Positions 1 through 64,000 of a stretch of DNA of 64,000 nt are shown piece by piece. This DNA is from Pseudoalteromonas tunicata (lineage in GTDB: Bacteria > Pseudomonadota > Gammaproteobacteria > Enterobacterales > Alteromonadaceae). The notes beneath the pieces are model-generated. The model was not told the DNA's origin. It worked only from the letters and a program-made list of their open reading frames with translations, and did not search any database. Position 1 is the stretch's first letter. The number at the start of each line of letters is the position of its first letter. The translations under genes and the position numbers were made by a program. The stretch lies in NCBI RefSeq assembly GCF_002310815.1, contig NZ_CP011032.1:1652001-1716000 (forward strand), written 5' to 3'.

Positions 1-368
1 AATTTCGTTTCGTGATGAATGCTATCGCCTTGTGGAAAGTAGCCATTCATAATTTTAACGGGTTGCCCTTGCTCATCTTCAATTGTCACAGTGATCATGC
101 GGCGCTGGGCCTCATCGGTGTCGGTTGGAAAGCCTTTTTCAATACTTAACGGCTCTTTTTTACACAACATCGCCACGCCATAGTGGGCTTTTTGACCATG
201 AAAATAAACGTGATACCCCATGGCCTCAACATCCGCTAACGGAAAGGCTTCATCGTGTACTTTTATTTCTTGTAAACCAATAACATCCGGTTGGTGCTTT
301 TCAATTAAAGCCTGTAACTGGTGTAAACGGGCGCGCAGGCCATTTATATTAAATGAAATGATTTTCAT
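1..368 (-). CDS. xthA: Exodeoxyribonuclease III, N-terminal part (cut by window edge)
   Basis: Reading from the ATG at 368 downward gives a protein beginning [18 protein letters not shown], with the metal-binding motif LQEIKVHD near residue 35 and NGYFPQGDS near residue 110. These are hallmarks of the ExoIII/AP-endonuclease family, which cleaves abasic sites and degrades 3' ends of duplex DNA in base-excision repair. About 122 residues are visible of a family length near 270; the C-terminal catalytic part lies beyond base 1. It is transcribed divergently from the recCBD operon, with about 200 bp between the starts. The family call is secure. Confidence 0.93.
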
Positions 369-572
369 GTTTTAATCCAAGCAAAATGAGGTGGGTAAAC
401 TCGTACCATTTACCAAAGTGGCGCTATAGTATCATTAAATTTAGGCGGGTTCACTTGGGTTATTGGCATTTTAGTGCCCAAGTTATCGGCAATTTTACAA
501 GAAAGTCATTAAGCTTTTCAGTAATTTAATTTACACTCATGGCAGAAGTTTTTCCAAGGATGACTGAGCCTA

Positions 573-3500
573 ATGCTGCATATTATTCAATCAAATCGTC
601 TCGAAGTACTGCAACAGCAATTACACCTTAAGCTCCTGCAATACCCGCTTAATAGTTTGTTTAAAAAAGAAATTATATTAGTGCAATCACCGGGTATGTC
701 GCAGTGGTTAAAAATGGGGCTGGCCCACGCACAGGGCATAGTGGCACAAGTTGATTTCCCGTTACCGTCGAGTTTTACGTGGCGCTTATATCAAAGTTTA
801 TTACCTGATGTGCCCGCCGAATCAGCATTTAATAAAGCAAACTTAACCTGGAAGCTGTTTGCTATTTTACCAACGTGTTTAAACGAACCACTCTTTTTAC
901 CGCTAGAGCGCTATTTAAGTGATGATAACGCAGGGCAAAAACTCTTTTCGTTATGCGAAAAAATCGCCGATGTGTACGACCAATACCTGATGTATCGCCC
1001 CACGTGGCTGGCAACATGGCAAACCGGCAAAGATACTTTACCTGATGTCGATATTAGCCATGCCCCTTGGCAACCAGAGCTGTGGCGTAAATTGGTGGCT
1101 TACAGCCAATCCTTAGGGCAAAGCCAATATCATCGCGCTAACATGCAAGATGCCTTACTTGAGGCTTTAGCTAATGCCCCCCTTAATTTGTTACCTGAGC
1201 GGATCAGCATTTTTGGCATTTCAGCCTTAGCCAATTCTCAATTGGTGGTATTACATGCTTTAGCAGAACGGATCCCTGTGTATTTATACTTTTTTAATCC
1301 GAGCGAGCATTATTGGGGCGATGTGGTTGATGAAAAAACCTTAGCTAAAATCAATGCAAAATATCAAATAAAACCCAATTTAGCCGCCCAAGAGCAAGAC
1401 TACTATTTTGTTGGCAACCCGCTGCTATCGTCATGGGGTAAACTTGGCCGTGATTATTTTGAGCAATTGATACAACTCAACGCCCAGTGGCACGATTATT
1501 TTGTTGAACCAGAACCTGACAATTTACTGAGCGCCATGCAATCTGAAATATATCATTTGGCATTTAAAGGGCAGAGTTTGCCCGATGATCCCACTTGGTA
1601 TGTGACTGACCAAGGTAAAATAGCCGTCAACCCCCAAGATTGCAGCATTCAGTTTGCCAATTGCCATACCGCATTGCGTGAGGTTGAAGCCCTGCACGAT
1701 CATTTACTCGATTTGTTTAGCCAAGACCCAAGCCTCACGCCCAAAGACATAATCGTCATGATGCCCGATGTCGGCAGTTACAGCCCTTATATTGAAGCTG
1801 TATTTGGTGCCGCAAGTGCCGAACGTTATATTCCGTATGCCTTAGCCGATTTAGCCATTGCACAAGAAAAACCAATATTAAGTAGTTTTAATCAATTGGT
1901 GAATTTACCTTTTAGCCGCTTTGGTGTCTCAGAAATACTCGATTTACTGCAAGTTGATTGTATTGCACGCCACTTTAATATTAGCCATAACGATTTAGAT
2001 CAAATTCGCTTTTGGCTTGAACAAGTGGGGGTGAAATGGGGTTTAAATGCCAGTCATAAAGCCCAGTTAGCGCAACCTCAATTAGCCCTAAATACTTGGC
2101 AACATGGCCTTGAACGCTTATTGCTTGGAGTGGTGCAACGTGATGAAAATAATGCATTTAGTGGTATTTATGCTGCCGATGAAGTGGAAGGCATGGCGGC
2201 TGCATTACTTGGGCATTTATTAGCATTTGTGAATCGATTAGCCCATTACAAAACCATTTTAGAACCCGATGCAACGCTTGCAGTCAAAGCCCAGCTCTTG
2301 CATCAATTAGTGCAGGATTTTTATGATCATTCTGACGAGCAAGCGTGGGATTTACTGACGCTCGATAGCTTAATTCAAAACCTTGGCAAACATTATGATA
2401 ATAAAGATTACCAAGGCGAGGTTAGCGCACGCATTATCAGTGCGTTAGTACAACAAGGACTAAGCGAAAATGGCGTAGGTCAGCGGTTTTTAGTTGGCCA
2501 AGTTAATTTTTGCACCTTAATGCCGATGCGGGCTGTGCCGTTTAAAGTGGTGTGCATGTTAGGTTTAAACGATGCCGATTATCCGCGCAGTGTGCAACCA
2601 ATGGGATTTGATTTATTGCCCCACAGCAAGCGACAAAAAGGCGACCGTTCTCGTAAATTAGACGACCGTTACTTGTTTTTAGAAGCCATGTTGAGCGTAC
2701 GCCATCATTTATACATCAGTTATATTGGCCGTTCGTGTTTTGATAACTCAGAGCGGGTGCCATCGGTATTAGTCAGTGAATTGCTTGAGTATTTAGGGCG
2801 CAGCTTTTATCAGCCAAATTGCGCTGATTTCCCAAATAATCTGATTAAAAAACACCATCTTCAGCCTTTTAACCCAGATTATTATCAACCCGGTGCGCCA
2901 CAAAGTTACCATCCTACGTGGCAAATAAAACCGCTGCAGTTAAATCAAGACAAAGCAGCGCTGCCATTATTGCCAGCAGCTGAAATTGAATTAAACAGTT
3001 TTATTCGCACCGTGTGCCAAGCACAAGAAAGTTTTTATCGTAATAGCTTAGGCTTAAAGTTGACGCAATTTGACGAAATAGCCAAAGATGAGGAGCCTTT
3101 CTCATTAGATCATCTTGAACGTTATTTTTATTTAGATGAAATGCTGGTGGCTGCGCTTAAAGGCACAACCATTAATCAAGCACAAATTTTGCAACGTGGT
3201 GATTTACCTCTGGCGCATGTAGGTGAAATTACCCTTGAGCAGATGCAACAGCGCATTGGTCAAATGGTCAACAGCCTTCACAGTCATGATGTCACTGAGT
3301 TTAATGAGCCGATAGAAATTAATGTGCAACTGGGGCAAAGTCAGTTAGTGGGTTGGTTGACTCAAGTAACCGGCAAAAAACAAGTGTTTTACCGCACTGC
3401 AACTATCAAAGCAAAAGACATGATCAAAGCTTATTTATATCATTTAGTGGGGTCATTGGGCGCTCATATTACAGAAACTTGGGTCGTGGGGCTTGATGGG

Positions 3501-3824
3501 CAATATCAGTTTAAAGTACAAAGCGCCCAAGATGCTAAAAGCCAATTAGATAATTGGTTTCGTTTGTATCAAGCTAGTTTGCAACAGCCGGTGGCGTTTT
3601 TTCCGACCGCTGCGTGGCAGTTTGCTACAACAGGGGATTTTGCTAAAGCAGCACAAAAGTTTGCAGGTGGCGAATACATTGGTCGTGGCGAAGCCGAAAA
3701 CCCCTATGTCGCACTTGATTTTAAACGTTTAGAGCCGCACGAAGCTGAGTTTATCCGCTGGAGTGAATTATTAGTCTCACCCATTGCGGCACACGCCGTG
3801 GAGGTCAAACATGCAGGGGCTTAA
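573..3824 (+). CDS. recC: RecBCD exonuclease V, gamma subunit RecC
   Basis: The 1083-residue protein starts MLHIIQSNRLEVL and has the VQSPGMSQWLK segment near residue 40, as in RecC proteins, and the length matches the family. RecC is the scaffold of the RecBCD helicase-nuclease and recognises Chi on the 3'-ended strand; its own helicase and nuclease folds are inactive. An AAGGA lies about 14 bases upstream of the chosen ATG, a little far but the only good candidate. Its 3' end runs into recB, whose likely ATG is at 3811, so the two reading frames overlap by 14 bases. First gene of a recC-recB-recD operon for double-strand-break repair. Confidence 0.96.
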   Translation: MLHIIQSNRLEVLQQQLHLKLLQYPLNSLFKKEIILVQSPGMSQWLKMGLAHAQGIVAQVDFPLPSSFTWRLYQSLLPDVPAESAFNKANLTWKLFAILPTCLNEPLFLPLERYLSDDNAGQKLFSLCEKIADVYDQYLMYRPTWLATWQTGKDTLPDVDISHAPWQPELWRKLVAYSQSLGQSQYHRANMQDALLEALANAPLNLLPERISIFGISALANSQLVVLHALAERIPVYLYFFNPSEHYWGDVVDEKTLAKINAKYQIKPNLAAQEQDYYFVGNPLLSSWGKLGRDYFEQLIQLNAQWHDYFVEPEPDNLLSAMQSEIYHLAFKGQSLPDDPTWYVTDQGKIAVNPQDCSIQFANCHTALREVEALHDHLLDLFSQDPSLTPKDIIVMMPDVGSYSPYIEAVFGAASAERYIPYALADLAIAQEKPILSSFNQLVNLPFSRFGVSEILDLLQVDCIARHFNISHNDLDQIRFWLEQVGVKWGLNASHKAQLAQPQLALNTWQHGLERLLLGVVQRDENNAFSGIYAADEVEGMAAALLGHLLAFVNRLAHYKTILEPDATLAVKAQLLHQLVQDFYDHSDEQAWDLLTLDSLIQNLGKHYDNKDYQGEVSARIISALVQQGLSENGVGQRFLVGQVNFCTLMPMRAVPFKVVCMLGLNDADYPRSVQPMGFDLLPHSKRQKGDRSRKLDDRYLFLEAMLSVRHHLYISYIGRSCFDNSERVPSVLVSELLEYLGRSFYQPNCADFPNNLIKKHHLQPFNPDYYQPGAPQSYHPTWQIKPLQLNQDKAALPLLPAAEIELNSFIRTVCQAQESFYRNSLGLKLTQFDEIAKDEEPFSLDHLERYFYLDEMLVAALKGTTINQAQILQRGDLPLAHVGEITLEQMQQRIGQMVNSLHSHDVTEFNEPIEINVQLGQSQLVGWLTQVTGKKQVFYRTATIKAKDMIKAYLYHLVGSLGAHITETWVVGLDGQYQFKVQSAQDAKSQLDNWFRLYQASLQQPVAFFPTAAWQFATTGDFAKAAQKFAGGEYIGRGEAENPYVALDFKRLEPHEAEFIRWSELLVSPIAAHAVEVKHAGA

Positions 3825-6800
3825 TCCAATCACCATGCCGCTTAAGGGCGTATCACTTATTGAAGCCAGCGCAGGCACCGGTAAAACTTACACAATTACT
3901 GCTTTGTATTTGCGCCATTTATTGGGTTTACAAGTAGCTGGTCAAACAGGTGTGCCACTTACGGTAGAACAAATTTTAGTGGTGACTTTTACCGAAGCAG
4001 CGACAGCTGAAATCAAAGACCGCGTGCGTAAACGCATTATTCTTGCCCGTGATGCCTTGATGGGCGGCGACTGTGATGATGCCGTGGTACAAGCAATTTT
4101 AAGTGAAGTCAGTGAGACTAAAATGGCCTTTGCCTTGTTAGATGCGGCGGCAAAATCCATGGATGATGCGGCTATTTTTACTATTCATGGGTTTTGCCAG
4201 CGGATGCTAAAACAACATGCGTTTGAATCGGGTGTTGCATTTAATCTCACGTTTATTATGGATCAGTCCGAATTGCTGACTGAAGCACTTAAAGATTATT
4301 GGCGTACGTTTGTTTATGGCTTAACAAAAGAGCGCACTGCGCATGTACTTGCGTATTTTCCCGCGCCTGAACGTTTATATAAAAAAGTGGCGGCGTTGTT
4401 ATCACGTAGTGGCGCTAAGATACAGCCGCAAATTAATCTTGATGAGGTCTGGCAATGGCAAGAACAGTATTTGTCTTTGTTAGCCCGCTTTAAAATAGAC
4501 TATTTAAAGTCTGATTTTGCAGCGGCTATCTTAAATTCTGACCTTAAAAAAACCAAACCAGCGGCTAAAGCGCCTAATCTTGAGCTGTTATTGGCATTTT
4601 GCCAAAGTGAACAAACTGTATTTGAATTTGGCTCAGATAAAAAATCATTTGAAATTTGGGCCGCTGATAACTTTTTAGACCCTGAGATGTATAAAAAGGG
4701 CGGTAAAACCTTTAGCCATCCTTTATGTCAGGTGTTTACCGAGCTCAGTGAGCTGCAACAAAAGCTCACTTTTGGCATGCCCATCGCAATCGCTCAACAA
4801 GCAACTAAGTGGGTGAGTGCGGCATTAAGCACCAAAAAACAAGAGCAGCGCCTAATCAGCCCCGATGATTTATTAACCCAATTACACCACGCCTTATTTA
4901 GCGATGGGGGCGATACTTTGGCAAGTCAAATTGCGGCGGATTTTCCGGTTGCGATGATTGACGAATTTCAAGATACCGACCCAATTCAATACGGTATTTT
5001 TAGCCAAATATTTAACCGAGAAAGCTGCGCTTTTACCATGATAGGTGATCCAAAACAGGCTATTTATGGCTTTCGCGGCGCGGATATTTTTACCTATATT
5101 AATGCAAAACATCAGGTATCGACCGAGCAGCAATACACCTTAGGTAAAAATTGGCGCTCAAGCACAGGCATAGTCAATAGCGTTAATGCCTTGTTTAATC
5201 ATCACGATAATAGCTTTATTTTTAATCAAGACATTCCATTTTTAGCGGTTGAAGCACAAGGTAAAACTGCAGAACAAGCACTGTATCTTGACGGTAAAGC
5301 AGTGACTGCGTTTGAGTTTTGTGTGCTTGAACATGATGCGCCTGTCACCAGTAAAGCTTATGCCATGCCAAGATTGGCCGCACATTTTAGCGATAAAATA
5401 GCCACCTTGTTGCAACAAGCGCAAGCAGGGCGTGCCACGATTGGCAGCCATGCTGTTCAGGCGGCAGATATTTGTGTGCTGGTGCGAGACCGAAATGAAG
5501 CGTCGTTTATTAAAGAGGCGTTAAGCAAGCAGGGGATTGCCAGTGTGTATTTATCCCGCGATGGTGTCTTACAAAGCCCACTGGCTTTGCATTTATTAAA
5601 CTTTTTAACCGCCTTACATGGTCAATATGATGAGTCAGCTTATCGTGGGGTTTTAGCGGGCCCTTTATTTAATTTAAATTATCAACAAATCTACCAATTG
5701 GCAGAAAATGAACAAACGTGGCAGCAATATTTAGCCCTTTTTAGCGAATTGAGCGATATCTGGTACAAAAAAGGCGCCATGGCGATGCTTGAATTATTGC
5801 TGATGCGTAATAATTTGGCGGGTTTATGGCAAGCAATGGGGCTGCCAGTTGAACGTTGGTTAACGGATTTTCGCCATCTTGCTGAAATTTTGCAGCAAAA
5901 GCAGTTAGAACTTGAAGGGAGTTTACGGTTAGTACGATGGTTTGCACAAAATATTATCGATACCAGTAAAGAAAGTGCGCAACTTAGGCTTGAAAGTGAC
6001 GCTAAATTAGTAAAAATTGTTACCATGCATGCATCAAAAGGATTGGAATATCCTTTGGTTTTTATGCCATTTGCGGTTGGCTTTCGTGAAGCATCTGAGC
6101 AAATTTATCATCAAGATGGTGAACTTGTTTACAATCTTATTAAAGACGATGCCAGTCAGCAACTTGCCGAAAAAGAGCGTTTAGCCGAAGACTTACGCTT
6201 ATTGTATGTAGCCTTAACTCGCCCAGTGCATCAGTGCTTTATTGGCATGTATAACATTGCGGTGGGCAATAGTAAAAGCATGACAATTCAACGTACAGCC
6301 TTAGGCCATTTGTTGTTTGCTGGCCAAACCCTCACTAGCGCTACCGATTGGCATCAGTTATTAAATGCCTTTGCGGCAGCACATTCAGCCGATATGGCCG
6401 TGAGCTATTTTGCTGAGACTGATAGTAAGATCTCTTTGAGTGATGAGCTCACAGTGCCCAACTATGAGCGCAAACTATTTACTGGCAAAATTGAGCGTAA
6501 CTGGCGTTTAACCAGCTTTAGCGCGCTTAGTTATAATCAAGCATCAGAACACATTACCCCAGGTTTTGAAGATGAAAGCCATGAGCTCGATTGGCTTGGC
6601 GAAGAGCAAAGCAACGAACTCAATCAATTTAGTTTTCCAAGAGGAGCAAGGGCGGGGAGTTGCTTACATGCTATTTTTGAGGAGATTGATTTTCAGCATC
6701 CTGATACGCACCCAAGCGATCCGAGTAAAAATCTTGGCGCTGTGGTTGAGCAACAACTTCAAAAATATTCAATCGAACCCCATTGGCAACTCGTTGCAGA

Positions 6801-7362
6801 GCAATGGATAAAGCGCGTATTAAGTACGCCCCTCGATGCTGATGGCTTGAGTTTAAATAAGCTTGGCGCCCAACAATGTTTAATCGAAATGGAGTTTTAT
6901 TTACCTTTTGAGCGTCTTGATGCCACAGGTATTAATCAAGTACTCGATAGTGTGGCAAGTGAAAGTGTGTTTAAACATAACCTGAAATTTGAAACCATTC
7001 AGGGCATGTTAAAAGGTTTTATCGACTTAATATTTGAGTGGCAAGGTAAATACTATGTGCTTGATTATAAATCGAATCATTTAGGTGAGCTGGCGAGCGA
7101 TTATCAGCAAAGTAATATGGAAGAAGTCATGCAATCGCATCATTACCACTTACAGTATTTGTTATACAGCGTTGCGTTACATCGATTATTAAAAACCCGC
7201 TTGGCCGATTACGATATCGAGCAGCATTTAGGGGGTGTTTACTATTTATTTTTGCGAGGCATGGGCGAAGGCGAAGGCATATATTTTAAAAAAATAGCCA
7301 AAGAGATCATTTTGCAACTCGACCGTATGTTTGAACAAGCAACTTTAGAGGTGACCTATTAA
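3811..7362 (+). CDS. recB: RecBCD exonuclease V, beta subunit RecB (helicase-nuclease)
   Basis: SF1A 3'-5' helicase with a C-terminal nuclease. Walker A ASAGTGKT is at residues 19-26, the Walker B/DEFQDTDP segment near 385, and SF1 motif MHASKGLEYPLVF further on. The nuclease motif GFIDLIF...YYVLDYKSN near residues 1070-1090 supplies the catalytic Asp and Lys. I start at ATG 3811, which has GAGG eight bases upstream; an in-frame TTG at 3784 would add nine residues but has no good ribosome site and does not fit family N-termini. Length 1183 residues, typical. The stop overlaps the recD start in a TAATG arrangement, implying translational coupling. Confidence 0.96.
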   Translation: MQGLNPITMPLKGVSLIEASAGTGKTYTITALYLRHLLGLQVAGQTGVPLTVEQILVVTFTEAATAEIKDRVRKRIILARDALMGGDCDDAVVQAILSEVSETKMAFALLDAAAKSMDDAAIFTIHGFCQRMLKQHAFESGVAFNLTFIMDQSELLTEALKDYWRTFVYGLTKERTAHVLAYFPAPERLYKKVAALLSRSGAKIQPQINLDEVWQWQEQYLSLLARFKIDYLKSDFAAAILNSDLKKTKPAAKAPNLELLLAFCQSEQTVFEFGSDKKSFEIWAADNFLDPEMYKKGGKTFSHPLCQVFTELSELQQKLTFGMPIAIAQQATKWVSAALSTKKQEQRLISPDDLLTQLHHALFSDGGDTLASQIAADFPVAMIDEFQDTDPIQYGIFSQIFNRESCAFTMIGDPKQAIYGFRGADIFTYINAKHQVSTEQQYTLGKNWRSSTGIVNSVNALFNHHDNSFIFNQDIPFLAVEAQGKTAEQALYLDGKAVTAFEFCVLEHDAPVTSKAYAMPRLAAHFSDKIATLLQQAQAGRATIGSHAVQAADICVLVRDRNEASFIKEALSKQGIASVYLSRDGVLQSPLALHLLNFLTALHGQYDESAYRGVLAGPLFNLNYQQIYQLAENEQTWQQYLALFSELSDIWYKKGAMAMLELLLMRNNLAGLWQAMGLPVERWLTDFRHLAEILQQKQLELEGSLRLVRWFAQNIIDTSKESAQLRLESDAKLVKIVTMHASKGLEYPLVFMPFAVGFREASEQIYHQDGELVYNLIKDDASQQLAEKERLAEDLRLLYVALTRPVHQCFIGMYNIAVGNSKSMTIQRTALGHLLFAGQTLTSATDWHQLLNAFAAAHSADMAVSYFAETDSKISLSDELTVPNYERKLFTGKIERNWRLTSFSALSYNQASEHITPGFEDESHELDWLGEEQSNELNQFSFPRGARAGSCLHAIFEEIDFQHPDTHPSDPSKNLGAVVEQQLQKYSIEPHWQLVAEQWIKRVLSTPLDADGLSLNKLGAQQCLIEMEFYLPFERLDATGINQVLDSVASESVFKHNLKFETIQGMLKGFIDLIFEWQGKYYVLDYKSNHLGELASDYQQSNMEEVMQSHHYHLQYLLYSVALHRLLKTRLADYDIEQHLGGVYYLFLRGMGEGEGIYFKKIAKEIILQLDRMFEQATLEVTY

Positions 7363-9173
7363 TGTTGGCGCAACTAATAGCAGACGAAAAAGTCACGCAA
7401 CTGGATATTCAATTAGCCCAGTTGTTAGTTAAAGATAGCAATGACCCAGTTTTTTATGTGGTGTTGCTACTGAGTCAATACAATGCGCGCCAGCATACTT
7501 GTTTACCTTTGGCACAGGTTGATTGGTCAAATCCGTTTATGCTCGAAACGCCAGTACCTTTATTTGCAAGCTATGAGCATTGTTTAACGGCACTGCGTGA
7601 TCATCCTGTTGTAGGTGAAGGCAAGCCACTGCTTTTATTTGCTGAGCGTTTGTACTTTGCTCGTTATGCAGAATATGAACAAATATTAGCAAATAAACTC
7701 CATAGCTTAGCAAAACGTGCGCTTAAACTCGACGAAAGCCGCTTAGCGCAATTGCTTGATCAGTATTTTGGCACAACACCAACCCTAGATTGGCAAAAAA
7801 TAGCCTGTGCAATGGCGGTACAGAATGCTTTTTGTGTCATCAGCGGAGGCCCAGGCACCGGAAAAACCACGACAGTGACTAAATTGCTAGCGATACTGCA
7901 ATCACTTTATTTGGCAGCGCCACTGAGTATTAAGTTGGTGGCACCCACAGGAAAAGCGGCTGCGCGGCTCAGTGAGTCAATTCGTGATGCAAAACAAAAA
8001 CTCGAACTGGCGCCCAATTTAAATGCCGTTATTCCTGAGCAAGCACAAACGATCCATCGATTACTTGGGGTGATCCCACAGTCGAATAAATATCGCCATA
8101 ACAGCCACAATCCGTTGCATTTAGATTTACTGATTGTTGATGAAGCGTCGATGGTCGACTTAGCGTTAATGGCAAAGCTGGTTGAAGCAATGCCAGAGCA
8201 TGGTCGTTTGATTTTACTCGGTGATAAAGACCAACTTACCTCGGTTGATACCGGTAATGTACTGGCTGATATTTGCCAAGATTTAGTCCTTGGTGTGCAA
8301 CCTTTTTACAGTGAAGCTCGGGTATTGCAGCTGAATAAATTGTGTCATCAGGGCCAACACACTGCGCTGCAAGCAAAACAGAGTGATTATGTGCTTGCCG
8401 ATAATATTGCTTTTTTACAACACAGCCATCGCTTTGATGAAAAAAGCGGCATTGGGCAATTAGCTAAAGCGGTTAACAGCAATGACAAACAGCTGCTGCA
8501 AGAGATTAAAGCCTTTGGTTACCCTGAACTGGCATTTTATGATTTAACCAATGAATATAAAGCGATGATCATTCGCTGCGCCGAGGCTTATTCACAGTAT
8601 TTAGCGCTTATTAAACAAGGTGCAAGCCCTCAAGAGGTGCATGATGCTTTTTTACAATATCAGCTCTTGGCCGCAGTGCGCGAAGGCAATTATGGCGTTA
8701 ACAAACTCAACAGTAAAATCGAAGCACAATTAGCACGCATGGGACTTATCAGCCCATCACATCGGCACTATGTTGGCATGCCGCTAATGATCAGCCAGAA
8801 CGATTATCAGCTTAAATTATTTAATGGCGATATTGGCATCATCATGCCCGATGATGACGGCCAGCTAAAAGCTGTGTTTATGAGTGAAGGGGGCAGTACC
8901 CGCAGTTTTTATCCGGCTCGTTTACCCGCCCATGAAAAAGTCTATGCCATGACAATCCACAAATCACAAGGCTCTGAATTTTTGCATACTGTAATGATCT
9001 TACCGCCAATGCAGCAAGCAAAAATAGGAGTCAATCGCCAATTAGTGTACACAGGCATCACTCGAGCTAAAAAACGCTTTGATTTAATCGCTCAGCCTCA
9101 AGTATTACAACTGGCAATGAACAAAATGCTCACTCGCAGCTCTGGGTTATATCAGCGTTTGCAACAGAGCTAA
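7362..9173 (+). CDS. recD: RecBCD exonuclease V, alpha subunit RecD (helicase)
   Basis: The 603-residue protein has Walker A GGPGTGKT near residue 165, the DEASMVDLALM Walker B region, GDKDQL, and the C-terminal MTIHKSQGSEF and TGITRAKK motifs of the RecD SF1B 5'-3' helicase. RecD is the fast helicase of RecBCD and controls the nuclease switch at Chi. The ATG overlaps the recB stop (TAATG, 7360-7364). A 10-bp hairpin follows five bases after its stop, closing the operon. Nothing appears truncated. Confidence 0.96.
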   Translation: MLAQLIADEKVTQLDIQLAQLLVKDSNDPVFYVVLLLSQYNARQHTCLPLAQVDWSNPFMLETPVPLFASYEHCLTALRDHPVVGEGKPLLLFAERLYFARYAEYEQILANKLHSLAKRALKLDESRLAQLLDQYFGTTPTLDWQKIACAMAVQNAFCVISGGPGTGKTTTVTKLLAILQSLYLAAPLSIKLVAPTGKAAARLSESIRDAKQKLELAPNLNAVIPEQAQTIHRLLGVIPQSNKYRHNSHNPLHLDLLIVDEASMVDLALMAKLVEAMPEHGRLILLGDKDQLTSVDTGNVLADICQDLVLGVQPFYSEARVLQLNKLCHQGQHTALQAKQSDYVLADNIAFLQHSHRFDEKSGIGQLAKAVNSNDKQLLQEIKAFGYPELAFYDLTNEYKAMIIRCAEAYSQYLALIKQGASPQEVHDAFLQYQLLAAVREGNYGVNKLNSKIEAQLARMGLISPSHRHYVGMPLMISQNDYQLKLFNGDIGIIMPDDDGQLKAVFMSEGGSTRSFYPARLPAHEKVYAMTIHKSQGSEFLHTVMILPPMQQAKIGVNRQLVYTGITRAKKRFDLIAQPQVLQLAMNKMLTRSSGLYQRLQQS

Positions 9174-9177
9174 TGTA

Positions 9178-9204
9178 TTGAGCCAGCGAATGTAGCTGGC
9201 TCAA
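9178..9204 (+). terminator. Hairpin after recD
   Basis: A perfect 10-bp stem (TTGAGCCAGC / GCTGGCTCAA) with a 7-base loop starts five bases after the recD stop. No U-tract follows, so it may act as a 3'-end stabiliser or a factor-assisted terminator between the convergent recD and the gene at 9232. Confidence 0.5.
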
Positions 9205-9231
9205 CGGGATATTAATGTTAAAGCAACTAGA

Positions 9232-10857
9232 TTACTTTGTATGTTCAGAAGGTGAAGCACACCACTGATCGCTAAGATCAGAGAGGGTGTATTGCTGATA
9301 TCCGGCTTCACCAAATACAGAGGTACCATTAAGGTAATAGGTATCTGCAACTTCATTTGGATTGTGAATGCTAAAGCCCAATAATTTGGCGATTTCTTTA
9401 CTGATATGATAATGGTTTGGCATGCAGCCTAGCTCAGCTGCAAGATTGCTAATTGCACTTTGCTCTAAATGTGGGCCATAAAATAAAAATGGCACTTGGG
9501 CGATATCTAAATCCACCATGTTGTGACCATAACGGCCACTTTGGCCGGTAAGCTCACCATGATCTGAGGTAAAAAAGATATAAGTTGGTCGGCCCGTATT
9601 TTCAAAAAATTGATAAATATCAGCAATTTGTTTTTCTGTGTAATGCACTGAATTATCATAGGAATTGCGCATATAGTTTTGATAGTCGTTTTTATCTACC
9701 GGATATACAGCTTCTTCGGCTGGGTAATTATCAACATAAGGCGCATGGGTGCTGCGCATATGTAACGTAATAAATTGAGGCTGTTGATAATCAAGTTTAA
9801 GTTTATCAAGTGCCAGTAATAAGCGATTATCGTATTGGCCTTCAAAATCAGTTAAATGGTCATCATCCATCCAAGTATCGACATCACTGAGTGAAAACGA
9901 ATACGTTAAACCACCGGCATTTTTTTGCGTGGTGATATAGTGGGTATTGTAGCCGCTGTGTTTGGCTAATTTAAACAATGAGGTATGCATAGATTGCAAA
10001 TGCGCCATGTTATCAGGCTCATACACAGTATTAAAAAAGAGCGCTAATGAAACGCGAGTTGATACCGCACTTGATAACGAAGGGCGATAAAAAAACTCAG
10101 GTTTATCTTTAAGTGCGTTTAAATTTGGCGTGGTATCACGTTCGTAATCAAATAAGCTTAAGTTATAACGACTAAAACTTTCCCCCATGATCACCACAAT
10201 ATTTGCATCCACCGGCGCATGCTGGCTGAGCTGATATGCTTGGTATTCTTTTGCGGGTGGCAACAAACCGAGGGCTGTTTTGCTGTTATAGGCAATTAAA
10301 TAGGAAAATGAAAATAAACCATTTTTGAGCGCTGATTGGCTGATATTAGGTTGAAATTTTTGCGACGAATTGACGCTAAAAGCTTGGCCAAGTGGTAACA
10401 GTAATAATATCACTAAGGCATAACCACAGTAGCGAGAGCGAGGTAATTGCAGGTGAAAACGCTGGTAAACCCAAAAAGCAAACCCAGCAAAGCTTAAACT
10501 CAGCAGCGCAGGCACCATTAAAAAAAGAGCAACATCTAAAAAGCCAATTAATGCATCAGTTAACTCTTTGCTCAATAACATCACATCAAAAGCACTATAA
10601 AATCCGCCAAAATAATGAAAATACATTAACTGACCCGTTTGCAGCAGCGTAAAAATCGCCAATAAGGTAATAACCAACAGACGTTGAGCGCAAAAAGCCA
10701 ATACTGTCATCAGTACTAGGCTAATGGCGCTGCTTTTTATACTTTGAGTGGCTAAATAGTTACTGTTAAGAAGGTGATAAATATGTTCAGGAAGAAGCGC
10801 AAAACAATAAAAAGCAGCCAGAACGAATAAGGTAGGGAAATATTTTTTTAGGGTCAT
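9232..10857 (-). CDS. Phosphoethanolamine transferase-like sulfatase-fold membrane enzyme
   Basis: The 541-residue protein has about five hydrophobic segments in the first 170 residues, then a periplasmic alkaline-phosphatase/sulfatase-fold domain. Visible motifs are VVIMGESFSR near 222 (metal ligand Glu), STRVSL near 266 (the Thr is the expected nucleophile), HMRSTHAPY, and TSDHGE near 430 (Asp/His metal ligands). This is the EptA/CptA/OpgE architecture, which transfers phosphoethanolamine to lipid A, LPS core or glucans in the inner membrane facing the periplasm. The acceptor cannot be told from sequence. It stands alone, convergent with recD. Confidence 0.8.
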   Translation of the reverse strand: MTLKKYFPTLFVLAAFYCFALLPEHIYHLLNSNYLATQSIKSSAISLVLMTVLAFCAQRLLVITLLAIFTLLQTGQLMYFHYFGGFYSAFDVMLLSKELTDALIGFLDVALFLMVPALLSLSFAGFAFWVYQRFHLQLPRSRYCGYALVILLLLPLGQAFSVNSSQKFQPNISQSALKNGLFSFSYLIAYNSKTALGLLPPAKEYQAYQLSQHAPVDANIVVIMGESFSRYNLSLFDYERDTTPNLNALKDKPEFFYRPSLSSAVSTRVSLALFFNTVYEPDNMAHLQSMHTSLFKLAKHSGYNTHYITTQKNAGGLTYSFSLSDVDTWMDDDHLTDFEGQYDNRLLLALDKLKLDYQQPQFITLHMRSTHAPYVDNYPAEEAVYPVDKNDYQNYMRNSYDNSVHYTEKQIADIYQFFENTGRPTYIFFTSDHGELTGQSGRYGHNMVDLDIAQVPFLFYGPHLEQSAISNLAAELGCMPNHYHISKEIAKLLGFSIHNPNEVADTYYLNGTSVFGEAGYQQYTLSDLSDQWCASPSEHTK

Positions 10858-11008
10858 GAGTTGAGATTACATCTATGAAATGAATGTGAAAGTGCACTAG
10901 TAAAGCAAGTCTATCGTGATGAACTTTTAAAGACAATAAAGGCTGTTACTATTTTGGCATTCAGTATGCATTAAAAAACAAGGTCACATTCAAAGATTGG
11001 AGAAAATT

Positions 11009-11164
11009 ATGTTAAGTCAATCTTACTGCCGCGCTTTAGAAGTGAGGATCTTTAATAAAAGTAAAGAAATTAGACGGTTAAAAAGCCAGCTCTTTTTCTT
11101 TCGCTTAGTGAGTTTAGCCTTTGTTGGATTATTTATTGTGAGTCAGCTGCATGCGGCAAGTTAA
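11009..11164 (+). CDS. Small single-TM membrane protein, unknown function
   Basis: A 51-residue frame starts at an ATG with GGAG about eight bases upstream. The N-terminal half is basic and polar with Arg/Lys-rich heptads; the second half is one hydrophobic helix (FFRLVSLAFVGLFIVSQ), ending HAAS. A strong intrinsic hairpin terminator begins at its stop codon, so the unit looks like a complete small gene. I do not recognise the family. The good ribosome site plus terminator make it likely real. Confidence 0.5.
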   Translation: MLSQSYCRALEVRIFNKSKEIRRLKSQLFFFRLVSLAFVGLFIVSQLHAAS

Positions 11165-11216
11165 AAAAATGACACGATGAAACAAAGAGTATGCTGTTTT
11201 ATCGTGTCATTTTTTT
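11163..11216. terminator. Bidirectional terminator between convergent genes
   Basis: A 15-bp stem built from AAAAAATGACACGAT and ATCGTGTCATTTTTT, A-rich on the left and T-rich on the right, works on both strands. The right arm is made from the last codons of the minus-strand channel gene (stop at 11199), so the terminator is embedded in coding sequence. Confidence 0.85.
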
Positions 11217-12179
11217 CACAAAAACCACTACAAATAATGCCAAGGTAAAACTGCCACAAAACGCCTCAATAGCAGCAATTAAGCGGGAAAAACCAAGAGG
11301 GGTAATATCGCCATAACCTAAGGTGGTGAAAGTAACAACGCTAAAATAGAGACAATTGAGGAAAGCAAACACATTTTGTTCTATGTTTTGATCAATCGAA
11401 AAGTGAATCACTTGATCTTGAAAATTGACTCCTAAAAAGTAATAGGCAATCGCGGCTATAAAAATAAGTGAGAGCGAAAAGAAGATTACATTGGTTGGTT
11501 TTTCACCATAACCGCATAACAAATCTATAAATTTCGATATAACCCTGCGTTTTGACCCTCGCGGATTTTGGTAGCGACGCATGGTCATTTCTTTATGGGT
11601 AAAATTACCTGCCAGTTCAAATAAACCTTGATGCTCGGCTGCTTTGCGTAAATCGCGATAAATTTCTTCAGATTGTTCATATAAATCGAGCGCTTCATGA
11701 TGATGACCTTGATGATGCGCCTCTTTTGCCGCAATTTCTTGTTGCAGATGGCTACCAATGTGCATGTTATCAATGCGTGCGCCAAAGAGCTTAATTCCTA
11801 ACAAGTTAGCGTGTTGCAATTTGCAACAGTGTAAGTTGGCATCTCGTAAGTCGGCTTTCATTAAGGAGGTGCCAATCATTTTGGTATTAAATAAATGCGC
11901 GCCAGACAAATTGGCGCGATAAAAGTCACAATAAGATAAGTCATAACCTTCTTTAGAACCACGTCGTACTAAATTAAGACCCGCTAAATTAGCGCGTTTT
12001 AACTTTAAACCTTGTAGCAAACCGCCATTTTTAGCATAACGTTCGAGTTTATCTTTGAGTTCAAGCCCACTTTTATCAAATTTTTCGTCATGCCAAAAAC
12101 AAAAACCAGTGCCCATATCAAGTTCTTGGCATTGTTCGTTATCTGGGGTGCAATATTTGCATTTAGGTTTTTCAATCAT
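11199..12179 (-). CDS. Pentapeptide-repeat / two-TM potassium-channel fusion protein
   Basis: The 326-residue protein begins with a Cys/His-rich segment (CKYC...C...CFWHD) that could bind zinc. Pentapeptide repeats of the A(N/D)LxG type follow, at about residues 55-135 (RANLAGLNL, RANLSGAHL, KADLRDANL, HANLLGIKL), then a helical linker. The C-terminus is a pore module of two hydrophobic helices around the K+ selectivity filter TLGYGD at residues 285-290. A cytoplasmic sensor or scaffold gating an inner-membrane K+ channel is the simplest reading; the ligand is unknown. No partner genes are adjacent. Confidence 0.75.
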   Translation of the reverse strand: MIEKPKCKYCTPDNEQCQELDMGTGFCFWHDEKFDKSGLELKDKLERYAKNGGLLQGLKLKRANLAGLNLVRRGSKEGYDLSYCDFYRANLSGAHLFNTKMIGTSLMKADLRDANLHCCKLQHANLLGIKLFGARIDNMHIGSHLQQEIAAKEAHHQGHHHEALDLYEQSEEIYRDLRKAAEHQGLFELAGNFTHKEMTMRRYQNPRGSKRRVISKFIDLLCGYGEKPTNVIFFSLSLIFIAAIAYYFLGVNFQDQVIHFSIDQNIEQNVFAFLNCLYFSVVTFTTLGYGDITPLGFSRLIAAIEAFCGSFTLALFVVVFVKKMTR

Positions 12180-12456
12180 AAGCGGCTAATAAATAGGACG
12201 ATTACATTAATCCTAGCAGTTAAAAATAGAACTGCACGGCAGATAAAAGCCTAAAAACATCTGAACTATGAATAAAGTATTAAACAAGGTGCGTCAGCAG
12301 CTTTAATGACATGGCCTAACGGAGTGCTAGGAGCTGAACAAAGGTTTTCGCCGCGTATTCATTCGCAATTGAGAAAAACGATTACGCTAGATGATTTATT
12401 CGAGTATTAAAAGCGTTTGATTTGAATAAAATCGCAGTTCAAAGGTCAATACATTC

Positions 12457-14109
12457 CTAGCCTAATAAAGCATTGATGCGTTTATATTCTGCTTTAAGTT
12501 CTTTGCAGCGGTTAAAGTGACTTTCAGGCAGATTTAAACCTTCCACTATCTTAAAAGAGTTTAAGCATTTTTGTTTCAGCTCGACTTTATTGCTACCAGA
12601 ATGTTGCAGTACTTGTAACAAGGCTTGAATTAAATTTAATGCACTACCTGTGTTCATTGGTGCAAAGCGCAACGCATTTTCAAATTCTTCAATAGCTAAA
12701 CTAAAATTACCTTTTTTGTATTCTTCAATTCCTTTTTTATTGTGAGAATCAAAGCTGGCAATCTTTTGTTCAGCATTACCTGCCTGCTCAGCCATGATAG
12801 CTTCAACAAAGTCCGTGTTTTTATCACTTTTAGTTTTAAACACAGCAAGCTGTTCAAATGCTTGCTCAAATTCACCAATTTCAAGCAATGTCATTATTGA
12901 TTCAGGGTATAAGTCCAACGGCAGCTCACTTTCGTTATGCTCGAGCTCTTTTTGTACTGCACAGAGCGATTTTTTCGAATCGAAATAATTGCCTTGTAGT
13001 GCGTCTAAACGCGCCAAACACATGGCTTCAAAGGTATCAAACGAGGTATCGGTGAAAAGTTGTTGATCGGTTTTTGCTTTTCGCAGCGCCAGTTTAGTTT
13101 CTTTTAAATAATGTTCTTTATCTGGCTCGTTATCACTATTTTGCGCGGCATCAAAAAGGGCGCGAATATAATTGAGCTGATGCGAAATATCTTGGTGAAT
13201 AGAGCGTTTGCTCATTTCTAATAAGCTTTGGCAGGCATTGATCAGGCTGTTATAGGCTTTGTTTTCTCGCGCAATATCCGCTAACAAATGCTGACGATGA
13301 AATGAAAAAGGCGAAATCGCCACACTTTGTTTAATGGTTTTTAGCGCTTCTTTTGTTTCACCTAGCGCCAGTAAACAACGGGCTTTAATATCATACGCTT
13401 CAACTCGAAAACGATTGCTATCGAGCACTTCGTTACATAATTCTAACGCAACGTTATATTCTTTATTTAAATGCGCAATTGAAGCGAGGGCAATTAACGC
13501 CCATAAAACGCGTTTTTTACTAATCTCAAGATTAAGCAGACGTTTGGCGAGGCTGTATTGTTTTTGTTTGATATAAATTGTGCAAAGTAGCTGCGCGCAG
13601 TATTGCCGATAGCGAGGTTGTTCTTTTTGCACAGCTAAAATGAGGTCAATGGCTGCTGTGTAATTTTCTTCTTTTAAAGCAATTAGCGCCTCTTTCATTG
13701 CTTGTTTTCGTTTATAAACGCGGTGAATTCGTGTTTTTAACAATCCTTGTGAAAACGGCTTAATTAAATAATCATCAGGTTCTGCTTCAACGGCGCCAAG
13801 CACCATAGGACGGGTACTTTCGCCCGACACTATCATATAAATAGCGTCAACGGCTAAGCAGTCTTTTGAACGAAGTTCTTCAAGAAGCTGCCGACCATTT
13901 TTACCATTCCCTAAATTGTAATCGATGAACAATAAGTCGAATTGTGTTTCAAGGCATTGTGATAGGGCAGATTCACCACTATTGGCAAAGTTTATGTTGC
14001 GCGCGCCTATGCTGAACAGCAGGCCCTTTAACATTGTTTGAAAAGAGCGCTGATCATCAACGATAAGGATTTTTTTATCTTGGTAATCAATCAGTGGTTT
14101 TGCTGCCAT
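12457..14109 (-). CDS. Response regulator receiver domain with TPR repeats
   Basis: Residues 1-125 are a CheY-like receiver (KILIVDDQRS, phosphoacceptor Asp63 in LFIDYNLG, switch Lys in YLIKPF). The remaining ~420 residues are helical tetratricopeptide-like repeats, clearest near the C-terminus (GIEEYKKGNFSLAIEEFENALRFAP). There is no DNA-binding or enzymatic output domain, so the output is probably a phosphorylation-dependent protein interaction. The partner kinase is not adjacent. A single-receiver protein at 16206 lies nearby but is not obviously linked. Confidence 0.85.
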   Translation of the reverse strand: MAAKPLIDYQDKKILIVDDQRSFQTMLKGLLFSIGARNINFANSGESALSQCLETQFDLLFIDYNLGNGKNGRQLLEELRSKDCLAVDAIYMIVSGESTRPMVLGAVEAEPDDYLIKPFSQGLLKTRIHRVYKRKQAMKEALIALKEENYTAAIDLILAVQKEQPRYRQYCAQLLCTIYIKQKQYSLAKRLLNLEISKKRVLWALIALASIAHLNKEYNVALELCNEVLDSNRFRVEAYDIKARCLLALGETKEALKTIKQSVAISPFSFHRQHLLADIARENKAYNSLINACQSLLEMSKRSIHQDISHQLNYIRALFDAAQNSDNEPDKEHYLKETKLALRKAKTDQQLFTDTSFDTFEAMCLARLDALQGNYFDSKKSLCAVQKELEHNESELPLDLYPESIMTLLEIGEFEQAFEQLAVFKTKSDKNTDFVEAIMAEQAGNAEQKIASFDSHNKKGIEEYKKGNFSLAIEEFENALRFAPMNTGSALNLIQALLQVLQHSGSNKVELKQKCLNSFKIVEGLNLPESHFNRCKELKAEYKRINALLG

Positions 14110-14292
14110 GAATTTTTATTAGTTTTCTTTAATTGTTGTCTGTGACTAATAGATAGTAAACTATTTCAAAGCAAGCTGCTGTAAATGCCTTCATATTTTT
14201 AAATGTTCGTTTGTTAATTTACCTGTTCCATGGATAATAAATCCATTTCAAAAGCTTTTTTAGGTAAATAATTTAGTTTTCTAAGGTGTAGT

Positions 14293-14973
14293 GTGTCGTC
14301 AATTTTATATGAGATTAAAACCAGTAAAAAACGTAAAACCGTGGCAATTAAAATCCAAAAAAATCAAGTTACGGTTTATGCGCCTACTTATGTTTCAAAA
14401 CATTATTTAGATGAGTTAGTGCAAAGTAAATCAACGTGGATCAGTGAGCAACTACACAAGCAACAAGCCTTGATTAAGCCCTCTATTTTTACGCGCCAGA
14501 ACATGTGTTTATTTGGCCAAGAATATCCCATTCGCTTTTCGTTGAGTAAACAAAGCCGTTGTTTTTTATTATTTAATACCATTGAGGTTGAGACCGCAGC
14601 TAGGGTGAAAACAATTGAGCCATTTCGAATTAAACAGATCCAGCGATTTTTGGCAGAGCAGTTACAGCTTTATTTAGCACAACGCTTAGCATTTTATTGC
14701 CAACAGATGAATTTAGATTATCAGGGATTGAAAATACAACATTACCGTAGACGATGGGGGTCGTGTTCCAGCAAAGGCGTAATTAGTTTTAATTTATTAC
14801 TGGCGCAAACTCCGCATTGGGTGATTGATTATGTCATCGTGCACGAACTGGCACATTTAAAACATTTAAACCACAGTGCGTTATTTTGGCAATTAGTTGA
14901 CACACATTATCCGGATCGTAAAAAAGCTGAAAACTGGCTTAAAAATAGAATGTTTGATTTAGAAGTAGAATAG
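14293..14973 (+). CDS. ygjP: YgjP-like zinc metallopeptidase
   Basis: The 226-residue protein has the YgjP (DUF45/M48-like) signature RRWGSCSSKG and the zinc-binding HELAH at residues 184-188, with a third His in the following HLNH. The start is a GTG with AAGG about six bases upstream. The physiological substrate of this family is poorly known. The gene ends just before a convergent tRNA-Tyr gene. Confidence 0.85.
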   Translation: MSSILYEIKTSKKRKTVAIKIQKNQVTVYAPTYVSKHYLDELVQSKSTWISEQLHKQQALIKPSIFTRQNMCLFGQEYPIRFSLSKQSRCFLLFNTIEVETAARVKTIEPFRIKQIQRFLAEQLQLYLAQRLAFYCQQMNLDYQGLKIQHYRRRWGSCSSKGVISFNLLLAQTPHWVIDYVIVHELAHLKHLNHSALFWQLVDTHYPDRKKAENWLKNRMFDLEVE

Positions 14974-14996
14974 AAAATGAAAAAAGAGGGTGTAGG

Positions 14997-15081
14997 TGGT
15001 GGAGGGAGCTGGATTCGAACCAGCGAAGGCAGAGCCGTCAGATTTACAGTCTGATCCCTTTGGCCGCTCGGGAACCCCTCC
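14997..15081 (-). tRNA. tRNA-Tyr (anticodon GTA), copy 1
   Basis: On the minus strand the sequence starts GGAGGGGTTCCCGAGCGG and has the long variable arm of a class II tRNA. The anticodon loop CTGTAAA contains GTA, the T-arm GGTTCGAATCC is present, and CCA is encoded. The acceptor stem pairs GGAGGG with CCCTCC. Length 85 nt, as in other bacterial tRNA-Tyr. Confidence 0.97.
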
Positions 15082-15214
15082 AGTGCTACGGCGTGCATAT
15101 TAGCAAAATAACTTTTACTGTAAAGCCCTTTTTTTTAATTTAATGTTCGTTTGCGGTTTAAATAGTCAACTTGCTGTTATTTAAACCAATAATGTTTTTA
15201 AAATAGCCGTTATC

Positions 15215-16057
15215 CTAATTCTTTTTATATTTATCAAGCTCAGTGATCGCATCAAGAAACTTACTTTCTAAAAATTGTTTTTCAGTTTCAATTTGGCGCG
15301 CTTTATCTTCAGCCATACTCACTTGCTGTTCTAGTTGTTTCACTTTATCGTCAAGTTTACTGTTACTTTCAAGATTTGAGTTATTAGCCATTTGCTGGTT
15401 TTTTTGCCGTAAATAGGTGAGTTCTTTACCTTGTTTGGCAAGCTTAGATTTGTAATCGCTCGCTAGTTCAACCAGTTGAGTTTGCTGGGCGGCATAACGA
15501 TTAATTTGTTTTTCTAGTTGCATTTTTTCTTCGTCATTTTCCATTTGCGCCAGTAATTGTTCGTTTTCAGCGGTAAATTGATTCTTTTCTCGTTGCAGAT
15601 TTTCCACCGCTTCATACTGTTTGTAGAGTTTAACCTTGGTATGTTCAAGTCGTTTTTTACTTGAAATCAGCTCACCTTTAAGCTTTTTGATCAGTGCATG
15701 AGAGCGGTCGAGCTCTTTTTCAAGTTTATTAATTTTCTCTTCATCTTCTTTACTGTTTGTCAGCGCCTGACTTTTGTGAAGATCGCGCAATTGTGCTTCA
15801 AGAATTTCGTGAACATTGGTAAGTTGATTAAGTGTTTCGGTATGACTATTGACAGATTCAAGCGCATCATTAACGGACTGTTGGCATAATTCGAAGTGTT
15901 TATTATTTTGCTCAGGCAAAAAGCCTGATAATCGATTTACTGCCGATGTAACGGTACGAAACTCATGAAACATCAGTAATAAAATAACAAACCAAGATGT
16001 GATTATTAATAAGCCTAAATCTATGGCTAAAATTTCAAGTACTTTTTCTGGAAGCAT
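15215..16057 (-). CDS. Membrane-anchored coiled-coil protein, unknown function
   Basis: The 280-residue protein has one N-terminal transmembrane helix (about residues 12-32, LGLLIITSWFVILLLMF). The rest is almost entirely Glu/Lys/Gln/Leu-rich heptad sequence from residue 70 to the end, predicting a long cytoplasmic or periplasmic coiled coil. GAGG lies upstream of the ATG. It is divergent from the response regulator at 16206, with about 150 bp between, so the two may share a control region. I do not recognise a family. Confidence 0.6.
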   Translation of the reverse strand: MLPEKVLEILAIDLGLLIITSWFVILLLMFHEFRTVTSAVNRLSGFLPEQNNKHFELCQQSVNDALESVNSHTETLNQLTNVHEILEAQLRDLHKSQALTNSKEDEEKINKLEKELDRSHALIKKLKGELISSKKRLEHTKVKLYKQYEAVENLQREKNQFTAENEQLLAQMENDEEKMQLEKQINRYAAQQTQLVELASDYKSKLAKQGKELTYLRQKNQQMANNSNLESNSKLDDKVKQLEQQVSMAEDKARQIETEKQFLESKFLDAITELDKYKKN

Positions 16058-16205
16058 CGAGACCTCAAAATATTGACTAACCCAATTGAATAGGTAATTC
16101 TCTGTTTGTATTAAATTTTAGTTTAGCTTGATTAATATATACTGCCTATAATGAGGAATAGTTTCAATTAATCTTACTAAAGATTGCTTCGAGGTTTACC
16201 CATAA

Positions 16206-17102
16206 GTGAAGATACTCATAGTTGATGACAGTGTTGCCATGCAAGCAATTGTTCGCAGAGGTTTAGAACAATTTGGCTATAAGCAATTAGAAATAAAACA
16301 GGCTAATAATGGTGTCGAAGCATTAGAAATTATTGGTAACTGGCAGCCTGAAATTGTTTTAACTGACTGGCATATGCCACAAATGAGTGGTATTGAACTG
16401 TTAATTGAGGTTAAAAAACGTGAGTTGCCGCTTAAAATAGGGCTGGTGACTACAGTTAATGATGATGAACGTATTGAATTGGCAATAGAACAAGGCGCCA
16501 GTTTTGTTCTGAGTAAACCATTTGAAGATGAAGCGTTACACAAGGCATTATTGCCTTTAATCCAAGGCGCATTTGAAACAGAAGAAATTCTTAATGCGCA
16601 ACCTATTCATAATAGTGATTTGGTCTTACCAAAATTATCACAGCTAGAAAAAGTGCTGCACCGTTTTTTAAATCCAGATATTCAATTAACTGCGATCCCG
16701 ACTCAAGTATTTAGCAATGAAAAAATTCCGGCTTTATTGGCTTTGTTTGAAGATACCGAAACACAAAAAGTCAGAGCCGTCGCTATGCTCGACATTAAAG
16801 CAACGTGTTTACTGGGAGGGCTTAAAAATGAATTTCCGGCGAGTAAAGTTGAGCGTTATTTAACAAATAAAGTGATCAGTAAACAGATGCTTGATGGTTG
16901 TGAGCAAGTACTGGCAAGTAGTTCATTTGCTTTTTTAGATCGAAAAACGCGTAAAAATTTGCGCCTAAAATGTGTCAGTTTTGTACCAAAAACGTTTGCT
17001 AAACTTGAGATTTTATTTGCCAAACCTGCCTCAGAAAGAGTTGATATTTTATGTACCATCAAAGGATATCAAGATGGCACTATCACAATTGTAAGCTCTT
17101 AA
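16206..17102 (+). CDS. Response regulator with unrecognised C-terminal domain
   Basis: An N-terminal receiver domain (residues 1-120) has the acidic pair D7-D8, phosphoacceptor Asp54 in VLTDWHMPQMSG, and the switch Lys in LSKPF. The C-terminal ~170 residues show no HTH, GGDEF or HATPase motif; segments such as ATCLLGG and MLDGCEQVLASSS faintly recall CheC/CheX-type phosphatase or PilZ-like domains, but I cannot assign it. The start is GTG with GAGG 12 bases upstream. It lies between two identical tRNA-Tyr genes. Confidence 0.8.
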   Translation: MKILIVDDSVAMQAIVRRGLEQFGYKQLEIKQANNGVEALEIIGNWQPEIVLTDWHMPQMSGIELLIEVKKRELPLKIGLVTTVNDDERIELAIEQGASFVLSKPFEDEALHKALLPLIQGAFETEEILNAQPIHNSDLVLPKLSQLEKVLHRFLNPDIQLTAIPTQVFSNEKIPALLALFEDTETQKVRAVAMLDIKATCLLGGLKNEFPASKVERYLTNKVISKQMLDGCEQVLASSSFAFLDRKTRKNLRLKCVSFVPKTFAKLEILFAKPASERVDILCTIKGYQDGTITIVSS

Positions 17103-17353
17103 ATCTAATTAGAGTTTATCCACGAATTTAATTCCTTACTGTATTGTTATTTTTTCTGTAGCCTAATTGCATTGCTAAAAGAAGATCTATGTTAATGCAG
17201 CTAATAGAAGATTGAGTTTTCTTGAGTTAAACAATAATAAGAGTTTTTTAATTTGCGTGGTTAAATTAGGTGTAAATAACAGATTTATCAATAAAACAGC
17301 TTATGATAAAGAGTGTATAAAACGAGAGAGATATAAAAGAAGAGGAACTGAAG

Positions 17354-17438
17354 TGGTGGAGGGAGCTGGATTCGAACCAGCGAAGGCAGAGCCGTCAGAT
17401 TTACAGTCTGATCCCTTTGGCCGCTCGGGAACCCCTCC
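17354..17438 (-). tRNA. tRNA-Tyr (anticodon GTA), copy 2
   Basis: This copy is identical over the full 85 nt to the copy at 14997 and in the same orientation: acceptor GGAGGGG, anticodon GTA, class II variable arm, encoded CCA. The flanks differ, so only the gene is duplicated. Confidence 0.97.
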
Positions 17439-17549
17439 ACTTCAGTGCGGGCATAATAGCAAAAAGCTTATTTAAGTAAAGTAAATTCCTAAAGAAAATC
17501 ACGTTTCTGCCGATAAATTTTCTATCGTCGTAGTAAATGGTGTTTTTTG

Positions 17550-18074
17550 ATGCAGATTGATGGAATTTTGACTAATGAAATCCAGCTTGGTAATAAGCTC
17601 GGTGTATGTATTAGTGAAAATAGGCGTTCTGATTTTGCATTGTTGCTTTCAATGCTTTCAGCCGATCCGCTCGACTTTGCTCAATTTCATTTACCATACG
17701 AAGAAAAAAAGCCTGCCTATGGTACCCAAGCCGATAACGAAGATTTAAGATTAAAGTTAGGTGCCGGTCCGCTGCAAGCATTAGCGGTAAAACCAATAGA
17801 TTTTCTCATTGGTGCCGAAAATGCTGCCATGGTACAAGAGCAAGGCCTTGCGCAACTGAAACTACAAACTTATTTAAATCCTGAGCCTTTAGCAATTAGA
17901 GATGACAAAGACTATATCAGTAGCGACATTATTTCTAACTGTAATTTAAATGTGCAAAAGCGATATTTCAGTCAAACAGAGCCATTAAGTCATTTATCTA
18001 TGAATGCTGCGCAATTTTATAACGATTTAACTCATCCCGATTTACATCGACCGCTGGCTGTTACTCAAGCATAA
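17550..18074 (+). CDS. Conserved hypothetical protein (possible VC2046/SO_2500 family)
   Basis: A 174-residue soluble protein with no signal peptide or membrane segment. The region RRSDFALLLSMLSADPLDFAQF near residue 25 recalls the VC2046/SO_2500 proteins found in vibrios and Shewanella, but I recall this only loosely. ATG 17550 is preferred over the adjacent in-frame TTG. Function unknown. It follows the second tRNA-Tyr on the opposite strand and is followed by an 18-bp palindrome (18103-18120, GCGCTATG/CATAGCGC). Confidence 0.65.
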   Translation: MQIDGILTNEIQLGNKLGVCISENRRSDFALLLSMLSADPLDFAQFHLPYEEKKPAYGTQADNEDLRLKLGAGPLQALAVKPIDFLIGAENAAMVQEQGLAQLKLQTYLNPEPLAIRDDKDYISSDIISNCNLNVQKRYFSQTEPLSHLSMNAAQFYNDLTHPDLHRPLAVTQA

Positions 18075-18189
18075 ACCAATCAAGCATAAGCCAAATAAAT
18101 TTGCGCTATGGTCATAGCGCGAAAGCAGTTTAGGTTTATTAATCGTTATTAATTAATCATGATTAATTTAGCGTCATCCATTTGAGTTA

Positions 18190-18648
18190 TTAATTGGCAT
18201 GACATTTTTTATATTTTTTCTCACTACCACATGGGCATTCATCATTACGGCCCACTTTAATATCGGTTGTTGGCGTAATGATACCATCGACATAATACCA
18301 AGTGTCGTCGCGTAATTCGAAGTAAGAGCGCTCTTTTAATTTACAAAATAAATTTTGATAAAAATAGTCTGCTTCAAATTCAACCCAAGCTTGTGTCTCT
18401 TGTTGTTCGGTATTAATGACCGTAAGTTTAATGAATCGGCAACTATTCGCAAAATCAGCAATTTCTTTTACTGAGTTTTCAGCTTGCTTTTCTTGGGCAT
18501 AGGTTTGTTGAATATAAGCGGGATTGTTAACTACATAGGCACTAAAGCGTGAGCGCATTAGCTGCTCTGCAGTGTTTGGTTTAACCGTTTTATTAATAAA
18601 AGGCTGGCAGCATTGCTCAAAGGTAAGCGTTGTTCCACAGTAACACAT
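18190..18648 (-). CDS. ychJ: YchJ family protein with two SEC-C zinc motifs
   Basis: The 152-residue protein opens MCYCGTTLTFEQCCQPF (degenerate N-terminal SEC-C) and ends GRNDECPCGSEKKYKKCH (classic C-terminal SEC-C, a zinc-binding CxC...CH knuckle). Between them is the NTF2-like core with MRSRFSAYV, as in YchJ (UPF0225). The biochemical role is not established. It is transcribed alone. Confidence 0.9.
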   Translation of the reverse strand: MCYCGTTLTFEQCCQPFINKTVKPNTAEQLMRSRFSAYVVNNPAYIQQTYAQEKQAENSVKEIADFANSCRFIKLTVINTEQQETQAWVEFEADYFYQNLFCKLKERSYFELRDDTWYYVDGIITPTTDIKVGRNDECPCGSEKKYKKCHAN

Positions 18649-18926
18649 AGCAAGTTCTCATTTCTAAAAAGGCTGTAATATTACCGTAACTCGGCAGTTT
18701 TTGATCCATATTATTGGCAAAGTGTAATTTTTTTTGCTTTTCTCTGTGAGTGCAGCCTCAGTGTACTCGCTGGTGAAAAGAATGGTTAACCACCGAAGTT
18801 AGGTGGAGCACAGAGAAAAGATTAATTGGTTGGCTTTTCTCGCTGAGCGCAGCCTCGGTGTACTCGGTGGTGAAAAGAATGGTTAACCACCGAGATTAAG
18901 AGGGACACAGAGGAAAGAGGGTTTTT

Positions 18927-19068
18927 GTAGGTGCAAGCCCGCTTGCTTGGTAGGTGAAACCTTCCCGTTTTGTTGTTAATAAATCACAATTCAACAAGCG
19001 TCGGGCTAGATCCCGACCTATAAAAGCGGCCGAGCTGCGCTCGCCTTCGCAAGCAGGCTTGCACCTAC
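18927..19068. repeat. REP-like GTAGGTGCAAGC element nested in the palindrome array, copy 1
   Basis: The element opens GTAGGTGCAAGCCCGCTTGC and closes GCAAGCAGGCTTGCACCTAC, a terminal inverted repeat. It sits inside a unit of the ACCACCGAG family and is almost identical to the copy at 19560. The opening half matches the REP elements of the EPS locus. Confidence 0.85.
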
Positions 19069-19559
19069 AGTAAAATCTCAAAATAAACATGGATACTAAA
19101 AACAAAAAGCTCGGTGTTCTCGGTGGTGAAAAGAAGGTTAACCACCGAGGTTAAGAGGGACACAGAGAAAAGAAAAAGATTAATTGGTTGGCTTTTCTCG
19201 GTGAAGCGCAGCCTCTGTGTTCTCGGTGGTGAAAAGAATGGTTAACCACTGAATTTACAATGGTAAAAAAGAAAGTTAACCACCGAGGTTAAGAGGGACA
19301 CAGAGGAAAGAAAAAGATTAATTGGTTGGCTTTTCTCGGTGAAGCGCAGCCTCTGTGTTCTCGGTGGTGAAAAGAATGGTTAACCACTGAATTTACAATG
19401 GTAAAAAAGAAAGTTAACCACCGAGGTTAAGAGGGACACAGAGGAAAGAAAAAGATTACTTGGTTTGCTTTTCTCGGTGAGTGCAACCTCGGTGAACTCG
19501 GTGGTGAAAAGAAGGTTAACCACCGAGGTTAAGAGGGACACAGAGGAAAGAGGGTTTTT

Positions 19560-19701
19560 GTAGGTGCAAGCCCGCTTGCTTGGTAGGTGAAACCTTCCCG
19601 TTTTGTTGTTAATAAATCACAATTCAACAAGCGTCGGGCTAGATCCCGACCTATAAAAGCGGCCGAGCTGCGCTCGCCTTCGCAAGCAGGCTTGCACCTA
19701 C
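19560..19701. repeat. REP-like GTAGGTGCAAGC element nested in the palindrome array, copy 2
   Basis: This is a near-perfect duplicate of 18927-19068 together with its flanks on both sides, so a segment of roughly 240 bp including the host palindrome was duplicated. Confidence 0.85.
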
Positions 19702-19811
19702 AGTAAAATCTCAAAATAAACATGGATACTAATAACAAAAAGCTCGGTGTACTCGGTGGTGAAATGCTTTTAACTACTTATTTTTCCTGATGTTATGGAT
19801 TTTGAGCTAAC

Positions 19812-20246
19812 CTAGCATAACGTTGGGCATTGATTAGGCTGCTCTGTGCGGACAAAGCTATAAAGTTGGGCCGATATGTGGGCATTATGCTGTGCTAATA
19901 ATTCTAATTGCGAATGAGATAGCATATTGGTCCACGTAATGATTGCAGCAAAGTTGCCATTCGAAAGTGCTGAGTTGAGCACATAATCTAAATTAGCCAA
20001 GTGCTTTTGGCGAATGACTAATAATTTTGATTTATCAATTGAACAAGAATCAAGTAATGTTTTACTTGGCACTGCATCTGGGGCGATGAGTAATGTCCAG
20101 CCGTTTTGATGATTATATTGATGTAAAATTTTCAGTAGTTCAAATGTTGCGCTGATCTCATCACTTACTTCAACTAAATGAAGTTTTGAACTTGAATCCA
20201 CAGCTTGATAACTTTTAATACGTCTTACATCGATAGTGTGTAACAT
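19812..20246 (-). CDS. sulA: SulA-like SOS cell-division inhibitor
   Basis: The 144-residue protein has the SulA core pattern: WTLLIAPDAVPSKTLLDSCSI, then LLVIRQKHLANLDYVLNSAL, then FAAIITWTNMLSHSQLELLAQ, matching the order in SulA/RecA-like division inhibitors. SulA caps FtsZ to stop septation during DNA damage. A LexA operator (20255-20274) lies nine bases upstream of the start codon, which supports the assignment independently. Overall identity to E. coli SulA looks low, so the symbol rests on motif order, size and the operator. Confidence 0.7.
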   Translation of the reverse strand: MLHTIDVRRIKSYQAVDSSSKLHLVEVSDEISATFELLKILHQYNHQNGWTLLIAPDAVPSKTLLDSCSIDKSKLLVIRQKHLANLDYVLNSALSNGNFAAIITWTNMLSHSQLELLAQHNAHISAQLYSFVRTEQPNQCPTLC

Positions 20247-20254
20247 GAATCACC

Positions 20255-20274
20255 TACTGGTTGTTTATACAGTG
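20255..20274 (-). promoter_or_regulatory. LexA box upstream of sulA-like gene
   Basis: On the minus strand the site contains ACTGTATAAACAACCAGT, i.e. CTG-N10-CAG, the gammaproteobacterial LexA operator pattern. It lies immediately upstream of the start codon, where bound LexA would block transcription. Two further CTGTATA half-sites lie at 20280-20300. Confidence 0.8.
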
Positions 20275-20710
20275 CCTTCATATACAGTAGTTTATACAGT
20301 TGTTAAGTTCAAGCTTTTTTTATTAAAAAATGAGCAAAAAAATGACACAAGCTTTTAAATTGATCTTTTTTTACTCGTTAGTTGGTCTGTTTTGCAGCGT
20401 TTTGGTTGATTAGTGACTCTTTAGTGAGGTGTTCGGCAGGGTGCTTGGTTTAAATTAAACCGTGCATCAATAAGCTAAGTAATCTCAATACTGGTTAATA
20501 AATCTATCTTAGGCCGTTATTTTAAACGCTAACAGTGATTGCTTAAGGTGAAAGAGATTCGCTATTAGCGCTAATTCGTTCTGTTAGCATTAAAAGTCGA
20601 TAGCTAGCGATCAGCAACTATGATATTTATCTTTAATTAATAAATATCTTATCTAGCACTGAGGTTAGTAAAAGTTGGCTTAGGGCCAAGTTAAAAAATC
20701 AATAGGGCGC
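20275..20710. other. Gap between sulA-like gene and Sel1 gene
   Basis: The stretch is AT-rich. On the plus strand a 27-codon frame at 20330-20413 (starting MSKKMTQAFKL, then a hydrophobic run) diverges from the sulA-like gene, but it has no visible ribosome site. I see no RNA gene or other clear signal. Confidence 0.3.
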
Positions 20711-21430
20711 TTACAAAAAGTGCTGATCGTGTATTTGTTCATATAAAGTAGCAGCCTGAGTGCGTGCATCTTTAATTTGTTTTGTACACAAATGAGAATG
20801 TAACTTAGCAATTGCTTCAACAGCTTCAATAGAACCTTGGGATTCCGCTAATGCCAGCCAAGTAAAGGCGTGGAACTCACTTTGAGGAAGCCCGCTGCCT
20901 TTGGCAAACATTAAACCTAAATAATACTGAGCTCTGACATGGCCACTCATTGCCGCGCGGCGCATCCATTTAGCCGCACCAACATCATTTTTGCTTTTTG
21001 CCATGTGAATGGCTGTGGCAAATAATTCCGCAGGGGTGGGGCTTTCTAAGGTATTTACAGTGCTTGAAATAGCGCTTAGTTGTGAGCTAGTACTTGGCAG
21101 TTGTTCTAAAATATCGCACAGCTTAGTAAAAGTGAGCAGTAATTTGTGCTCAAGCTCAAATATGGTCATATTATTTAAATCATTGCTATTAGCCGATGAT
21201 TGAGGTGAGTCAGGCTCTTCGTCATCATCTCTTGTAAATTCATCTAGGTGACGAGCATCTATATCAGTTTCATCAAGCTCAATGTTATCAAGCTCAGTAT
21301 TGTCGAGCTCAATGTTATCAAGCTCAGTATCATTTTCTTCTGCATTATCGGGGTTTAAAGGCTCATCATGCTCATAAGAGTCAATTAAGGTGTCTTCATC
21401 TAACCGTTGGGATGAATGTTCTGAATTCAT
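20711..21430 (-). CDS. Acidic Sel1-repeat protein
   Basis: The 239-residue protein has an N-terminal ~85 residues that are extremely acidic, including four tandem ELDN(I/T) units. Residues 85-125 are helical. The C-terminal part carries Sel1-like (TPR-related) repeats: GAAKWMRRAAMSGHVRAQYYLGLMFAKG and SEFHAFTWLALAESQGSIEA. Such repeats are protein-interaction scaffolds. I start at ATG 21430, which has GAGG upstream; a TTG at 21448 would add six residues. There is no signal peptide, so it is probably cytoplasmic. The partner is unknown. Confidence 0.75.
   Translation of the reverse strand: MNSEHSSQRLDEDTLIDSYEHDEPLNPDNAEENDTELDNIELDNTELDNIELDETDIDARHLDEFTRDDDEEPDSPQSSANSNDLNNMTIFELEHKLLLTFTKLCDILEQLPSTSSQLSAISSTVNTLESPTPAELFATAIHMAKSKNDVGAAKWMRRAAMSGHVRAQYYLGLMFAKGSGLPQSEFHAFTWLALAESQGSIEAVEAIAKLHSHLCTKQIKDARTQAATLYEQIHDQHFL
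21273..21332. repeat. Four 15-bp tandem repeats inside the Sel1 gene
   Basis: Four in-frame 15-mers of the type TCAAGCTCAATGTTA / TCAAGCTCAGTATTG encode the ELDN(I/T) motif. Because the unit is a multiple of three, slippage would lengthen or shorten the acidic tail without a frameshift. Confidence 0.85.
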
Positions 21431-21516
21431 GTAAACCTCAAAATGCAAAAAATCAAACTAAAAACGATGGCTTAATAGCGGCAAAAATTATAAATGCTTT
21501 AGTTAGCTTAGCTAAT

Positions 21517-21545
21517 TTTAGGCCAAGTATTTAGCTTGGCCTAAA
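21517..21545 (-). terminator. Hairpin after the O-antigen ligase-like gene
   Basis: An 11-bp stem, TTTAGGCCAAG / CTTGGCCTAAA with a 7-base loop, lies 24 bases past the stop of the minus-strand gene at 21569. The U-tract is weak, so this is a probable rather than certain terminator. Confidence 0.5.
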
Positions 21546-21568
21546 TTATTAGTTATTTGTGTGTCTGT

Positions 21569-22939
21569 TTACTTATAACCGCGGCTTCTTTTACCACTTG
21601 GCAGCGCTGAACTGATCAACGCTAAACATAAAATGATAATAAATGTCATTGCATTTGCGCCAGCTTGTAATGAGTAATCAACAGTTGAGTGTAAAAGCAT
21701 ATGAATAATCGCAACACAACAACCAAAAGCGACCCCTTGAAAAAGCGGCGTTTTACGTTTCACCATAGTGTGTATGCTTTTGAATAGTGCAAATAACATC
21801 ATCGCGCCCAACAACAAAGTAACAGGTACACCAAGCTCAATTGAAAACTGTAAATAGTCGTTATGAGCATTGTCATAAAAACCCGAGTAAGGGCCTGGTT
21901 GATAAGCCGGAAACGCCGTGTAAAAACTACCGCCGCCTGAGCCTATCCAGAGATTATCTTTTAATAATGGCATTGAATCAGCAATGACTTCATCACGGGT
22001 TTCAGATTTTAAGCTGGTTTCTACTAAACGCTCTTTTACTTTTTCAACGCCGAACATGGCACCCACAATAATCAAATCGAGCACAAAAAAACTAATAATT
22101 AGGGTACGTAAGTAACGTGGTTTACGATTATAAAAGAAAAAGGCAAATAAGCTCACTAAAGCAAGGGCGATAAAAAAGGCAGAATTACCCATACGCGAGC
22201 GCGTTAAAATGAGTGCAATGATCATGGCAATTAAACTCATGCGTAATAACATTTTACTGCTGAGTAAAATGGTGATCATACCGCGTAATTTTGCTTTAAA
22301 TTGTGAACCGCTGCTATCTAAAGACAGCTGGCTAATTAATAGACCAATCCCCAATGCCAAACATAGGGCTAAATAATTAGCTAAAAAGTTCCAGTAGGTA
22401 AATGATCCCATAGCACGTTCGTGATGGCGAAAGCCAAACAGTGGGCTAGTAACACTAGGCTGTAAGTTTAAATAAGTGGCATACAAAGCCTGAAACAAAC
22501 CCGCAGCGACAATGACATAACAAACTTGCGTGAGTTTTTGTGCGGTGGTTACGTAGCTAAATACCAGCCAAGCAAATAAAAAATAACAAAATGTTTTCAG
22601 CAGCATTACTTTTGTTTGGCTCGGATCAATACTGATTGAACTTAAACTGCCAAGGGTGCTGTCTGCGGTATTTAAACCAGGGATCAGTTGAATTGCTAAT
22701 ACAAGCATTACCACTGCCAAAGGCCCTAAAACATAGGCACTAATAAGAGGGGGAAATAACGAGCGCTCTTCTTTAAAAGCCAACCATAAATGACATAAAA
22801 AAACACTCGAGACCATCACAGTTAGGAGCATTAGCGCCCAAGGACGGTAACTACCAAGTGGAATGGGCAACCAAAAAATAAGCAGGCAAAGGCAACTAAA
22901 AATAAAAGATTTCAATTTTCTACTCTTGAAAATAATCAA
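21569..22939 (-). CDS. O-antigen ligase / Wzy-like polysaccharide membrane protein
   Basis: The 456-residue protein has about ten to twelve hydrophobic helices and a large periplasmic loop near residues 300-370 that contains GSGGGSFYTAFPAYQPG and DNAHNDYLQFSIELG. That loop and the H-N-D motif are typical of the O-antigen ligase/polymerase (Wzy_C, PF04932) family, which polymerises or transfers lipid-linked glycans in the inner membrane. The start is uncertain: only TTG codons are available near 22939. It lies at the left edge of the EPS locus, on the strand opposite to the main body. A second polymerase-like gene is at 31700. Confidence 0.8.
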   Translation of the reverse strand: MIIFKSRKLKSFIFSCLCLLIFWLPIPLGSYRPWALMLLTVMVSSVFLCHLWLAFKEERSLFPPLISAYVLGPLAVVMLVLAIQLIPGLNTADSTLGSLSSISIDPSQTKVMLLKTFCYFLFAWLVFSYVTTAQKLTQVCYVIVAAGLFQALYATYLNLQPSVTSPLFGFRHHERAMGSFTYWNFLANYLALCLALGIGLLISQLSLDSSGSQFKAKLRGMITILLSSKMLLRMSLIAMIIALILTRSRMGNSAFFIALALVSLFAFFFYNRKPRYLRTLIISFFVLDLIIVGAMFGVEKVKERLVETSLKSETRDEVIADSMPLLKDNLWIGSGGGSFYTAFPAYQPGPYSGFYDNAHNDYLQFSIELGVPVTLLLGAMMLFALFKSIHTMVKRKTPLFQGVAFGCCVAIIHMLLHSTVDYSLQAGANAMTFIIILCLALISSALPSGKRSRGYK

Positions 22940-23116
22940 ATTGCATTGATATTAAATTATATCAATAGCAGTATTAAGTTGAAAATAATAATTATAAATA
23001 ACAAGCTGTTAGCTTTTGTTAAGTTGAGTTTTAGATAAGATATTTACCAATACATTAAATTAAAGTAAGCATCTGACTTATTTATTTCTCAGGTTAATTA
23101 TCATTCTTTAGTAATA

Positions 23117-23139
23117 AAAAAAGCCCCGTAGGGCTTTTT
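23117..23139 (-). terminator. Intrinsic terminator after the Gly-rich protein gene
   Basis: The minus strand reads AAAAAGCCC-TACG-GGGCTTTTT, a GC stem flanked by A and T runs, 14 bases after the stop of the gene at 23153. It probably ends the lapG-lapD-23153 transcript. Confidence 0.85.
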
Positions 23140-23152
23140 CGCAAAGGGCAAA

Positions 23153-23638
23153 TTACAGACCGTTGCCTTCAGAGATACCGCCTGCACCGCCGCCGCCGCC
23201 GCCGCCAGCAGTACCACCAGTGTTACCACCAGTGTTACCGTTCGTAACGCCACCAGTAGTACCGGCTGTGTTACCACCAGCTGTGTTACCAGCAGCCGTT
23301 GCTTGAGAAGCAATACCAGCGTCAACATTATTAGCAACAGCAATACCAGTTACGCTATCGCTTGTTAAACCGCCGTTAACAGCAGCTTGTAATAATGCTG
23401 GAACAGATGCGCTATCGCTACCAACAGCTTGAATTGCAGCTGCAAGTAACTCTTCAGCTAGCTCTGGGTTTGCTTCAATAGCAGACTGTAGAGCAGCAGC
23501 AAAAGTTGAGGCATCAGCATTTTGGAATGCAGCAGCGATGATTTGCGTAGCATTGTCTGATACTTCAGCTGATACAGGCATCATTGCCGACGTACCAATT
23601 GCAGCAAGTAATAAACTTGCAATAGTTAATTTTTTCAT
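23153..23638 (-). CDS. Small secreted Ala/Gly-rich protein with a TAAG motif
   Basis: The 161-residue protein starts MKKLTIASLLLAAIGTSAMMPVSA, a clear Sec signal peptide, with AAGGG upstream. Residues 30-100 are Ala-rich and helical (ELAEELLAAAIQAVG). Residues 114-117 are TAAG, and the rest is a low-complexity Gly/Thr/Asn tail with seven consecutive Gly. It starts just after lapD on the same strand and ends at a strong terminator. TAAG matches the motif cut by LapG in LapA adhesins, but the composition makes a chance match possible. I do not recognise a family. Confidence 0.7.
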   Translation of the reverse strand: MKKLTIASLLLAAIGTSAMMPVSAEVSDNATQIIAAAFQNADASTFAAALQSAIEANPELAEELLAAAIQAVGSDSASVPALLQAAVNGGLTSDSVTGIAVANNVDAGIASQATAAGNTAGGNTAGTTGGVTNGNTGGNTGGTAGGGGGGGAGGISEGNGL

Positions 23639-23648
23639 GGGGATCCCT

Positions 23649-25709
23649 TTAAGTTCCATGGTTATTTAAATCTGTGGGAGATTTTAATGTATTTACAACG
23701 TTATCGCACTCATTTTTTAAACAATTATGAGCGAGTTTTAACGGTGCTTGAATAAATTGCCCTTGTGACGCATCACAGTGCAATTCGTTCAGTTTGTGAT
23801 AAGTTGCCTCATCTTCAACGTGACAAGCAATCACTTTTATACCAAGACCGTGGCAAATTTGTGTCACAGCCTGGATAAAATAGTTATTGTCAGGATTTTG
23901 CATTAAATCGCGCACATAACTGCCGTCTAATTTAATGAAATCGACATTCAGCCCACGTAAGTACTTAAACGAGCTAAAACTGACACCAAAGCGTTCAATA
24001 CACAGTTTTATACCGTGTGTTTTAAATAGATTGATATTATTTGTTGCGCCATTAATGTTATCAAGTAGCGCTGTTTCATTGACTTCAAAATAAAGCTCAG
24101 TCATATATGGTTTTGCATCACGCATAAATTGGCTTAACCAAGTACTGAAATGGGCACTGTGCAAAGACTGGCGGCTAATATTAACTGCAACAGGTTTATC
24201 AAGCCCATTTTTAGAGAGCTCACCCAAAGCCATAATAATTTTTTTATCCAGTTCTTCAGTTAAATCAAGGCGTTCAGCCATCGCAAAAAGCGGGGCGTTG
24301 GCAATTAACTCATTTTGATAACTAAAACGGGCAAACAATTCATTATAAATAATGGCGGTACTGTTAGCTGCTTTAACTGGCTGATACGAAAATTCAACTT
24401 CACCCGTGGCTAAAATATCATTAATGAGTTGTTTCCATTGCTGTAAGCCAAGTGATGGTATTGTTTGTTCACTACCAGCTTGAAAGCTAGTTGCGCTGAC
24501 AGCTTGACCAAGATTAGCGGCATCGGTAGTAGCAAGCGTATCTAAACGGGCCAGTAACTCAGTAAGGGTATCTTGTTCGCTATAGCCCGTGACAACCACA
24601 CTGCCAAAACCATTTGGATAACGGCTAGATGAAAGTGACTGCAGTGATTCATGCACCAATTGTACTTGATCTAAACACAGCTCAAGATTGTGGGGCAGGG
24701 TAAAAATAAAGCTGCCGCCCGCAATACGATAAATTTTATTGCCGGATATGTTTTTAAAACTATTTTTTAAAATTTCAACTGCTTCAAGTACATAAGCATC
24801 ACCTGCTTGATAACCAAAATCACGGTTAACGCTTTGCAAAGACGCCAAACTCACTAAACCAATCGTATGGCTTGATGTATTGGCCTGATGGTGCTCGGCT
24901 AAATCGTGTAAATCTAATTTAAATTGGCTTTCAAAGGCACGGCGATTACCAAGAGCCGTGAGTTTATCTAAATACGCATCACGGGTTAGGTTTTCGGCGT
25001 GTTTAGTCATCGAATCAAAGGTTTTTTGTACGTTTACAACCATGGCATTAATTGCGCCTGCCAATACATTGACTTCTTTTGTCCAATAGGTAGCAGGATT
25101 ATGTACAAATTGTTTGCGACTCACGGCATCGGCTTGTTCAGTTACTGTATGTAATGGTTTTAAAACCGCACGTAAAATGAAGTGGGCAATAATTAAACTG
25201 ACAATTAAAATAACTAAAGAACTTAAAAAAGCACGCTGTGCGTATTGCCACAGCTGTAAATACGATACACCCGGGTGGCTTGTGACATATAAAGTCCCAG
25301 CAATTTGCCAACCGTCATTTACTTCAGATGAACCGGTTGGAGGCGTAAGCTCAAATGCATGCATAAACCACGCAGGCACAGACTCAACGGTTTGTGGGTT
25401 TTCGCGATTTAACTTAACTTGACCTTCTTGGGTCACAAAGCGCATTGATTGGTAATAACCTGAGTCAAAAATGGCCGACATCATGGTATCGGCAATCACT
25501 AGATTTTCGTCGTCCATATAAGGTGAAATCGATAACCCTAAACTGGTCGCGGCATCTTGTGAATGGCTGGCCATTTGGTCATTTAAATAATCACGAGTGT
25601 GGTCAACATTCATTAATAAGCGAACAGTAAACGACACCACAGTTAAAAAGATAACAAGCGCATAAAGTTGCACGCTTAGGCTAATTCCTCGGCCATTAAA
25701 GTTTGGCAT
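23649..25709 (-). CDS. lapD: LapD-like c-di-GMP receptor with degenerate GGDEF and EAL domains
   Basis: The 686-residue protein has a TM helix near residues 10-30, a periplasmic LapD/MoxY-type domain containing the GWQIAGTLYVTSHPG region, a second TM near 150-170 and a HAMP linker. A GGDEF domain follows in which the signature is IAGGSFIF, then an EAL domain in which the signature is NELFARF. Both catalytic motifs are degraded, as in LapD, which binds c-di-GMP inside the cell and sequesters the protease LapG in the periplasm. It overlaps the lapG-like gene by 14 bases, supporting the pairing. Confidence 0.9.
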   Translation of the reverse strand: MPNFNGRGISLSVQLYALVIFLTVVSFTVRLLMNVDHTRDYLNDQMASHSQDAATSLGLSISPYMDDENLVIADTMMSAIFDSGYYQSMRFVTQEGQVKLNRENPQTVESVPAWFMHAFELTPPTGSSEVNDGWQIAGTLYVTSHPGVSYLQLWQYAQRAFLSSLVILIVSLIIAHFILRAVLKPLHTVTEQADAVSRKQFVHNPATYWTKEVNVLAGAINAMVVNVQKTFDSMTKHAENLTRDAYLDKLTALGNRRAFESQFKLDLHDLAEHHQANTSSHTIGLVSLASLQSVNRDFGYQAGDAYVLEAVEILKNSFKNISGNKIYRIAGGSFIFTLPHNLELCLDQVQLVHESLQSLSSSRYPNGFGSVVVTGYSEQDTLTELLARLDTLATTDAANLGQAVSATSFQAGSEQTIPSLGLQQWKQLINDILATGEVEFSYQPVKAANSTAIIYNELFARFSYQNELIANAPLFAMAERLDLTEELDKKIIMALGELSKNGLDKPVAVNISRQSLHSAHFSTWLSQFMRDAKPYMTELYFEVNETALLDNINGATNNINLFKTHGIKLCIERFGVSFSSFKYLRGLNVDFIKLDGSYVRDLMQNPDNNYFIQAVTQICHGLGIKVIACHVEDEATYHKLNELHCDASQGQFIQAPLKLAHNCLKNECDNVVNTLKSPTDLNNHGT

Positions 25710-26397
25710 AATCAGGTCCTTTCGAATTGACTTTATCTATGGTGTTCATTTCACCGTTTTCGATCCGTTTCGTTAGGCTATCCCAAGCAGAATTTCCTCT
25801 GGAGTTTTCTACTTTTTTGCCTAACCCTTTTGCTTTTGCCATCCACAAACCTTGGCCGTTAAAACTGTAAATTGGTTTTAAATCTCGGCGTTTATCAGCT
25901 GATTTTATACGCGGGTCAAAGTTATCCAGCACCAACGGAATACTATTAGGTTGCTCAAAATAAATAAGCACCATATGAGGTTCATTAACGGTGAGTTGGC
26001 GTACATACATCAAACGCATTTTTTCTTCGGGGACACCAAGCGAAAGCAGGGTAAAAAATTTACCAATGGCGTAATCTTCACAATCACCACTACCAACCCC
26101 TAACATTTCAACCGGGCTGGCCCAATAATCGTTTTTACCCCAAAGTGGTAAATCATTTTGATAGCGAATTTGTTTATTAAAAAAAGTATTCACTTTGTTG
26201 AGCTGATTCCATTCATTGTCACTGCCAGATTCATTAACTAGCGCTAACCATTGTTTTACGCGGTTGAGACCCGCATCACCATACACTGCATTTACTTTGT
26301 TTAGCACAGCATCTGTGGCCAGCACATCAGCAAGACGCGACGCCAAAACACAAAACGAAACAATAATGAGTAAAAATACAAGTAAGTGACGAAACAA
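25696..26397 (-). CDS. lapG: LapG-like periplasmic cysteine protease
   Basis: Transglutaminase-like cysteine peptidase. The catalytic Cys is in GSGDCEDYAIG (about residue 105), the His in EPHMVLI (about 140) and the Asp in LVLDNFDP (about 156). I start at TTG 26397, which has AAAGG eight bases upstream and gives a clean signal peptide (MFRHLLVFLLIIVSFCVLA). The frame extends to another TTG at 26463 with no ribosome site. LapG releases surface adhesins when c-di-GMP falls; the adjacent LapD-like protein would restrain it. No giant LapA-type adhesin is in the window. Confidence 0.88.
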   Translation of the reverse strand: MFRHLLVFLLIIVSFCVLASRLADVLATDAVLNKVNAVYGDAGLNRVKQWLALVNESGSDNEWNQLNKVNTFFNKQIRYQNDLPLWGKNDYWASPVEMLGVGSGDCEDYAIGKFFTLLSLGVPEEKMRLMYVRQLTVNEPHMVLIYFEQPNSIPLVLDNFDPRIKSADKRRDLKPIYSFNGQGLWMAKAKGLGKKVENSRGNSAWDSLTKRIENGEMNTIDKVNSKGPDYAKL

Positions 26398-26640
26398 ATG
26401 CGCAGCCTTTGGCCAATCCCTATGCGGCGCTATGATAACTGATAGCGGCCAAAAACGACACAAAAAACTGGTACTAATTACTGAGCAAAAGTTTAAAACA
26501 TCTGGCTTGGACTTGCATTTTCATCACTTTAACGCATAAATAGGCACTTTATTAGGCCAAAATAACTCAGTTTGAGCCAAATAGAGCGACAAAAAAAGGT
26601 AACAGCACATGATAAATCAGTCACTTAAAAAGGATGTAAG

Positions 26641-27681
26641 ATGAAGTATTTAGTCACGGGCGCAGCGGGATTTATTGGCAGTTTTGTCGCTGAGCGCTTA
26701 TGTGAAATGGGACACCAAGTTATTGGGCTTGATAATTTAAATGATTATTACGATCCTGCCTTAAAGTTAGCGCGGTTAAAACGGATTGAACACTTTGCTA
26801 ATTTTACCTTTATTAAAATGGACTTAGCCGACAGAGACGCCATTGCAGCGCTATTTGCTCGCGCACAATTTGACTGCGTTATTCATTTAGCCGCGCAAGC
26901 AGGGGTGCGTTATTCAATCGATAACCCAATGGCCTATATTGATTCAAACTTGGTTGGCATGGCAACGGTTCTCGAAGGATGCAGGCACAACAAAGTGCAG
27001 CACTTAGTGTATGCGTCATCAAGTTCTGTTTATGGCGCCAATACGAAAGTGCCTTTTGCCGAAAGCGACCAAGTCGACCACCCAGTCTCACTTTATGCCG
27101 CGACTAAAAAATCAAACGAGCTGATGGCCCATACTTATAGCCATTTGTATCAACTACCGACCACCGGATTACGTTTTTTTACTGTGTATGGCCCGTGGGG
27201 ACGCCCCGATATGGCACCGTTTTTATTTACCGACGCCATTGCCCATCAGCGGCCAATAAAAGTATTTAACCATGGCAACATGCGCCGCGACTTTACCTAT
27301 ATAGACGATATAGTCGAAGGCGTGATTCGAATTCAAGCGCTTATTCCAGCGCCAAATAAAGTCGAACTAAACAAAGAGTTAAATGAAGAGCTAAGTAAAG
27401 GAACAACCCAGCAAAGTCGGTCACCTTATTACCAACTTTATAATATTGGTAATAACCAACCCGAAACGTTAGAGCACTTTATTAGCTGTATCGAAACCGC
27501 ATTAGGTAAAAAAGCCATTAAAGAGTATTTACCAATGCAAGCGGGCGATGTAATACAAACTTATGCCGATGTCAGTTCCCTTGAAAGCGCAATTGATTTT
27601 AAACCCAATACCACACTTGCCGACGGCATTAGCCAATTTGTAAATTGGTATACTGATTTTTATAAACCCAGCGGATTTTAA
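26641..27681 (+). CDS. UDP-glucuronate 4-epimerase-like SDR, copy 1
   Basis: The 346-residue extended SDR has NAD-binding GAAGFIG at 7-13, the SSSSVYG segment, the catalytic YAATKK, and RFFTVYGPWGRPDMA, a pattern typical of UDP-GlcA 4-epimerases making UDP-galacturonate for capsule or EPS. AAGGATG lies upstream of the ATG. It is a close paralogue of the gene at 30222, differing mainly in a charged insert near residue 245 (NKELNEELSKGTT). It is the first plus-strand gene of the EPS locus, divergent from lapG. Confidence 0.88.
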   Translation: MKYLVTGAAGFIGSFVAERLCEMGHQVIGLDNLNDYYDPALKLARLKRIEHFANFTFIKMDLADRDAIAALFARAQFDCVIHLAAQAGVRYSIDNPMAYIDSNLVGMATVLEGCRHNKVQHLVYASSSSVYGANTKVPFAESDQVDHPVSLYAATKKSNELMAHTYSHLYQLPTTGLRFFTVYGPWGRPDMAPFLFTDAIAHQRPIKVFNHGNMRRDFTYIDDIVEGVIRIQALIPAPNKVELNKELNEELSKGTTQQSRSPYYQLYNIGNNQPETLEHFISCIETALGKKAIKEYLPMQAGDVIQTYADVSSLESAIDFKPNTTLADGISQFVNWYTDFYKPSGF

Positions 27682-27696
27682 ATTCACGGCTCATTC

Positions 27697-27783
27697 GTAG
27701 GTGCAAGCCAGCTTGCTTGGTAGATAAAACCTTCCCGCGCCATTTGGCCGTTTTAAACGATTCGCTGGCAGGCCATCACCTAC
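27697..27783. repeat. REP-like element A
   Basis: Opens GTAGGTGCAAGCCAGCTTGC and closes GCAGGCCATCACCTAC (terminal inverted repeat GTAGGTG/CACCTAC). It starts 15 bases after the epimerase stop. Confidence 0.85.
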
Positions 27784-27807
27784 GATTGAAGCGGAATGGT
27801 TTTTCAC

Positions 27808-27957
27808 GTAGGTGCAAGCCTGCTTGCGAAGGAAGATGTAATCTTCCCGCTTTTTAAACATAGCCATTCGGTCGTTTCGAAAGATTTGCCGATGGGCCAT
27901 CTTAAAAGATTCGCAAATCGGCCATCTTAAAAGATTTGCTGGCAGGCCATCACCTAC
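27808..27957. repeat. REP-like element B, flanking the RAYT gene
   Basis: Opens GTAGGTGCAAGCCTGCTTGC and closes GCAGGCCATCACCTAC. It contains three copies of the internal module GGCCATCTTAAAAGAT. It lies about 50 bp beyond the stop of the minus-strand RAYT gene. Confidence 0.87.
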
Positions 27958-28005
27958 GGGTGTTATCAATATGCTTGTCTGATATGCGTTATAACGATTT
28001 TTTGG

Positions 28006-28455
28006 TTATGGCAAATATTTACAATTCCAAAAAGGGTAATTTTGCACTGAATCGATGATCCCGGCTCGCAACGGGTTGGCAATGATGTATCTGGCTTGAT
28101 GATATAAATCTTGTTCGCTTCGAATCTGATGCTCGTAATAATAACGTTGCCAAATGGTATGTTTTTGTTGGTATTTTAGGTTTATTTTTCGTGTAACCAA
28201 GGATTTAAATCGTTGGACAATGAGTGGCAATGGCTCATTGTTTTGTAATTGAATTAACCAATGTAAATGGTCTGGCATTAAGACATATGCAATTGTTTTG
28301 GTTCGATTGTTGTGATCGTTTTCGTACATGGTTTTGATGGCGATATGCGCATTGTCAAATTGGTTGAACCACGGTGTTCGGTTATCGGTGCACAAGGTGA
28401 TGGCATAATAAGCGTCAGGTATTGATTGTCTGTATTTGCGCAGGTTTTGATACAT
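28006..28455 (-). CDS. REP-associated tyrosine transposase (RAYT, IS200-like Y1 family)
   Basis: The protein has the HUH-type motif VLMPDHLHWLI (His-Leu-His metal site) and the C-terminal RAYT pattern YEHQIRSEQDLYHQARYIIANPLRAGI, which contains candidate catalytic Tyr residues. RAYTs are single-copy domesticated relatives of IS200/IS605 transposases thought to mobilise REP palindromes. I start at ATG 28455; ATG 28467 and TTG 28506 are in-frame alternatives. Length 149 residues, normal for the family, with no break. REP elements B and C lie directly on both sides, and seven more are in the EPS locus. Confidence 0.9.
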   Translation of the reverse strand: MYQNLRKYRQSIPDAYYAITLCTDNRTPWFNQFDNAHIAIKTMYENDHNNRTKTIAYVLMPDHLHWLIQLQNNEPLPLIVQRFKSLVTRKINLKYQQKHTIWQRYYYEHQIRSEQDLYHQARYIIANPLRAGIIDSVQNYPFWNCKYLP

Positions 28456-28535
28456 GATGAAGTCCATTTCATGTTTTGTTTCAAGATAGGCCAGATATTT
28501 TGTCAATGCAAAATAGGTTCAAGTTGGTTTTTCAC

Positions 28536-28675
28536 GTAGGTGCAAGCCTGCTTGCTTGGTCGATGAAACCTTCCTGCTTTTATGTTTATGGTTTAGACAG
28601 AACCAACGGCAAGCCGTTGGAAAAGACTTAAACGGCAAGCCATCTTAAAAGATTCGCTGGCAGGCTATCACCTAC
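28536..28675. repeat. REP-like element C, flanking the RAYT gene
   Basis: Opens GTAGGTGCAAGCCTGCTTGC and closes CAGGCTATCACCTAC (one mismatch to the family). It starts about 80 bp upstream of the RAYT start codon. A decayed fragment (GTAGGAGCAACAACAATG) follows near 28701. Confidence 0.85.
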
Positions 28676-28877
28676 GATTGAACTGAAATGGTTGTTTTAT
28701 GTAGGAGCAACAACAATGTTCTCAGGTTCTTTTTTAAATCCAGTTCGATAAGGTGTTTACAATCCTAGCCCAAAAAGTATAAATTGCGACAAACCAAGCA
28801 CTTGTAACACACTGAAATATCAAACCACTAGCCAAGTGATTATTCTGTGGCGGTGGTCAAAAATAATAAGGAATAAA

Positions 28878-30218
28878 ATGAAAGTTACATTTTACGGTAT
28901 TGGGTATGTAGGATTAGTGCAAGCAACGGTACTTGCCGACGCAGGTCACGATGTATGTTGTGTTGATATTAACGAAACCCGCATCGAAAACCTTAAAAAA
29001 GGCATTATTCCTATTTATGAGCCGGGCTTAACGCCACTGGTTGAAAAAAACTTTGCCGAAGGGCGCTTAACTTTTACCACCGACGCCGAGTTTGGTGTTA
29101 ATTTTGGTGATTTACAGTTTATAGCTGTGGGCACACCGCCAGACGAAGACGGCTCAGCCGATTTACAATACGTATTAAAAGTGGCCGAAACCATTGCCAC
29201 CCACATGACATCACCAAAAGTGATTATTGATAAATCAACAGTGCCAGTTGGCACAGCCGACAAAGTACGTGCTAAAGCGCAACAAGTGCTTGATAGCCGT
29301 GGCTCAGATTTAACTTTTGCCGTGGTATCAAACCCAGAATTTTTAAAAGAAGGCGCGGCAGTGAATGACTGTAAACGCCCAGACCGTATAGTAATTGGTA
29401 CCGACAGCGCCGATGCCGAAGAACTAATGCGCGAACTGTACGCACCCTTTAACCGTAATCACGAAAAAATCATCGTGATGGACATTAAAAGTGCCGAGCT
29501 CACCAAATACGCCGCTAACTGTATGCTCGCGACCAAAATCAGCTTTATGAACGAAATGGCTAATATTGCCGAGCGCGTAGGGGCCGACATTGAACACGTA
29601 CGCCAAGGCATCGGCTCAGATTCACGCATTGGTTTTCAGTTTATTTACCCAGGCTGTGGTTATGGCGGCTCGTGTTTTCCAAAAGACGTGCAAGCCTTAG
29701 TGCGCACGGCCGACGGCATTGGTTATGAGTCACAAATTTTAAAAGCGGTAGAAGCAGTCAACTATGCGCAAAAAAATAAACTGTTTGAATACATTACTAA
29801 ACATTTCGGTAAAGATTTAAGCGGTAAAACCTTTGCATTATGGGGCTTAAGCTTTAAACCTAATACCGACGATATGCGCGAAGCACCAAGCCGCGTATTG
29901 ATGGAACAACTGTGGGCCGCAGGCGCAAAAGTGCAAGCCTATGACCCCGAAGCAATGGAAGAAACCCAGCGCATTTATGGCTCACGCCCAGATTTAAGCC
30001 TAATGGGCACCAAAGAATCAGCCCTTAATGGCGCCGATGCACTGATTATTTGCACTGAATGGCAAAATTTCAGAGCGCCAGATTTCGATTTAATTAAATC
30101 GCAATTAAACGAAGCGGTTGTGTTTGATGGCCGTAATTTATTTGAACCAACGCGCATGACTAAAAAAGCAATTAAGTACTACAGCATTGGCCGTGGTTTA
30201 TCGGTAACTGGAGAGTAA
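28878..30218 (+). CDS. ugd: UDP-glucose 6-dehydrogenase
   Basis: The 446-residue protein has N-terminal NAD-binding GIGYVGLV, the central [15 protein letters not shown] segment and the catalytic cysteine motif [14 protein letters not shown] near residue 260. The C-terminal part, [20 protein letters not shown], is the UDP-binding domain. It oxidises UDP-glucose to UDP-glucuronate, the substrate of the epimerase encoded four bases downstream. The ATG at 28878 has AAGG upstream; a longer frame to 28836 lacks a site. Its coding GC resembles the flanking housekeeping genes rather than the AT-rich cassette that follows. Confidence 0.96.
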
Positions 30219-30221
30219 TGA

Positions 30222-31220
30222 ATGAAATATCTGGTAACGGGCGCAGCAGGTTTTATTGGTAACTTCGTCAGTGAGCGTTTATGTGCAATGGGCCACCAAG
30301 TAATTGGCCTTGATAACCTAAATGATTATTACGACCCAGCATTAAAGTTAGCTCGCTTAAAACGTCTTGAGCACTTCACTAATTTTACGTTTGTTAAAAT
30401 GGATTTAGCTGACCGCGAAGCAATCGCTAACTTGTTTGCAACTGAGCAATTTGAGCGAGTGATCCATTTAGCTGCGCAAGCGGGCGTTCGTTACTCGATA
30501 GAAAACCCAATGGCCTATATTGATTCAAACCTAGTAGGTATGGCCACTATTTTAGAAGGTTGCCGTCATAACAAAGTGCAACATTTGGTTTATGCCTCAT
30601 CAAGTTCAGTATATGGCGCAAATACTAAAATCCCTTTTGCTGAAGAAGATAGAGTCGATTATCCAGTATCGCTTTACGCTGCAACTAAAAAATCGAACGA
30701 ATTAATGGCCCACACTTATAGCCATTTATATTCGTTGCCAACCACCGGGCTGCGCTTTTTTACTGTGTATGGCCCGTGGGGTCGCCCCGATATGGCACCG
30801 TTTTTATTTACTGACGCCATCGCCAACGATAAGCCAATTAAAGTATTTAATAACGGTAAAATGCAACGCGACTTTACTTATATTGACGATATTGTCGAAG
30901 GTATTATTCGTATTCAAGATGTAATACCTGCGCCAAATAAACAGGCAGATAATAAGCAAGCAGTTAATAAAGCCGAAGGCTCACCTTTTTATAAGCTTTA
31001 TAATATTGGCAATAATCAACCAGTAGAACTTGAGCAGTTTATAACCTGTATCGAAAATGCATTAGGTAAAAAAGCCATAAAACAATATTTACCAATGCAA
31101 GATGGTGATGTAGTGCGCACATTTGCTGACGTTAGTGGTTTAGAAAGCGAAATAGGCTTTAAACCGAATACTGATCTGCAAAGTGGGATTAATAGTTTTG
31201 TGCAATGGTATATTAAGTAA
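30222..31220 (+). CDS. UDP-glucuronate 4-epimerase-like SDR, copy 2
   Basis: The 332-residue paralogue of 26641-27681 keeps all motifs: GAAGFIG, SSSSVYG, YAATKK and the RFFTVYGPWGRPDMA stretch. It starts four bases after ugd, so ugd and this gene form a UDP-Glc to UDP-GlcA to UDP-GalA pair. The short variable insert near residue 245 (NKQADNKQAVNKAEG) differs from copy 1. It is the last gene before the AT-rich cassette. Confidence 0.9.
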   Translation: MKYLVTGAAGFIGNFVSERLCAMGHQVIGLDNLNDYYDPALKLARLKRLEHFTNFTFVKMDLADREAIANLFATEQFERVIHLAAQAGVRYSIENPMAYIDSNLVGMATILEGCRHNKVQHLVYASSSSVYGANTKIPFAEEDRVDYPVSLYAATKKSNELMAHTYSHLYSLPTTGLRFFTVYGPWGRPDMAPFLFTDAIANDKPIKVFNNGKMQRDFTYIDDIVEGIIRIQDVIPAPNKQADNKQAVNKAEGSPFYKLYNIGNNQPVELEQFITCIENALGKKAIKQYLPMQDGDVVRTFADVSGLESEIGFKPNTDLQSGINSFVQWYIK

Positions 31221-31225
31221 TAGTC

Positions 31226-31684
31226 ATGAGTAAATTTAATTTTGTTAGTGATTATAATGCTTATGTCACTTTTTATAAATATAAAAGCCCATTACCTATA
31301 TTTCAAGTATTTATGACGCCAGGTTTTTTGCTTTTAATATTATATAGGTTTTATTCTTCAATTTATTGTCTTGGAGGTATATTTCGTTTTTTAGGTAGGT
31401 TACTTTGGTTGTTAACATATTTTTTATTTGGTTGTGACATTAATCCTCGATGTAAAATTTACGGCACATTAATAATGCCGCACCCAGTCGGTATCGTACT
31501 TGGCGAGGGGGTTGTATTAGATGGTTGTAATGTGATTTATCAAAATGTGACATTAGGAGTAAACCGAGGTCATTATCCACATTTAAAAAATGTAACAGTT
31601 TATACATCAGCAGTAGTGTGTGGTGATGTAAAATTAGAAGATGAAATAATACCAGCCCTCAGCAAAATACTGAAAAATAAATAA
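31226..31684 (+). CDS. Serine acetyltransferase-like hexapeptide-repeat protein, probably C-terminally shortened
   Basis: The 152-residue protein has N-terminal hydrophobic helices, then left-handed beta-helix sequence (INPRCKIYGTLIMPHPVGIVLGEGVVLDGCNVIYQNVTLG), as in CysE-like O-acetyltransferases of EPS loci. The catalytic-type His is in MPHPVG. The usual last coils and the GVPA-type ending are missing: after GDVKLEDEII the sequence turns into PALSKILKNK. It may be truncated by a recent mutation or be a divergent short form. First gene of the AT-rich cassette. Confidence 0.75.
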   Translation: MSKFNFVSDYNAYVTFYKYKSPLPIFQVFMTPGFLLLILYRFYSSIYCLGGIFRFLGRLLWLLTYFLFGCDINPRCKIYGTLIMPHPVGIVLGEGVVLDGCNVIYQNVTLGVNRGHYPHLKNVTVYTSAVVCGDVKLEDEIIPALSKILKNK

Positions 31685-31699
31685 TTATTAAGGTGTAAA

Positions 31700-33172
31700 G
31701 TGAGTTTTATAAGGAAAAATAATAAGCCAGTAGATAAAGCGTTATTGCTTTTCAGTTTTATCTTAATAGTTTTTTATAGTTTGTTGAGGTTTATTCAAAG
31801 TGGAACTTTAATAGTATGGTCATTTATACCTGTAATGTTACTTGGTGTAATATTTTTGTATGAAAATCTTCACACTTTAAATAATAGAGAAAACATATTT
31901 TCTGCATTATCTATTTTCTTGGCTTTTGGTTTTACTTTTTTTTATGTTGTTCCTTTTAATCAAATCATTTGGGATTATTGGCCTAGCATTCTTAATAATG
32001 AAGGAATGAAAGAATGGGTAGGGTTATGGGCAATCCTTTGTATAGTTGGTTTTTTTCTTGTTGTTGTTGGTTTTAAATCAACACGCGTAAAGATAAAAAG
32101 TAACTTAAGTTATCATATTAATACTAAAAAAATGCACATCCCATTTTTAATTGGTATTTTTTTCTGTTTGTTATGCCAAGTTATAGTTTTAATAAAGCTA
32201 GGTGGGTATTCAGGTTATTTAAATTCATATGAAATGAGATTAGAGGGTTCTATTCAAAATTATAATCCATATGCAGGTTTTGGTTTCTTATTTACTTTCT
32301 CCGAATCGTTACCTAATTTAATAGCTATATATATTGTGCTGTTGATCAAAGATAAAGAATGGTCTAAAAGTGTCAAAGTATTATTATGTCTCATAGTATT
32401 TTTATTTCTACTTAATATGCTTTTTGGTGGTTTGAGAGGAAGTAGGAGCACGACAATTTGGTCTTTATTTTGGTTTATTGTTATTTACCACAACAATATA
32501 AAGAAATTGAACTTAAAATTACTGATAGGCTTGGGCGCTGGTTTTTTCCTTTTTATGACGACCTATAGTTTATATAAATTCGGTGGTATTGAAGGAGTTC
32601 AAGGACTTTGGGATAAGGATATTAAGGCTCAGGTTTTTGAGCATAAATACATTGAAGACTCTGAAAAATTTGCGCTGGTCAGGGATGCTGGAAGAACAGA
32701 TGTACAGTCCTTTATAATAAAAACATATTGGAATGAAGATTATCCATTATCTTATGGTAGAACTTTAGTTGCTGGGGCGCTTTCATTTGTACCTAGTTTT
32801 TTATTGCCTAATAAACCAGTAACAGCAATAAAAGAAAAAACAGGAATTTTTTGGAGTGATTATAGTTTTACAGAAACGAATTACACTACATTATTAGCTG
32901 GTGGATACGGGGAGTTTATAATCAACTTTGGTATATTATTTGGTCTGGTGTTTTTTTATATATTTGGAGTTTTAATCTCTTATATAGATGGTTTCTGTAG
33001 AGCTTTACCTAAAGATGGGATTTTCAATCTTCTATCTCCTATATTTATACTTTTATCAATTCAGATGCTTATGTCGGATAGTAATGTAATTTCTCAGTTT
33101 TTATTTAGATTTATAACTATTCCATTAATTGTTTTATATTTTTGCCCGAAGTTAGTTAAAAATAATAATTAA
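31700..33172 (+). CDS. wzy: Wzy-like polysaccharide repeat-unit polymerase
   Basis: The 490-residue integral membrane protein has about eleven to twelve hydrophobic helices and a long periplasmic loop (about residues 290-400) containing PLSYGRTLVAGALSFVPSF and GGYGEFIINFG, a layout seen in O-antigen/EPS polymerases of the oligosaccharide repeat unit polymerase type. The start is GTG with AAGG upstream. The sequence is strongly AT-rich, like its neighbours up to 37715. It would polymerise the lipid-linked repeat unit in the periplasm. The symbol rests on topology and context. Confidence 0.8.
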   Translation: MSFIRKNNKPVDKALLLFSFILIVFYSLLRFIQSGTLIVWSFIPVMLLGVIFLYENLHTLNNRENIFSALSIFLAFGFTFFYVVPFNQIIWDYWPSILNNEGMKEWVGLWAILCIVGFFLVVVGFKSTRVKIKSNLSYHINTKKMHIPFLIGIFFCLLCQVIVLIKLGGYSGYLNSYEMRLEGSIQNYNPYAGFGFLFTFSESLPNLIAIYIVLLIKDKEWSKSVKVLLCLIVFLFLLNMLFGGLRGSRSTTIWSLFWFIVIYHNNIKKLNLKLLIGLGAGFFLFMTTYSLYKFGGIEGVQGLWDKDIKAQVFEHKYIEDSEKFALVRDAGRTDVQSFIIKTYWNEDYPLSYGRTLVAGALSFVPSFLLPNKPVTAIKEKTGIFWSDYSFTETNYTTLLAGGYGEFIINFGILFGLVFFYIFGVLISYIDGFCRALPKDGIFNLLSPIFILLSIQMLMSDSNVISQFLFRFITIPLIVLYFCPKLVKNNN

Positions 33173-33199
33173 CTTAATAGATAATGCTAGGTGTTTCAT

Positions 33200-34306
33200 A
33201 TGATCGTTTTACATTCTTACAGTACTAAAAATAGTGGTGATGGGTTACTTGTTGACTTAACAAAAGAAGTTGCCTTAGAAGCCAACTTAGGCCCAGTAAG
33301 TAAATTAGTTTCGTTGGATAAAAGTTCTTTTAATGGTTTTGATTCTATATATGAACCTGAAATTATTAATAAAGGCTTTTTCGGTAAATTAAAATATGGA
33401 ATAAAGAGTTTAATAAATGTTTATCTCAAAATTGATCTATTTAGAGGTTATTTACCTGATGACTCTAATGAACCTATAATTGCCGTTGGTGGCGGCTATA
33501 TGCGTGGAAGAACAAAACTTGAAAGCCTAAAAACTTTTCTAGCGCATGTTCCTCAATTAATCTGGGCGAGTAGGCAGAATAAAGCTGTGACAATTTATTT
33601 GCCTCAGAGTATTGGCCCTTTTAATGGACCTTTAAGAAAATTAATAAAAAATAGAATGAAGCAGTTAGATGTGATTTTTGCACGAGATGACTTAACAGTT
33701 AAAGAGTTACAACTTGATAATGTTGTTCGAGTACCAGACTTAGCTGTTCAAGAACTTGCTATGCAGTATAGTAAGTCAAAGCACCAGATAAATTTTGATA
33801 AAGTTTACCTAATCGCACGTGCTGTTAAAGTACCAGGGGAAGAAAATTATATTTCAAAGTTAATTGAGTTAAAAAAACTAATACCAAATCTAGAGCCTCT
33901 AATACAAAGTGAAGGTAGAGGTAATAATGATATTAGCTTTTATCAAAAATTAGGTTGGTCAGGTCCTTTACGTAAAGTGAAAGACGTTTTGAATGACCCT
34001 CAAAACAGAGGTGTCGTAATCTCTGTTAGACTTCATGGCTCTTTACAAAGCATGATATCAGGTTGTCCTTCAATCCATTTATCCTATGAGAGAAAGGGTT
34101 TCGGTGCATTTTCTGATTTAGGTGTTTCAGAATATTGCCACGGTTTTAAAAGTTTTAATCCAAAGTTAATAGAAAAACAGGTAAACGCATTAAAATCTGA
34201 TGCTACTGATTATTGGAATAGCATAAATATGAATGTAGGATCTGTGTTAGAAAAAAGAAAGCTAATGATTAATACAATTAAAACCGCAAGAAACAGGTAT
34301 CAATAA
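33200..34306 (+). CDS. Polysaccharide pyruvyl transferase family protein
   Basis: The 368-residue protein has the family pattern: N-terminal LHSYSTKNSGDGLL, IAVGGGYMRG, IYLPQSIGPFNG, IFARDDLTVKEL and VVISVRLHGSLQSMISGCPSI near residue 280 (PF04230). Members add pyruvate ketals to glycans, though several act as other sugar-modifying enzymes. ATG 33200 is chosen with AGGTG upstream; GTG 33191 is possible. It ends by overlapping the next gene in a TAATG arrangement. Confidence 0.85.
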   Translation: MIVLHSYSTKNSGDGLLVDLTKEVALEANLGPVSKLVSLDKSSFNGFDSIYEPEIINKGFFGKLKYGIKSLINVYLKIDLFRGYLPDDSNEPIIAVGGGYMRGRTKLESLKTFLAHVPQLIWASRQNKAVTIYLPQSIGPFNGPLRKLIKNRMKQLDVIFARDDLTVKELQLDNVVRVPDLAVQELAMQYSKSKHQINFDKVYLIARAVKVPGEENYISKLIELKKLIPNLEPLIQSEGRGNNDISFYQKLGWSGPLRKVKDVLNDPQNRGVVISVRLHGSLQSMISGCPSIHLSYERKGFGAFSDLGVSEYCHGFKSFNPKLIEKQVNALKSDATDYWNSINMNVGSVLEKRKLMINTIKTARNRYQ

Positions 34307-35472
34307 TGAAAGCTTTAGTTGTTTTTGATGGGCGCTTTTATAATAACTCAGGGTTACCATCTTCTTACCATTTAACTTACGACTTATTTACTAAAAGATA
34401 TTTAACAGAGTTTGATAGTGTAACAGTTGTTGGGCGGTTGTTTAATAAACCAGATGATGGCGCGCAATCAGTAATAGGTAATAATGCAACATTTATTGGT
34501 ATACCTGGTTATGTTGGGCCTAAGCAATTTTTATTTAAGCTGCCATCTATTTTAAAATTATTATGGAATATTGACCTAAAAAATACAGCCGTTTTTCTCA
34601 GAACCCCTGGTACTATACCTTTTATTTTTTCATTAATCTTATTTGTAAAGAGAAAAAAGTTTGCTGTTGAAGTTGTCGCTGACCCACATGATCAGTTAAG
34701 TAAAGGATCGGTTGAACATCCAATTCGAATGATTTTTCAGAAATTGTACTCATACTTTTTGAAATGGCAATGCAGAAAAGCAATAGGTGCTGCGTATGTA
34801 ACTAAATCGGCTTTACAGAAAAGGTATCCACCAAAAAGTGATTTAACCACTAATTATACAAGTTTAAATCTTGGCAATGAATGGTTTGTAAAAGAACCGA
34901 AGTTATATGATAAATTAGATACAATAAATTTATTGAATGTCGGCATGATGGTACAGCTTTATAAAGCACAAGATGTGATATTGAAAACTATTTCCATACT
35001 AAAGGAACGTAATATAAATTGTTTTGTTACGTTTGTTGGTGATGGTGAATATAGAGCTTTTCTCGAAAATCTAGCTGTAAAGCTTAATATTAAAAACCAA
35101 GTGAAATTTGTTGGAAAAGTATCTGATAGGGAATTATTACAAAAATATTATGATGATTCTGATATTTTTATTTTACCATCACGACAAGAAGGCCTACCCA
35201 GAGTGATGATTGAAGCTATGAGTCGTGCCCTTCCTTGTATTGGCACTGATGTTGGTGGTATTTCAGAGTTAATCAATCAGAGTTTTATTATTGCAGTCGA
35301 TGATCCAGAAGGTTTGGCTGAAAGGATTGAGTACTTTATTAATAATCCAAATATAATGGAATTAGAATCAAAAAGAAATTTACTAACTTCTGAAAATTAT
35401 AAAGGTGAGATGATTCAAAAAAGAAGAAATTCTTTTTATCAAGGGGTCAAGGAAAGAAATTATGAAGACTAA
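34306..35472 (+). CDS. Glycosyltransferase family 4 protein
   Basis: The 388-residue GT-B fold protein has the C-terminal nucleotide-sugar binding region with FVGKVSDRELLQKYYDDSD, FILPSRQEGLPRVMIEAMSR and PCIGTDVGGISELI (the EX7E-like Glu pair). It has no membrane segment apart from weak N-terminal hydrophobicity. It transfers a sugar to the lipid-linked EPS repeat; donor and linkage cannot be read. Translationally coupled to both neighbours (1-base overlap before, 11-base overlap after). Confidence 0.9.
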   Translation: MKALVVFDGRFYNNSGLPSSYHLTYDLFTKRYLTEFDSVTVVGRLFNKPDDGAQSVIGNNATFIGIPGYVGPKQFLFKLPSILKLLWNIDLKNTAVFLRTPGTIPFIFSLILFVKRKKFAVEVVADPHDQLSKGSVEHPIRMIFQKLYSYFLKWQCRKAIGAAYVTKSALQKRYPPKSDLTTNYTSLNLGNEWFVKEPKLYDKLDTINLLNVGMMVQLYKAQDVILKTISILKERNINCFVTFVGDGEYRAFLENLAVKLNIKNQVKFVGKVSDRELLQKYYDDSDIFILPSRQEGLPRVMIEAMSRALPCIGTDVGGISELINQSFIIAVDDPEGLAERIEYFINNPNIMELESKRNLLTSENYKGEMIQKRRNSFYQGVKERNYED

Positions 35473-36511
35473 GGTTTTACACTTATCTTTATCTCATGGT
35501 GGTGGGATAATAAGTGCACTAGAAACTTATATAATAAATAGTCCATTATCAGACCATTATTTGGTTGCTGCGAATGATGATTCTTGTCAAATTAACATTT
35601 CAAATCCTAAAAATTTAGTTAACACTTATATTATTAATCTAAATTTCAAAGGAATCTTAAGCTTATATGAAATTTATAAACAAATTAAGCCAACTCACAT
35701 ACATTTACATTCTTCAATTGCTGGAGTAGTTGGTAGATTAATTTTTCCATTTTTTAAGAATGTTATCTATACACCTCATTGTTATGCATTTGAACGAACA
35801 GACATTAGCAAAATCAAAAGATGTTTCTTTTATTTTGCTGAGCGATTACTTGCTTTAAAGCCAACAACAGTTGCAGGCTGTTCTCCTCGTGAAGTTACAT
35901 TGGGTAATGAACTTGCATTTAAAGTTTTTAAAAAGAAAATAAGTAATATATTCTTAACAAATTATTCTAGTATCACTCACAAATGGCAGAATCCTAATAA
36001 CTCAATAAAAAGAGTCATTATGATTGGTAGAATTTGCCCCCAGAAGGATGCAAACTTCTTTATACAAACTTTTAAGCAACTGCAGCTATTGGATAGTTCA
36101 ATTAAATTTTATTGGATTGGCAATGGTGCAGATAATGATATAAATAAGTTGCTTCTTAATGGCATTACTTGTAGTGGCTGGCTCTCTAGGGAGGAATTAG
36201 TCGATGAAGTTTTGAATAGTGATTTGTATTTTCATTGTGCTGCATGGGAGGGTAATCCAATGTCAGTTCTTGAGGTTTCTCGCATGGAAATGCCGATAGT
36301 TGGAAGAAAAATACCTTCTCTTGAATCTATTGGATTAAAACAATTATCAACAACGCCTGAGGGCTGCGCTCAATTAATATATAAACATTTTAATAATAAA
36401 GATAGTTTAGCTAACTCTGAATTTGTAAAAGTCAATGAACTATGTTCTGAGAAAAATCAGATGGAAGCACTTAAAGTAATTTATAGTATTAAAGATAATG
36501 AACTTCATTAA
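35462..36511 (+). CDS. Glycosyltransferase (GT4/GT1 type)
   Basis: The 349-residue GT-B protein opens with KVLHLSLSHGGGIISALETYI (Gly-rich acceptor-domain loop), has HLHSSIAGVVGRL, and in the C-terminal half IGRICPQKDANFFIQTF and YFHCAAWEGNPMSVLEVSRMEMPIVG, the donor-binding signature. It overlaps the previous gene by 11 bases and wzx by 14, so it is part of one transcript. Confidence 0.87.
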   Translation: MKTKVLHLSLSHGGGIISALETYIINSPLSDHYLVAANDDSCQINISNPKNLVNTYIINLNFKGILSLYEIYKQIKPTHIHLHSSIAGVVGRLIFPFFKNVIYTPHCYAFERTDISKIKRCFFYFAERLLALKPTTVAGCSPREVTLGNELAFKVFKKKISNIFLTNYSSITHKWQNPNNSIKRVIMIGRICPQKDANFFIQTFKQLQLLDSSIKFYWIGNGADNDINKLLLNGITCSGWLSREELVDEVLNSDLYFHCAAWEGNPMSVLEVSRMEMPIVGRKIPSLESIGLKQLSTTPEGCAQLIYKHFNNKDSLANSEFVKVNELCSEKNQMEALKVIYSIKDNELH

Positions 36512-37715
36512 AAAATTACTCAGCACTTTCATAGGGGTTGGTAGTAACGCAATTTACCAAGTTCTACTACTTTCATTAGTTAGCAAGTTTTATACGATTG
36601 AAGAGCTTGGTGCCTATGCCTTTTTCTTTTCTATATCAACGGTAGTATTTTTTTTTACTAATGTTGGTTTTAGACAGGTAATAATAACAAGTTCTAAATA
36701 TAACGATGTAGCACAATATTTGAAACTTAGAATTATACTTTCGACTATTTCATTTTTAGTTTTGCTGATTTTTGGTTTGATATTTAATCCTGATTATATC
36801 TTATTATCTGTTTTGATATCTTTTATTAAGTTTATTGAATCAGTTAGTGAGATTGGGTATGCTAAATTCCAAAAACATCAAAATCATAATTTTCAATCTA
36901 AAATTTTATTTTTTAAAAGTTTACTCTCTGCTTTTTTAGTTTATTCTTTTACAAAGTTAACCTTTGGATTGAATTCTTTACTTTTGGCTATTTCACTTTT
37001 GCATATATTTATTATTTTAATGTATGAACTGCCAAAGTTAAGGGTTTATTCCAAGGTTGGGCTATTTTCAGAATTTTTAACCTGTAAAAAAACTGATTTA
37101 GAGCTTGTTAAGTTCGCGCTGCCACTTGGTGTAGGTTTGTTTTTGATTAATCTTAACTTGAACTTATCTAGAATAATGAGCGGTGTTTTTCTTAGTGATC
37201 TAGACACGGCTATTTTGGCTGCATCATTACAGTTGTCTTTGTCATTTGCACCAGTTATTACTGGTTTTACGCAAGTTCTTTTACCTAAATTTACCTACTT
37301 TATTAAAAAGGGACTTATTAAGAAGCTTATTTTCTACTTTATAAGCCTTACGTTATTGTTTTCTTTTACTTCACTATTTATGTTAATTTTAACTGATTTA
37401 TATGGGGGCGTAATTTTAAATTTTATTTATAACCCTGAAATAGGTCAATATCAGAGTATTTTCTTAATTTGTTTGTTGGCAGTCTCTTTTAATTATATAT
37501 CAGCTTTGTCTAATGCTTTACTTACTGCTTTTGAAAAATTTAAATTACAACGAAATATAATGATTTTTTGTATTATTATTAATTCAATTATGATGCTTTT
37601 ATTTGTAGATACCTATGGGCTTTTGGCTTTAGCATGGTCATTTGCTTTCACATCATTATTACGAATGTTTTTACTGTATTTTTATGCTTTCTCGGCGTTA
37701 AAAAATGGAATTTAA
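36498..37715 (+). CDS. wzx: Wzx-like polysaccharide flippase
   Basis: The 405-residue membrane protein has about twelve hydrophobic helices and an N-terminal MNFIKKLLSTFIGVGSNAIYQVLLLSLVSKF typical of the polysaccharide-biosynthesis (MATE/MVF-like) exporters. It would flip the undecaprenyl-linked repeat unit across the inner membrane for Wzy. It is the last gene of the AT-rich cassette, overlapping the preceding GT gene by 14 bases. Confidence 0.85.
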   Translation: MNFIKKLLSTFIGVGSNAIYQVLLLSLVSKFYTIEELGAYAFFFSISTVVFFFTNVGFRQVIITSSKYNDVAQYLKLRIILSTISFLVLLIFGLIFNPDYILLSVLISFIKFIESVSEIGYAKFQKHQNHNFQSKILFFKSLLSAFLVYSFTKLTFGLNSLLLAISLLHIFIILMYELPKLRVYSKVGLFSEFLTCKKTDLELVKFALPLGVGLFLINLNLNLSRIMSGVFLSDLDTAILAASLQLSLSFAPVITGFTQVLLPKFTYFIKKGLIKKLIFYFISLTLLFSFTSLFMLILTDLYGGVILNFIYNPEIGQYQSIFLICLLAVSFNYISALSNALLTAFEKFKLQRNIMIFCIIINSIMMLLFVDTYGLLALAWSFAFTSLLRMFLLYFYAFSALKNGI

Positions 37716-38080
37716 TCGATGTTCAATTAAATATATACTTATTGTATTTATAAGTACGGTATTTTGAAATGCACCTCTAAACTAATGTCATCTGCACCTA
37801 TAATTTCTTGATTACCAAGCTAACTTCATTATTAAGTAAATCTCAGCTCTAGATAAGTGATTTCTCCACATAACTAATTAGAAGTCAATATCTAATGGTT
37901 CATCTCTGACCAGAGAATCCCAATGCTGATTGGCGCATCAATAGGCAAACTATTAACCGTTAATCCTGTACTGTAATTGTAGAAAATAATTGTCTGAGAA
38001 TGATTTATTATCCAGTCTTGGGGTTAAGTTATACAAAAAACTTAATTGCCACCTGTGAAATTGTAGGTTTAATTATTTTT
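37716..38080. other. Intergenic stretch with possible decayed minus-strand coding remnants
   Basis: No intact gene is present. On the minus strand, short open stretches such as 37748-37819 (LGNQEIIGADDISLEV..., ending at a stop) and one ending ...NYFLQLQYRING near 37950-38030 look protein-like but are broken by stops and frame changes. They may be relics of a lost gene or chance. Confidence 0.25.
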
Positions 38081-38211
38081 GTAGGTGCAAGCCTACTTGG
38101 TCGGTAAAACCTTCCCGTTTTGTTGGTGAAATAAACCGTTCGCCAATCGGCAGTTTTAAACCATTCGCCGTCCAGTCTTTGTAAAATATTTGCTGGCAGG
38201 CCATCACCTAC
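38081..38211. repeat. REP-like element D
   Basis: Opens GTAGGTGCAAGCCTACTTGG and closes GCAGGCCATCACCTAC. It ends about 40 bases before the manC start, and marks the right boundary of the AT-rich cassette. Confidence 0.82.
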
Positions 38212-38249
38212 GGGTATAATCAACACACTTTGCGCTTGGTGTGATGATT

Positions 38250-39704
38250 ATGTTTCTTCCTATTATTTTGGCCGGTGGCTGTGGCACGCGTTTATGGCCG
38301 CTGTCGCGTGGCAATTTTCCTAAACAATTTTTAACCATTCAAGACGATGGTTTGTCGTTATTGCAACACACCATTACCCGTTTAAAAGGCTTAAACCACG
38401 CGGCACCCATGCTGATTTGTAATGAAGAACACCGTTTTATTGCTGCGGAACAAGTGCGCCAATTAGGTTGTGGTCACAGTGGTATTTTTTTAGAGCCAGT
38501 AGGGCGCAATACCGCACCGGCCATTGCCCTTGCCGCGTTAAAAGCAGTGCAAAATAATGACGATGCGGTGCTGTTAGTGCTCGCGGCAGACCATGTTATT
38601 GAAGACAGTGCAGCATTTGTGGCATCGGTTGAACAGGCATCAATCCTTGCTGAGCAAGGCAAATTAGTCACCTTTGGTATTGTGGCGAAAAACCCCGAAA
38701 CGGGTTATGGCTACATTCAACGTGGTGCTGCTTTGCCACAAGGTACAGGATTTACTGTTGCGGGCTTTGTTGAAAAACCAAACCTTGCCACGGCCGAGCG
38801 TTATTTAGCTGAAAATGCCGACCTCGCACACGGCGAAGATAAATGGTATTGGAATAGCGGCATGTTTATGTTTAAAGCCAGCCGTTATTTAGCGGCTTTA
38901 TTGGAATATCGCCCTGATATTTATCATGCCTGTGTGGCTGCCATGGCAAATCAAGATGTTGACCATGATTTTGTGCGCATTAACAAAGCCGCGTTTATCG
39001 CCTGCCCAGATGATTCGATTGATTATGCGGTAATGGAGCCGCTTTGTGCCAATGCTGATAGCGAAGATGTAGTGGTTGTGCCAATGGACGCCGGTTGGAA
39101 CGATGTTGGCGGTTTTGCTGCGCTTTGGCAGGTGTCTGAGCAAGACGAAAACGGCAATGCTTTTAAAGGGGATGTAAAAGCCTTTGATACTAAAAATACC
39201 TTGGTATTTGGTGAAGATAAGCTGGTTGCCACGGTGGGCGTTGAAGATTTAGTGATTATTAATACCAAAGATGCGGTATTAGTGGCTCATAAAGATAAAT
39301 CGCAGCAGGTTAAAGAGATTGTTAACCAGCTTAAAGCCGAGCAGCGCCCTGAGGTGACGTTTCACCGTGAAGTGTATCGCCCTTGGGGTAAATATGATTC
39401 TATCGATAGCGGCAGCCGTTTTCAGGTTAAGCGTATTACGGTCAAGCCCGGTGAAAAGCTGTCGATTCAAATGCATCACCATCGCGCTGAGCATTGGATT
39501 GTGGTGTCGGGCACAGCCAAAGTGACCAATGGCGATAAAGATATTTTGTTGACGGAAAACCAGTCGACGTATATTCCGGTTGGTGTGATCCATGCGCTTG
39601 AAAACCCTGGCAAGGTTGACCTTGAGTTGATTGAAGTGCAGTCGGGTTCGTATTTAGGCGAAGACGACATAGTGCGTTTTGAAGACAGATACGGCCGCAA
39701 GTGA
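38250..39704 (+). CDS. manC: Mannose-1-phosphate guanylyltransferase / mannose-6-phosphate isomerase
   Basis: The ~484-residue bifunctional enzyme has the N-terminal pyrophosphorylase motif [29 protein letters not shown], and [10 protein letters not shown]. The C-terminal type II PMI cupin has [12 protein letters not shown] and [23 protein letters not shown]. It makes GDP-mannose from fructose-6-P together with the phosphomannomutase encoded at 40347. Three starts are possible (GTG 38241, ATG 38244, ATG 38250); I choose 38250 because family members begin (M)xxPIILAGG and GGTG sits upstream. Confidence 0.94.
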
Positions 39705-39715
39705 TTTTTGTTATT

Positions 39716-39864
39716 GTAGGTGCAAGCCTGCTTGCGAAGGAAGGTGAAGCCTTCCCGCTTTTAAACATAGCCAATCGGTCGTTTCGAAAGATTGGCCGAT
39801 GGGCCATTTTAAAAGATTCGCCGTTGGGCCATCTTAAAAGATTTGCTGGCAGGCCATCACCTAC
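39716..39864. repeat. REP-like element E
   Basis: Opens GTAGGTGCAAGCCTGCTTGC, closes GCAGGCCATCACCTAC, and contains the GGCCAT(C/T)TTAAAAGATT module repeatedly. It starts 12 bases after the manC stop. Confidence 0.87.
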
Positions 39865-39888
39865 GATTGAATCGAAATGGTTTTTTAC

Positions 39889-40063
39889 GTAGGTGCAAGC
39901 ATGCTTGCGTAGGAAGATGAAATCTTCCCGCTTTTTAAACATCGCCATTCGGACGTTTTAAAAGATTTGCTGGGAGGCCATCTTAAAAGACTTGCTGGCA
40001 GGCCATCTTAAAAGATTTGCTGGCAAGCCATCTTAAAAGATTTGCTGGCAGGCCATCACCTAC
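39889..40063. repeat. REP-like element F with four tandem 25-bp modules
   Basis: Between the terminal inverted repeats, the unit AAAAGATTTGCTGGCAGGCC (part of a 25-bp period) is repeated four times in tandem at about 39955-40055. The variation in copy number among elements suggests slippage. Confidence 0.87.
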
Positions 40064-40101
40064 GGGCGTCACAATCACGCAGTTGTGGTGTTTTGGGTTT
40101 T

Positions 40102-40276
40102 GTAGGTGCAAGCCTGCTTGCGAAGGAAGGTGAAACCTTCCCGCTTTTTAAACATCGCCATTCGGTCGTTTCGAAAGATTCGCTGATGGGCCATTTTAAA
40201 AGACTTGCCGATGGGCCATCTTAAAAGATTCGCTGGCAGGCCATCTTAAAAGACTTGCTGGCAGGCCATCACCTAC
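40102..40276. repeat. REP-like element G
   Basis: Opens GTAGGTGCAAGCCTGCTTGC and closes GCAGGCCATCACCTAC with several internal 25-bp modules. It ends 70 bases before the manB start codon, so any manB promoter lies within or just after it. Confidence 0.87.
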
Positions 40277-40346
40277 GGGGGTGACAATCATGCAGCTGAA
40301 TGAGTTGTTTTGGTGGGGTGTTGGCATTTATAAAATAGGATTTAAA

Positions 40347-41765
40347 ATGTTACAAAGTTTTGAAGTACTTAAAAATAGTGGGGTGGCGTTTGGTACGTCG
40401 GGTGCCCGTGGCTTGGTGACACAATTTACTGCCGATGTTTGCGCGGCGTTTACCCATGCTTTTGTTGCTGTGATGAAGCAGCAGTTTGAGTTTACTCAAT
40501 TTGCTTTGGCTATTGATAACCGCCCAAGTAGTTATGCAATGGCGCAAGCTTGTGCAGCAGCGCTTAAATCGCAGGGTATTGAGGTGGTGTATTACGGCGT
40601 ATTGCCAACACCGGCGCTGGCGTTTGTTGCCATGCAAGACAACATACCCTGCATTATGATCACCGGCAGTCATATTCCGTTTGACCGCAATGGCCTTAAG
40701 TTTTATCGCCCTGATGGCGAAATTTCAAAAGCCGATGAACTAGCCATTTTAGCAGCCAGTGCGTCGTTTAATTCGGTAGACAATTTACCTGATTTAACCG
40801 TTAACCCAAGTGCGGGTGAGCGCTATGTGGCGCGTTATACCTCATTGTTTGATACGCCGTGGTTGGCGGGTAAACATATTGGTATTTACGAGCATTCAAG
40901 CTCGGGTCGTGATTTATATGCTGATTTATTTCGTCAACTTGGCGCGCAAGTCACCTGTCTTTTGCGCAGTGACCAATTTGTGCCCATTGATACCGAAGCG
41001 GTATCGGTGAGCGATCAGCAAAAAGCGCTCGCTTGGGCAGCGCAGTATCAGTTTGATGCGATTTTTTCGACCGATGGTGATGGCGACCGCCCACTCATTG
41101 CCGATGAACAAGGCGTGTGGTTGCGCGGTGATATTTTAGGTTTGTTATGTGCCAAACATTTGAATATTGACGCATTAGCGGTGCCGGTCAGTTGTAATAG
41201 TGCGATTGAATCATCGGGTGCATTTGCACATGTGGTGCGCACTAAAATTGGCTCTCCGTATGTGATTGCAGCGTTCGCCGATTTAGCAAACGATTTTAAC
41301 GCCATTGCGGGTTTTGAAGCTAATGGTGGCTTTTTATTAGGCTCACATGTTGAATTTAATGGCAAGTTACTTGCGGCATTACCGACGCGTGATGCGGTAT
41401 TACCTGCATTAATGTTGTTAGCGGGGGCGGGTAAAGCGCCAATTTCGAGTTTGGTTAACGCATTACCACAGCGTGTGACGTACAGCGACCGAATTACCGA
41501 TTTTGCGACTGCGCGCAGCCAAGCCATTATTGCTGAGGGTATTAAAGTGCCCGAGGCGTTATTACAACAACTGCAATTGCGTGATGTAACGCTGGTGTCG
41601 GTTAATACCACAGATGGCCTGCGAATGACGCTCAGTGATGACACTGTGGTGCATTTGCGCCCGTCGGGTAATGCACCCGAGCTGCGTTGTTATGCCGAAG
41701 CAGCCGATTTTAATCAGGCCAAAAGCTTGGTTGAACAGGTGTTAAAGCAAGTGATTGCCCTTTAA
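40347..41765 (+). CDS. manB: Phosphomannomutase-like hexose phosphate mutase
   Basis: The 472-residue alpha-D-phosphohexomutase has FGTSGARG near residue 16, the phosphoserine loop [17 protein letters not shown] near 105 (TGSHIP instead of the more common TASHNP), metal-binding DGDGDRP near 242, the sugar loop GFEANGG and the phosphate loop [10 protein letters not shown] near the C-terminus. It converts mannose-6-P to mannose-1-P for ManC. ATG 40347 has AGGA upstream; the frame runs back to 40281 without support. A decayed copy of its first ~25 codons lies at 43659. Confidence 0.92.
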
Positions 41766-41779
41766 GCACCGAGTTTTTT

Positions 41780-41905
41780 GTAGGTGCAAGCCTGCTTGCG
41801 AAGGAAGATATAATCTTCCCGTTTTAAAAAGTTTGACGCAAAACCATTTTGAAAGACTTGTTGATGGGCTGCTTTTAAATGATTTGCTGGCAGGCCATCA
41901 CCTAC
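41780..41905. repeat. REP-like element H
   Basis: Opens GTAGGTGCAAGCCTGCTTGC and closes GCAGGCCATCACCTAC. It starts 15 bases after the manB stop. Confidence 0.85.
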
Positions 41906-41957
41906 GGGTGCCATAATCACAGATTTGAATGTGTTGTTTTTGTTCTTTTATGTTTTT

Positions 41958-42121
41958 GTAGGTGCAAGCCTGCTTGCTTGGTAGGTGAAACCTTCCCGTT
42001 TTGTTGTTTATGGTTTAAACAGAACCAACGGCAAGCCGTTTCGAAAGATTCGCCGATGGGCTATCTTAAAAGATTCGCCGATGGGCCATCTTAAAAGATT
42101 CGGTGGCAGGCCATCACCTAC
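41958..42121. repeat. REP-like element I
   Basis: Opens GTAGGTGCAAGCCTGCTTGC, closes GCAGGCCATCACCTAC, and has three GGGC(C/T)ATCTTAAAAGATTCG modules. It ends 23 bases before the start of the small membrane protein gene. Confidence 0.85.
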
Positions 42122-42144
42122 GATTTATTGAAAAGGATCTTTAT

Positions 42145-42435
42145 ATGAATACGTTAAAGTCTAATAACCGCTTGATTTTGGCAATAGCGTTTGGCGCAAT
42201 TGCTCTTGCGCCTATTTTAGCTTTAGTGATTGCAGAGTTGCTAACAGCGACCCTGAATTGTGTTGTTCGAGAGGCCGGTCCAACGAATTGTTTAATGTTC
42301 GGCGTTGATATAGGAAATATATTAGCCCTTTTGTACGTGGCTGGTTGGGCGGGGCTGCTGACATTACCAACAGCAGGTGTTGCTTCAATGATTCTATATA
42401 AAAAAGCAATCGATGCACGTCGCCAAGAAAAGTAA
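42145..42435 (+). CDS. Small two-TM membrane protein, unknown
   Basis: The 96-residue protein has two hydrophobic helices (about residues 11-32 and 55-82) joined by a loop with Cys residues (NCVVREAGPTNC), and a charged C-terminus. AAAGGA lies ten bases upstream of the ATG. Similar small proteins occur as orphans in many genomes; I cannot name a function. It lies between REP element I and the secreted PLA2-like gene, in a segment bracketed by manB and its fragment. Confidence 0.6.
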   Translation: MNTLKSNNRLILAIAFGAIALAPILALVIAELLTATLNCVVREAGPTNCLMFGVDIGNILALLYVAGWAGLLTLPTAGVASMILYKKAIDARRQEK

Positions 42436-42679
42436 ATTAACGCCAATAGGAATAAACCAGTCCACCCATGGGCCACTAGAAAAAATTGCTTAGTTGTAAT
42501 GGCCACATCTTAAGGTGTTTAGATATAAAGTATCTATTAGCGAAAACTCTGCCAAGGTCATCTATTTTTTGTCTACAAAATCTGCTCTGGATTGGTGTGG
42601 GGGGGGTAGGCCTAACACCATGTAAAGGCGCATATCAGCAAGGTGATATCACACAATAGCAAGCAAAAAATCCCTCTAT

Positions 42680-42708
42680 TTGACAATGATAAACATCATG
42701 GTTATATT
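42680..42708 (+). promoter_or_regulatory. Strong sigma-70-type promoter for the PLA2-like gene
   Basis: TTGACA (42680-42685), a 17-base spacer, then TATATT (42703-42708), followed by an about 95-base leader to the ATG at 42808. It is the best match to the consensus that I saw in the window, and implies an independently transcribed gene. The rest of the 42436-42807 gap shows nothing else I can name. Confidence 0.65.
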
Positions 42709-42807
42709 TTCTGAACCCTTAATGGGTACTTAATTTAAGTCTTAATAATCAGATAACCTGTAATGAGACTAGCTAACATTAATTGTTAATATTAAAAGGA
42801 TTTTTAA

Positions 42808-43647
42808 ATGAAGAAAATAATATTGATTCTATTCGCACTACTCTTTTTGCAACCTAAAGTATCAATCTCGGCAGAAAATAGTCAATTAGAAATGAGCGCT
42901 AAAGGCGCAGGTGTACAGGGTTCTTTTTCTGCAATAAACGTCCAAGAACGTGATCAGTCATCTTTTCACAGCGGAAATGGTGAAGTTGATAATAACGTTA
43001 ATAAGGTAGAATTTAGCGTAACAGGTTCATTTCTAGATGAAATAAATGCTGTTATTAAATATAAAGGGAATAGATATGAGCTCTTTTATGATAATTTAAA
43101 CCAAAAGGCAGAGATAAAAGGGTTTGGGAAAAAAGGAGAAAAGTTAATATTAGATCAAAATTTAAAAAGTGATTTAACTCAAATATTTAGAACATCTCAA
43201 CTTACTGCTCCACAGATAATGTCTTTTCAGTCCGATTTAGATAGTGCAACAAACAAAACATTCTTAAGATTCTTTGAGTTCCTTTCAACTTATCCTATTG
43301 GTACTCCTATCCATCAAATTATCCAAAAGGATGATGGTGCTATTTCGGTGCTAGGATGGGAAAATTTATGCTCTTCTATGGGGAGACAAAAAAAGGCGAT
43401 TTGGGATGTAACAGGTGTTGGGACTAAAACTAAATACTATAAAGTGGGTGGACATGGCTTTTGTGCAGGGCGATGTGGAGCGGGTTGTCCTATGTTTGGC
43501 GATGGTCAATATACACAAGACTGTTTGAATCATGACGCGTGTGCCGATGTAGAAGGCCAACAATTGGGTGCATGTAGTAATGAATGGACTGCGGCGGCTG
43601 ATGACTTTTGGTTTTCTCCAGATTGCACCACACCACCTTCAAACTAA
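42808..43647 (+). CDS. Secreted Cys-rich protein with a phospholipase A2-like HDxC motif
   Basis: The 279-residue protein has a Sec signal peptide (MKKIILILFALLFLQPKVSISA) and a central part with no match I recognise. The C-terminal ~75 residues contain GGHGFCAGRCGAGC and then YTQDCLNHDAC, followed by further Cys. The CGxGC...DCLNHDxC order resembles the calcium loop and the catalytic CCxxHDxC helix of PLA2-like folds, and also uncharacterised extracellular Cys-rich domains. A lipase or toxin role is inference. It has its own promoter and a lower GC than the sugar genes, suggesting cargo inserted in the EPS locus. Confidence 0.55.
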   Translation: MKKIILILFALLFLQPKVSISAENSQLEMSAKGAGVQGSFSAINVQERDQSSFHSGNGEVDNNVNKVEFSVTGSFLDEINAVIKYKGNRYELFYDNLNQKAEIKGFGKKGEKLILDQNLKSDLTQIFRTSQLTAPQIMSFQSDLDSATNKTFLRFFEFLSTYPIGTPIHQIIQKDDGAISVLGWENLCSSMGRQKKAIWDVTGVGTKTKYYKVGGHGFCAGRCGAGCPMFGDGQYTQDCLNHDACADVEGQQLGACSNEWTAAADDFWFSPDCTTPPSN

Positions 43648-43658
43648 GTGTTGACCCG

Positions 43659-43730
43659 TTTAAGGTATTACAAAGTGTCGTGGTGTTTAAAAATAGTAGG
43701 GTTGTGTTTGCTACGTCGGCGAGTGGCTTG
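43659..43730 (+). pseudogene. Decayed duplicate of the 5' end of manB
   Basis: The stretch TTTAAGGTATTACAAAGT then GTTTAAAAATAGTAGGGTT and GCTACGTCGGCGAGTGGCTTG aligns with 40341-40412, the start region and first ~22 codons of manB. Most bases agree, and a small indel lies near the end. The start codon is lost (ATG to GTA). The similarity stops after GGCTTG. Confidence 0.7.
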
Positions 43731-43982
43731 ACTTATGTTTTGCCACATTACTCATGCACGATTAGAGCTACGCTCAATTGCAAAGGCCTGTAATTTTAAT
43801 TACGCTCAACGATTGTAACTTGGTTTTAAAACAAGCTATTACGCGTGTATTTATTTTTATTCACTTAATATATTAGGTATTCGTGGTTTTAATCAGCTGC
43901 GGGTGCCTTTTTATTTTTTGTCTATTATAAAAAATGCTATTCTGTGCGCCGTTAGTTGCCCTTATTTTTATTGAGAGTTTAC

Positions 43983-44528
43983 ATGCAGGTTATTGCGAGC
44001 GCGATTGCTGATGTCAAAATCATCGTGCCAAAGATCTTTGGTGATGAACGAGGCTATTTTATGGAAACCTTTCGTGATGATTGGTTTAAGCGCGAAGTGG
44101 CCGATGTTGATTTTGTGCAAGAGAACCATAGCTCATCCAAACAGGGGATTTTGCGCGGTTTACATTATCAAACTGAGCACGCGCAGGGCAAGCTTATTCG
44201 AGTGACACAAGGTGAAATCTTTGATGTGGTGGTTGATTTACGCCGCCAAAGTAGCACTTTTGGCCAGTGGTTTGGTTGTTATTTAAATGCCGAAAATAAA
44301 CATCAATTATGGGTGCCTGCGGGGTTTGCCCATGGTTTTTATGTGGTCAGCCAAAGTGCCGAAATCATTTATAAATGCACCGACTATTATGCGCCAGCGC
44401 ATGAGCACAGTATTTGCTGGAATGACACTGACTTAGCCATTGATTGGCCGCTGTTAAAGGGCACTTTACCTACTCTTTCGTTAAAAGATAGTGCTGCGAC
44501 ACCATTTAAACTTGCTGCAACGTATTAA
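43983..44528 (+). CDS. rfbC: dTDP-4-dehydrorhamnose 3,5-epimerase
   Basis: The 181-residue cupin enzyme has FGDERGYFMETFR, QENHSSSKQGILRGLHYQ (catalytic His), GEIFDVVVDLRRQSSTFGQW, and WVPAGFAHGFYVVS. It makes dTDP-4-keto-L-rhamnose. ATG 43983 matches the family start; a longer frame to 43956 is not supported. It lies six bases before rfbD. The rfbA and rfbB genes needed for the pathway are not in this window. Confidence 0.95.
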   Translation: MQVIASAIADVKIIVPKIFGDERGYFMETFRDDWFKREVADVDFVQENHSSSKQGILRGLHYQTEHAQGKLIRVTQGEIFDVVVDLRRQSSTFGQWFGCYLNAENKHQLWVPAGFAHGFYVVSQSAEIIYKCTDYYAPAHEHSICWNDTDLAIDWPLLKGTLPTLSLKDSAATPFKLAATY

Positions 44529-44534
44529 TTCGTT

Positions 44535-45404
44535 ATGACATCATCCCTTAAAAAAGTATTAATTATTGGTCGAAAAGGCCAGTTAGCGCAGGCACTGTTG
44601 GCAACTAAAAAGGCCAATATTGAGGTACTTGTTGTTGGCTCCAATGAGTTTGATGTAACACAATTGGGCACTTTGCGAAGTATTATTAACCAGTTTAAGC
44701 CTGAAGTTATTATTAATGCTGCCGCTTATACTGCGGTTGATTTGGCCGAATCAAACCCTGAACGTGCTTATTTAATTAATGCCGATTTAGTTACGTTTTT
44801 GGCAAAAATATGTCAGCTGCAGCGCATTCGTTTTATTCAGCTTTCGACCGATTATGTCTTTGACGGTGAGCAGCAAACACCTTATACCGTGGGCGATTTA
44901 CCCAAGCCGCTAAACGTTTATGGCGCATCAAAACGTGCAGGTGAAATGGCCGTGCTTACACATTGCCCTGATTTTGGCTCTGTGGTGCGTACCTCTTGGT
45001 TGTATTCGCTTTGCGGTAATAATTTTCTGCTTACCATGCTCAGGCTGATGCAAGAGCGCCCAGCACTTGAGATTGTCAATGATCAAGTAGGCAGCCCAAC
45101 ATCGGCTATCACACTGGCAGATTTTTTATGGAGTTTAATTGATTTACCCAATTGGCTACCTATTTATCACTTTAGCGGGCAAGGGCAGGGCTCATGGTTT
45201 GATTTTGCCGTGGAGATCCAACACGTTGCGCATAGTGCAGGTTTGCTGTCATACCTTATTCCAATTAAGCCTATTTGCAGTGCGCAGTTTCACACAGCTG
45301 CAATACGGCCTTGTTATTCTGTGCTCGATTGCTCTGGGTCTAATGGCATTTATCACATGCGCCCTTGGCAAGAGACTTTAAATGTATTGCTAAATTCACA
45401 GTAA
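44535..45404 (+). CDS. rfbD: dTDP-4-dehydrorhamnose reductase
   Basis: The 289-residue SDR has a Rossmann motif in VLIIGRKGQLAQAL, the INAAAYTAVDLAE stretch, STDYVFDGEQQTPY and the catalytic YGASKRAGE (YxxxK), all hallmarks of RfbD. It reduces the keto sugar to dTDP-L-rhamnose. It follows rfbC directly. Confidence 0.94.
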   Translation: MTSSLKKVLIIGRKGQLAQALLATKKANIEVLVVGSNEFDVTQLGTLRSIINQFKPEVIINAAAYTAVDLAESNPERAYLINADLVTFLAKICQLQRIRFIQLSTDYVFDGEQQTPYTVGDLPKPLNVYGASKRAGEMAVLTHCPDFGSVVRTSWLYSLCGNNFLLTMLRLMQERPALEIVNDQVGSPTSAITLADFLWSLIDLPNWLPIYHFSGQGQGSWFDFAVEIQHVAHSAGLLSYLIPIKPICSAQFHTAAIRPCYSVLDCSGSNGIYHMRPWQETLNVLLNSQ

Positions 45405-45569
45405 TGTGAGCGTATGTGGTTCACAAATTACGGTTTAGTTGTTAATGGTTTGTGTGCTTAATTGTCTTTAAACAAGCAATTATCCAACCTTGTACCTATT
45501 AATATCTAAATATGAAAAATACTAATACTTTAGAGTTAAAAATTGATTTAAATTTGTTTGAACTATGCC

Positions 45570-45575
45570 TATAAT
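45570..45575 (+). promoter_or_regulatory. Possible -10 element upstream of the export operon
   Basis: A perfect TATAAT lies about 65 bases upstream of the initiating transferase gene, in a 236-bp gap after rfbD. No good -35 sits at the right distance, so this may need an activator or be fortuitous. Confidence 0.3.
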
Positions 45576-45640
45576 GACGCCTGTTTTTTTGAGCGCAAGG
45601 ATAGTGCGACTTCAAGGTCAGCTATCAGGGAGTGATTTTT

Positions 45641-47041
45641 TTGAACCAAGCTAAAGTTTTTAAATCGAACAGTAACACTAATTCTGTGTTTTACCGTTTT
45701 TTAGACATTGCAATTATTACCTGCTCATTAATTGCCGCCGCCTATTTTTATGGCGTTGCGTTAAATCGAGTGTACCTAACGACTCTTTTAGTTGTCTTGT
45801 TGGGGTTTTCGTATACGGCAGAAGCATTTAACCTTTATCGCTCTTGGCGTGCGGGTAAATTTCGCCATATGGTAATTTTTGCCGCTCTTACCTTAGTTTT
45901 TTCATTTGTTGCGCTTTTTATATTCGCCTTTTTATTCAAATTTACCGAACAATTGTCCCGAGTGGTGATGACTCTTTGGTTTGCTAATGCCTTAGTGGGA
46001 TTGTTTATTTGGCGTCTAACCAGTCGCTTATACAAATTAAACCGTCGCCGTTTAGGTATGAGCATGCAACGCGTTGCTATTATCGGTGCGACTGAATCTG
46101 GCGCGAGCATATTTAAACAAATTATTGCTCATGACGAATTGGGTTATGAATGTATCGGCTTTTTTGAAGATCGCCAACCTGAGCGTTTATTTGATGATAT
46201 GCATTTACATGTTGCAGGGCCAATTGAAGACGCCGTTAATAAAGCGCGCCGCGGTGAAATTGATGTACTGTTTATTGCGCTGCCATTTAAAGCCGAAAAA
46301 CGCATTGCCGATATTTTAGCAAGACTGGGTGATACCACAGTTGATGTGCATTTTGTGCCTGACTTTTTATTATCGAGTTTAATTCACGCCCGTATCGATC
46401 ATGTAGGCGATATTGATACCTTAAGTGTTTTTGAGTCGCCGTTTATTGGCGCGCGTGAGCTGGTTAAACGTACCGAAGACATTATTATCGGTAGTCTGAT
46501 TTTATTAATGATTTCGCCGATTTTAGCCGCCATTGCTGTCGGCATCAAATTAACTTCTCGTGGCCCAGTATTTTTTAAACAAGCCCGTTATGGTTTGCAT
46601 GGCGATGAAATTAAAGTGTGGAAGTTTCGCTCTATGACTGTAATGGAAAACAGCAATGATGTGAAACAAGCGACCAAAAATGATAGCCGTATTACGCCAT
46701 TTGGTGGTTTTTTACGCCGCACCAGTTTAGATGAACTACCGCAGTTCATTAATGTAGTCCTTGGTGATATGTCGATTGTTGGGCCACGCCCACACGCTGT
46801 ATCCCATAACGAAGAGTATCGTAAGAAGGTCGAGTTTTATATGTTACGCCATAAAGTCAAACCAGGTATTACTGGTTGGGCGCAGATCAATGGCTGGCGC
46901 GGTGAAACTGATACGTTAGAAAAAATGGAAAAACGTATTGAGTTTGACTTGTTGTACATAAAACATTGGTCGCTTTGGTTCGATATAAAAATAATCTTTT
47001 TAACCATTTTTAAAGGTTTCACTGGCAACAATGCCTATTAA
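45641..47041 (+). CDS. Undecaprenyl-phosphate sugar-phosphate transferase (WcaJ/PglC superfamily)
   Basis: The ~466-residue polyprenol-phosphate hexose-1-phosphate transferase has four N-terminal TM helices, a CoA-binding-like domain (VAIIGATESGA), a fifth TM-like helix and the catalytic core KFRSMTV, DELPQFINVVLGDMSIVGPRP, and KPGITGWAQINGWRGETD. It starts repeat-unit assembly by placing hexose-1-P on undecaprenyl phosphate. A TTG at 45641 has GGGAG eight bases upstream; the GTG at 45632 is three codons earlier but too close to that site. The next frame overlaps its end, but the real start of the next gene lies after it. Confidence 0.92.
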   Translation: MNQAKVFKSNSNTNSVFYRFLDIAIITCSLIAAAYFYGVALNRVYLTTLLVVLLGFSYTAEAFNLYRSWRAGKFRHMVIFAALTLVFSFVALFIFAFLFKFTEQLSRVVMTLWFANALVGLFIWRLTSRLYKLNRRRLGMSMQRVAIIGATESGASIFKQIIAHDELGYECIGFFEDRQPERLFDDMHLHVAGPIEDAVNKARRGEIDVLFIALPFKAEKRIADILARLGDTTVDVHFVPDFLLSSLIHARIDHVGDIDTLSVFESPFIGARELVKRTEDIIIGSLILLMISPILAAIAVGIKLTSRGPVFFKQARYGLHGDEIKVWKFRSMTVMENSNDVKQATKNDSRITPFGGFLRRTSLDELPQFINVVLGDMSIVGPRPHAVSHNEEYRKKVEFYMLRHKVKPGITGWAQINGWRGETDTLEKMEKRIEFDLLYIKHWSLWFDIKIIFLTIFKGFTGNNAY

Positions 47042-47060
47042 TATAAAGGAAATAGCAAAA

Positions 47061-48245
47061 ATGAAAAAATCCCTTTTAGCAACTGCACTTGCTGGAACGA
47101 TTTTTAACTACGCTCACGCTGTAGAGCCTGCAGGATTTAACACGGAAAGTGGCATAGTGATTACGCCATTGTTGAATGTTGGTGTAAAAAACGATAACAA
47201 TATTTTTAGCCAACCAGCAAATGAAGAAAGCAGCGCTATTTTAACGGTAGACCCTACAGTTAACTTTTTATTAAGTGATGGTATCAATAGCTACAGTGTT
47301 GATGCGGGCTTAAAATCAGCCACTTATTTCTCAAGCTCAGATGATAACTATTTAGACGGTTTTTTAGCGTTTGATATGCATTTAGAACCTTCATCACAAA
47401 GCCGTTTTGATTTAAATGCTGATTTAAATTGGGTAACAGAGCCACGTGGTACAGGTATCACAGAAGGTTTGGGCGATAGTGTTGATGAGCCACTTAGCTA
47501 CAGCGAGCAAATTCTTGCTGCAACATATGAATTTGGTGCACTTTCTACCAATGGTAAACTAGCGTTTGATGCAAGATACTACAACAAAGGCTATAGCAAT
47601 TTTGAAGCTGTGACTCAATACCGTGAGTATGACTCATTTTTATTAGGTACTACGTTATCTTACAATACTGGCGCAGCAACTGATTTGTTTCTTGAGTTAA
47701 GCAAAGATGCTATCCGTTATGAAAAAGTTGAAGCAGGTAGAGCAAGCTTAAGTTCAGACGATTACCGCGCACTTATCGGTGTGAAATGGGAAGCGACAGC
47801 GCTTACAACCGGTAGTGCAAAAATTGGTTATCAAAACAAAGATTTTGAATCAGACAGCCGTGCTAACTTTAGCGGTTTAAGCTGGAATGCGGGTATTACG
47901 TGGCAACCACTCACTTATACTTTAATTGATTTTAGTACTTCTCGTGCGGCGCGCGATCCGAGTGTTGAAGGTAGCTACATCAAAGAAAGTGTGCATACAT
48001 TAGGTTGGACACACGGTTGGAATCAACAGTTAAATACCCGTTTAGGCGTATCGTACACCAAAGAAGATTACAGTGGTGTAGTGCGTAAAGATGATACAAC
48101 TACCTACAGTGCATCTGCTACTTATGCATTATTCCGTTGGGTTGATGTAGGCGTTTTTGCTGATTTCATCGATAAAAACTCAACACGTGACACAATTTAT
48201 TTTGATAAAACAGTTGTTGGTGTGAACTTCACCTTTGCAATGTAA
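47061..48245 (+). CDS. EPS-associated outer-membrane beta-barrel protein
   Basis: The 394-residue protein has a signal peptide (MKKSLLATALAGTIFNYAHA) followed by many alternating amphipathic strands and a C-terminal ...VVGVNFTFAM ending in an aromatic strand, typical of an outer-membrane barrel (BBP2-type). AAAGGA lies upstream of ATG 47061. Located just before the short Wza-like gene, it most likely forms the outer-membrane conduit in the way proposed for VpsM-type barrels paired with truncated Wza proteins. Confidence 0.78.
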   Translation: MKKSLLATALAGTIFNYAHAVEPAGFNTESGIVITPLLNVGVKNDNNIFSQPANEESSAILTVDPTVNFLLSDGINSYSVDAGLKSATYFSSSDDNYLDGFLAFDMHLEPSSQSRFDLNADLNWVTEPRGTGITEGLGDSVDEPLSYSEQILAATYEFGALSTNGKLAFDARYYNKGYSNFEAVTQYREYDSFLLGTTLSYNTGAATDLFLELSKDAIRYEKVEAGRASLSSDDYRALIGVKWEATALTTGSAKIGYQNKDFESDSRANFSGLSWNAGITWQPLTYTLIDFSTSRAARDPSVEGSYIKESVHTLGWTHGWNQQLNTRLGVSYTKEDYSGVVRKDDTTTYSASATYALFRWVDVGVFADFIDKNSTRDTIYFDKTVVGVNFTFAM

Positions 48246-48254
48246 GGAATATAA

Positions 48255-48776
48255 GTGAACAAGCTAGTAATTAGCTTGGCTCTTGTTTTTGCAAGCATCC
48301 TGCCCAAAGCTTTGGCGCAGGATGCTTACATTTTAGGGCCTGGCGATAAAATTGAAATAAAAGTACATGGCCAAGACGATTTAACGGTTGAGGCGTTACT
48401 CGGTAATAGCGGTAAAATTAATTATCCGTTTTTAGGTGAAGTCAGCATTGCAGGCTTATCGACCAAGGAAGTTGAAGCGGTGATCCAAAAAGGGCTTAAG
48501 GGTGATTATTTTATTAACCCAAATGTTTATGCCCAAGTTGTTGAATATCGTCCTTTTTATATTCATGGTGAAGTAAAAAAACCAGGTGGATACCCATACC
48601 AACCCGGTATGACGATTAACCAAGCGGTTGCCTTAGCCGGTGGTTTAACTGAACGTGCATCGCGTGAAAAAATTTACTTGTTTAAAGAAAGCAACAAAAA
48701 CCAACAACTTATTGCAGAGCTAGGCACACAAGTGTCGGCAGGTGATACGATTACAATTGATCAACGATTCTTTTAA
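48255..48776 (+). CDS. Short Wza-like polysaccharide export protein
   Basis: The 173-residue periplasmic protein has a signal peptide (MNKLVISLALVFASILPKALA), the polysaccharide-export domain (YILGPGDKIEIKVHGQDDL...INYPFLGEVSIAGLS) and one SLBB domain (FYIHGEVKKPGGYPYQPGMTINQAVALAGG). It lacks a lipobox Cys and the C-terminal amphipathic helix that spans the outer membrane in full Wza, so it cannot form the outer pore alone. GTG start. The preceding barrel probably supplies the pore. Confidence 0.88.
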   Translation: MNKLVISLALVFASILPKALAQDAYILGPGDKIEIKVHGQDDLTVEALLGNSGKINYPFLGEVSIAGLSTKEVEAVIQKGLKGDYFINPNVYAQVVEYRPFYIHGEVKKPGGYPYQPGMTINQAVALAGGLTERASREKIYLFKESNKNQQLIAELGTQVSAGDTITIDQRFF

Positions 48777-48793
48777 ATGAGGTTTATTTTTAA

Positions 48794-51028
48794 GTGAAAC
48801 ACATGGAACCAGTTATAACTGAACAACCAAAAACCGAAGAAGTGATTGATTTAAGACAATACTTTAATATTGTTAACAAATACAAATGGCGCGTTTTTGG
48901 TTTGGCAGCTTTTGTGGCGGTCTTTACGGCGATTATTGCCATCAAAATGACGCCAATCTACAGTGCTACCGCCACGCTGATAATCGAAGCTGAACAAGCA
49001 AAAGCGGTAAACTTTCAAGAAGTATATGGTTTAGATTCGAGCCGCCAAGAATACTATTTAACCCAGTTTGAAATCCTAAAGTCTAAAAGCATTGCGCAAA
49101 AAGTGATTGAGCGCCTTGATTTATTGACACATCCTGAATTTAACAAACCGCCATCGGTCCTTGCTGGCTTAAAATCTGCGCTTAAAGAATCTCTGCCGTT
49201 TTTACCGCAAAAAGATACACAGCTATTAAGCGCTGAAGAAATCGCCGAACAAAAAATGCAAGCGTTAGTAAAAGACTTTTCTGAAAAGCTTAGCATTAGC
49301 CCGGTGCGTAAAACGCAGCTAGTCAATATTTCGTTTGAATCAGAAGACCCTAAGTTGGCTGCATTAGTTGCCAATACCTTAGGTGAAGTGTACATCGAGC
49401 AAAATATGGCGGCGAAAATGGGGATCACCCAAAAAGCAGCTGGCTGGTTAAGCGATCGTTTATCTGGTTTACGTGAACGTTTAGATGAATCAGAAACTAA
49501 GTTACAAAAGTACCGTGAAAAAGAAAACCTGATTGATATTGAAGGTGTTGTGGGCTTAACGACCCAAGAGCTTGAGCAAACATCCACTCAGTTAGTGCAA
49601 ACACGTAATGAGCGTAACAAACTTGAAAGTATCATGCGGGTAATTAATGAATACGGCCGTGATAATTTAGAGCGTTTAGAGACTATTCCTGAAATTACCT
49701 CACATAAAGTAGTGCAAGATGTGAAGAAAGAAGTGGTGATTTCGGAGCGTAAAGTATCTGAATTTGCAGAAGTGTATGGCCCAAAACACCCAAAAATGAT
49801 TGCAGCTCAAGCTGAACTTAAAACGGTGAAAGCAAACTTAAGCCTACAAGTGCGCTCTTTGGTTACCGGTATTGAAAAAGAAGTTAAAACCTCACAAGCC
49901 AATGTGCGTGCTCTAGAAGCTGAATTAACTCGTATTCGTGAAGAATATCAACGTGTAACCGCCAAAGAAAACGATTACCGTAAGCTTAAGCGTGAAGTTG
50001 ATACCAATCGTAAAATTTACGATACCTTTTTCTCTCGTTCAAAAGAAACGGAAGTGACCAGCGATTTTAATGCGGCTGTGGCGCGTTTTACTGACCGTGC
50101 TTATGCACCGGTTGAGCCAGTTAAACCGAAAAAGGGTTTAATTGTCGCACTTGCGTTTATTGCGACCTTAGGTTTGGGTGTGGTTGTGGCGTTTGTGATT
50201 GAAGCATTAAACGATACAGTTAAATCATCCCATGATATTGAGAATAAACTAGCGCAAAGAATGCTGGGCTTATTACCAAAAGTGGCGCACAAAAAAGGCA
50301 CTAATTTAAATATCCATTACTTCTTTGATAAAGATGCTCGTCAGTTCTCTGAAGCAGTACGAACCTTTAGAACGGGGTTTGTGCTGAGCCAAATGGATAA
50401 AAACTCTAAAGTGATTGCCATTACGTCATCAGTGCCTGGTGAAGGTAAAACAACAACCTCAACTAACTTGGCGTTCTCGCTTGGTCAAATGGAAAAGGTA
50501 TTGTTAATTGATGCCGATATGCGCAAACCAAGCGTGTGCAAACGTTTTGGCATTCCTGCGTATCACCCTGGTTTATCAAATGTAATTGCCGGTACTGAAA
50601 AAGTCGAAGATTGTATGTTTATTGACGAAAAATCAGGCTTAACCATTATGCCTTGTGGTCAGTTACCAACTAATCCGCTTGAGCTATTATCATCGGCTCG
50701 TTTTGAGAAGTTACTTGATGCGTTAAAAGGTCGCTTTGATCGAATCGTAATTGATACCGCGCCAACACAAGCGGTGAGTGATGCGTTGATTATTTCTCGC
50801 CAAGCTGATGCCATGATTTATGTGGTAAAAGCAGACTCAACTCGCATGGGCTTAGTGCAAAATGGTGTCAGTCGTTTAATTGCTGCCAATGCTAAATTGG
50901 CAGGGATTGTACTGAACCAAGTTGATACTAAAAAAGCCGGTAAAAATGGCGCGTATCAAGGTTATTATGACTATTACAGCTATGGTCATGAAAACGAAAA
51001 CGTGGTTGAGGCTAAAAAATCAGCATGA
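48794..51028 (+). CDS. wzc: Wzc-type polysaccharide co-polymerase and tyrosine autokinase
   Basis: The 744-residue protein has two TM helices (near 35-55 and 450-470) around a periplasmic coiled-coil Wzz domain, and a cytoplasmic BY-kinase with Walker A SSVPGEGKTTTSTN near 545, Walker A' LLIDADMRKPS, and Walker B RIVIDTAP. The C-terminal Tyr cluster (YQGYYDYYSYGHEN) is the autophosphorylation site. It controls chain length and export. GTG start with GAGG 11 bases upstream. The stop overlaps the phosphatase start (ATGA). Confidence 0.93.
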   Translation: MKHMEPVITEQPKTEEVIDLRQYFNIVNKYKWRVFGLAAFVAVFTAIIAIKMTPIYSATATLIIEAEQAKAVNFQEVYGLDSSRQEYYLTQFEILKSKSIAQKVIERLDLLTHPEFNKPPSVLAGLKSALKESLPFLPQKDTQLLSAEEIAEQKMQALVKDFSEKLSISPVRKTQLVNISFESEDPKLAALVANTLGEVYIEQNMAAKMGITQKAAGWLSDRLSGLRERLDESETKLQKYREKENLIDIEGVVGLTTQELEQTSTQLVQTRNERNKLESIMRVINEYGRDNLERLETIPEITSHKVVQDVKKEVVISERKVSEFAEVYGPKHPKMIAAQAELKTVKANLSLQVRSLVTGIEKEVKTSQANVRALEAELTRIREEYQRVTAKENDYRKLKREVDTNRKIYDTFFSRSKETEVTSDFNAAVARFTDRAYAPVEPVKPKKGLIVALAFIATLGLGVVVAFVIEALNDTVKSSHDIENKLAQRMLGLLPKVAHKKGTNLNIHYFFDKDARQFSEAVRTFRTGFVLSQMDKNSKVIAITSSVPGEGKTTTSTNLAFSLGQMEKVLLIDADMRKPSVCKRFGIPAYHPGLSNVIAGTEKVEDCMFIDEKSGLTIMPCGQLPTNPLELLSSARFEKLLDALKGRFDRIVIDTAPTQAVSDALIISRQADAMIYVVKADSTRMGLVQNGVSRLIAANAKLAGIVLNQVDTKKAGKNGAYQGYYDYYSYGHENENVVEAKKSA

Positions 51029-51756
51029 TAGACATACATTGCCACTTAATACCTGGCATTGATGATGGTGCAAAAGACACAGCGGATGCTGTGTCTTTGT
51101 TGCGCATGGCGGCGGATGATGGCATTACTCGTATGGTCATTACGCCGCACATACATTTTGGGCGCTTTGAAAATTCTAAAGCGCATATTTGGACCGAGTT
51201 GCTGGCACTCAAACAAGCTGCGTTTGAAGCCAACATCAATATTGACCTTGCCGCTGCAGCAGAAGTGCGTATTGATGCCGATATGTTGCCGATGATTATG
51301 GCCAATAAATTGCCATTTTTAGGTCAGCACGAAGGGCAACAATTTTTATTGCTGGAGTTACCTCATAGTCATATTCCCCCAGGCTGTGAAAATTTAATTA
51401 AATGGTTACGCAGCAGAAATATCACCCCGTTGATTGCTCACCCTGAGCGTAATCGCGATATTCAAAAAAATCCTGAACGGATCAAATCCTTACAAAGACT
51501 AGGTTGTTGGTTTCAATTAACCGCATCGTCTTTATTAGGGCATTTTGGGGAAAGTTGCCAGGCTTTATCGGTGCAATTTTTAGAAGCGGGTTTAATTGAT
51601 GTCGTTGCTTCTGATGCTCATAACTTAAATCGTCGCCCGCCGCTGCTGAGCAATGCACGAGCCGAGGTGGCGCAGTTGTTAGGTGAAGATGAAGCGCAGC
51701 GTTTGTTTTGGACAAATCCCTATAACATTACCCGTTCTTTATTTATAATCCCTTGA
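51025..51756 (+). CDS. CpsB/YwqE-type PHP-family protein-tyrosine phosphatase
   Basis: The 243-residue metal-dependent PHP phosphatase has MIDIHCHLIPGIDDGAKD, ITPHIHFGRF, PLIAHPERNRDI and VASDAHNLNRRPP, covering the expected metal ligands. It dephosphorylates the Tyr cluster of the cognate BY-kinase. Its ATGA overlap with wzc shows coupled translation. This class is best known in Gram-positive capsule loci; here it replaces the Wzb low-molecular-weight phosphatase. Confidence 0.9.
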   Translation: MIDIHCHLIPGIDDGAKDTADAVSLLRMAADDGITRMVITPHIHFGRFENSKAHIWTELLALKQAAFEANINIDLAAAAEVRIDADMLPMIMANKLPFLGQHEGQQFLLLELPHSHIPPGCENLIKWLRSRNITPLIAHPERNRDIQKNPERIKSLQRLGCWFQLTASSLLGHFGESCQALSVQFLEAGLIDVVASDAHNLNRRPPLLSNARAEVAQLLGEDEAQRLFWTNPYNITRSLFIIP

Positions 51757-51782
51757 TCTTTAATCTGTTGTAAGCCCAGATA

Positions 51783-52472
51783 ATGAAAAATAAACTGTTA
51801 GTTGCTGTTTTTGCTTTAATGACCTTTACCGCTATGGTGTATGCCTACAGTTGGGGTGTTGCCAATATTTGGTATTTTAATGCTAGTTATTATTTAGATG
51901 ATTGGTCAAAAGCGGGAAAAATTGAACACGCTGATGAATACCAAAAAGCGTGGGCAGCGATCAGCAAATCGGTGGCGTACGACCCATCACACCCGCATTA
52001 TTTGCACATTAAGGGGCGCATTTTACAGTGGGGTATTAACGAAAACTTGGTTGATGCCGCGCAAATTTCAGAGGTTAAAGCGCTTTTTCTTGCCTCAACT
52101 CAAGCGCGTAGTGCATGGCCCATTCCTTGGATTGATTTGGCGCATTTAAATGCCAGCCAAGAAGGCATGAGCGATGAAACATGGCAGTATATTCACCAAG
52201 CGTTGGCGGTCGGGCCTTACGAGCAGGCGGTTAACCAAGGTGTGCTTAATATTATGATGGCGTATTGGTATCAGGTTACCCCTGGGCAAACACCCTTGTT
52301 TTTTGAGCAGTTTGCGATTGCTGCCAAGCAACCTAAGATGCTTGAGTCGGTTTTGAAGTTTAGCCAAACGGTTGGTCGCAAAAGTTTAATTTGCCCACAG
52401 TTACGCTTTAACCAACAATACGAAACACAAAGAAAATCGCACGTTTATAAAAAATATTGTTTAAGTAAATAA
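51783..52472 (+). CDS. VpsP-like EPS biosynthesis protein (single-TM)
   Basis: The 229-residue protein has an N-terminal hydrophobic anchor or signal (LLVAVFALMTFTAMVYAYSWG), then a helical periplasmic region with TPR-like character (AWAAISKSVAYDPSHPHYLHIKGRI). The position after wzc and the phosphatase, the size and the topology fit the VpsP family of Vibrio-type EPS clusters. The exact role is not established. The family assignment is from memory and moderate. Confidence 0.55.
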   Translation: MKNKLLVAVFALMTFTAMVYAYSWGVANIWYFNASYYLDDWSKAGKIEHADEYQKAWAAISKSVAYDPSHPHYLHIKGRILQWGINENLVDAAQISEVKALFLASTQARSAWPIPWIDLAHLNASQEGMSDETWQYIHQALAVGPYEQAVNQGVLNIMMAYWYQVTPGQTPLFFEQFAIAAKQPKMLESVLKFSQTVGRKSLICPQLRFNQQYETQRKSHVYKKYCLSK

Positions 52473-52529
52473 GCTCAGTAACGAGTGACTTAAGTCTGTT
52501 TTAGACGTATTTAAAATTGGAGAACGACA

Positions 52530-53543
52530 ATGGCAGTTTTAGTAACAGGTGGTAATGGTTATATTGGTAGCCACACTGTGGTTGAATTATTAAATTTAGG
52601 CCACGAAGTGGTGATTTTTGATAACTTATCGAATTCTAATCGTGCCGTGCTTGAGCGTATTGAAACAATCACTGCAAAAAAACCACATTTTATTTTAGGT
52701 GATATTCGCGACAGCCAAGCGTTAGCCCAAGTATTTAATGATTTTTCGATTGATGCAGTGATCCATTTTGCGGGCTTAAAAGCAGTCGGTGAGTCGGTCG
52801 CCATGCCGCTTTCGTACTACGACAATAATGTGTGCGGCAGCTTGTGTTTGCTAAAAGCGATGAACGACGCAAACGTCAAAAAAATTATTTTTAGTTCGTC
52901 TGCGACTGTCTATGGCTCGCCAGAGCGCTTACCGATTGATGAGCAATGTGCACTGCGTACGACAAACCCATATGGCGCCAATAAATTACAAGTTGAGCAA
53001 ATGCTTAGTGATTTATGCCAAAGTGATGCTAATTGGTCTGTGGTGGCGCTACGTTATTTTAATCCGGTTGGCGCGCATAAATCAGGTTTGATTGGTGAAA
53101 GTCCTAATGGTATTCCAAACAATTTATTGCCTTATGTGACACAAACTGCGCTTAAAATTCGCAAACAACTGAGCATTTTTGGTGGCGATTATGATACCGC
53201 AGATGGTACCGGCGTACGTGATTACATTCATGTGGTTGATTTAGCGCTTGGTCACATTAAAGCGTTAGACTTAGTGGCTGCTCAAACTGGTTTTGAGCCA
53301 ATAAACTTAGGCACGGGTATTGGTTATTCGGTGCTTGATATTGTGCGTTCATTTGAAGCGGTAAACCAAATTGCTGTGCCTTATGAAATTGTGGCAAGAC
53401 GCCCAGGTGACATTGCAACTTGTTATGCTGATCCTAAAAAAGCAAAAGACATATTAGGCTGGCAAGCAGAGCAAACTCTTGATGACATGATGAAAGATGC
53501 ATGGCATTGGCAAAGTAATAACCCAAAAGGGTATGACGACTAA
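52530..53543 (+). CDS. galE: UDP-glucose 4-epimerase
   Basis: The 337-residue SDR has GGNGYIGSHTVVELL, the FAGLKAVGESV stretch, SSSATVYG, the catalytic NPYGANK (YxxxK), and LRYFNPVGAH with GVRDYIHVVDLA, all diagnostic for GalE. It supplies UDP-galactose. It is the last gene of the EPS locus and is followed by a strong intrinsic terminator. Confidence 0.95.
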   Translation: MAVLVTGGNGYIGSHTVVELLNLGHEVVIFDNLSNSNRAVLERIETITAKKPHFILGDIRDSQALAQVFNDFSIDAVIHFAGLKAVGESVAMPLSYYDNNVCGSLCLLKAMNDANVKKIIFSSSATVYGSPERLPIDEQCALRTTNPYGANKLQVEQMLSDLCQSDANWSVVALRYFNPVGAHKSGLIGESPNGIPNNLLPYVTQTALKIRKQLSIFGGDYDTADGTGVRDYIHVVDLALGHIKALDLVAAQTGFEPINLGTGIGYSVLDIVRSFEAVNQIAVPYEIVARRPGDIATCYADPKKAKDILGWQAEQTLDDMMKDAWHWQSNNPKGYDD

Positions 53544-53640
53544 TTAGTCTCAATTTTGGATGAATCTATTTTAGGCTGCGAGTTTCAAGGCTGTTAATCT
53601 TGAAAACCTCTTAGCTACAACTTAGGTTAACCACAATAAA

Positions 53641-53664
53641 AACCTCCTGCGGGAGGTTTTTTAT
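53641..53664 (+). terminator. Intrinsic terminator of the EPS locus
   Basis: AACCTCC-TGC-GGGAGGTT followed by a T run, about 100 bases after the galE stop. A classic strong rho-independent terminator. Confidence 0.9.
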
Positions 53665-53774
53665 TACTGGTTTTAAAAGTTACCTGGTTGTTTTTAGTGT
53701 TTGATTTAACCGAGTCGATTGCTCAAATTAACGTGAGCTTGTACTATACACCTCCCCAAAAAATGCGCTGAAAT

Positions 53775-55073
53775 ATGATTATGCTGCTGGAAAAACTATT
53801 CAAAATACGTGAACTGGGTTCGAATGTGCGTACCGAATTGATTGCAGGTCTCACCACGTTTGTGACTATGGTTTACATTGTATTTGTAAATCCACCTATG
53901 CTTGCCGAAGCGGGCATTGACCAAGGTGCGGCGTTTGCTGCAACCTGTATCGCTGCTGCAATTGGTTGTTTTATTATGGGTTTTTGGGCTAATTACCCAC
54001 TTGCTTTGGCACCTGGCATGGGACTTAACGCCTTTTTTACTTATGGTGTGGTGCTTGGCATGGGGCACACTTGGCAAGCGGCGCTTGGTGCGGTGTTTTT
54101 TTCGGGGTGTCTGTTTTTATTATTGAGTTTATTTAAGGTGCGCGAGTGGATCATCAATGCCATTCCGTTAGTGCTTAAACAAGCGATAGCCACTGGTATT
54201 GGTGCTTTTTTGGCGCTAATTGCGCTGAAAAATGCGGGCATTGTGGTGGCAAATCCTGCTACTTTGGTGCAATTGGGTGACATTACGCAAGCTGGACCGT
54301 TACTTGCGATTTTTAGCTTCTTTTTTATTGCGGCTTTATTATATCGCGATATTAAAAGTGGGGTGTTGCTGAGCATTTTAGTGGTGACCTTGATTGCTTT
54401 AGCGCTTGGTTTAGTCCAATACCAAGGTTTAATTGCGCCGCCACCTTCATTAGCGCCTACTTTTTTGCAACTTGATTTTGCTGCTGCACTTGAACTGTCG
54501 ATGTTAAGTGTTATTTTTGCCTTTTTGTTTGTTGATTTATTTGATACATCCGGCACTTTGGTTGCGGTGTCTCAAAAAGCAGGCATTGCCGATGCGCAAG
54601 GTAAAATCCCCCGTTTAGGGCGGGCCTTAAGTGCCGACAGTGCAGCTACGATTGCAGGGGCTACGCTTGGTACGTCTACTACCACTTCGTACATTGAGTC
54701 TGTCGCAGGTGTGTCGGTTGGTGGGCGCACAGGTTTAACTGCGGTGGTGGTTGGTTGCTGCTTTTTAATGATGCTCTTTTTTGCGCCACTTGCAGCTATG
54801 GTACCTGCTTATGCAACTGCGGGGGCGATTTTGTATGTGGCGGTATTGATGCTACAAAATCTTAAGCTCATTGATTGGGATGATATGACCGAAGCGGTGC
54901 CTGTGTGTACGGTGCTTTTAATGACGCCGCTAACATTTTCGATTGCTCATGGTATTTCGTTGGGTTTTATTGCCTATACCGCGATGAAATTACTGTGTGG
55001 TAAACGTCAGGACATCAGTATTTCGGTGTGGATTTTAACGCTGCTCTTTATACTCAAATTTGCATTGTTGTAG
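53775..55073 (+). CDS. NCS2 family purine permease (AzgA-like)
   Basis: The 432-residue protein has about 13 hydrophobic segments and the AzgA-type NCS2 signatures: TELIAGLTTFVTMVYI near the N-terminus, ALAPGMGLNAFFTYG, FLFVDLFDTSGTLVAV and GTSTTTSYIESVAGV. Such proteins take up adenine, guanine or hypoxanthine by proton symport at the inner membrane. The translational start is ATG 53775 or 53781. It stands alone, bounded by terminators on both sides. Confidence 0.92.
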   Translation: MIMLLEKLFKIRELGSNVRTELIAGLTTFVTMVYIVFVNPPMLAEAGIDQGAAFAATCIAAAIGCFIMGFWANYPLALAPGMGLNAFFTYGVVLGMGHTWQAALGAVFFSGCLFLLLSLFKVREWIINAIPLVLKQAIATGIGAFLALIALKNAGIVVANPATLVQLGDITQAGPLLAIFSFFFIAALLYRDIKSGVLLSILVVTLIALALGLVQYQGLIAPPPSLAPTFLQLDFAAALELSMLSVIFAFLFVDLFDTSGTLVAVSQKAGIADAQGKIPRLGRALSADSAATIAGATLGTSTTTSYIESVAGVSVGGRTGLTAVVVGCCFLMMLFFAPLAAMVPAYATAGAILYVAVLMLQNLKLIDWDDMTEAVPVCTVLLMTPLTFSIAHGISLGFIAYTAMKLLCGKRQDISISVWILTLLFILKFALL

Positions 55074-55117
55074 TACATTCGAGCCTTACGCGCTCATAAC
55101 CTGCTTTAGATATTAAA

Positions 55118-55140
55118 ACGCCTGTTAGGTTAACAGGCGT
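55118..55140 (+). terminator. Terminator after the purine permease gene
   Basis: ACGCCTGTTA-GGT-TAACAGGCGT, a perfect 10-bp stem with GTTTGTTT after it. The remaining ~230 bases to the chemoreceptor start show nothing further that I can name. Confidence 0.8.
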
Positions 55141-55374
55141 GTTTGTTTCAGTTGTTCATTTACAATTGTTGTCATTTCAAAACTCGGTTTTTTGCATTAA
55201 ACAAATCAGCTTTTATTGCAAAAATAGCGACAAAATCAGTTTGTTAAATTGTTTTGAGCAATAATTTCTCATCCTTTATACGAAAATGTAATCATATGTA
55301 ATATTTAAGTTATAGGTTTTGATCTCTAATTGGAGTACGTTACGCCGGATTTTTACCAGGCAAGGTACACAGAG

Positions 55375-57357
55375 ATGCGTTTAAAAAATAAATTACTGAT
55401 TTCATTTTTATCTTTGGGGATTATTCCAGCAAGTTTTATCGCAATTAAGGCATTGCTTGTAGCAAGCAATTCTTTAGAGCAGCAAGCGTATAATCAGCTC
55501 ACTTCAATTAAATCGATTAAAAAGGTCCAAATAGAAGACTATTTTGCTAAAAGTCGTGCCGATTTGGCCGTATTAGAACAATATTGGCAAAGTATAGCGA
55601 ATACCAATCAAAGCTTAACTCCTAGTGAAATCGCTCAGCGTAATGATGCCTTTTTTCAGCAATTTATCAACGAGCAAGGTTATTACGATTTTTTTGTCAT
55701 TAATATGACGGGCGACGTGGTGTATACGGTTGCCAAAGAGGCGGATTATCAAAGTAATTTAATAAGTGGGCCTTATGCACGCTCAGGGTTGGCGCAGTTA
55801 TTTAGCAAAGTAACACTTGTCCGCCAAGCGCAACTACTCGATTTTAGCCCCTATGCGCCAAGTAATAACGAACCCGCGGCGTTTATTGGTTTGCCTGTTA
55901 TTGAAGCAGGTAAACAAGTGGCTGTGATTGCGTTGCAACTATCGATAGAAAAAATAAATCATGTGATGCAACAGCGCAATGGCATGGGTGAGACCGGCGA
56001 AAGCTATTTGGTTGGGCCTGATTTAAGAATGCGCTCAGACTCCTTCCTCGACCCAAAAGGTCATTCTGTCATCGCCAGTTTTGCTGGTACAGTGGCAAGA
56101 AATGGGGTTGATACTAAGGCGGTGCGAGAAGGGCTTGAGGGCGTAAGCGCCACTGAGATTGTAATTGATTATAACGGTAACCCAGTATTATCGGCTTATA
56201 CACCAATTGAGTTTATGGGCATGCGCTGGGTATTGCTTGCTGAGATTGATGAAGCTGAGGCGTTTGCACCCGTGGCTAAACTTACGTTTTTAATTGCAAT
56301 GATTGTTTTACTCACTGTATGTGCTGTGGTTGTGGTGACCGTTATGGTGGCTAATTCAATTATTAGGCCGCTTGGTGGTGAACCTAAAACCATGCAGGAA
56401 ATTAGTGAGCGTATTGCGCTGGGCGATTTATCAACCCAGTTTGAACATCAAGGACGACTTTCGGGGGTTTATAAAGCAATGCAGATCATGAGCCAGAACT
56501 TACACAATGTGATAAGTAACATTGTTGATTCAACGGGGCAGCTTTCATCAACAGCGGCACAAACTAGCGCCGCGAGTGTACAAGCTAATTCAAGTCTACA
56601 AGAGCAGCACCTTAATATTGCAAGTGTCACCACTGCAATGCATGAAATGGCCACTACTATTGATGATGTGGCAAATAACGCCCGTAATGTCGCTGACTTA
56701 AGTTTAAGCGCACAATATACCTCAGAAGCTGCGAACAATTGTGTCCGTGATACCATCAATAGCATGCAGCAATTAGCTAATGAAGTTAAGGATGCGGCAG
56801 ACGTGATAAATAACGTAGAAAGCCAGTCGCAAAAAATAGGTTCAGTGCTTGAAGTAATTCAACAAATTGCTGAACAAACCAATCTGTTAGCACTTAATGC
56901 CGCAATTGAAGCTGCAAGGGCTGGCGATCAAGGCCGTGGTTTTGCGGTGGTGGCCGATGAAGTGCGCCAGCTGGCACAAAAAACCCAGCAATCGACCCGT
57001 GATATTGAACAAATGATTGCCGCGCTGCAAACTGGTACATCACAAGCCGTGACCGTAATGAGCAGTGCCACAGCCATTAGTTTATCGACCATTAATAATG
57101 CCACAAGCAGCGCCCATGAAATTTCCCGCAGCTTATCTGAAATTCGAGATATTGCGCAAAATGCACAATTGATAGCCACAGCGGCGCAGCAACAAGCCTG
57201 CACAGCTGAAGAAATTAACCAAAGCATGGAGTCGATTAATCAGGCTGCGGTTGATAATGCGGCTGGGGCTGATCAGGTATCTGCAGCGAGTATTGAGCTT
57301 AATTTATTAGCAGAGCAGCTCAAGCAAGTTACACTGCAGTTTAAACTAACAGCTTAA
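55375..57357 (+). CDS. Methyl-accepting chemotaxis protein (Cache-type sensor)
   Basis: The 660-residue protein has TM1 at about 10-30, a periplasmic dCache-like domain of roughly 270 residues (containing [22 protein letters not shown]), TM2 near 305-325, HAMP, and the cytoplasmic signalling domain. The conserved hairpin tip [26 protein letters not shown] is intact. No C-terminal CheR-binding pentapeptide is seen. ATG 55375 has AAGG nine bases upstream; an in-frame TTG at 55330 is less likely. The ligand is unknown. Confidence 0.93.
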
Positions 57358-57376
57358 GCACTTCTTTTGTATAAAT

Positions 57377-57402
57377 TGCCGATAATGACAGCGTTATCGG
57401 CA
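57377..57402. terminator. Hairpin after the chemoreceptor gene
   Basis: TGCCGATAA / TTATCGGCA 9-bp stem with an 8-base loop, 20 bases past the stop. There is no clear U-tract on the plus strand, so the role as a terminator is uncertain. Confidence 0.45.
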
Positions 57403-57474
57403 TTAAAAAAGGGAAATTTTTTACTTTTAACGCCCGCGTGATAAACTGCGGCTCTTTATTTTGAGCTTGTTGTT

Positions 57475-58548
57475 ATGACCGTCATTTTTGATATTCAGCA
57501 TTTATACTATTTACCGCAATATTTACCCGTGTTAGCTGAGTTAACCAAACATGATGTAGCGTGCCGATTTGTTTTTTATCGCCAAGCTGAGGCCGAGTTA
57601 CAAAAAGTCTGTGAAGAGGTCATTGCCAACGAGCAACTTGATGCCGTGTGGGTTGATAACTGGAGCCAAGCGCTCGCTCATTACACTCGTGAGCAAGCAG
57701 ATTGGCTAGTATTTGGTAATGCAGTCAACGATTTAGACCAATTACACCGCGTCAGTAAAACGGTGTTAATGCAACATGGCATTGGCCCAAAGCAGTGTTA
57801 TTACGATGTATCGGCCAATCCAACAACGGTGCGTTTTGTTGAAGGACAGCACAGATTAAAACGTTTACAAGCCTTATATCCAAACAGCAATTTTGTTGAT
57901 ACCGGATTTGCAAAGTTAGATCCGGCTTTTAATGCACCACACGCTTTATTGACGCTTGAAGCGTTAGGTTTAGACCCTGCAAAACCCACTTTATTATATG
58001 CGCCAACGTTTTATCCAAGCTCAATCGAATGTTTTGCCAAAACATTTGCGCAAGATTTTAGTGAATTTAATATTATTGTTAAACCGCATTTTTTCTCGTT
58101 AAGCAAAGATAAATACCATAAACAACGCCGTTTGCTCCAGCAATGGGCACAAGCCAAAAATGTGTATTTGGCGCCTGTGTCGGACTATAACTTACTGCCA
58201 TTTATGGCGCTGAGCGATGTGATGATTTCAGATGCTTCATCGGCAATTTTTGAGTTTGCGGCGCTTAATAAACCCGTGGTGTGGTGTGATTTTTATAAAT
58301 TACGCTGGAGTTATCGCGGTATTTTTAGTTTTCGCTTTAAACAACGCTTAAATGATGATATTGAGTTTTTTCATCAAATTACCGAGCGAGTTGAACACTA
58401 CCAAGGCTTAAAACAGGCGGTAACCGAAGCGTTTCGCGAGCCGAATAAACTCGCCAGTAAACGGATTGAAATGACAGCGCAATTAGCCGGTGCCACCGAT
58501 GGACAGGTTTCAAAAAGAATTGCTGAATACTTAATAGCCAATACATAG
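57475..58548 (+). CDS. CDP-glycerol glycerophosphotransferase-like (TagB/TagF/SpsB family)
   Basis: The 357-residue protein has the GT-B-like TagF pattern: VLMQHGIGPK near residue 100, VDTGFAKLD, LLYAPTFYPSSIECFAK, IIVKPHFFSLSKDK (the His is expected at the active site) and DVMISDASSAIFEFAALNKPVVWCDF, which corresponds to the CDP-binding SSxxxDF region. There are no TM segments and no fused glycosyltransferase, so it is a minimal enzyme. It would move a glycerophosphate (or related) unit from CDP-glycerol to a glycan or lipid acceptor. It faces the TagD/G1PDH operon across a terminator. Confidence 0.82.
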   Translation: MTVIFDIQHLYYLPQYLPVLAELTKHDVACRFVFYRQAEAELQKVCEEVIANEQLDAVWVDNWSQALAHYTREQADWLVFGNAVNDLDQLHRVSKTVLMQHGIGPKQCYYDVSANPTTVRFVEGQHRLKRLQALYPNSNFVDTGFAKLDPAFNAPHALLTLEALGLDPAKPTLLYAPTFYPSSIECFAKTFAQDFSEFNIIVKPHFFSLSKDKYHKQRRLLQQWAQAKNVYLAPVSDYNLLPFMALSDVMISDASSAIFEFAALNKPVVWCDFYKLRWSYRGIFSFRFKQRLNDDIEFFHQITERVEHYQGLKQAVTEAFREPNKLASKRIEMTAQLAGATDGQVSKRIAEYLIANT

Positions 58549-58571
58549 GCCATATTAACTTTTGGCCTATG
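58544..58571 (+). terminator. Terminator after the TagF-like gene
   Basis: CATAGGCCA / TGGCCTATG stem with a 10-base loop followed by TTTTTATT. It overlaps the last codons and separates this gene from the convergent operon. Confidence 0.82.
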
Positions 58572-58735
58572 TTTTTATTGCGGTTTGTTTAGTATTTCCA
58601 CGACTCACACGAAGCGCAGCCGCTGTAGTGTCGTTATGCTACATAAATCTGCGGCAACGCAGTAAAAATACCAATAAGTCACAATCTTTAAAAAGTCTAT
58701 AACCGAAAAGTTGGCTCGGTCTCGACCCAGGTTTC

Positions 58736-59818
58736 CTAATCAAAACTGTTTACAAACGCTTGATTGAGTAACTCTGGACTGATCCCTGGGTGATTTAAAA
58801 TCGTAATTCGGTCGGGTCGCATTGTGTTGGCAAGAGTCACCGCACAGAGAAAATCACTTTGTGAAATGAGCAGTTGGCTCGGATAAGTCGGTAAGCCGCA
58901 CTGCTTAATGAGGGTAATGATGGCGTCATCAATTTGTGGCTCATCAAGTAGCTTTCGCACCTCGTTAATATATATCGTTGCTAACGCAACTTGCTCGCCA
59001 TGATAACCTTGCCCAAGCGCCAGTTTGTCTAGCGCATGACTAATTAAATGTTCTGCACCACTTGCTGGTCGGCTATCACCAGAAAATCCCATCGATAAGC
59101 CCGAAATTAATAAGCCTTCGGCCACAATTTTTAAATCTGACAGATTGGTGATGTCAAATAGTGGGTTTTTAAATAATACATCGCAGCTGGCACTTGATAA
59201 CAAACGAGCAAAATCATCAACCGGGGTTTGATTGATTTTGTGGGCATATTCCCAGTCCAGTAATGCCGAAGCATTTGAAATTAAATCTCCAAGTCCTGCA
59301 AGGTTGAGCCGTTTAGGGGCTGATATAATTAGCTTTAAGTCGATAAAGACAAAGGTGGCTAATGCCGCAGCGACACTTTGGTTTTGCCCTAATTTGTTTT
59401 TAATAACCGCAACGGGTGAGGTGATGCAATCGCTTGATAAACAAGTAGGAATAATCGCGAAACTCAAATTACGTGTTGTTGCCGCAACTTTACAGACATC
59501 AATCACCTTACCGCCACCAATGGCGACAATTAAATCAATTTGATGATGTGCACATGCGATATCAAGCTTAATACATTCTGCCATTGAATTATCTTCAATC
59601 ACATGGTGCAACACTTGATGCCCCAGTTTTACGTGTGTTGTTATGTCGCTGGCCAGTTTCAATGAACCGCCTTTACCACTTACAATACAAATGTTTTGCA
59701 TGTTTTGTACTTGTAATGTTTCGAGTAATAACTGGGCCGTCTGTTGCTCGTTTTCAATGATTTTTAATACTTTGGGTATATTTAAAAACCGATTGGCAGA
59801 TAATTGAGAGAATTGCAT
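58736..59818 (-). CDS. Archaeal-type sn-glycerol-1-phosphate dehydrogenase-like protein
   Basis: The 360-residue iron-alcohol-dehydrogenase-fold protein has the NAD motif IGGGKVIDVCKVAA, the PTCLSSDCITSPVAVI stretch, LAGLGDLISNASALLDWE (metal ligand Asp), ASGAEHLISHALD (His) and GYHGEQVALATI (His). The GGGKVIDV...SPxAxI...GDLISNxxAxxDW order matches archaeal G1P dehydrogenases better than AraM/EgsA. It would reduce dihydroxyacetone phosphate to sn-glycerol-1-phosphate. It starts four bases after the TagD-like gene, so the two share a transcript. Glycerol dehydrogenase activity is a less likely alternative. Confidence 0.8.
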   Translation of the reverse strand: MQFSQLSANRFLNIPKVLKIIENEQQTAQLLLETLQVQNMQNICIVSGKGGSLKLASDITTHVKLGHQVLHHVIEDNSMAECIKLDIACAHHQIDLIVAIGGGKVIDVCKVAATTRNLSFAIIPTCLSSDCITSPVAVIKNKLGQNQSVAAALATFVFIDLKLIISAPKRLNLAGLGDLISNASALLDWEYAHKINQTPVDDFARLLSSASCDVLFKNPLFDITNLSDLKIVAEGLLISGLSMGFSGDSRPASGAEHLISHALDKLALGQGYHGEQVALATIYINEVRKLLDEPQIDDAIITLIKQCGLPTYPSQLLISQSDFLCAVTLANTMRPDRITILNHPGISPELLNQAFVNSFD

Positions 59819-59822
59819 TCGA

Positions 59823-60242
59823 TTAGCTTTGCTTTATTTGTTTGATAAGAGCTGAGGTGCTGATCCCTTGTGTATAAGGCAGCATAACAATTTCACAGCC
59901 TTGAGCTGCTAAATATTCAGGTGTGCAGCGAATTTGCTCCATATACGAATTTAGCTCCCAATCATCACCATGAACGATTTTAGTAATATTGAATTGCTCA
60001 ATATAAGGTTTGATATCAAATTCATTTGAAATGACTGCTTCATCAACAATATCAAGTGCTTCGATTAGGCGTTTACGGTCGTTTTCATTGATATAGGGAG
60101 TGCGCTTATATTCACCCGTCATTTTGTCGCCATTGACGATAATAAATAGTTTATCGCCCAGCGCTTTTGACTTTTCGAGTAATGTGAGATGCCCTACATG
60201 AAATAAATCAAATACACCTACCACTAAAATATTTTCTGACAT
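59823..60242 (-). CDS. TagD-like glycerol-phosphate cytidylyltransferase
   Basis: The 139-residue nucleotidyltransferase has the HxGH motif in GVFDLFHVGHLTLLEKSKALGD, YKRTPYINENDRKRLIEAL, HGDDWELNSYM and TQGISTSALI, which corresponds to the RTxGISTT motif of TagD. It joins CTP and glycerol phosphate to give CDP-glycerol. Size fits (TagD is about 130). Operon with the downstream G1PDH-like gene means the substrate may be the 1-phosphate enantiomer rather than the usual sn-glycerol-3-phosphate. Confidence 0.86.
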   Translation of the reverse strand: MSENILVVGVFDLFHVGHLTLLEKSKALGDKLFIIVNGDKMTGEYKRTPYINENDRKRLIEALDIVDEAVISNEFDIKPYIEQFNITKIVHGDDWELNSYMEQIRCTPEYLAAQGCEIVMLPYTQGISTSALIKQIKQS

Positions 60243-60311
60243 CTTATATCCCCAATTAAAAACGCCGATTTTATCTCAAAACCTGGCTAAAACCGAACAA
60301 TAAGCAATAAA

Positions 60312-60335
60312 AAAACGCGCTAAATAGCGCGTTTT
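60312..60335 (-). terminator. Terminator after the alpha-glucosidase gene
   Basis: AAAACGCGCTA-AA-TAGCGCGTTTT, a perfect stem with A and T runs on either side, 30 bases after the minus-strand stop. It probably also works on the plus strand, though nothing there needs it. It separates the glucosidase from the TagD-like gene. Confidence 0.88.
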
Positions 60336-60364
60336 GCTCAAGGGAAATCACAATAGATGCTAGA

Positions 60365-61990
60365 TCAGTCGTGTTTTTTTGCAAAATAACAGCCAAACGG
60401 GGGCAGATTGAGCTGATTTTTTACAAGCTGACCACTGTGATGGCTCACATCAGCCAACTCAGTCAGTGAAACTGTTGTTAAATCAAGCGATGCACTTTGT
60501 TCGCTTAAGTTAAAACAACACAAAATAGTGTCATCGCCCGTGCTGCGCCAAAACGCCAGTAACGGCTCAGGGGTATCAATAAACTCAATATCACCCACAA
60601 TTAAAGCTTGATGGTTTTTACGCCAATGTAAAAACTCGCGGAAGCGGTTTAAACACGAATTGAGGTCGGCATTTTGCAAGTCGACACTGTTACTAAGATG
60701 CTGCTTTGCCACAGGTAACCAAGGTTTTTGCGTCGAAAAGCCGGCAAACTCTGCATTATGTTGCCAAGGGTGCGGCGTACGACAGCCATCACGACCTTTA
60801 AAATTTGGCCAAAAAGTGATGCCGTATGGATCTTGTAAATCTTCAAATGCGACATCAGCTTCGGTTAAGCCAAGCTCCTCACCTTGATACATGCATACGC
60901 TGCCTCGTAATGAGCCAAGTAACGCGGTCAGCATTTTTACTTGAGCGTCACTGCGTACGCCATTTTTTGCCCAGCGTGATGCCACGCGTTCAACATCGTG
61001 GTTACTAAAGGCCCAGCATGGCCAGCCTTCAGTCATTTGTTTTTCTAAACCTTGTACTGTTTGGCGAATATAAGCGGCGCTGTAGTCTTTGGTCAGTAGC
61101 TCAAAGCTATACCCCATGTGCAGTTTATTGCCACCTTGGGTGTATTCGGCCATGGTCGCTAGCGAATCTTCAGATGAAATTTCACCAAGAGAAACTGTGC
61201 CAGGATAACGGTCAAGTAGGGCACGAATTTCTGCCATAAAGGCAAGATTTTCAGGTTGTGTATTGTTGTAATAGTGGTACTGAAACGCGTAAGGATTATC
61301 TTCGCTAAAGCCGCGACCTTGGCGTTTATCCACTGGTTTTGCTGGGTTGTCACGCAATTGCGCATCGTGGTAGCAAAAGTTAATCGCATCGAGTCTAAAA
61401 CCATCAACCCCTTTTTTGAGCCAAAACTCGACATTATCGAGTACATGTTGGCGCACATCTGGGTTATGAAAGTTTAAATCTGGCTGTTCAGTTAAAAAAT
61501 TATGCAGATAATATTGTTTACGACGTGGTTCCCATTGCCATGCAGGGCCGCCAAAAATTGATAACCAGTTATTGGGTGCTGTGCCATCTGGTTTTGCATC
61601 GGCCCAAACATACCAGTCTGCTTTATCGTTGGTTTTATCAACGCGGCTCTCACTGAACCAAGCATGTTGATCTGAGGTATGGCTTAATACTTGGTCAATA
61701 ATGATTTTAATATCACGTTGGTGCGCTTTATCAATCAGCTCATCAAAATCGGCTAAAGTGCCAAAAAGAGGGTCGATATCACGGTAATCGCTGATGTCGT
61801 AACCAAAATCTTTCATTGGTGACTTAAAAAAAGGCGATACCCAAATTGCATCAACACCTAGCCCTTTTATGTAGTCAAGCTCGGCAATGATCCCTGGAAT
61901 ATCACCGATACCGTCATGGTTTGAATCTTGAAAACTACGAGGGTAGATTTGATAAATTACCGCACCTTGCCACCATTGAAGCTTGGCCAT
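60365..61990 (-). CDS. GH13 alpha-glucosidase / oligo-1,6-glucosidase type
   Basis: The 541-residue (beta/alpha)8 enzyme opens WWQGAVIYQIYPRSF and has the calcium-site NHDGIGD. Catalytic residues are the nucleophile Asp in GFRLDAINF (~199), acid/base Glu in LGEISSED (~270) and the transition-state Asp in FSNHDVERV (~332). It hydrolyses maltose or isomaltose-type glucosides; no signal peptide, so it acts in the cytoplasm on imported sugars. ATG 61990 has GGAGAG upstream; the longer frame to 62113 has no site and crosses an operator. It is divergent from the TonB-dependent receptor at 62698. Confidence 0.92.
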   Translation of the reverse strand: MAKLQWWQGAVIYQIYPRSFQDSNHDGIGDIPGIIAELDYIKGLGVDAIWVSPFFKSPMKDFGYDISDYRDIDPLFGTLADFDELIDKAHQRDIKIIIDQVLSHTSDQHAWFSESRVDKTNDKADWYVWADAKPDGTAPNNWLSIFGGPAWQWEPRRKQYYLHNFLTEQPDLNFHNPDVRQHVLDNVEFWLKKGVDGFRLDAINFCYHDAQLRDNPAKPVDKRQGRGFSEDNPYAFQYHYYNNTQPENLAFMAEIRALLDRYPGTVSLGEISSEDSLATMAEYTQGGNKLHMGYSFELLTKDYSAAYIRQTVQGLEKQMTEGWPCWAFSNHDVERVASRWAKNGVRSDAQVKMLTALLGSLRGSVCMYQGEELGLTEADVAFEDLQDPYGITFWPNFKGRDGCRTPHPWQHNAEFAGFSTQKPWLPVAKQHLSNSVDLQNADLNSCLNRFREFLHWRKNHQALIVGDIEFIDTPEPLLAFWRSTGDDTILCCFNLSEQSASLDLTTVSLTELADVSHHSGQLVKNQLNLPPFGCYFAKKHD

Positions 61991-62097
61991 GATCTCTCCA
62001 AAACCGTAAAGGGTTTTTAATTTAATAAAACAGATAAGCGGTCTGCGCCGCGAAATTAGTAAAAAGCATACGTTATCCAATTTTTTCTGTAAAAGGC

Positions 62098-62113
62098 ATG
62101 CATACGTATGCAT
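62098..62113. promoter_or_regulatory. LacI-family-like operator palindrome, glucosidase side
   Basis: ATGCATACGTATGCAT is a perfect 16-bp palindrome with the central CG typical of LacI/GalR-family sites. It lies 108 bases upstream of the alpha-glucosidase start. A degenerate copy (AGCATACGTTA) is at about 62066-62076. Confidence 0.75.
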
Positions 62114-62547
62114 TTGAAAAGAGTATAAATAAGGATTTTGAAGGGAAGCAAAATCGTCTGTTTGGCTTAGTTTTTATGGTGACGACCATCTGCTTTACCA
62201 ATTTTTCACTGTTAGCCGCATTATTGTGCTTAAAGGTCTTATTTTTATCTTTACGTTGCTAACGATTCAAGCTGGTGCGGGCAGTGCACGAGTTTGGTGC
62301 AAGAACTTTGGTTTGGTATGACCAATTTACAAAAATCTAAATGAAGTTAATTTTTATCGTTTTATTAACATTGGGTAGGTGCATGCTTGCCAAGAAAAAA
62401 TAAATTTAACGCTATTTTAGTCTGAAAAACCCTCGCAAGTTCCCATTCTATAAGATTATAACTCAAACATGGCTGTGTTCCTTTATATTACGGTCACTTA
62501 AGCTACTCTGTGTAAACAAAGTGTAAAATAATTCACCTTTGTTTTTT

Positions 62548-62561
62548 TGAATACGTATGCA
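62548..62561. promoter_or_regulatory. LacI-family-like operator palindrome, receptor side
   Basis: TGAATACGTATGCA matches the centre of the palindrome at 62098 with one base changed. It lies 137 bases upstream of the receptor start, so one regulator (not in the window) may co-control the divergent pair, as MalR/SusR-type repressors do for maltose uptake genes. Confidence 0.7.
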
Positions 62562-62697
62562 GTCAGTTGTATGACAAATGTGGTAGGCGTTACTATTTTT
62601 AATGACAACAAAGGCGACCCAGATTGGTGCAATCGCTACGCTTTAAACCGCATCAATCATGGGGCTATTACAAAATAGTCAATCGGGATAAAACATT

Positions 62698-64000
62698 ATG
62701 TCTAAATTTAAGCCAAGTATGCTAACACTGGCACTTGTTTCTGCAGGATTCTCTTCTTTATCAGCATTTGCTGCTGATGAAGTGAAAAAAGACGAAGCGC
62801 TCAATCAAGAAAACGTAGAAGTTATTGAAGTACGTGGTATGCGCCGCAGTATTGTTGAGTCAATCAACGTTAAACGTTTTGCAACAAACGTGGTTGAGTC
62901 GATTTCAGCTGAAGATATCGGTAAATTACCAGATTCATCAATTGCGGAATCAATTGCCCGTTTACCTGGCTTGGCGGCCCAACGCCTAGACGGTCGTGCT
63001 AGCCGCGTATCAATTCGTGGTTTTGGTGAAAACGAAAGTGGCACCACCTTTAACGGCCGTGAACAAGTTTCTATCAGTGACAACCGTGGGGTTGAGTTTG
63101 ACCTCTACCCATCAGAAATCATGAGCGGTGTGACTGTGTATAAAACACCCAATGCGACACTTGAAGGTGAAGGCATTGCCGGTGTAATTGATATGCAAAC
63201 CATTAAACCGTTATCAAAAGACGGCCAAACAGTGCAAATCAATACCCAGTTTGAACAAACAAGTTTTGATAAGCTTAACCCAGATGGCGAAGACTCTGGC
63301 TTTCGTGGTACTTTTTCGTACGTTGACCAGTTTGCTGATAATACCTTAGGTGTGGCATTTGCTTATTCAAGCATGTCGTCGCCAAACCAAGAAAAACGTT
63401 GGAATTCTTGGGGTTACCCTGAGTTTACCCACAATGGAAAACCACTTTCTATTTTAGGTGGTGCTAAACCATTTGTACGTTCGTCAGAACTTGAACGTGA
63501 TTCTGTGATGCTAGTTGTTGAAGCGGCTCCAACCGATAAATTAAAACTGACCTTCGATGCGCTTTATGTAGATTTCTTAGATACCAAAACATTGCGTGGG
63601 ATTGAAATTCCATTTGCATGGGGTCAAGGTTCAATTAAAGAAGAGAATGCGACCGTTGATCCAGCAACAGGTTTTGTCACCAGTGCGTTAACTGAAGGCG
63701 AGCGTGTTGTGGTGCGCAATGATCACGAAGAGCGTGACGCAACACTTAAATCATTTGGTTTAAATACTGAGTACCAAGTGAATGATACGTGGTCTTTAGA
63801 CCTTGATGTCAGCTATTCAAAAGTAGAACGCAAAATTTGGAGTATGGAAAGCTACTCGGGTACAGGGCGTGGTAGTGCCGTAGGTATTGCAGATAACATT
63901 GGTTATCAGTTTAACTCAGGCAATACAGGTGCAATGTTTACTCATCAACTTGATTATAGCGATTACAACTTAATTCAATTAGGTGGTCCGCTTAGTTGGG
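62698..64000 (+). CDS. TonB-dependent receptor, N-terminal part (cut by window edge)
   Basis: The visible ~434 residues start MSKFKPSMLTLALVSAGFSSLSAFAAD (signal peptide). They contain a TonB-box-like VEVIEVRGMRR, the plug signatures SIAESIARLPGLAAQR and VSIRGFGENES with TVYKTPNATLEGEGIAGVIDMQT, and early barrel strands (FSYVDQFADNTLGVAFAYSS). This is the large TonB-dependent receptor type common in oligotrophs. Pairing with the GH13 gene and shared operators suggests uptake of maltodextrins or related alpha-glucans across the outer membrane. The C-terminal barrel lies outside. Confidence 0.93.
   Translation, partial: MSKFKPSMLTLALVSAGFSSLSAFAADEVKKDEALNQENVEVIEVRGMRRSIVESINVKRFATNVVESISAEDIGKLPDSSIAESIARLPGLAAQRLDGRASRVSIRGFGENESGTTFNGREQVSISDNRGVEFDLYPSEIMSGVTVYKTPNATLEGEGIAGVIDMQTIKPLSKDGQTVQINTQFEQTSFDKLNPDGEDSGFRGTFSYVDQFADNTLGVAFAYSSMSSPNQEKRWNSWGYPEFTHNGKPLSILGGAKPFVRSSELERDSVMLVVEAAPTDKLKLTFDALYVDFLDTKTLRGIEIPFAWGQGSIKEENATVDPATGFVTSALTEGERVVVRNDHEERDATLKSFGLNTEYQVNDTWSLDLDVSYSKVERKIWSMESYSGTGRGSAVGIADNIGYQFNSGNTGAMFTHQLDYSDYNLIQLGGPLSW

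Follow-up and report, generated by a model that had tools for sequence, protein, structure and literature searches.

A three-gene locus in the window (the whole 64,000-nucleotide stretch of Pseudoalteromonas tunicata DNA analyzed) probably encodes a route to surface phosphoglycerol via CDP-1-glycerol. Judged from sequence, the cytidylyltransferase (CT) and dehydrogenase (DH) genes would form a two-gene CDP-1-glycerol supply cassette, and the adjoining phosphotransferase (GPT) would transfer sn-glycerol-1-phosphate (G1P) onto a surface glycan. In the pathway that we infer, with its substrates, chirality, reaction direction and acceptor, DH would reduce achiral dihydroxyacetone phosphate (DHAP) at C2 to G1P, CT would convert G1P and CTP to CDP-1-glycerol, and GPT would pass sn-glycerol-1-phosphate from CDP to the glycan, the product being a phosphoglycerol substituent with a chirality opposite to that of the usual CDP-glycerol product. 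A literature search found no bacterial CDP-1-glycerol pathway (weak evidence, as subscription papers were mostly outside its coverage) and 0 papers with the term “CDP-1-glycerol”; “CDP-1-Gro” is in use as a term in PMC8262930, PMC8587909 and PMC11666461.

Organization of the locus and its possible surface-glycan context

The three open reading frames reported in the first-pass annotation are all present (Table 1), with CT and DH as the tight pair described there and GPT facing this pair in convergent orientation. The gap between GPT and DH opens with a hairpin-like and then T-rich sequence (by eye; a candidate terminator only). The terminator-like hairpin at 60312-60335 is one of 8 consensus matches in the region vs. 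a shuffled mean of 4.0. The seven Pfam-checked proteins in 53775-63999 are a permease, MCP, GPT, DH, CT, GH13 and a TonB plug.

Table 1. Coordinates of the locus features within the window
Feature	Positions	Strand	Description
GPT	57475-58548	+	357 aa; one-domain TagF-type CDP-glycerol glycerophosphotransferase (predicted); PF04464
GPT-DH gap	58549-58735		187 bases between convergent stops
DH	58736-59818	-	360 aa; G1PDH-like metal-dependent dehydrogenase; D178, H257, H273
CT-DH intergenic gap	59819-59822	-	4 bases, CT stop to DH start
CT (CT' subfamily)	59823-60242	-	139 aa; TagD/HldE/PCYT2-related cytidylyltransferase; PF01467
Terminator-like hairpin	60312-60335	-	GH13 gene to CT, one strand; consensus match only

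Residues 109-353 of GPT match PF04464 (E 8.9e-15; 54.9 bits, cut-off 22.1). Its predicted fold is of the two-lobe TagF type, with the conserved His/Ser motifs present and TagF as the best match of the model. As first described, GPT is a minimal, single-domain member of the family, and it passes the gathering score. An association with a nearby EPS locus, also proposed from the window, was set aside, as the neighborhood is not conserved in Pseudoalteromonas sp. NBT06-2: the syntenic region there retains the GH13 and permease neighbors and has no EPS-type locus (ORFs by eye, in part Pfam-checked). Of the 20 relatives fetched, 10 have GPT in the vicinity of slmA-dfp-radC-mutM-coaD-waaA block genes, and in 5 of those 10 the Kdo transferase gene is among them. 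An LPS core or capsule-like glycan seems more likely as the acceptor than the neighboring EPS.

Family assignment of CT and DH

CT matches PF01467 (E 5.4e-18) and has the nucleotidyltransferase motifs HVGH (residues 15-18, HxGH) and ISTS (127-130). Its score with the TagD model TIGR01518 is 76.5 bits (cut-off 165.4), slightly exceeded by the 79.8 bits obtained, also below cut-off, with TIGR02199 (heptose-1-phosphate adenylyltransferase); seven CTs from GPT loci lacking DH reach 95.6-138 bits with TIGR01518, above the window CT yet below the cut-off as well. An insertion with invariant Y100/Q103 marks the CT' type (20 rows vs. 20 TagD-type and 9 fused CTs). The top solved relative is 3elb, an ethanolamine-phosphate cytidylyltransferase; also among the solved relatives is 5x3d, whose chain is named phosphoenolpyruvate phosphomutase and which we take to be the CT domain of Fom1. 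By these comparisons CT belongs to a cytidylyltransferase subfamily (CT') distinct from TagD and is not itself a TagD.

DH matches PF13685 (Fe-ADH_2, E 2.3e-22); it scores 227.3 bits with NF002022, the NCBIfam equivalog model of G1P dehydrogenase (G1PDH), below the cut-off of 413 bits, and 19.6 of 423.7 bits with the Fe-ADH model TIGR03405. The DH tree, built with FastTree only and with several long-branch joins flagged, groups DH with archaeal and bacterial G1PDHs, apart from 27 glycerol-dehydrogenase-like rows; for 10/10 loci of the latter kind that were checked, glycerol dehydrogenase models give the higher score and G1PDH models the lower. On this tree DH is a member of the G1PDH group within a separate proteobacterial clade; of the “archaeal-type G1PDH” originally named, the G1PDH part is kept, but the clade is bacterial, not archaeal. 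A recent transfer of DH from archaea was considered and is unsupported, as DH sits in this bacterial clade (with the same caution as to the flagged joins).

The three metal-ligand motifs of DH align, as claimed earlier, with those of the M. jannaschii enzyme and other solved G1PDHs, but D178, H257 and H273, presumably the metal ligands, are identical in 130/130 aligned rows, glycerol dehydrogenases among them, and therefore do not discriminate between G1PDH and GldA. The SPVAVI motif is present in DH but fails as the archaeal signature it had been taken for: at position 138, 91% of 23 archaeal rows have Ser, whereas the 20 window-clade rows have Val, as do all 26 glycerol-dehydrogenase-like rows. 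Shared by DH and archaeal G1PDHs are S148, A185, D188, P251/S253/G254/E256, H261, R334 and R337, a set mostly missing from GldA-like rows; DH departs from the archaeal consensus at 129 and 131 (S and C vs. H and G), 138, 203, 245, 246, 288 and some other positions. Among solved structures the one closest to DH is 3ce9, which bears the title glycerol dehydrogenase.

Partner exchange and recurrence across genomes

A survey of 247 genomes of the order (GPT called at E<=1e-30) found GPT in 30, including the window's own, and in 29/29 of the remaining genomes another cytidylyltransferase lies near GPT (28 within 331 bases, one at 2.1 kb), of which 20 are single-domain TagD-type and 9 are fused. The DH profile scores 504.8 bits in the window's genome and at most 95 in the rest of the 247; for the CT protein the values are 303.2 and at most 81 bits. 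From outside this draw, complete three-gene sets come from Pseudoalteromonas sp. NBT06-2 (CT 83%, GPT 63%, DH 57% identity) and a Shewanella MAG (CT 53%, GPT 53%, DH 40%), in both of which the CT and DH ORFs as listed abut, and a CT+DH pair comes from Ramlibacter (CT 53%, DH 33%). The check for co-occurrence of the three families thus came out positive. Mapping the CT'+DH state onto the tree of GPT requires 3 changes, each forced by starred branches. The Fisher test (2e-4; 3/3 vs. 0/29) ignores relatedness and includes the NBT06-2 and Shewanella sets, which were found via DH. CT'+DH stands in place of TagD-type partners near one transferase family.

Beyond these sets, at least 120 metagenomic CT' matches include many at 53-64% identity; among the matches listed, some are named as Bacteroidota (Brumimicrobium, Sphingobacterium, Aequorivita and Flammeovirga) and one as Stutzerimonas xanthomarina (55%). 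Equal-sized metagenomic contigs (7998, 22624 and 4189 bases) for CT' and DH proteins suggest three more linked pairs. Of 398 Pseudomonadota genomes searched with the CT' profile, only that of the window matched, apart from a single weak hit of 105 bits; of 198 Bacteroidota genomes, none matched CT' at E<=1e-28 (a search run without a positive control). Carriage on mobile elements was tried as an explanation and rejected: IMG/VR yielded no relative by the DH profile, and the matches in plasmid records (11 for CT, 8 for DH) and phages (2 for CT) are all below 60% identity.

The DH family itself keeps varied company. Of 80 DH loci, 22 carry a same-strand nucleotidyltransferase gene no more than 500 bases from DH, either CT' (3) or LicC-like and unrelated to CT' (19). 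In 10/80 the DH relative adjoins a HAD gene and the locus yields neither a CT' nor a LicC-like match, which indicates that DH relatives have other roles as well.

Genomic background and alternative explanations

A GpsA-type gene is present in the window's genome (C1:3234261, 166.8 bits), so a CT using G3P would require no extra dehydrogenase; no second TagD-like gene was recognized in the genome. We favor the reading that G1P is made specifically to serve a CDP-glycerol-type transferase because of this GpsA-type gene, a genome without PcrB (GGGP synthase) matches, the place of DH among G1PDHs, the exchange of TagD-type partners under one GPT (three changes on its tree), the recurrent sets, and the 22/80 DH loci with a nucleotidyltransferase partner. 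The claim, made already in the first-pass annotation, gains from co-conservation; it stays a probable reading, since sequence reveals neither chirality nor substrate.

A rather unlikely alternative is a different CDP-alcohol donor, such as CDP-2-glycerol or CDP-tetritol: DH would reduce dihydroxyacetone, erythrulose phosphate or the keto precursor of some other polyol, and the corresponding alcohol phosphate would be activated by CT'. The score of DH under the G1PDH equivalog cut-off and the divergence of CT' from TagD would fit this, as would the pneumococcal 23F locus, which has wchX, gtp1 (a putative glycerol-2-phosphate dehydrogenase), gtp2 and gtp3 according to PMC3493582, and which is resembled by DH + LicC-like + HAD + PF04464 sets at two of our loci (L034 and L017). 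However, one-step DHAP reduction cannot yield glycerol-2-phosphate, no HAD (Gtp3-like) or LicC-like family is found among the seven neighboring proteins checked, the GPT family is accompanied by single-domain TagD-type CTs in 20/29 relatives, and the G1PDH-type motif set is kept in DH. It appears quite improbable that CT' makes ordinary CDP-3-glycerol from G3P with DH as an accessory enzyme in the recycling or balance of glycerol phosphate or NAD(P)H. The GpsA-type gene is compatible with this, and glycerol-phosphate cytidylyltransferases can be promiscuous: Cps3B/Cps7B work in vitro with either enantiomer of GroP, Gro3P giving the larger amount of product (PMC8262930), and chirality is therefore not strictly fixed by TagD-type enzymes. 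Such a role leaves unexplained why CT' is unlike TagD and why DH is missing from the 29 GPT genomes with other CTs yet present in 3/3 CT' sets.

Two other uses of the pair deserve little credence. Supply of G1P for an archaeal-type ether lipid, like that of AraM in Bacillus, is highly improbable given the cytidylyltransferase gene so close to DH, and lipid use of G1P was rejected on the 0 matches to GGGP synthase (PcrB, PF01884) in the genome, the control being positive in 7/14 genomes including B. subtilis. E. coli is reported to make G1P without AraM (PMC13400652, PMC7852524), so a G1P source need not be an AraM-like gene, a point against the favored reading. Remoter still is a phosphonate pathway, with DH as phosphonoacetaldehyde reductase and CT' as phosphonate cytidylyltransferase; 5x3d among the solved relatives of CT speaks for it, but the score of DH with TIGR03405 speaks against it, and the PEP mutase superfamily matches lie far from the locus (C1:2134408, C2:24974) and may be lyases, the family being matched in 11/14 control genomes as well, which makes that search uninformative.

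Implications and comparison with known systems

A broader proposal is tentative, being plausible but somewhat short of probable: a bacterial CDP-1-glycerol pathway in which a mobile CT+G1PDH cassette, on at least two or three occasions, has taken over from the ordinary CDP-3-glycerol supply near one transferase and so inverted the handedness of a surface phosphoglycerol. In Bacillota, Actinomycetota and Chloroflexota the dehydrogenase family would have acquired a second, non-homologous (LicC-like) nucleotidyltransferase as its partner, so that G1P would serve bacteria generally as a building block of their surfaces and would not be a lipid curiosity. In the lipid divide, G1P is assigned to the archaeal side; if our reading is true, bacterial G1PDH has a further function that lies outside membrane lipids, which could help to explain the scattered G1PDH genes in bacteria. 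It would also mean that one transferase family naturally makes two surface modifications that are mirror images of each other, and would provide an enzyme for CDP-1-glycerol production and a G1P source in cells whose PlsY may accept either enantiomer (PMC13400652).

The glycerophosphoinositol route of Archaeoglobus fulgidus leads to a solute, not a surface glycan. Its CTP:G1P cytidylyltransferase activity would give the same CDP-1-glycerol, and is archaeal, with the enzyme described as unidentified in PMC8262930. AraM of B. subtilis and EgsA of archaea resemble DH in family, metal ligands, motif set and predicted fold, whereas DH is partnered by a cytidylyltransferase gene, in a genome with no GGGP synthase match, and falls in a separate proteobacterial clade. 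The pneumococcal gtp1-gtp2-gtp3 + wchX system (CDP-2-glycerol) likewise brings together, at a locus for a surface glycan, a dehydrogenase, a nucleotidyltransferase and a glycerol phosphotransferase (PMC3493582), but the window has no Gtp2/Gtp3-type gene among the seven checked proteins, and its CT is of the TagD fold. With the TagD/TagB/TagF pathway of teichoic acids (CDP-3-glycerol), represented in Gram-negatives by Cps3B/Cps3D and Cps7B/Cps7D of Actinobacillus pleuropneumoniae, the locus has in common a CTP:glycerol-phosphate cytidylyltransferase-type gene and a TagF-type transferase; it differs in the G1PDH-type dehydrogenase paired with CT, in the CT subfamily and in the one-domain GPT.

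Organization of the gene set

All three open reading frames from which the first-pass annotation had proposed a CDP-1-glycerol route were found with exactly the boundaries it had assigned. GPT (a one-domain TagF-type CDP-glycerol glycerophosphotransferase, the single PF04464 match in this genome) is convergent, across a gap of 187 bases, with a pair of genes 4 bases apart encoding a cytidylyltransferase (CT) and a dehydrogenase resembling glycerol-1-phosphate dehydrogenase (DH; G1PDH-like). CT is separated from the GH13 gene by a same-strand terminator-like hairpin, recognized by consensus match alone (8 sites of this kind vs. 4.0 expected in shuffles). The GH13 enzyme scored 837 bits with the NCBI "beta-galactosidase BglA" model (cut-off 900), and its homologue in Pseudoalteromonas sp. 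NBT06-2 (locus L001) is syntenic and 78% identical. The EPS-type locus encodes UDP-glucose dehydrogenase, ManC-like, PGM/PMM, initiating sugar transferase, polysaccharide export, Wzz/tyrosine-kinase-like and CpsB/CapC proteins.

Features of the gene set and its surroundings (window positions)
Feature	Position	Strand	Remark
EPS-type (exopolysaccharide) locus	28836-51756 (~28.8-51.8 kb)		part of its proteins checked
Xanthine/uracil-type permease	53775		flank
Chemotaxis receptor	55330		flank
GPT	57475-58548	+	PF04464
DH	58736-59818	-	G1PDH-like dehydrogenase
CT	59823-60242	-	PF01467
GH13 enzyme	60365-62113		flank
TonB-receptor start	62698		flank

A distinct cytidylyltransferase subfamily

CT is a PF01467 protein, but it scored below the cut-offs of both the TagD model (76.5 of 165.4 bits) and the heptose adenylyltransferase model (79.8 of 181.5 bits). 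With the TagD model, three proteins of the CT subfamily (CT'; from the window, a Shewanella MAG, L002, and Ramlibacter, L005) scored 64.9-76.5 bits, and seven CTs of DH-less GPT loci scored 95.6-138 bits, all under the cut-off too. In a comparison of 20 CT' rows (A2 alignment, partners mostly unknown) with 20 TagD-type CTs and 9 fused ones, V7, N37-G38, Y45 and H91 set CT' apart from both groups, as does an insertion, missing from most of their members, in which Y100 and Q103 are invariant; Y123 separates CT' from TagD-type CTs only, Tyr being present also in fused CTs. Since the other four of the five PF01467 proteins of this genome look, from frame size, like housekeeping NadD-, CoaD-, HldE- and RibF-type enzymes, no second TagD-like gene was recognized among these matches.

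Proposed exchange of partners beside GPT

A single set of 247 genomes drawn from the order was searched for all three proteins. DH profile matches (E <= 1e-20) occurred in 25 genomes, exceeding 95 bits only in the window's own (504.8), which was also the only one matched at E <= 1e-30 among 295 genomes of the family. CT matched 50 genomes (E <= 1e-15; best outside the window's genome, 80.1 bits), and GPT was found in 30, its own included. In all 29 other GPT loci (L111-L139) a CT lies close to GPT (<= 331 bases in 28; 2.1 kb in L111, measured on the longer locus L171), 20 of these CTs being single-domain TagD-type and 9 fused to an N-terminal part of ~150 residues; a DH gene was absent from all 29 within ~1.5 kb on each side (11-17 kb in total for 20 loci). 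DH adjoins CT' in all four CT' loci for which DNA was analyzed (window, L001, L002, L005), a count biased by the last three having been found through DH.

The fused CTs (283-304 aa; L119, L120, L122, L125, L128, L129, L133, L135, L136) belong to genomes forming one clade on the GPT tree; their extra part appears HIT-like by eye, and gave no further Pfam match in the one protein checked. With the CT' profile (E <= 1e-6), the L001 and L005 genomes each yielded only CT' and one HldE-size match, and the 5.9-Mb Shewanella MAG, which may be mixed, yielded seven. In the Ramlibacter surface-glycan locus (L005:9454-12998) GPT is replaced, and CT'-DH is paired with another type of CDP-alcohol user, a CDP-alcohol phosphatidyltransferase, beside a flippase-like gene.

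In the GPT phylogeny (quick IQ-TREE of 49 rows, partner unknown for 17 rows; INDEPENDENCE) three changes are required for the CT'+DH label, and starred branches force all of them; without the 17 rows, the three known states need four. The Shewanella GPT groups with f6-family GPTs that are linked to TagD, and those of the window and NBT06-2 are not mutual nearest rows. Because the three changes may alternatively represent one gain with losses, and because of the 17 rows of unknown partner, this pattern is suggestive, but not proof, of repeated swaps of CT'+DH near GPT. The window and L001 share synteny of GH13, CT', DH, GPT and permease, with 83% identity for CT vs. 57% for DH; DH thus evolves faster or was exchanged.

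Other partners of the dehydrogenase family

Among the best 80 of at least 502 loci with a DH relative in the genome_contigs collection (23 archaeal by title), same-strand neighbors within 500 bases of DH (seeds from L017, L169 and L005) comprised CT' in 3 loci, a LicC-like nucleotidyltransferase, probably CTP-using, in 19 loci, and a HAD gene in a further 11 loci, one of which (L017, Arenibacter) has an additional LicC-like gene further away. LicC-like genes beside DH were found in, among others, Thermoactinomycetaceae, Cohnella, Fictibacillus, Solirubrobacteraceae and Chloroflexota, and several of these loci also have CDP-alcohol phosphatidyltransferase-like genes (Pfam-confirmed in L006 and L010); the sets in the first three taxa (L006:8317-13738, L007, L009, L010, L012, L013) possibly represent a phospholipid or solute pathway based on sn-glycerol-1-phosphate (G1P). 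Outside the best 80, Streptomyces fungicidicus plasmid p1 (L169:5054-7612) carries a phosphocholine-cytidylyltransferase-family (LicC-like) gene, a DH-like gene and a CDP-alcohol phosphatidyltransferase in series, with hpnC/D/E a few kb beyond; excerpts of a 2026 synteny study describe a Streptomyces cluster of araM, nucleotidyltransferase and CDP-alcohol phosphatidyltransferase (PMC13118837). All ten DHs beside a HAD phosphatase-like gene in L020, L022, L026, L028, L029, L045, L047, L049, L066 and L075 have Lys for Arg at 334 and Phe/Tyr for Arg at 337, hinting at a different substrate.

Discussion

A GpsA-type gene in this genome would supply sn-glycerol-3-phosphate (G3P), so that an ordinary CDP-3-glycerol system would need only TagD, as the 29 relatives suggest; an added dehydrogenase would be sensible if CT' requires a substrate other than G3P. 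DH would then convert dihydroxyacetone phosphate to G1P in a single step, CT' would form CDP-1-glycerol, and GPT would transfer sn-glycerol-1-phosphate to an acceptor. The swap pattern, CT' with DH vs. TagD-type or fused CTs without DH, strengthens the core of the CDP-1-glycerol interpretation, which as a whole is partly supported, the chirality of the product being an inference. Lipid use of G1P is known from Bacillus; it is unlikely here, since GGGP synthase gave no match in the window's genome.

The first-pass annotation had also placed the product on a surface glycan near an EPS locus. Such a locus does lie nearby, but the gene context of relatives (neighbor families named by Pfam matches of single representatives) points instead to the LPS core or a surface-attached capsule: 10 of the 20 longer relatives carry one or more members of a block of slmA, dfp, radC, mutM, a coaD-like gene and Kdo transferase, the last in 5 of these 10, and Kdo kinase, GT9 and Wzi genes also recur.

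Our literature search found no bacterial CDP-1-glycerol pathway. According to excerpts of the papers cited here, two Gram-negative glycerol-phosphate cytidylyltransferases can use either enantiomer but form more product from Gro3P (PMC8262930); fukutin uses CDP-1-Gro in vitro (PMC8587909), and Cps7C requires CDP-3-Gro (PMC11666461). Bacterial G1PDH homologues are scattered (PMC5059525, with Gammaproteobacteria included; PMC6431249), and excerpts of both papers discuss them as lipid genes. PlsY and PlsC are reported to accept both enantiomers, and G1PDH/AraM is described as the sole known mechanism of G1P synthesis, E. coli necessarily having another (PMC13400652; the statement on E. coli also in PMC7852524).

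For the DH family in general, the most serious alternative is a CDP-2-glycerol route, which we take the pneumococcal gtp1-gtp2-gtp3 and wchX set to be, although no Gtp2- or Gtp3-type gene was seen beside the CT-DH pair of the window. LicC-like nucleotidyltransferase, HAD, G1PDH-like DH and PF04464-like genes occur together in Arenibacter (L017:8440-13485) and Sporosarcina (L034:9989-14016). These two loci resemble the pneumococcal set, as excerpted from PMC3493582, which suggests that Gtp1 may belong to their DH family.
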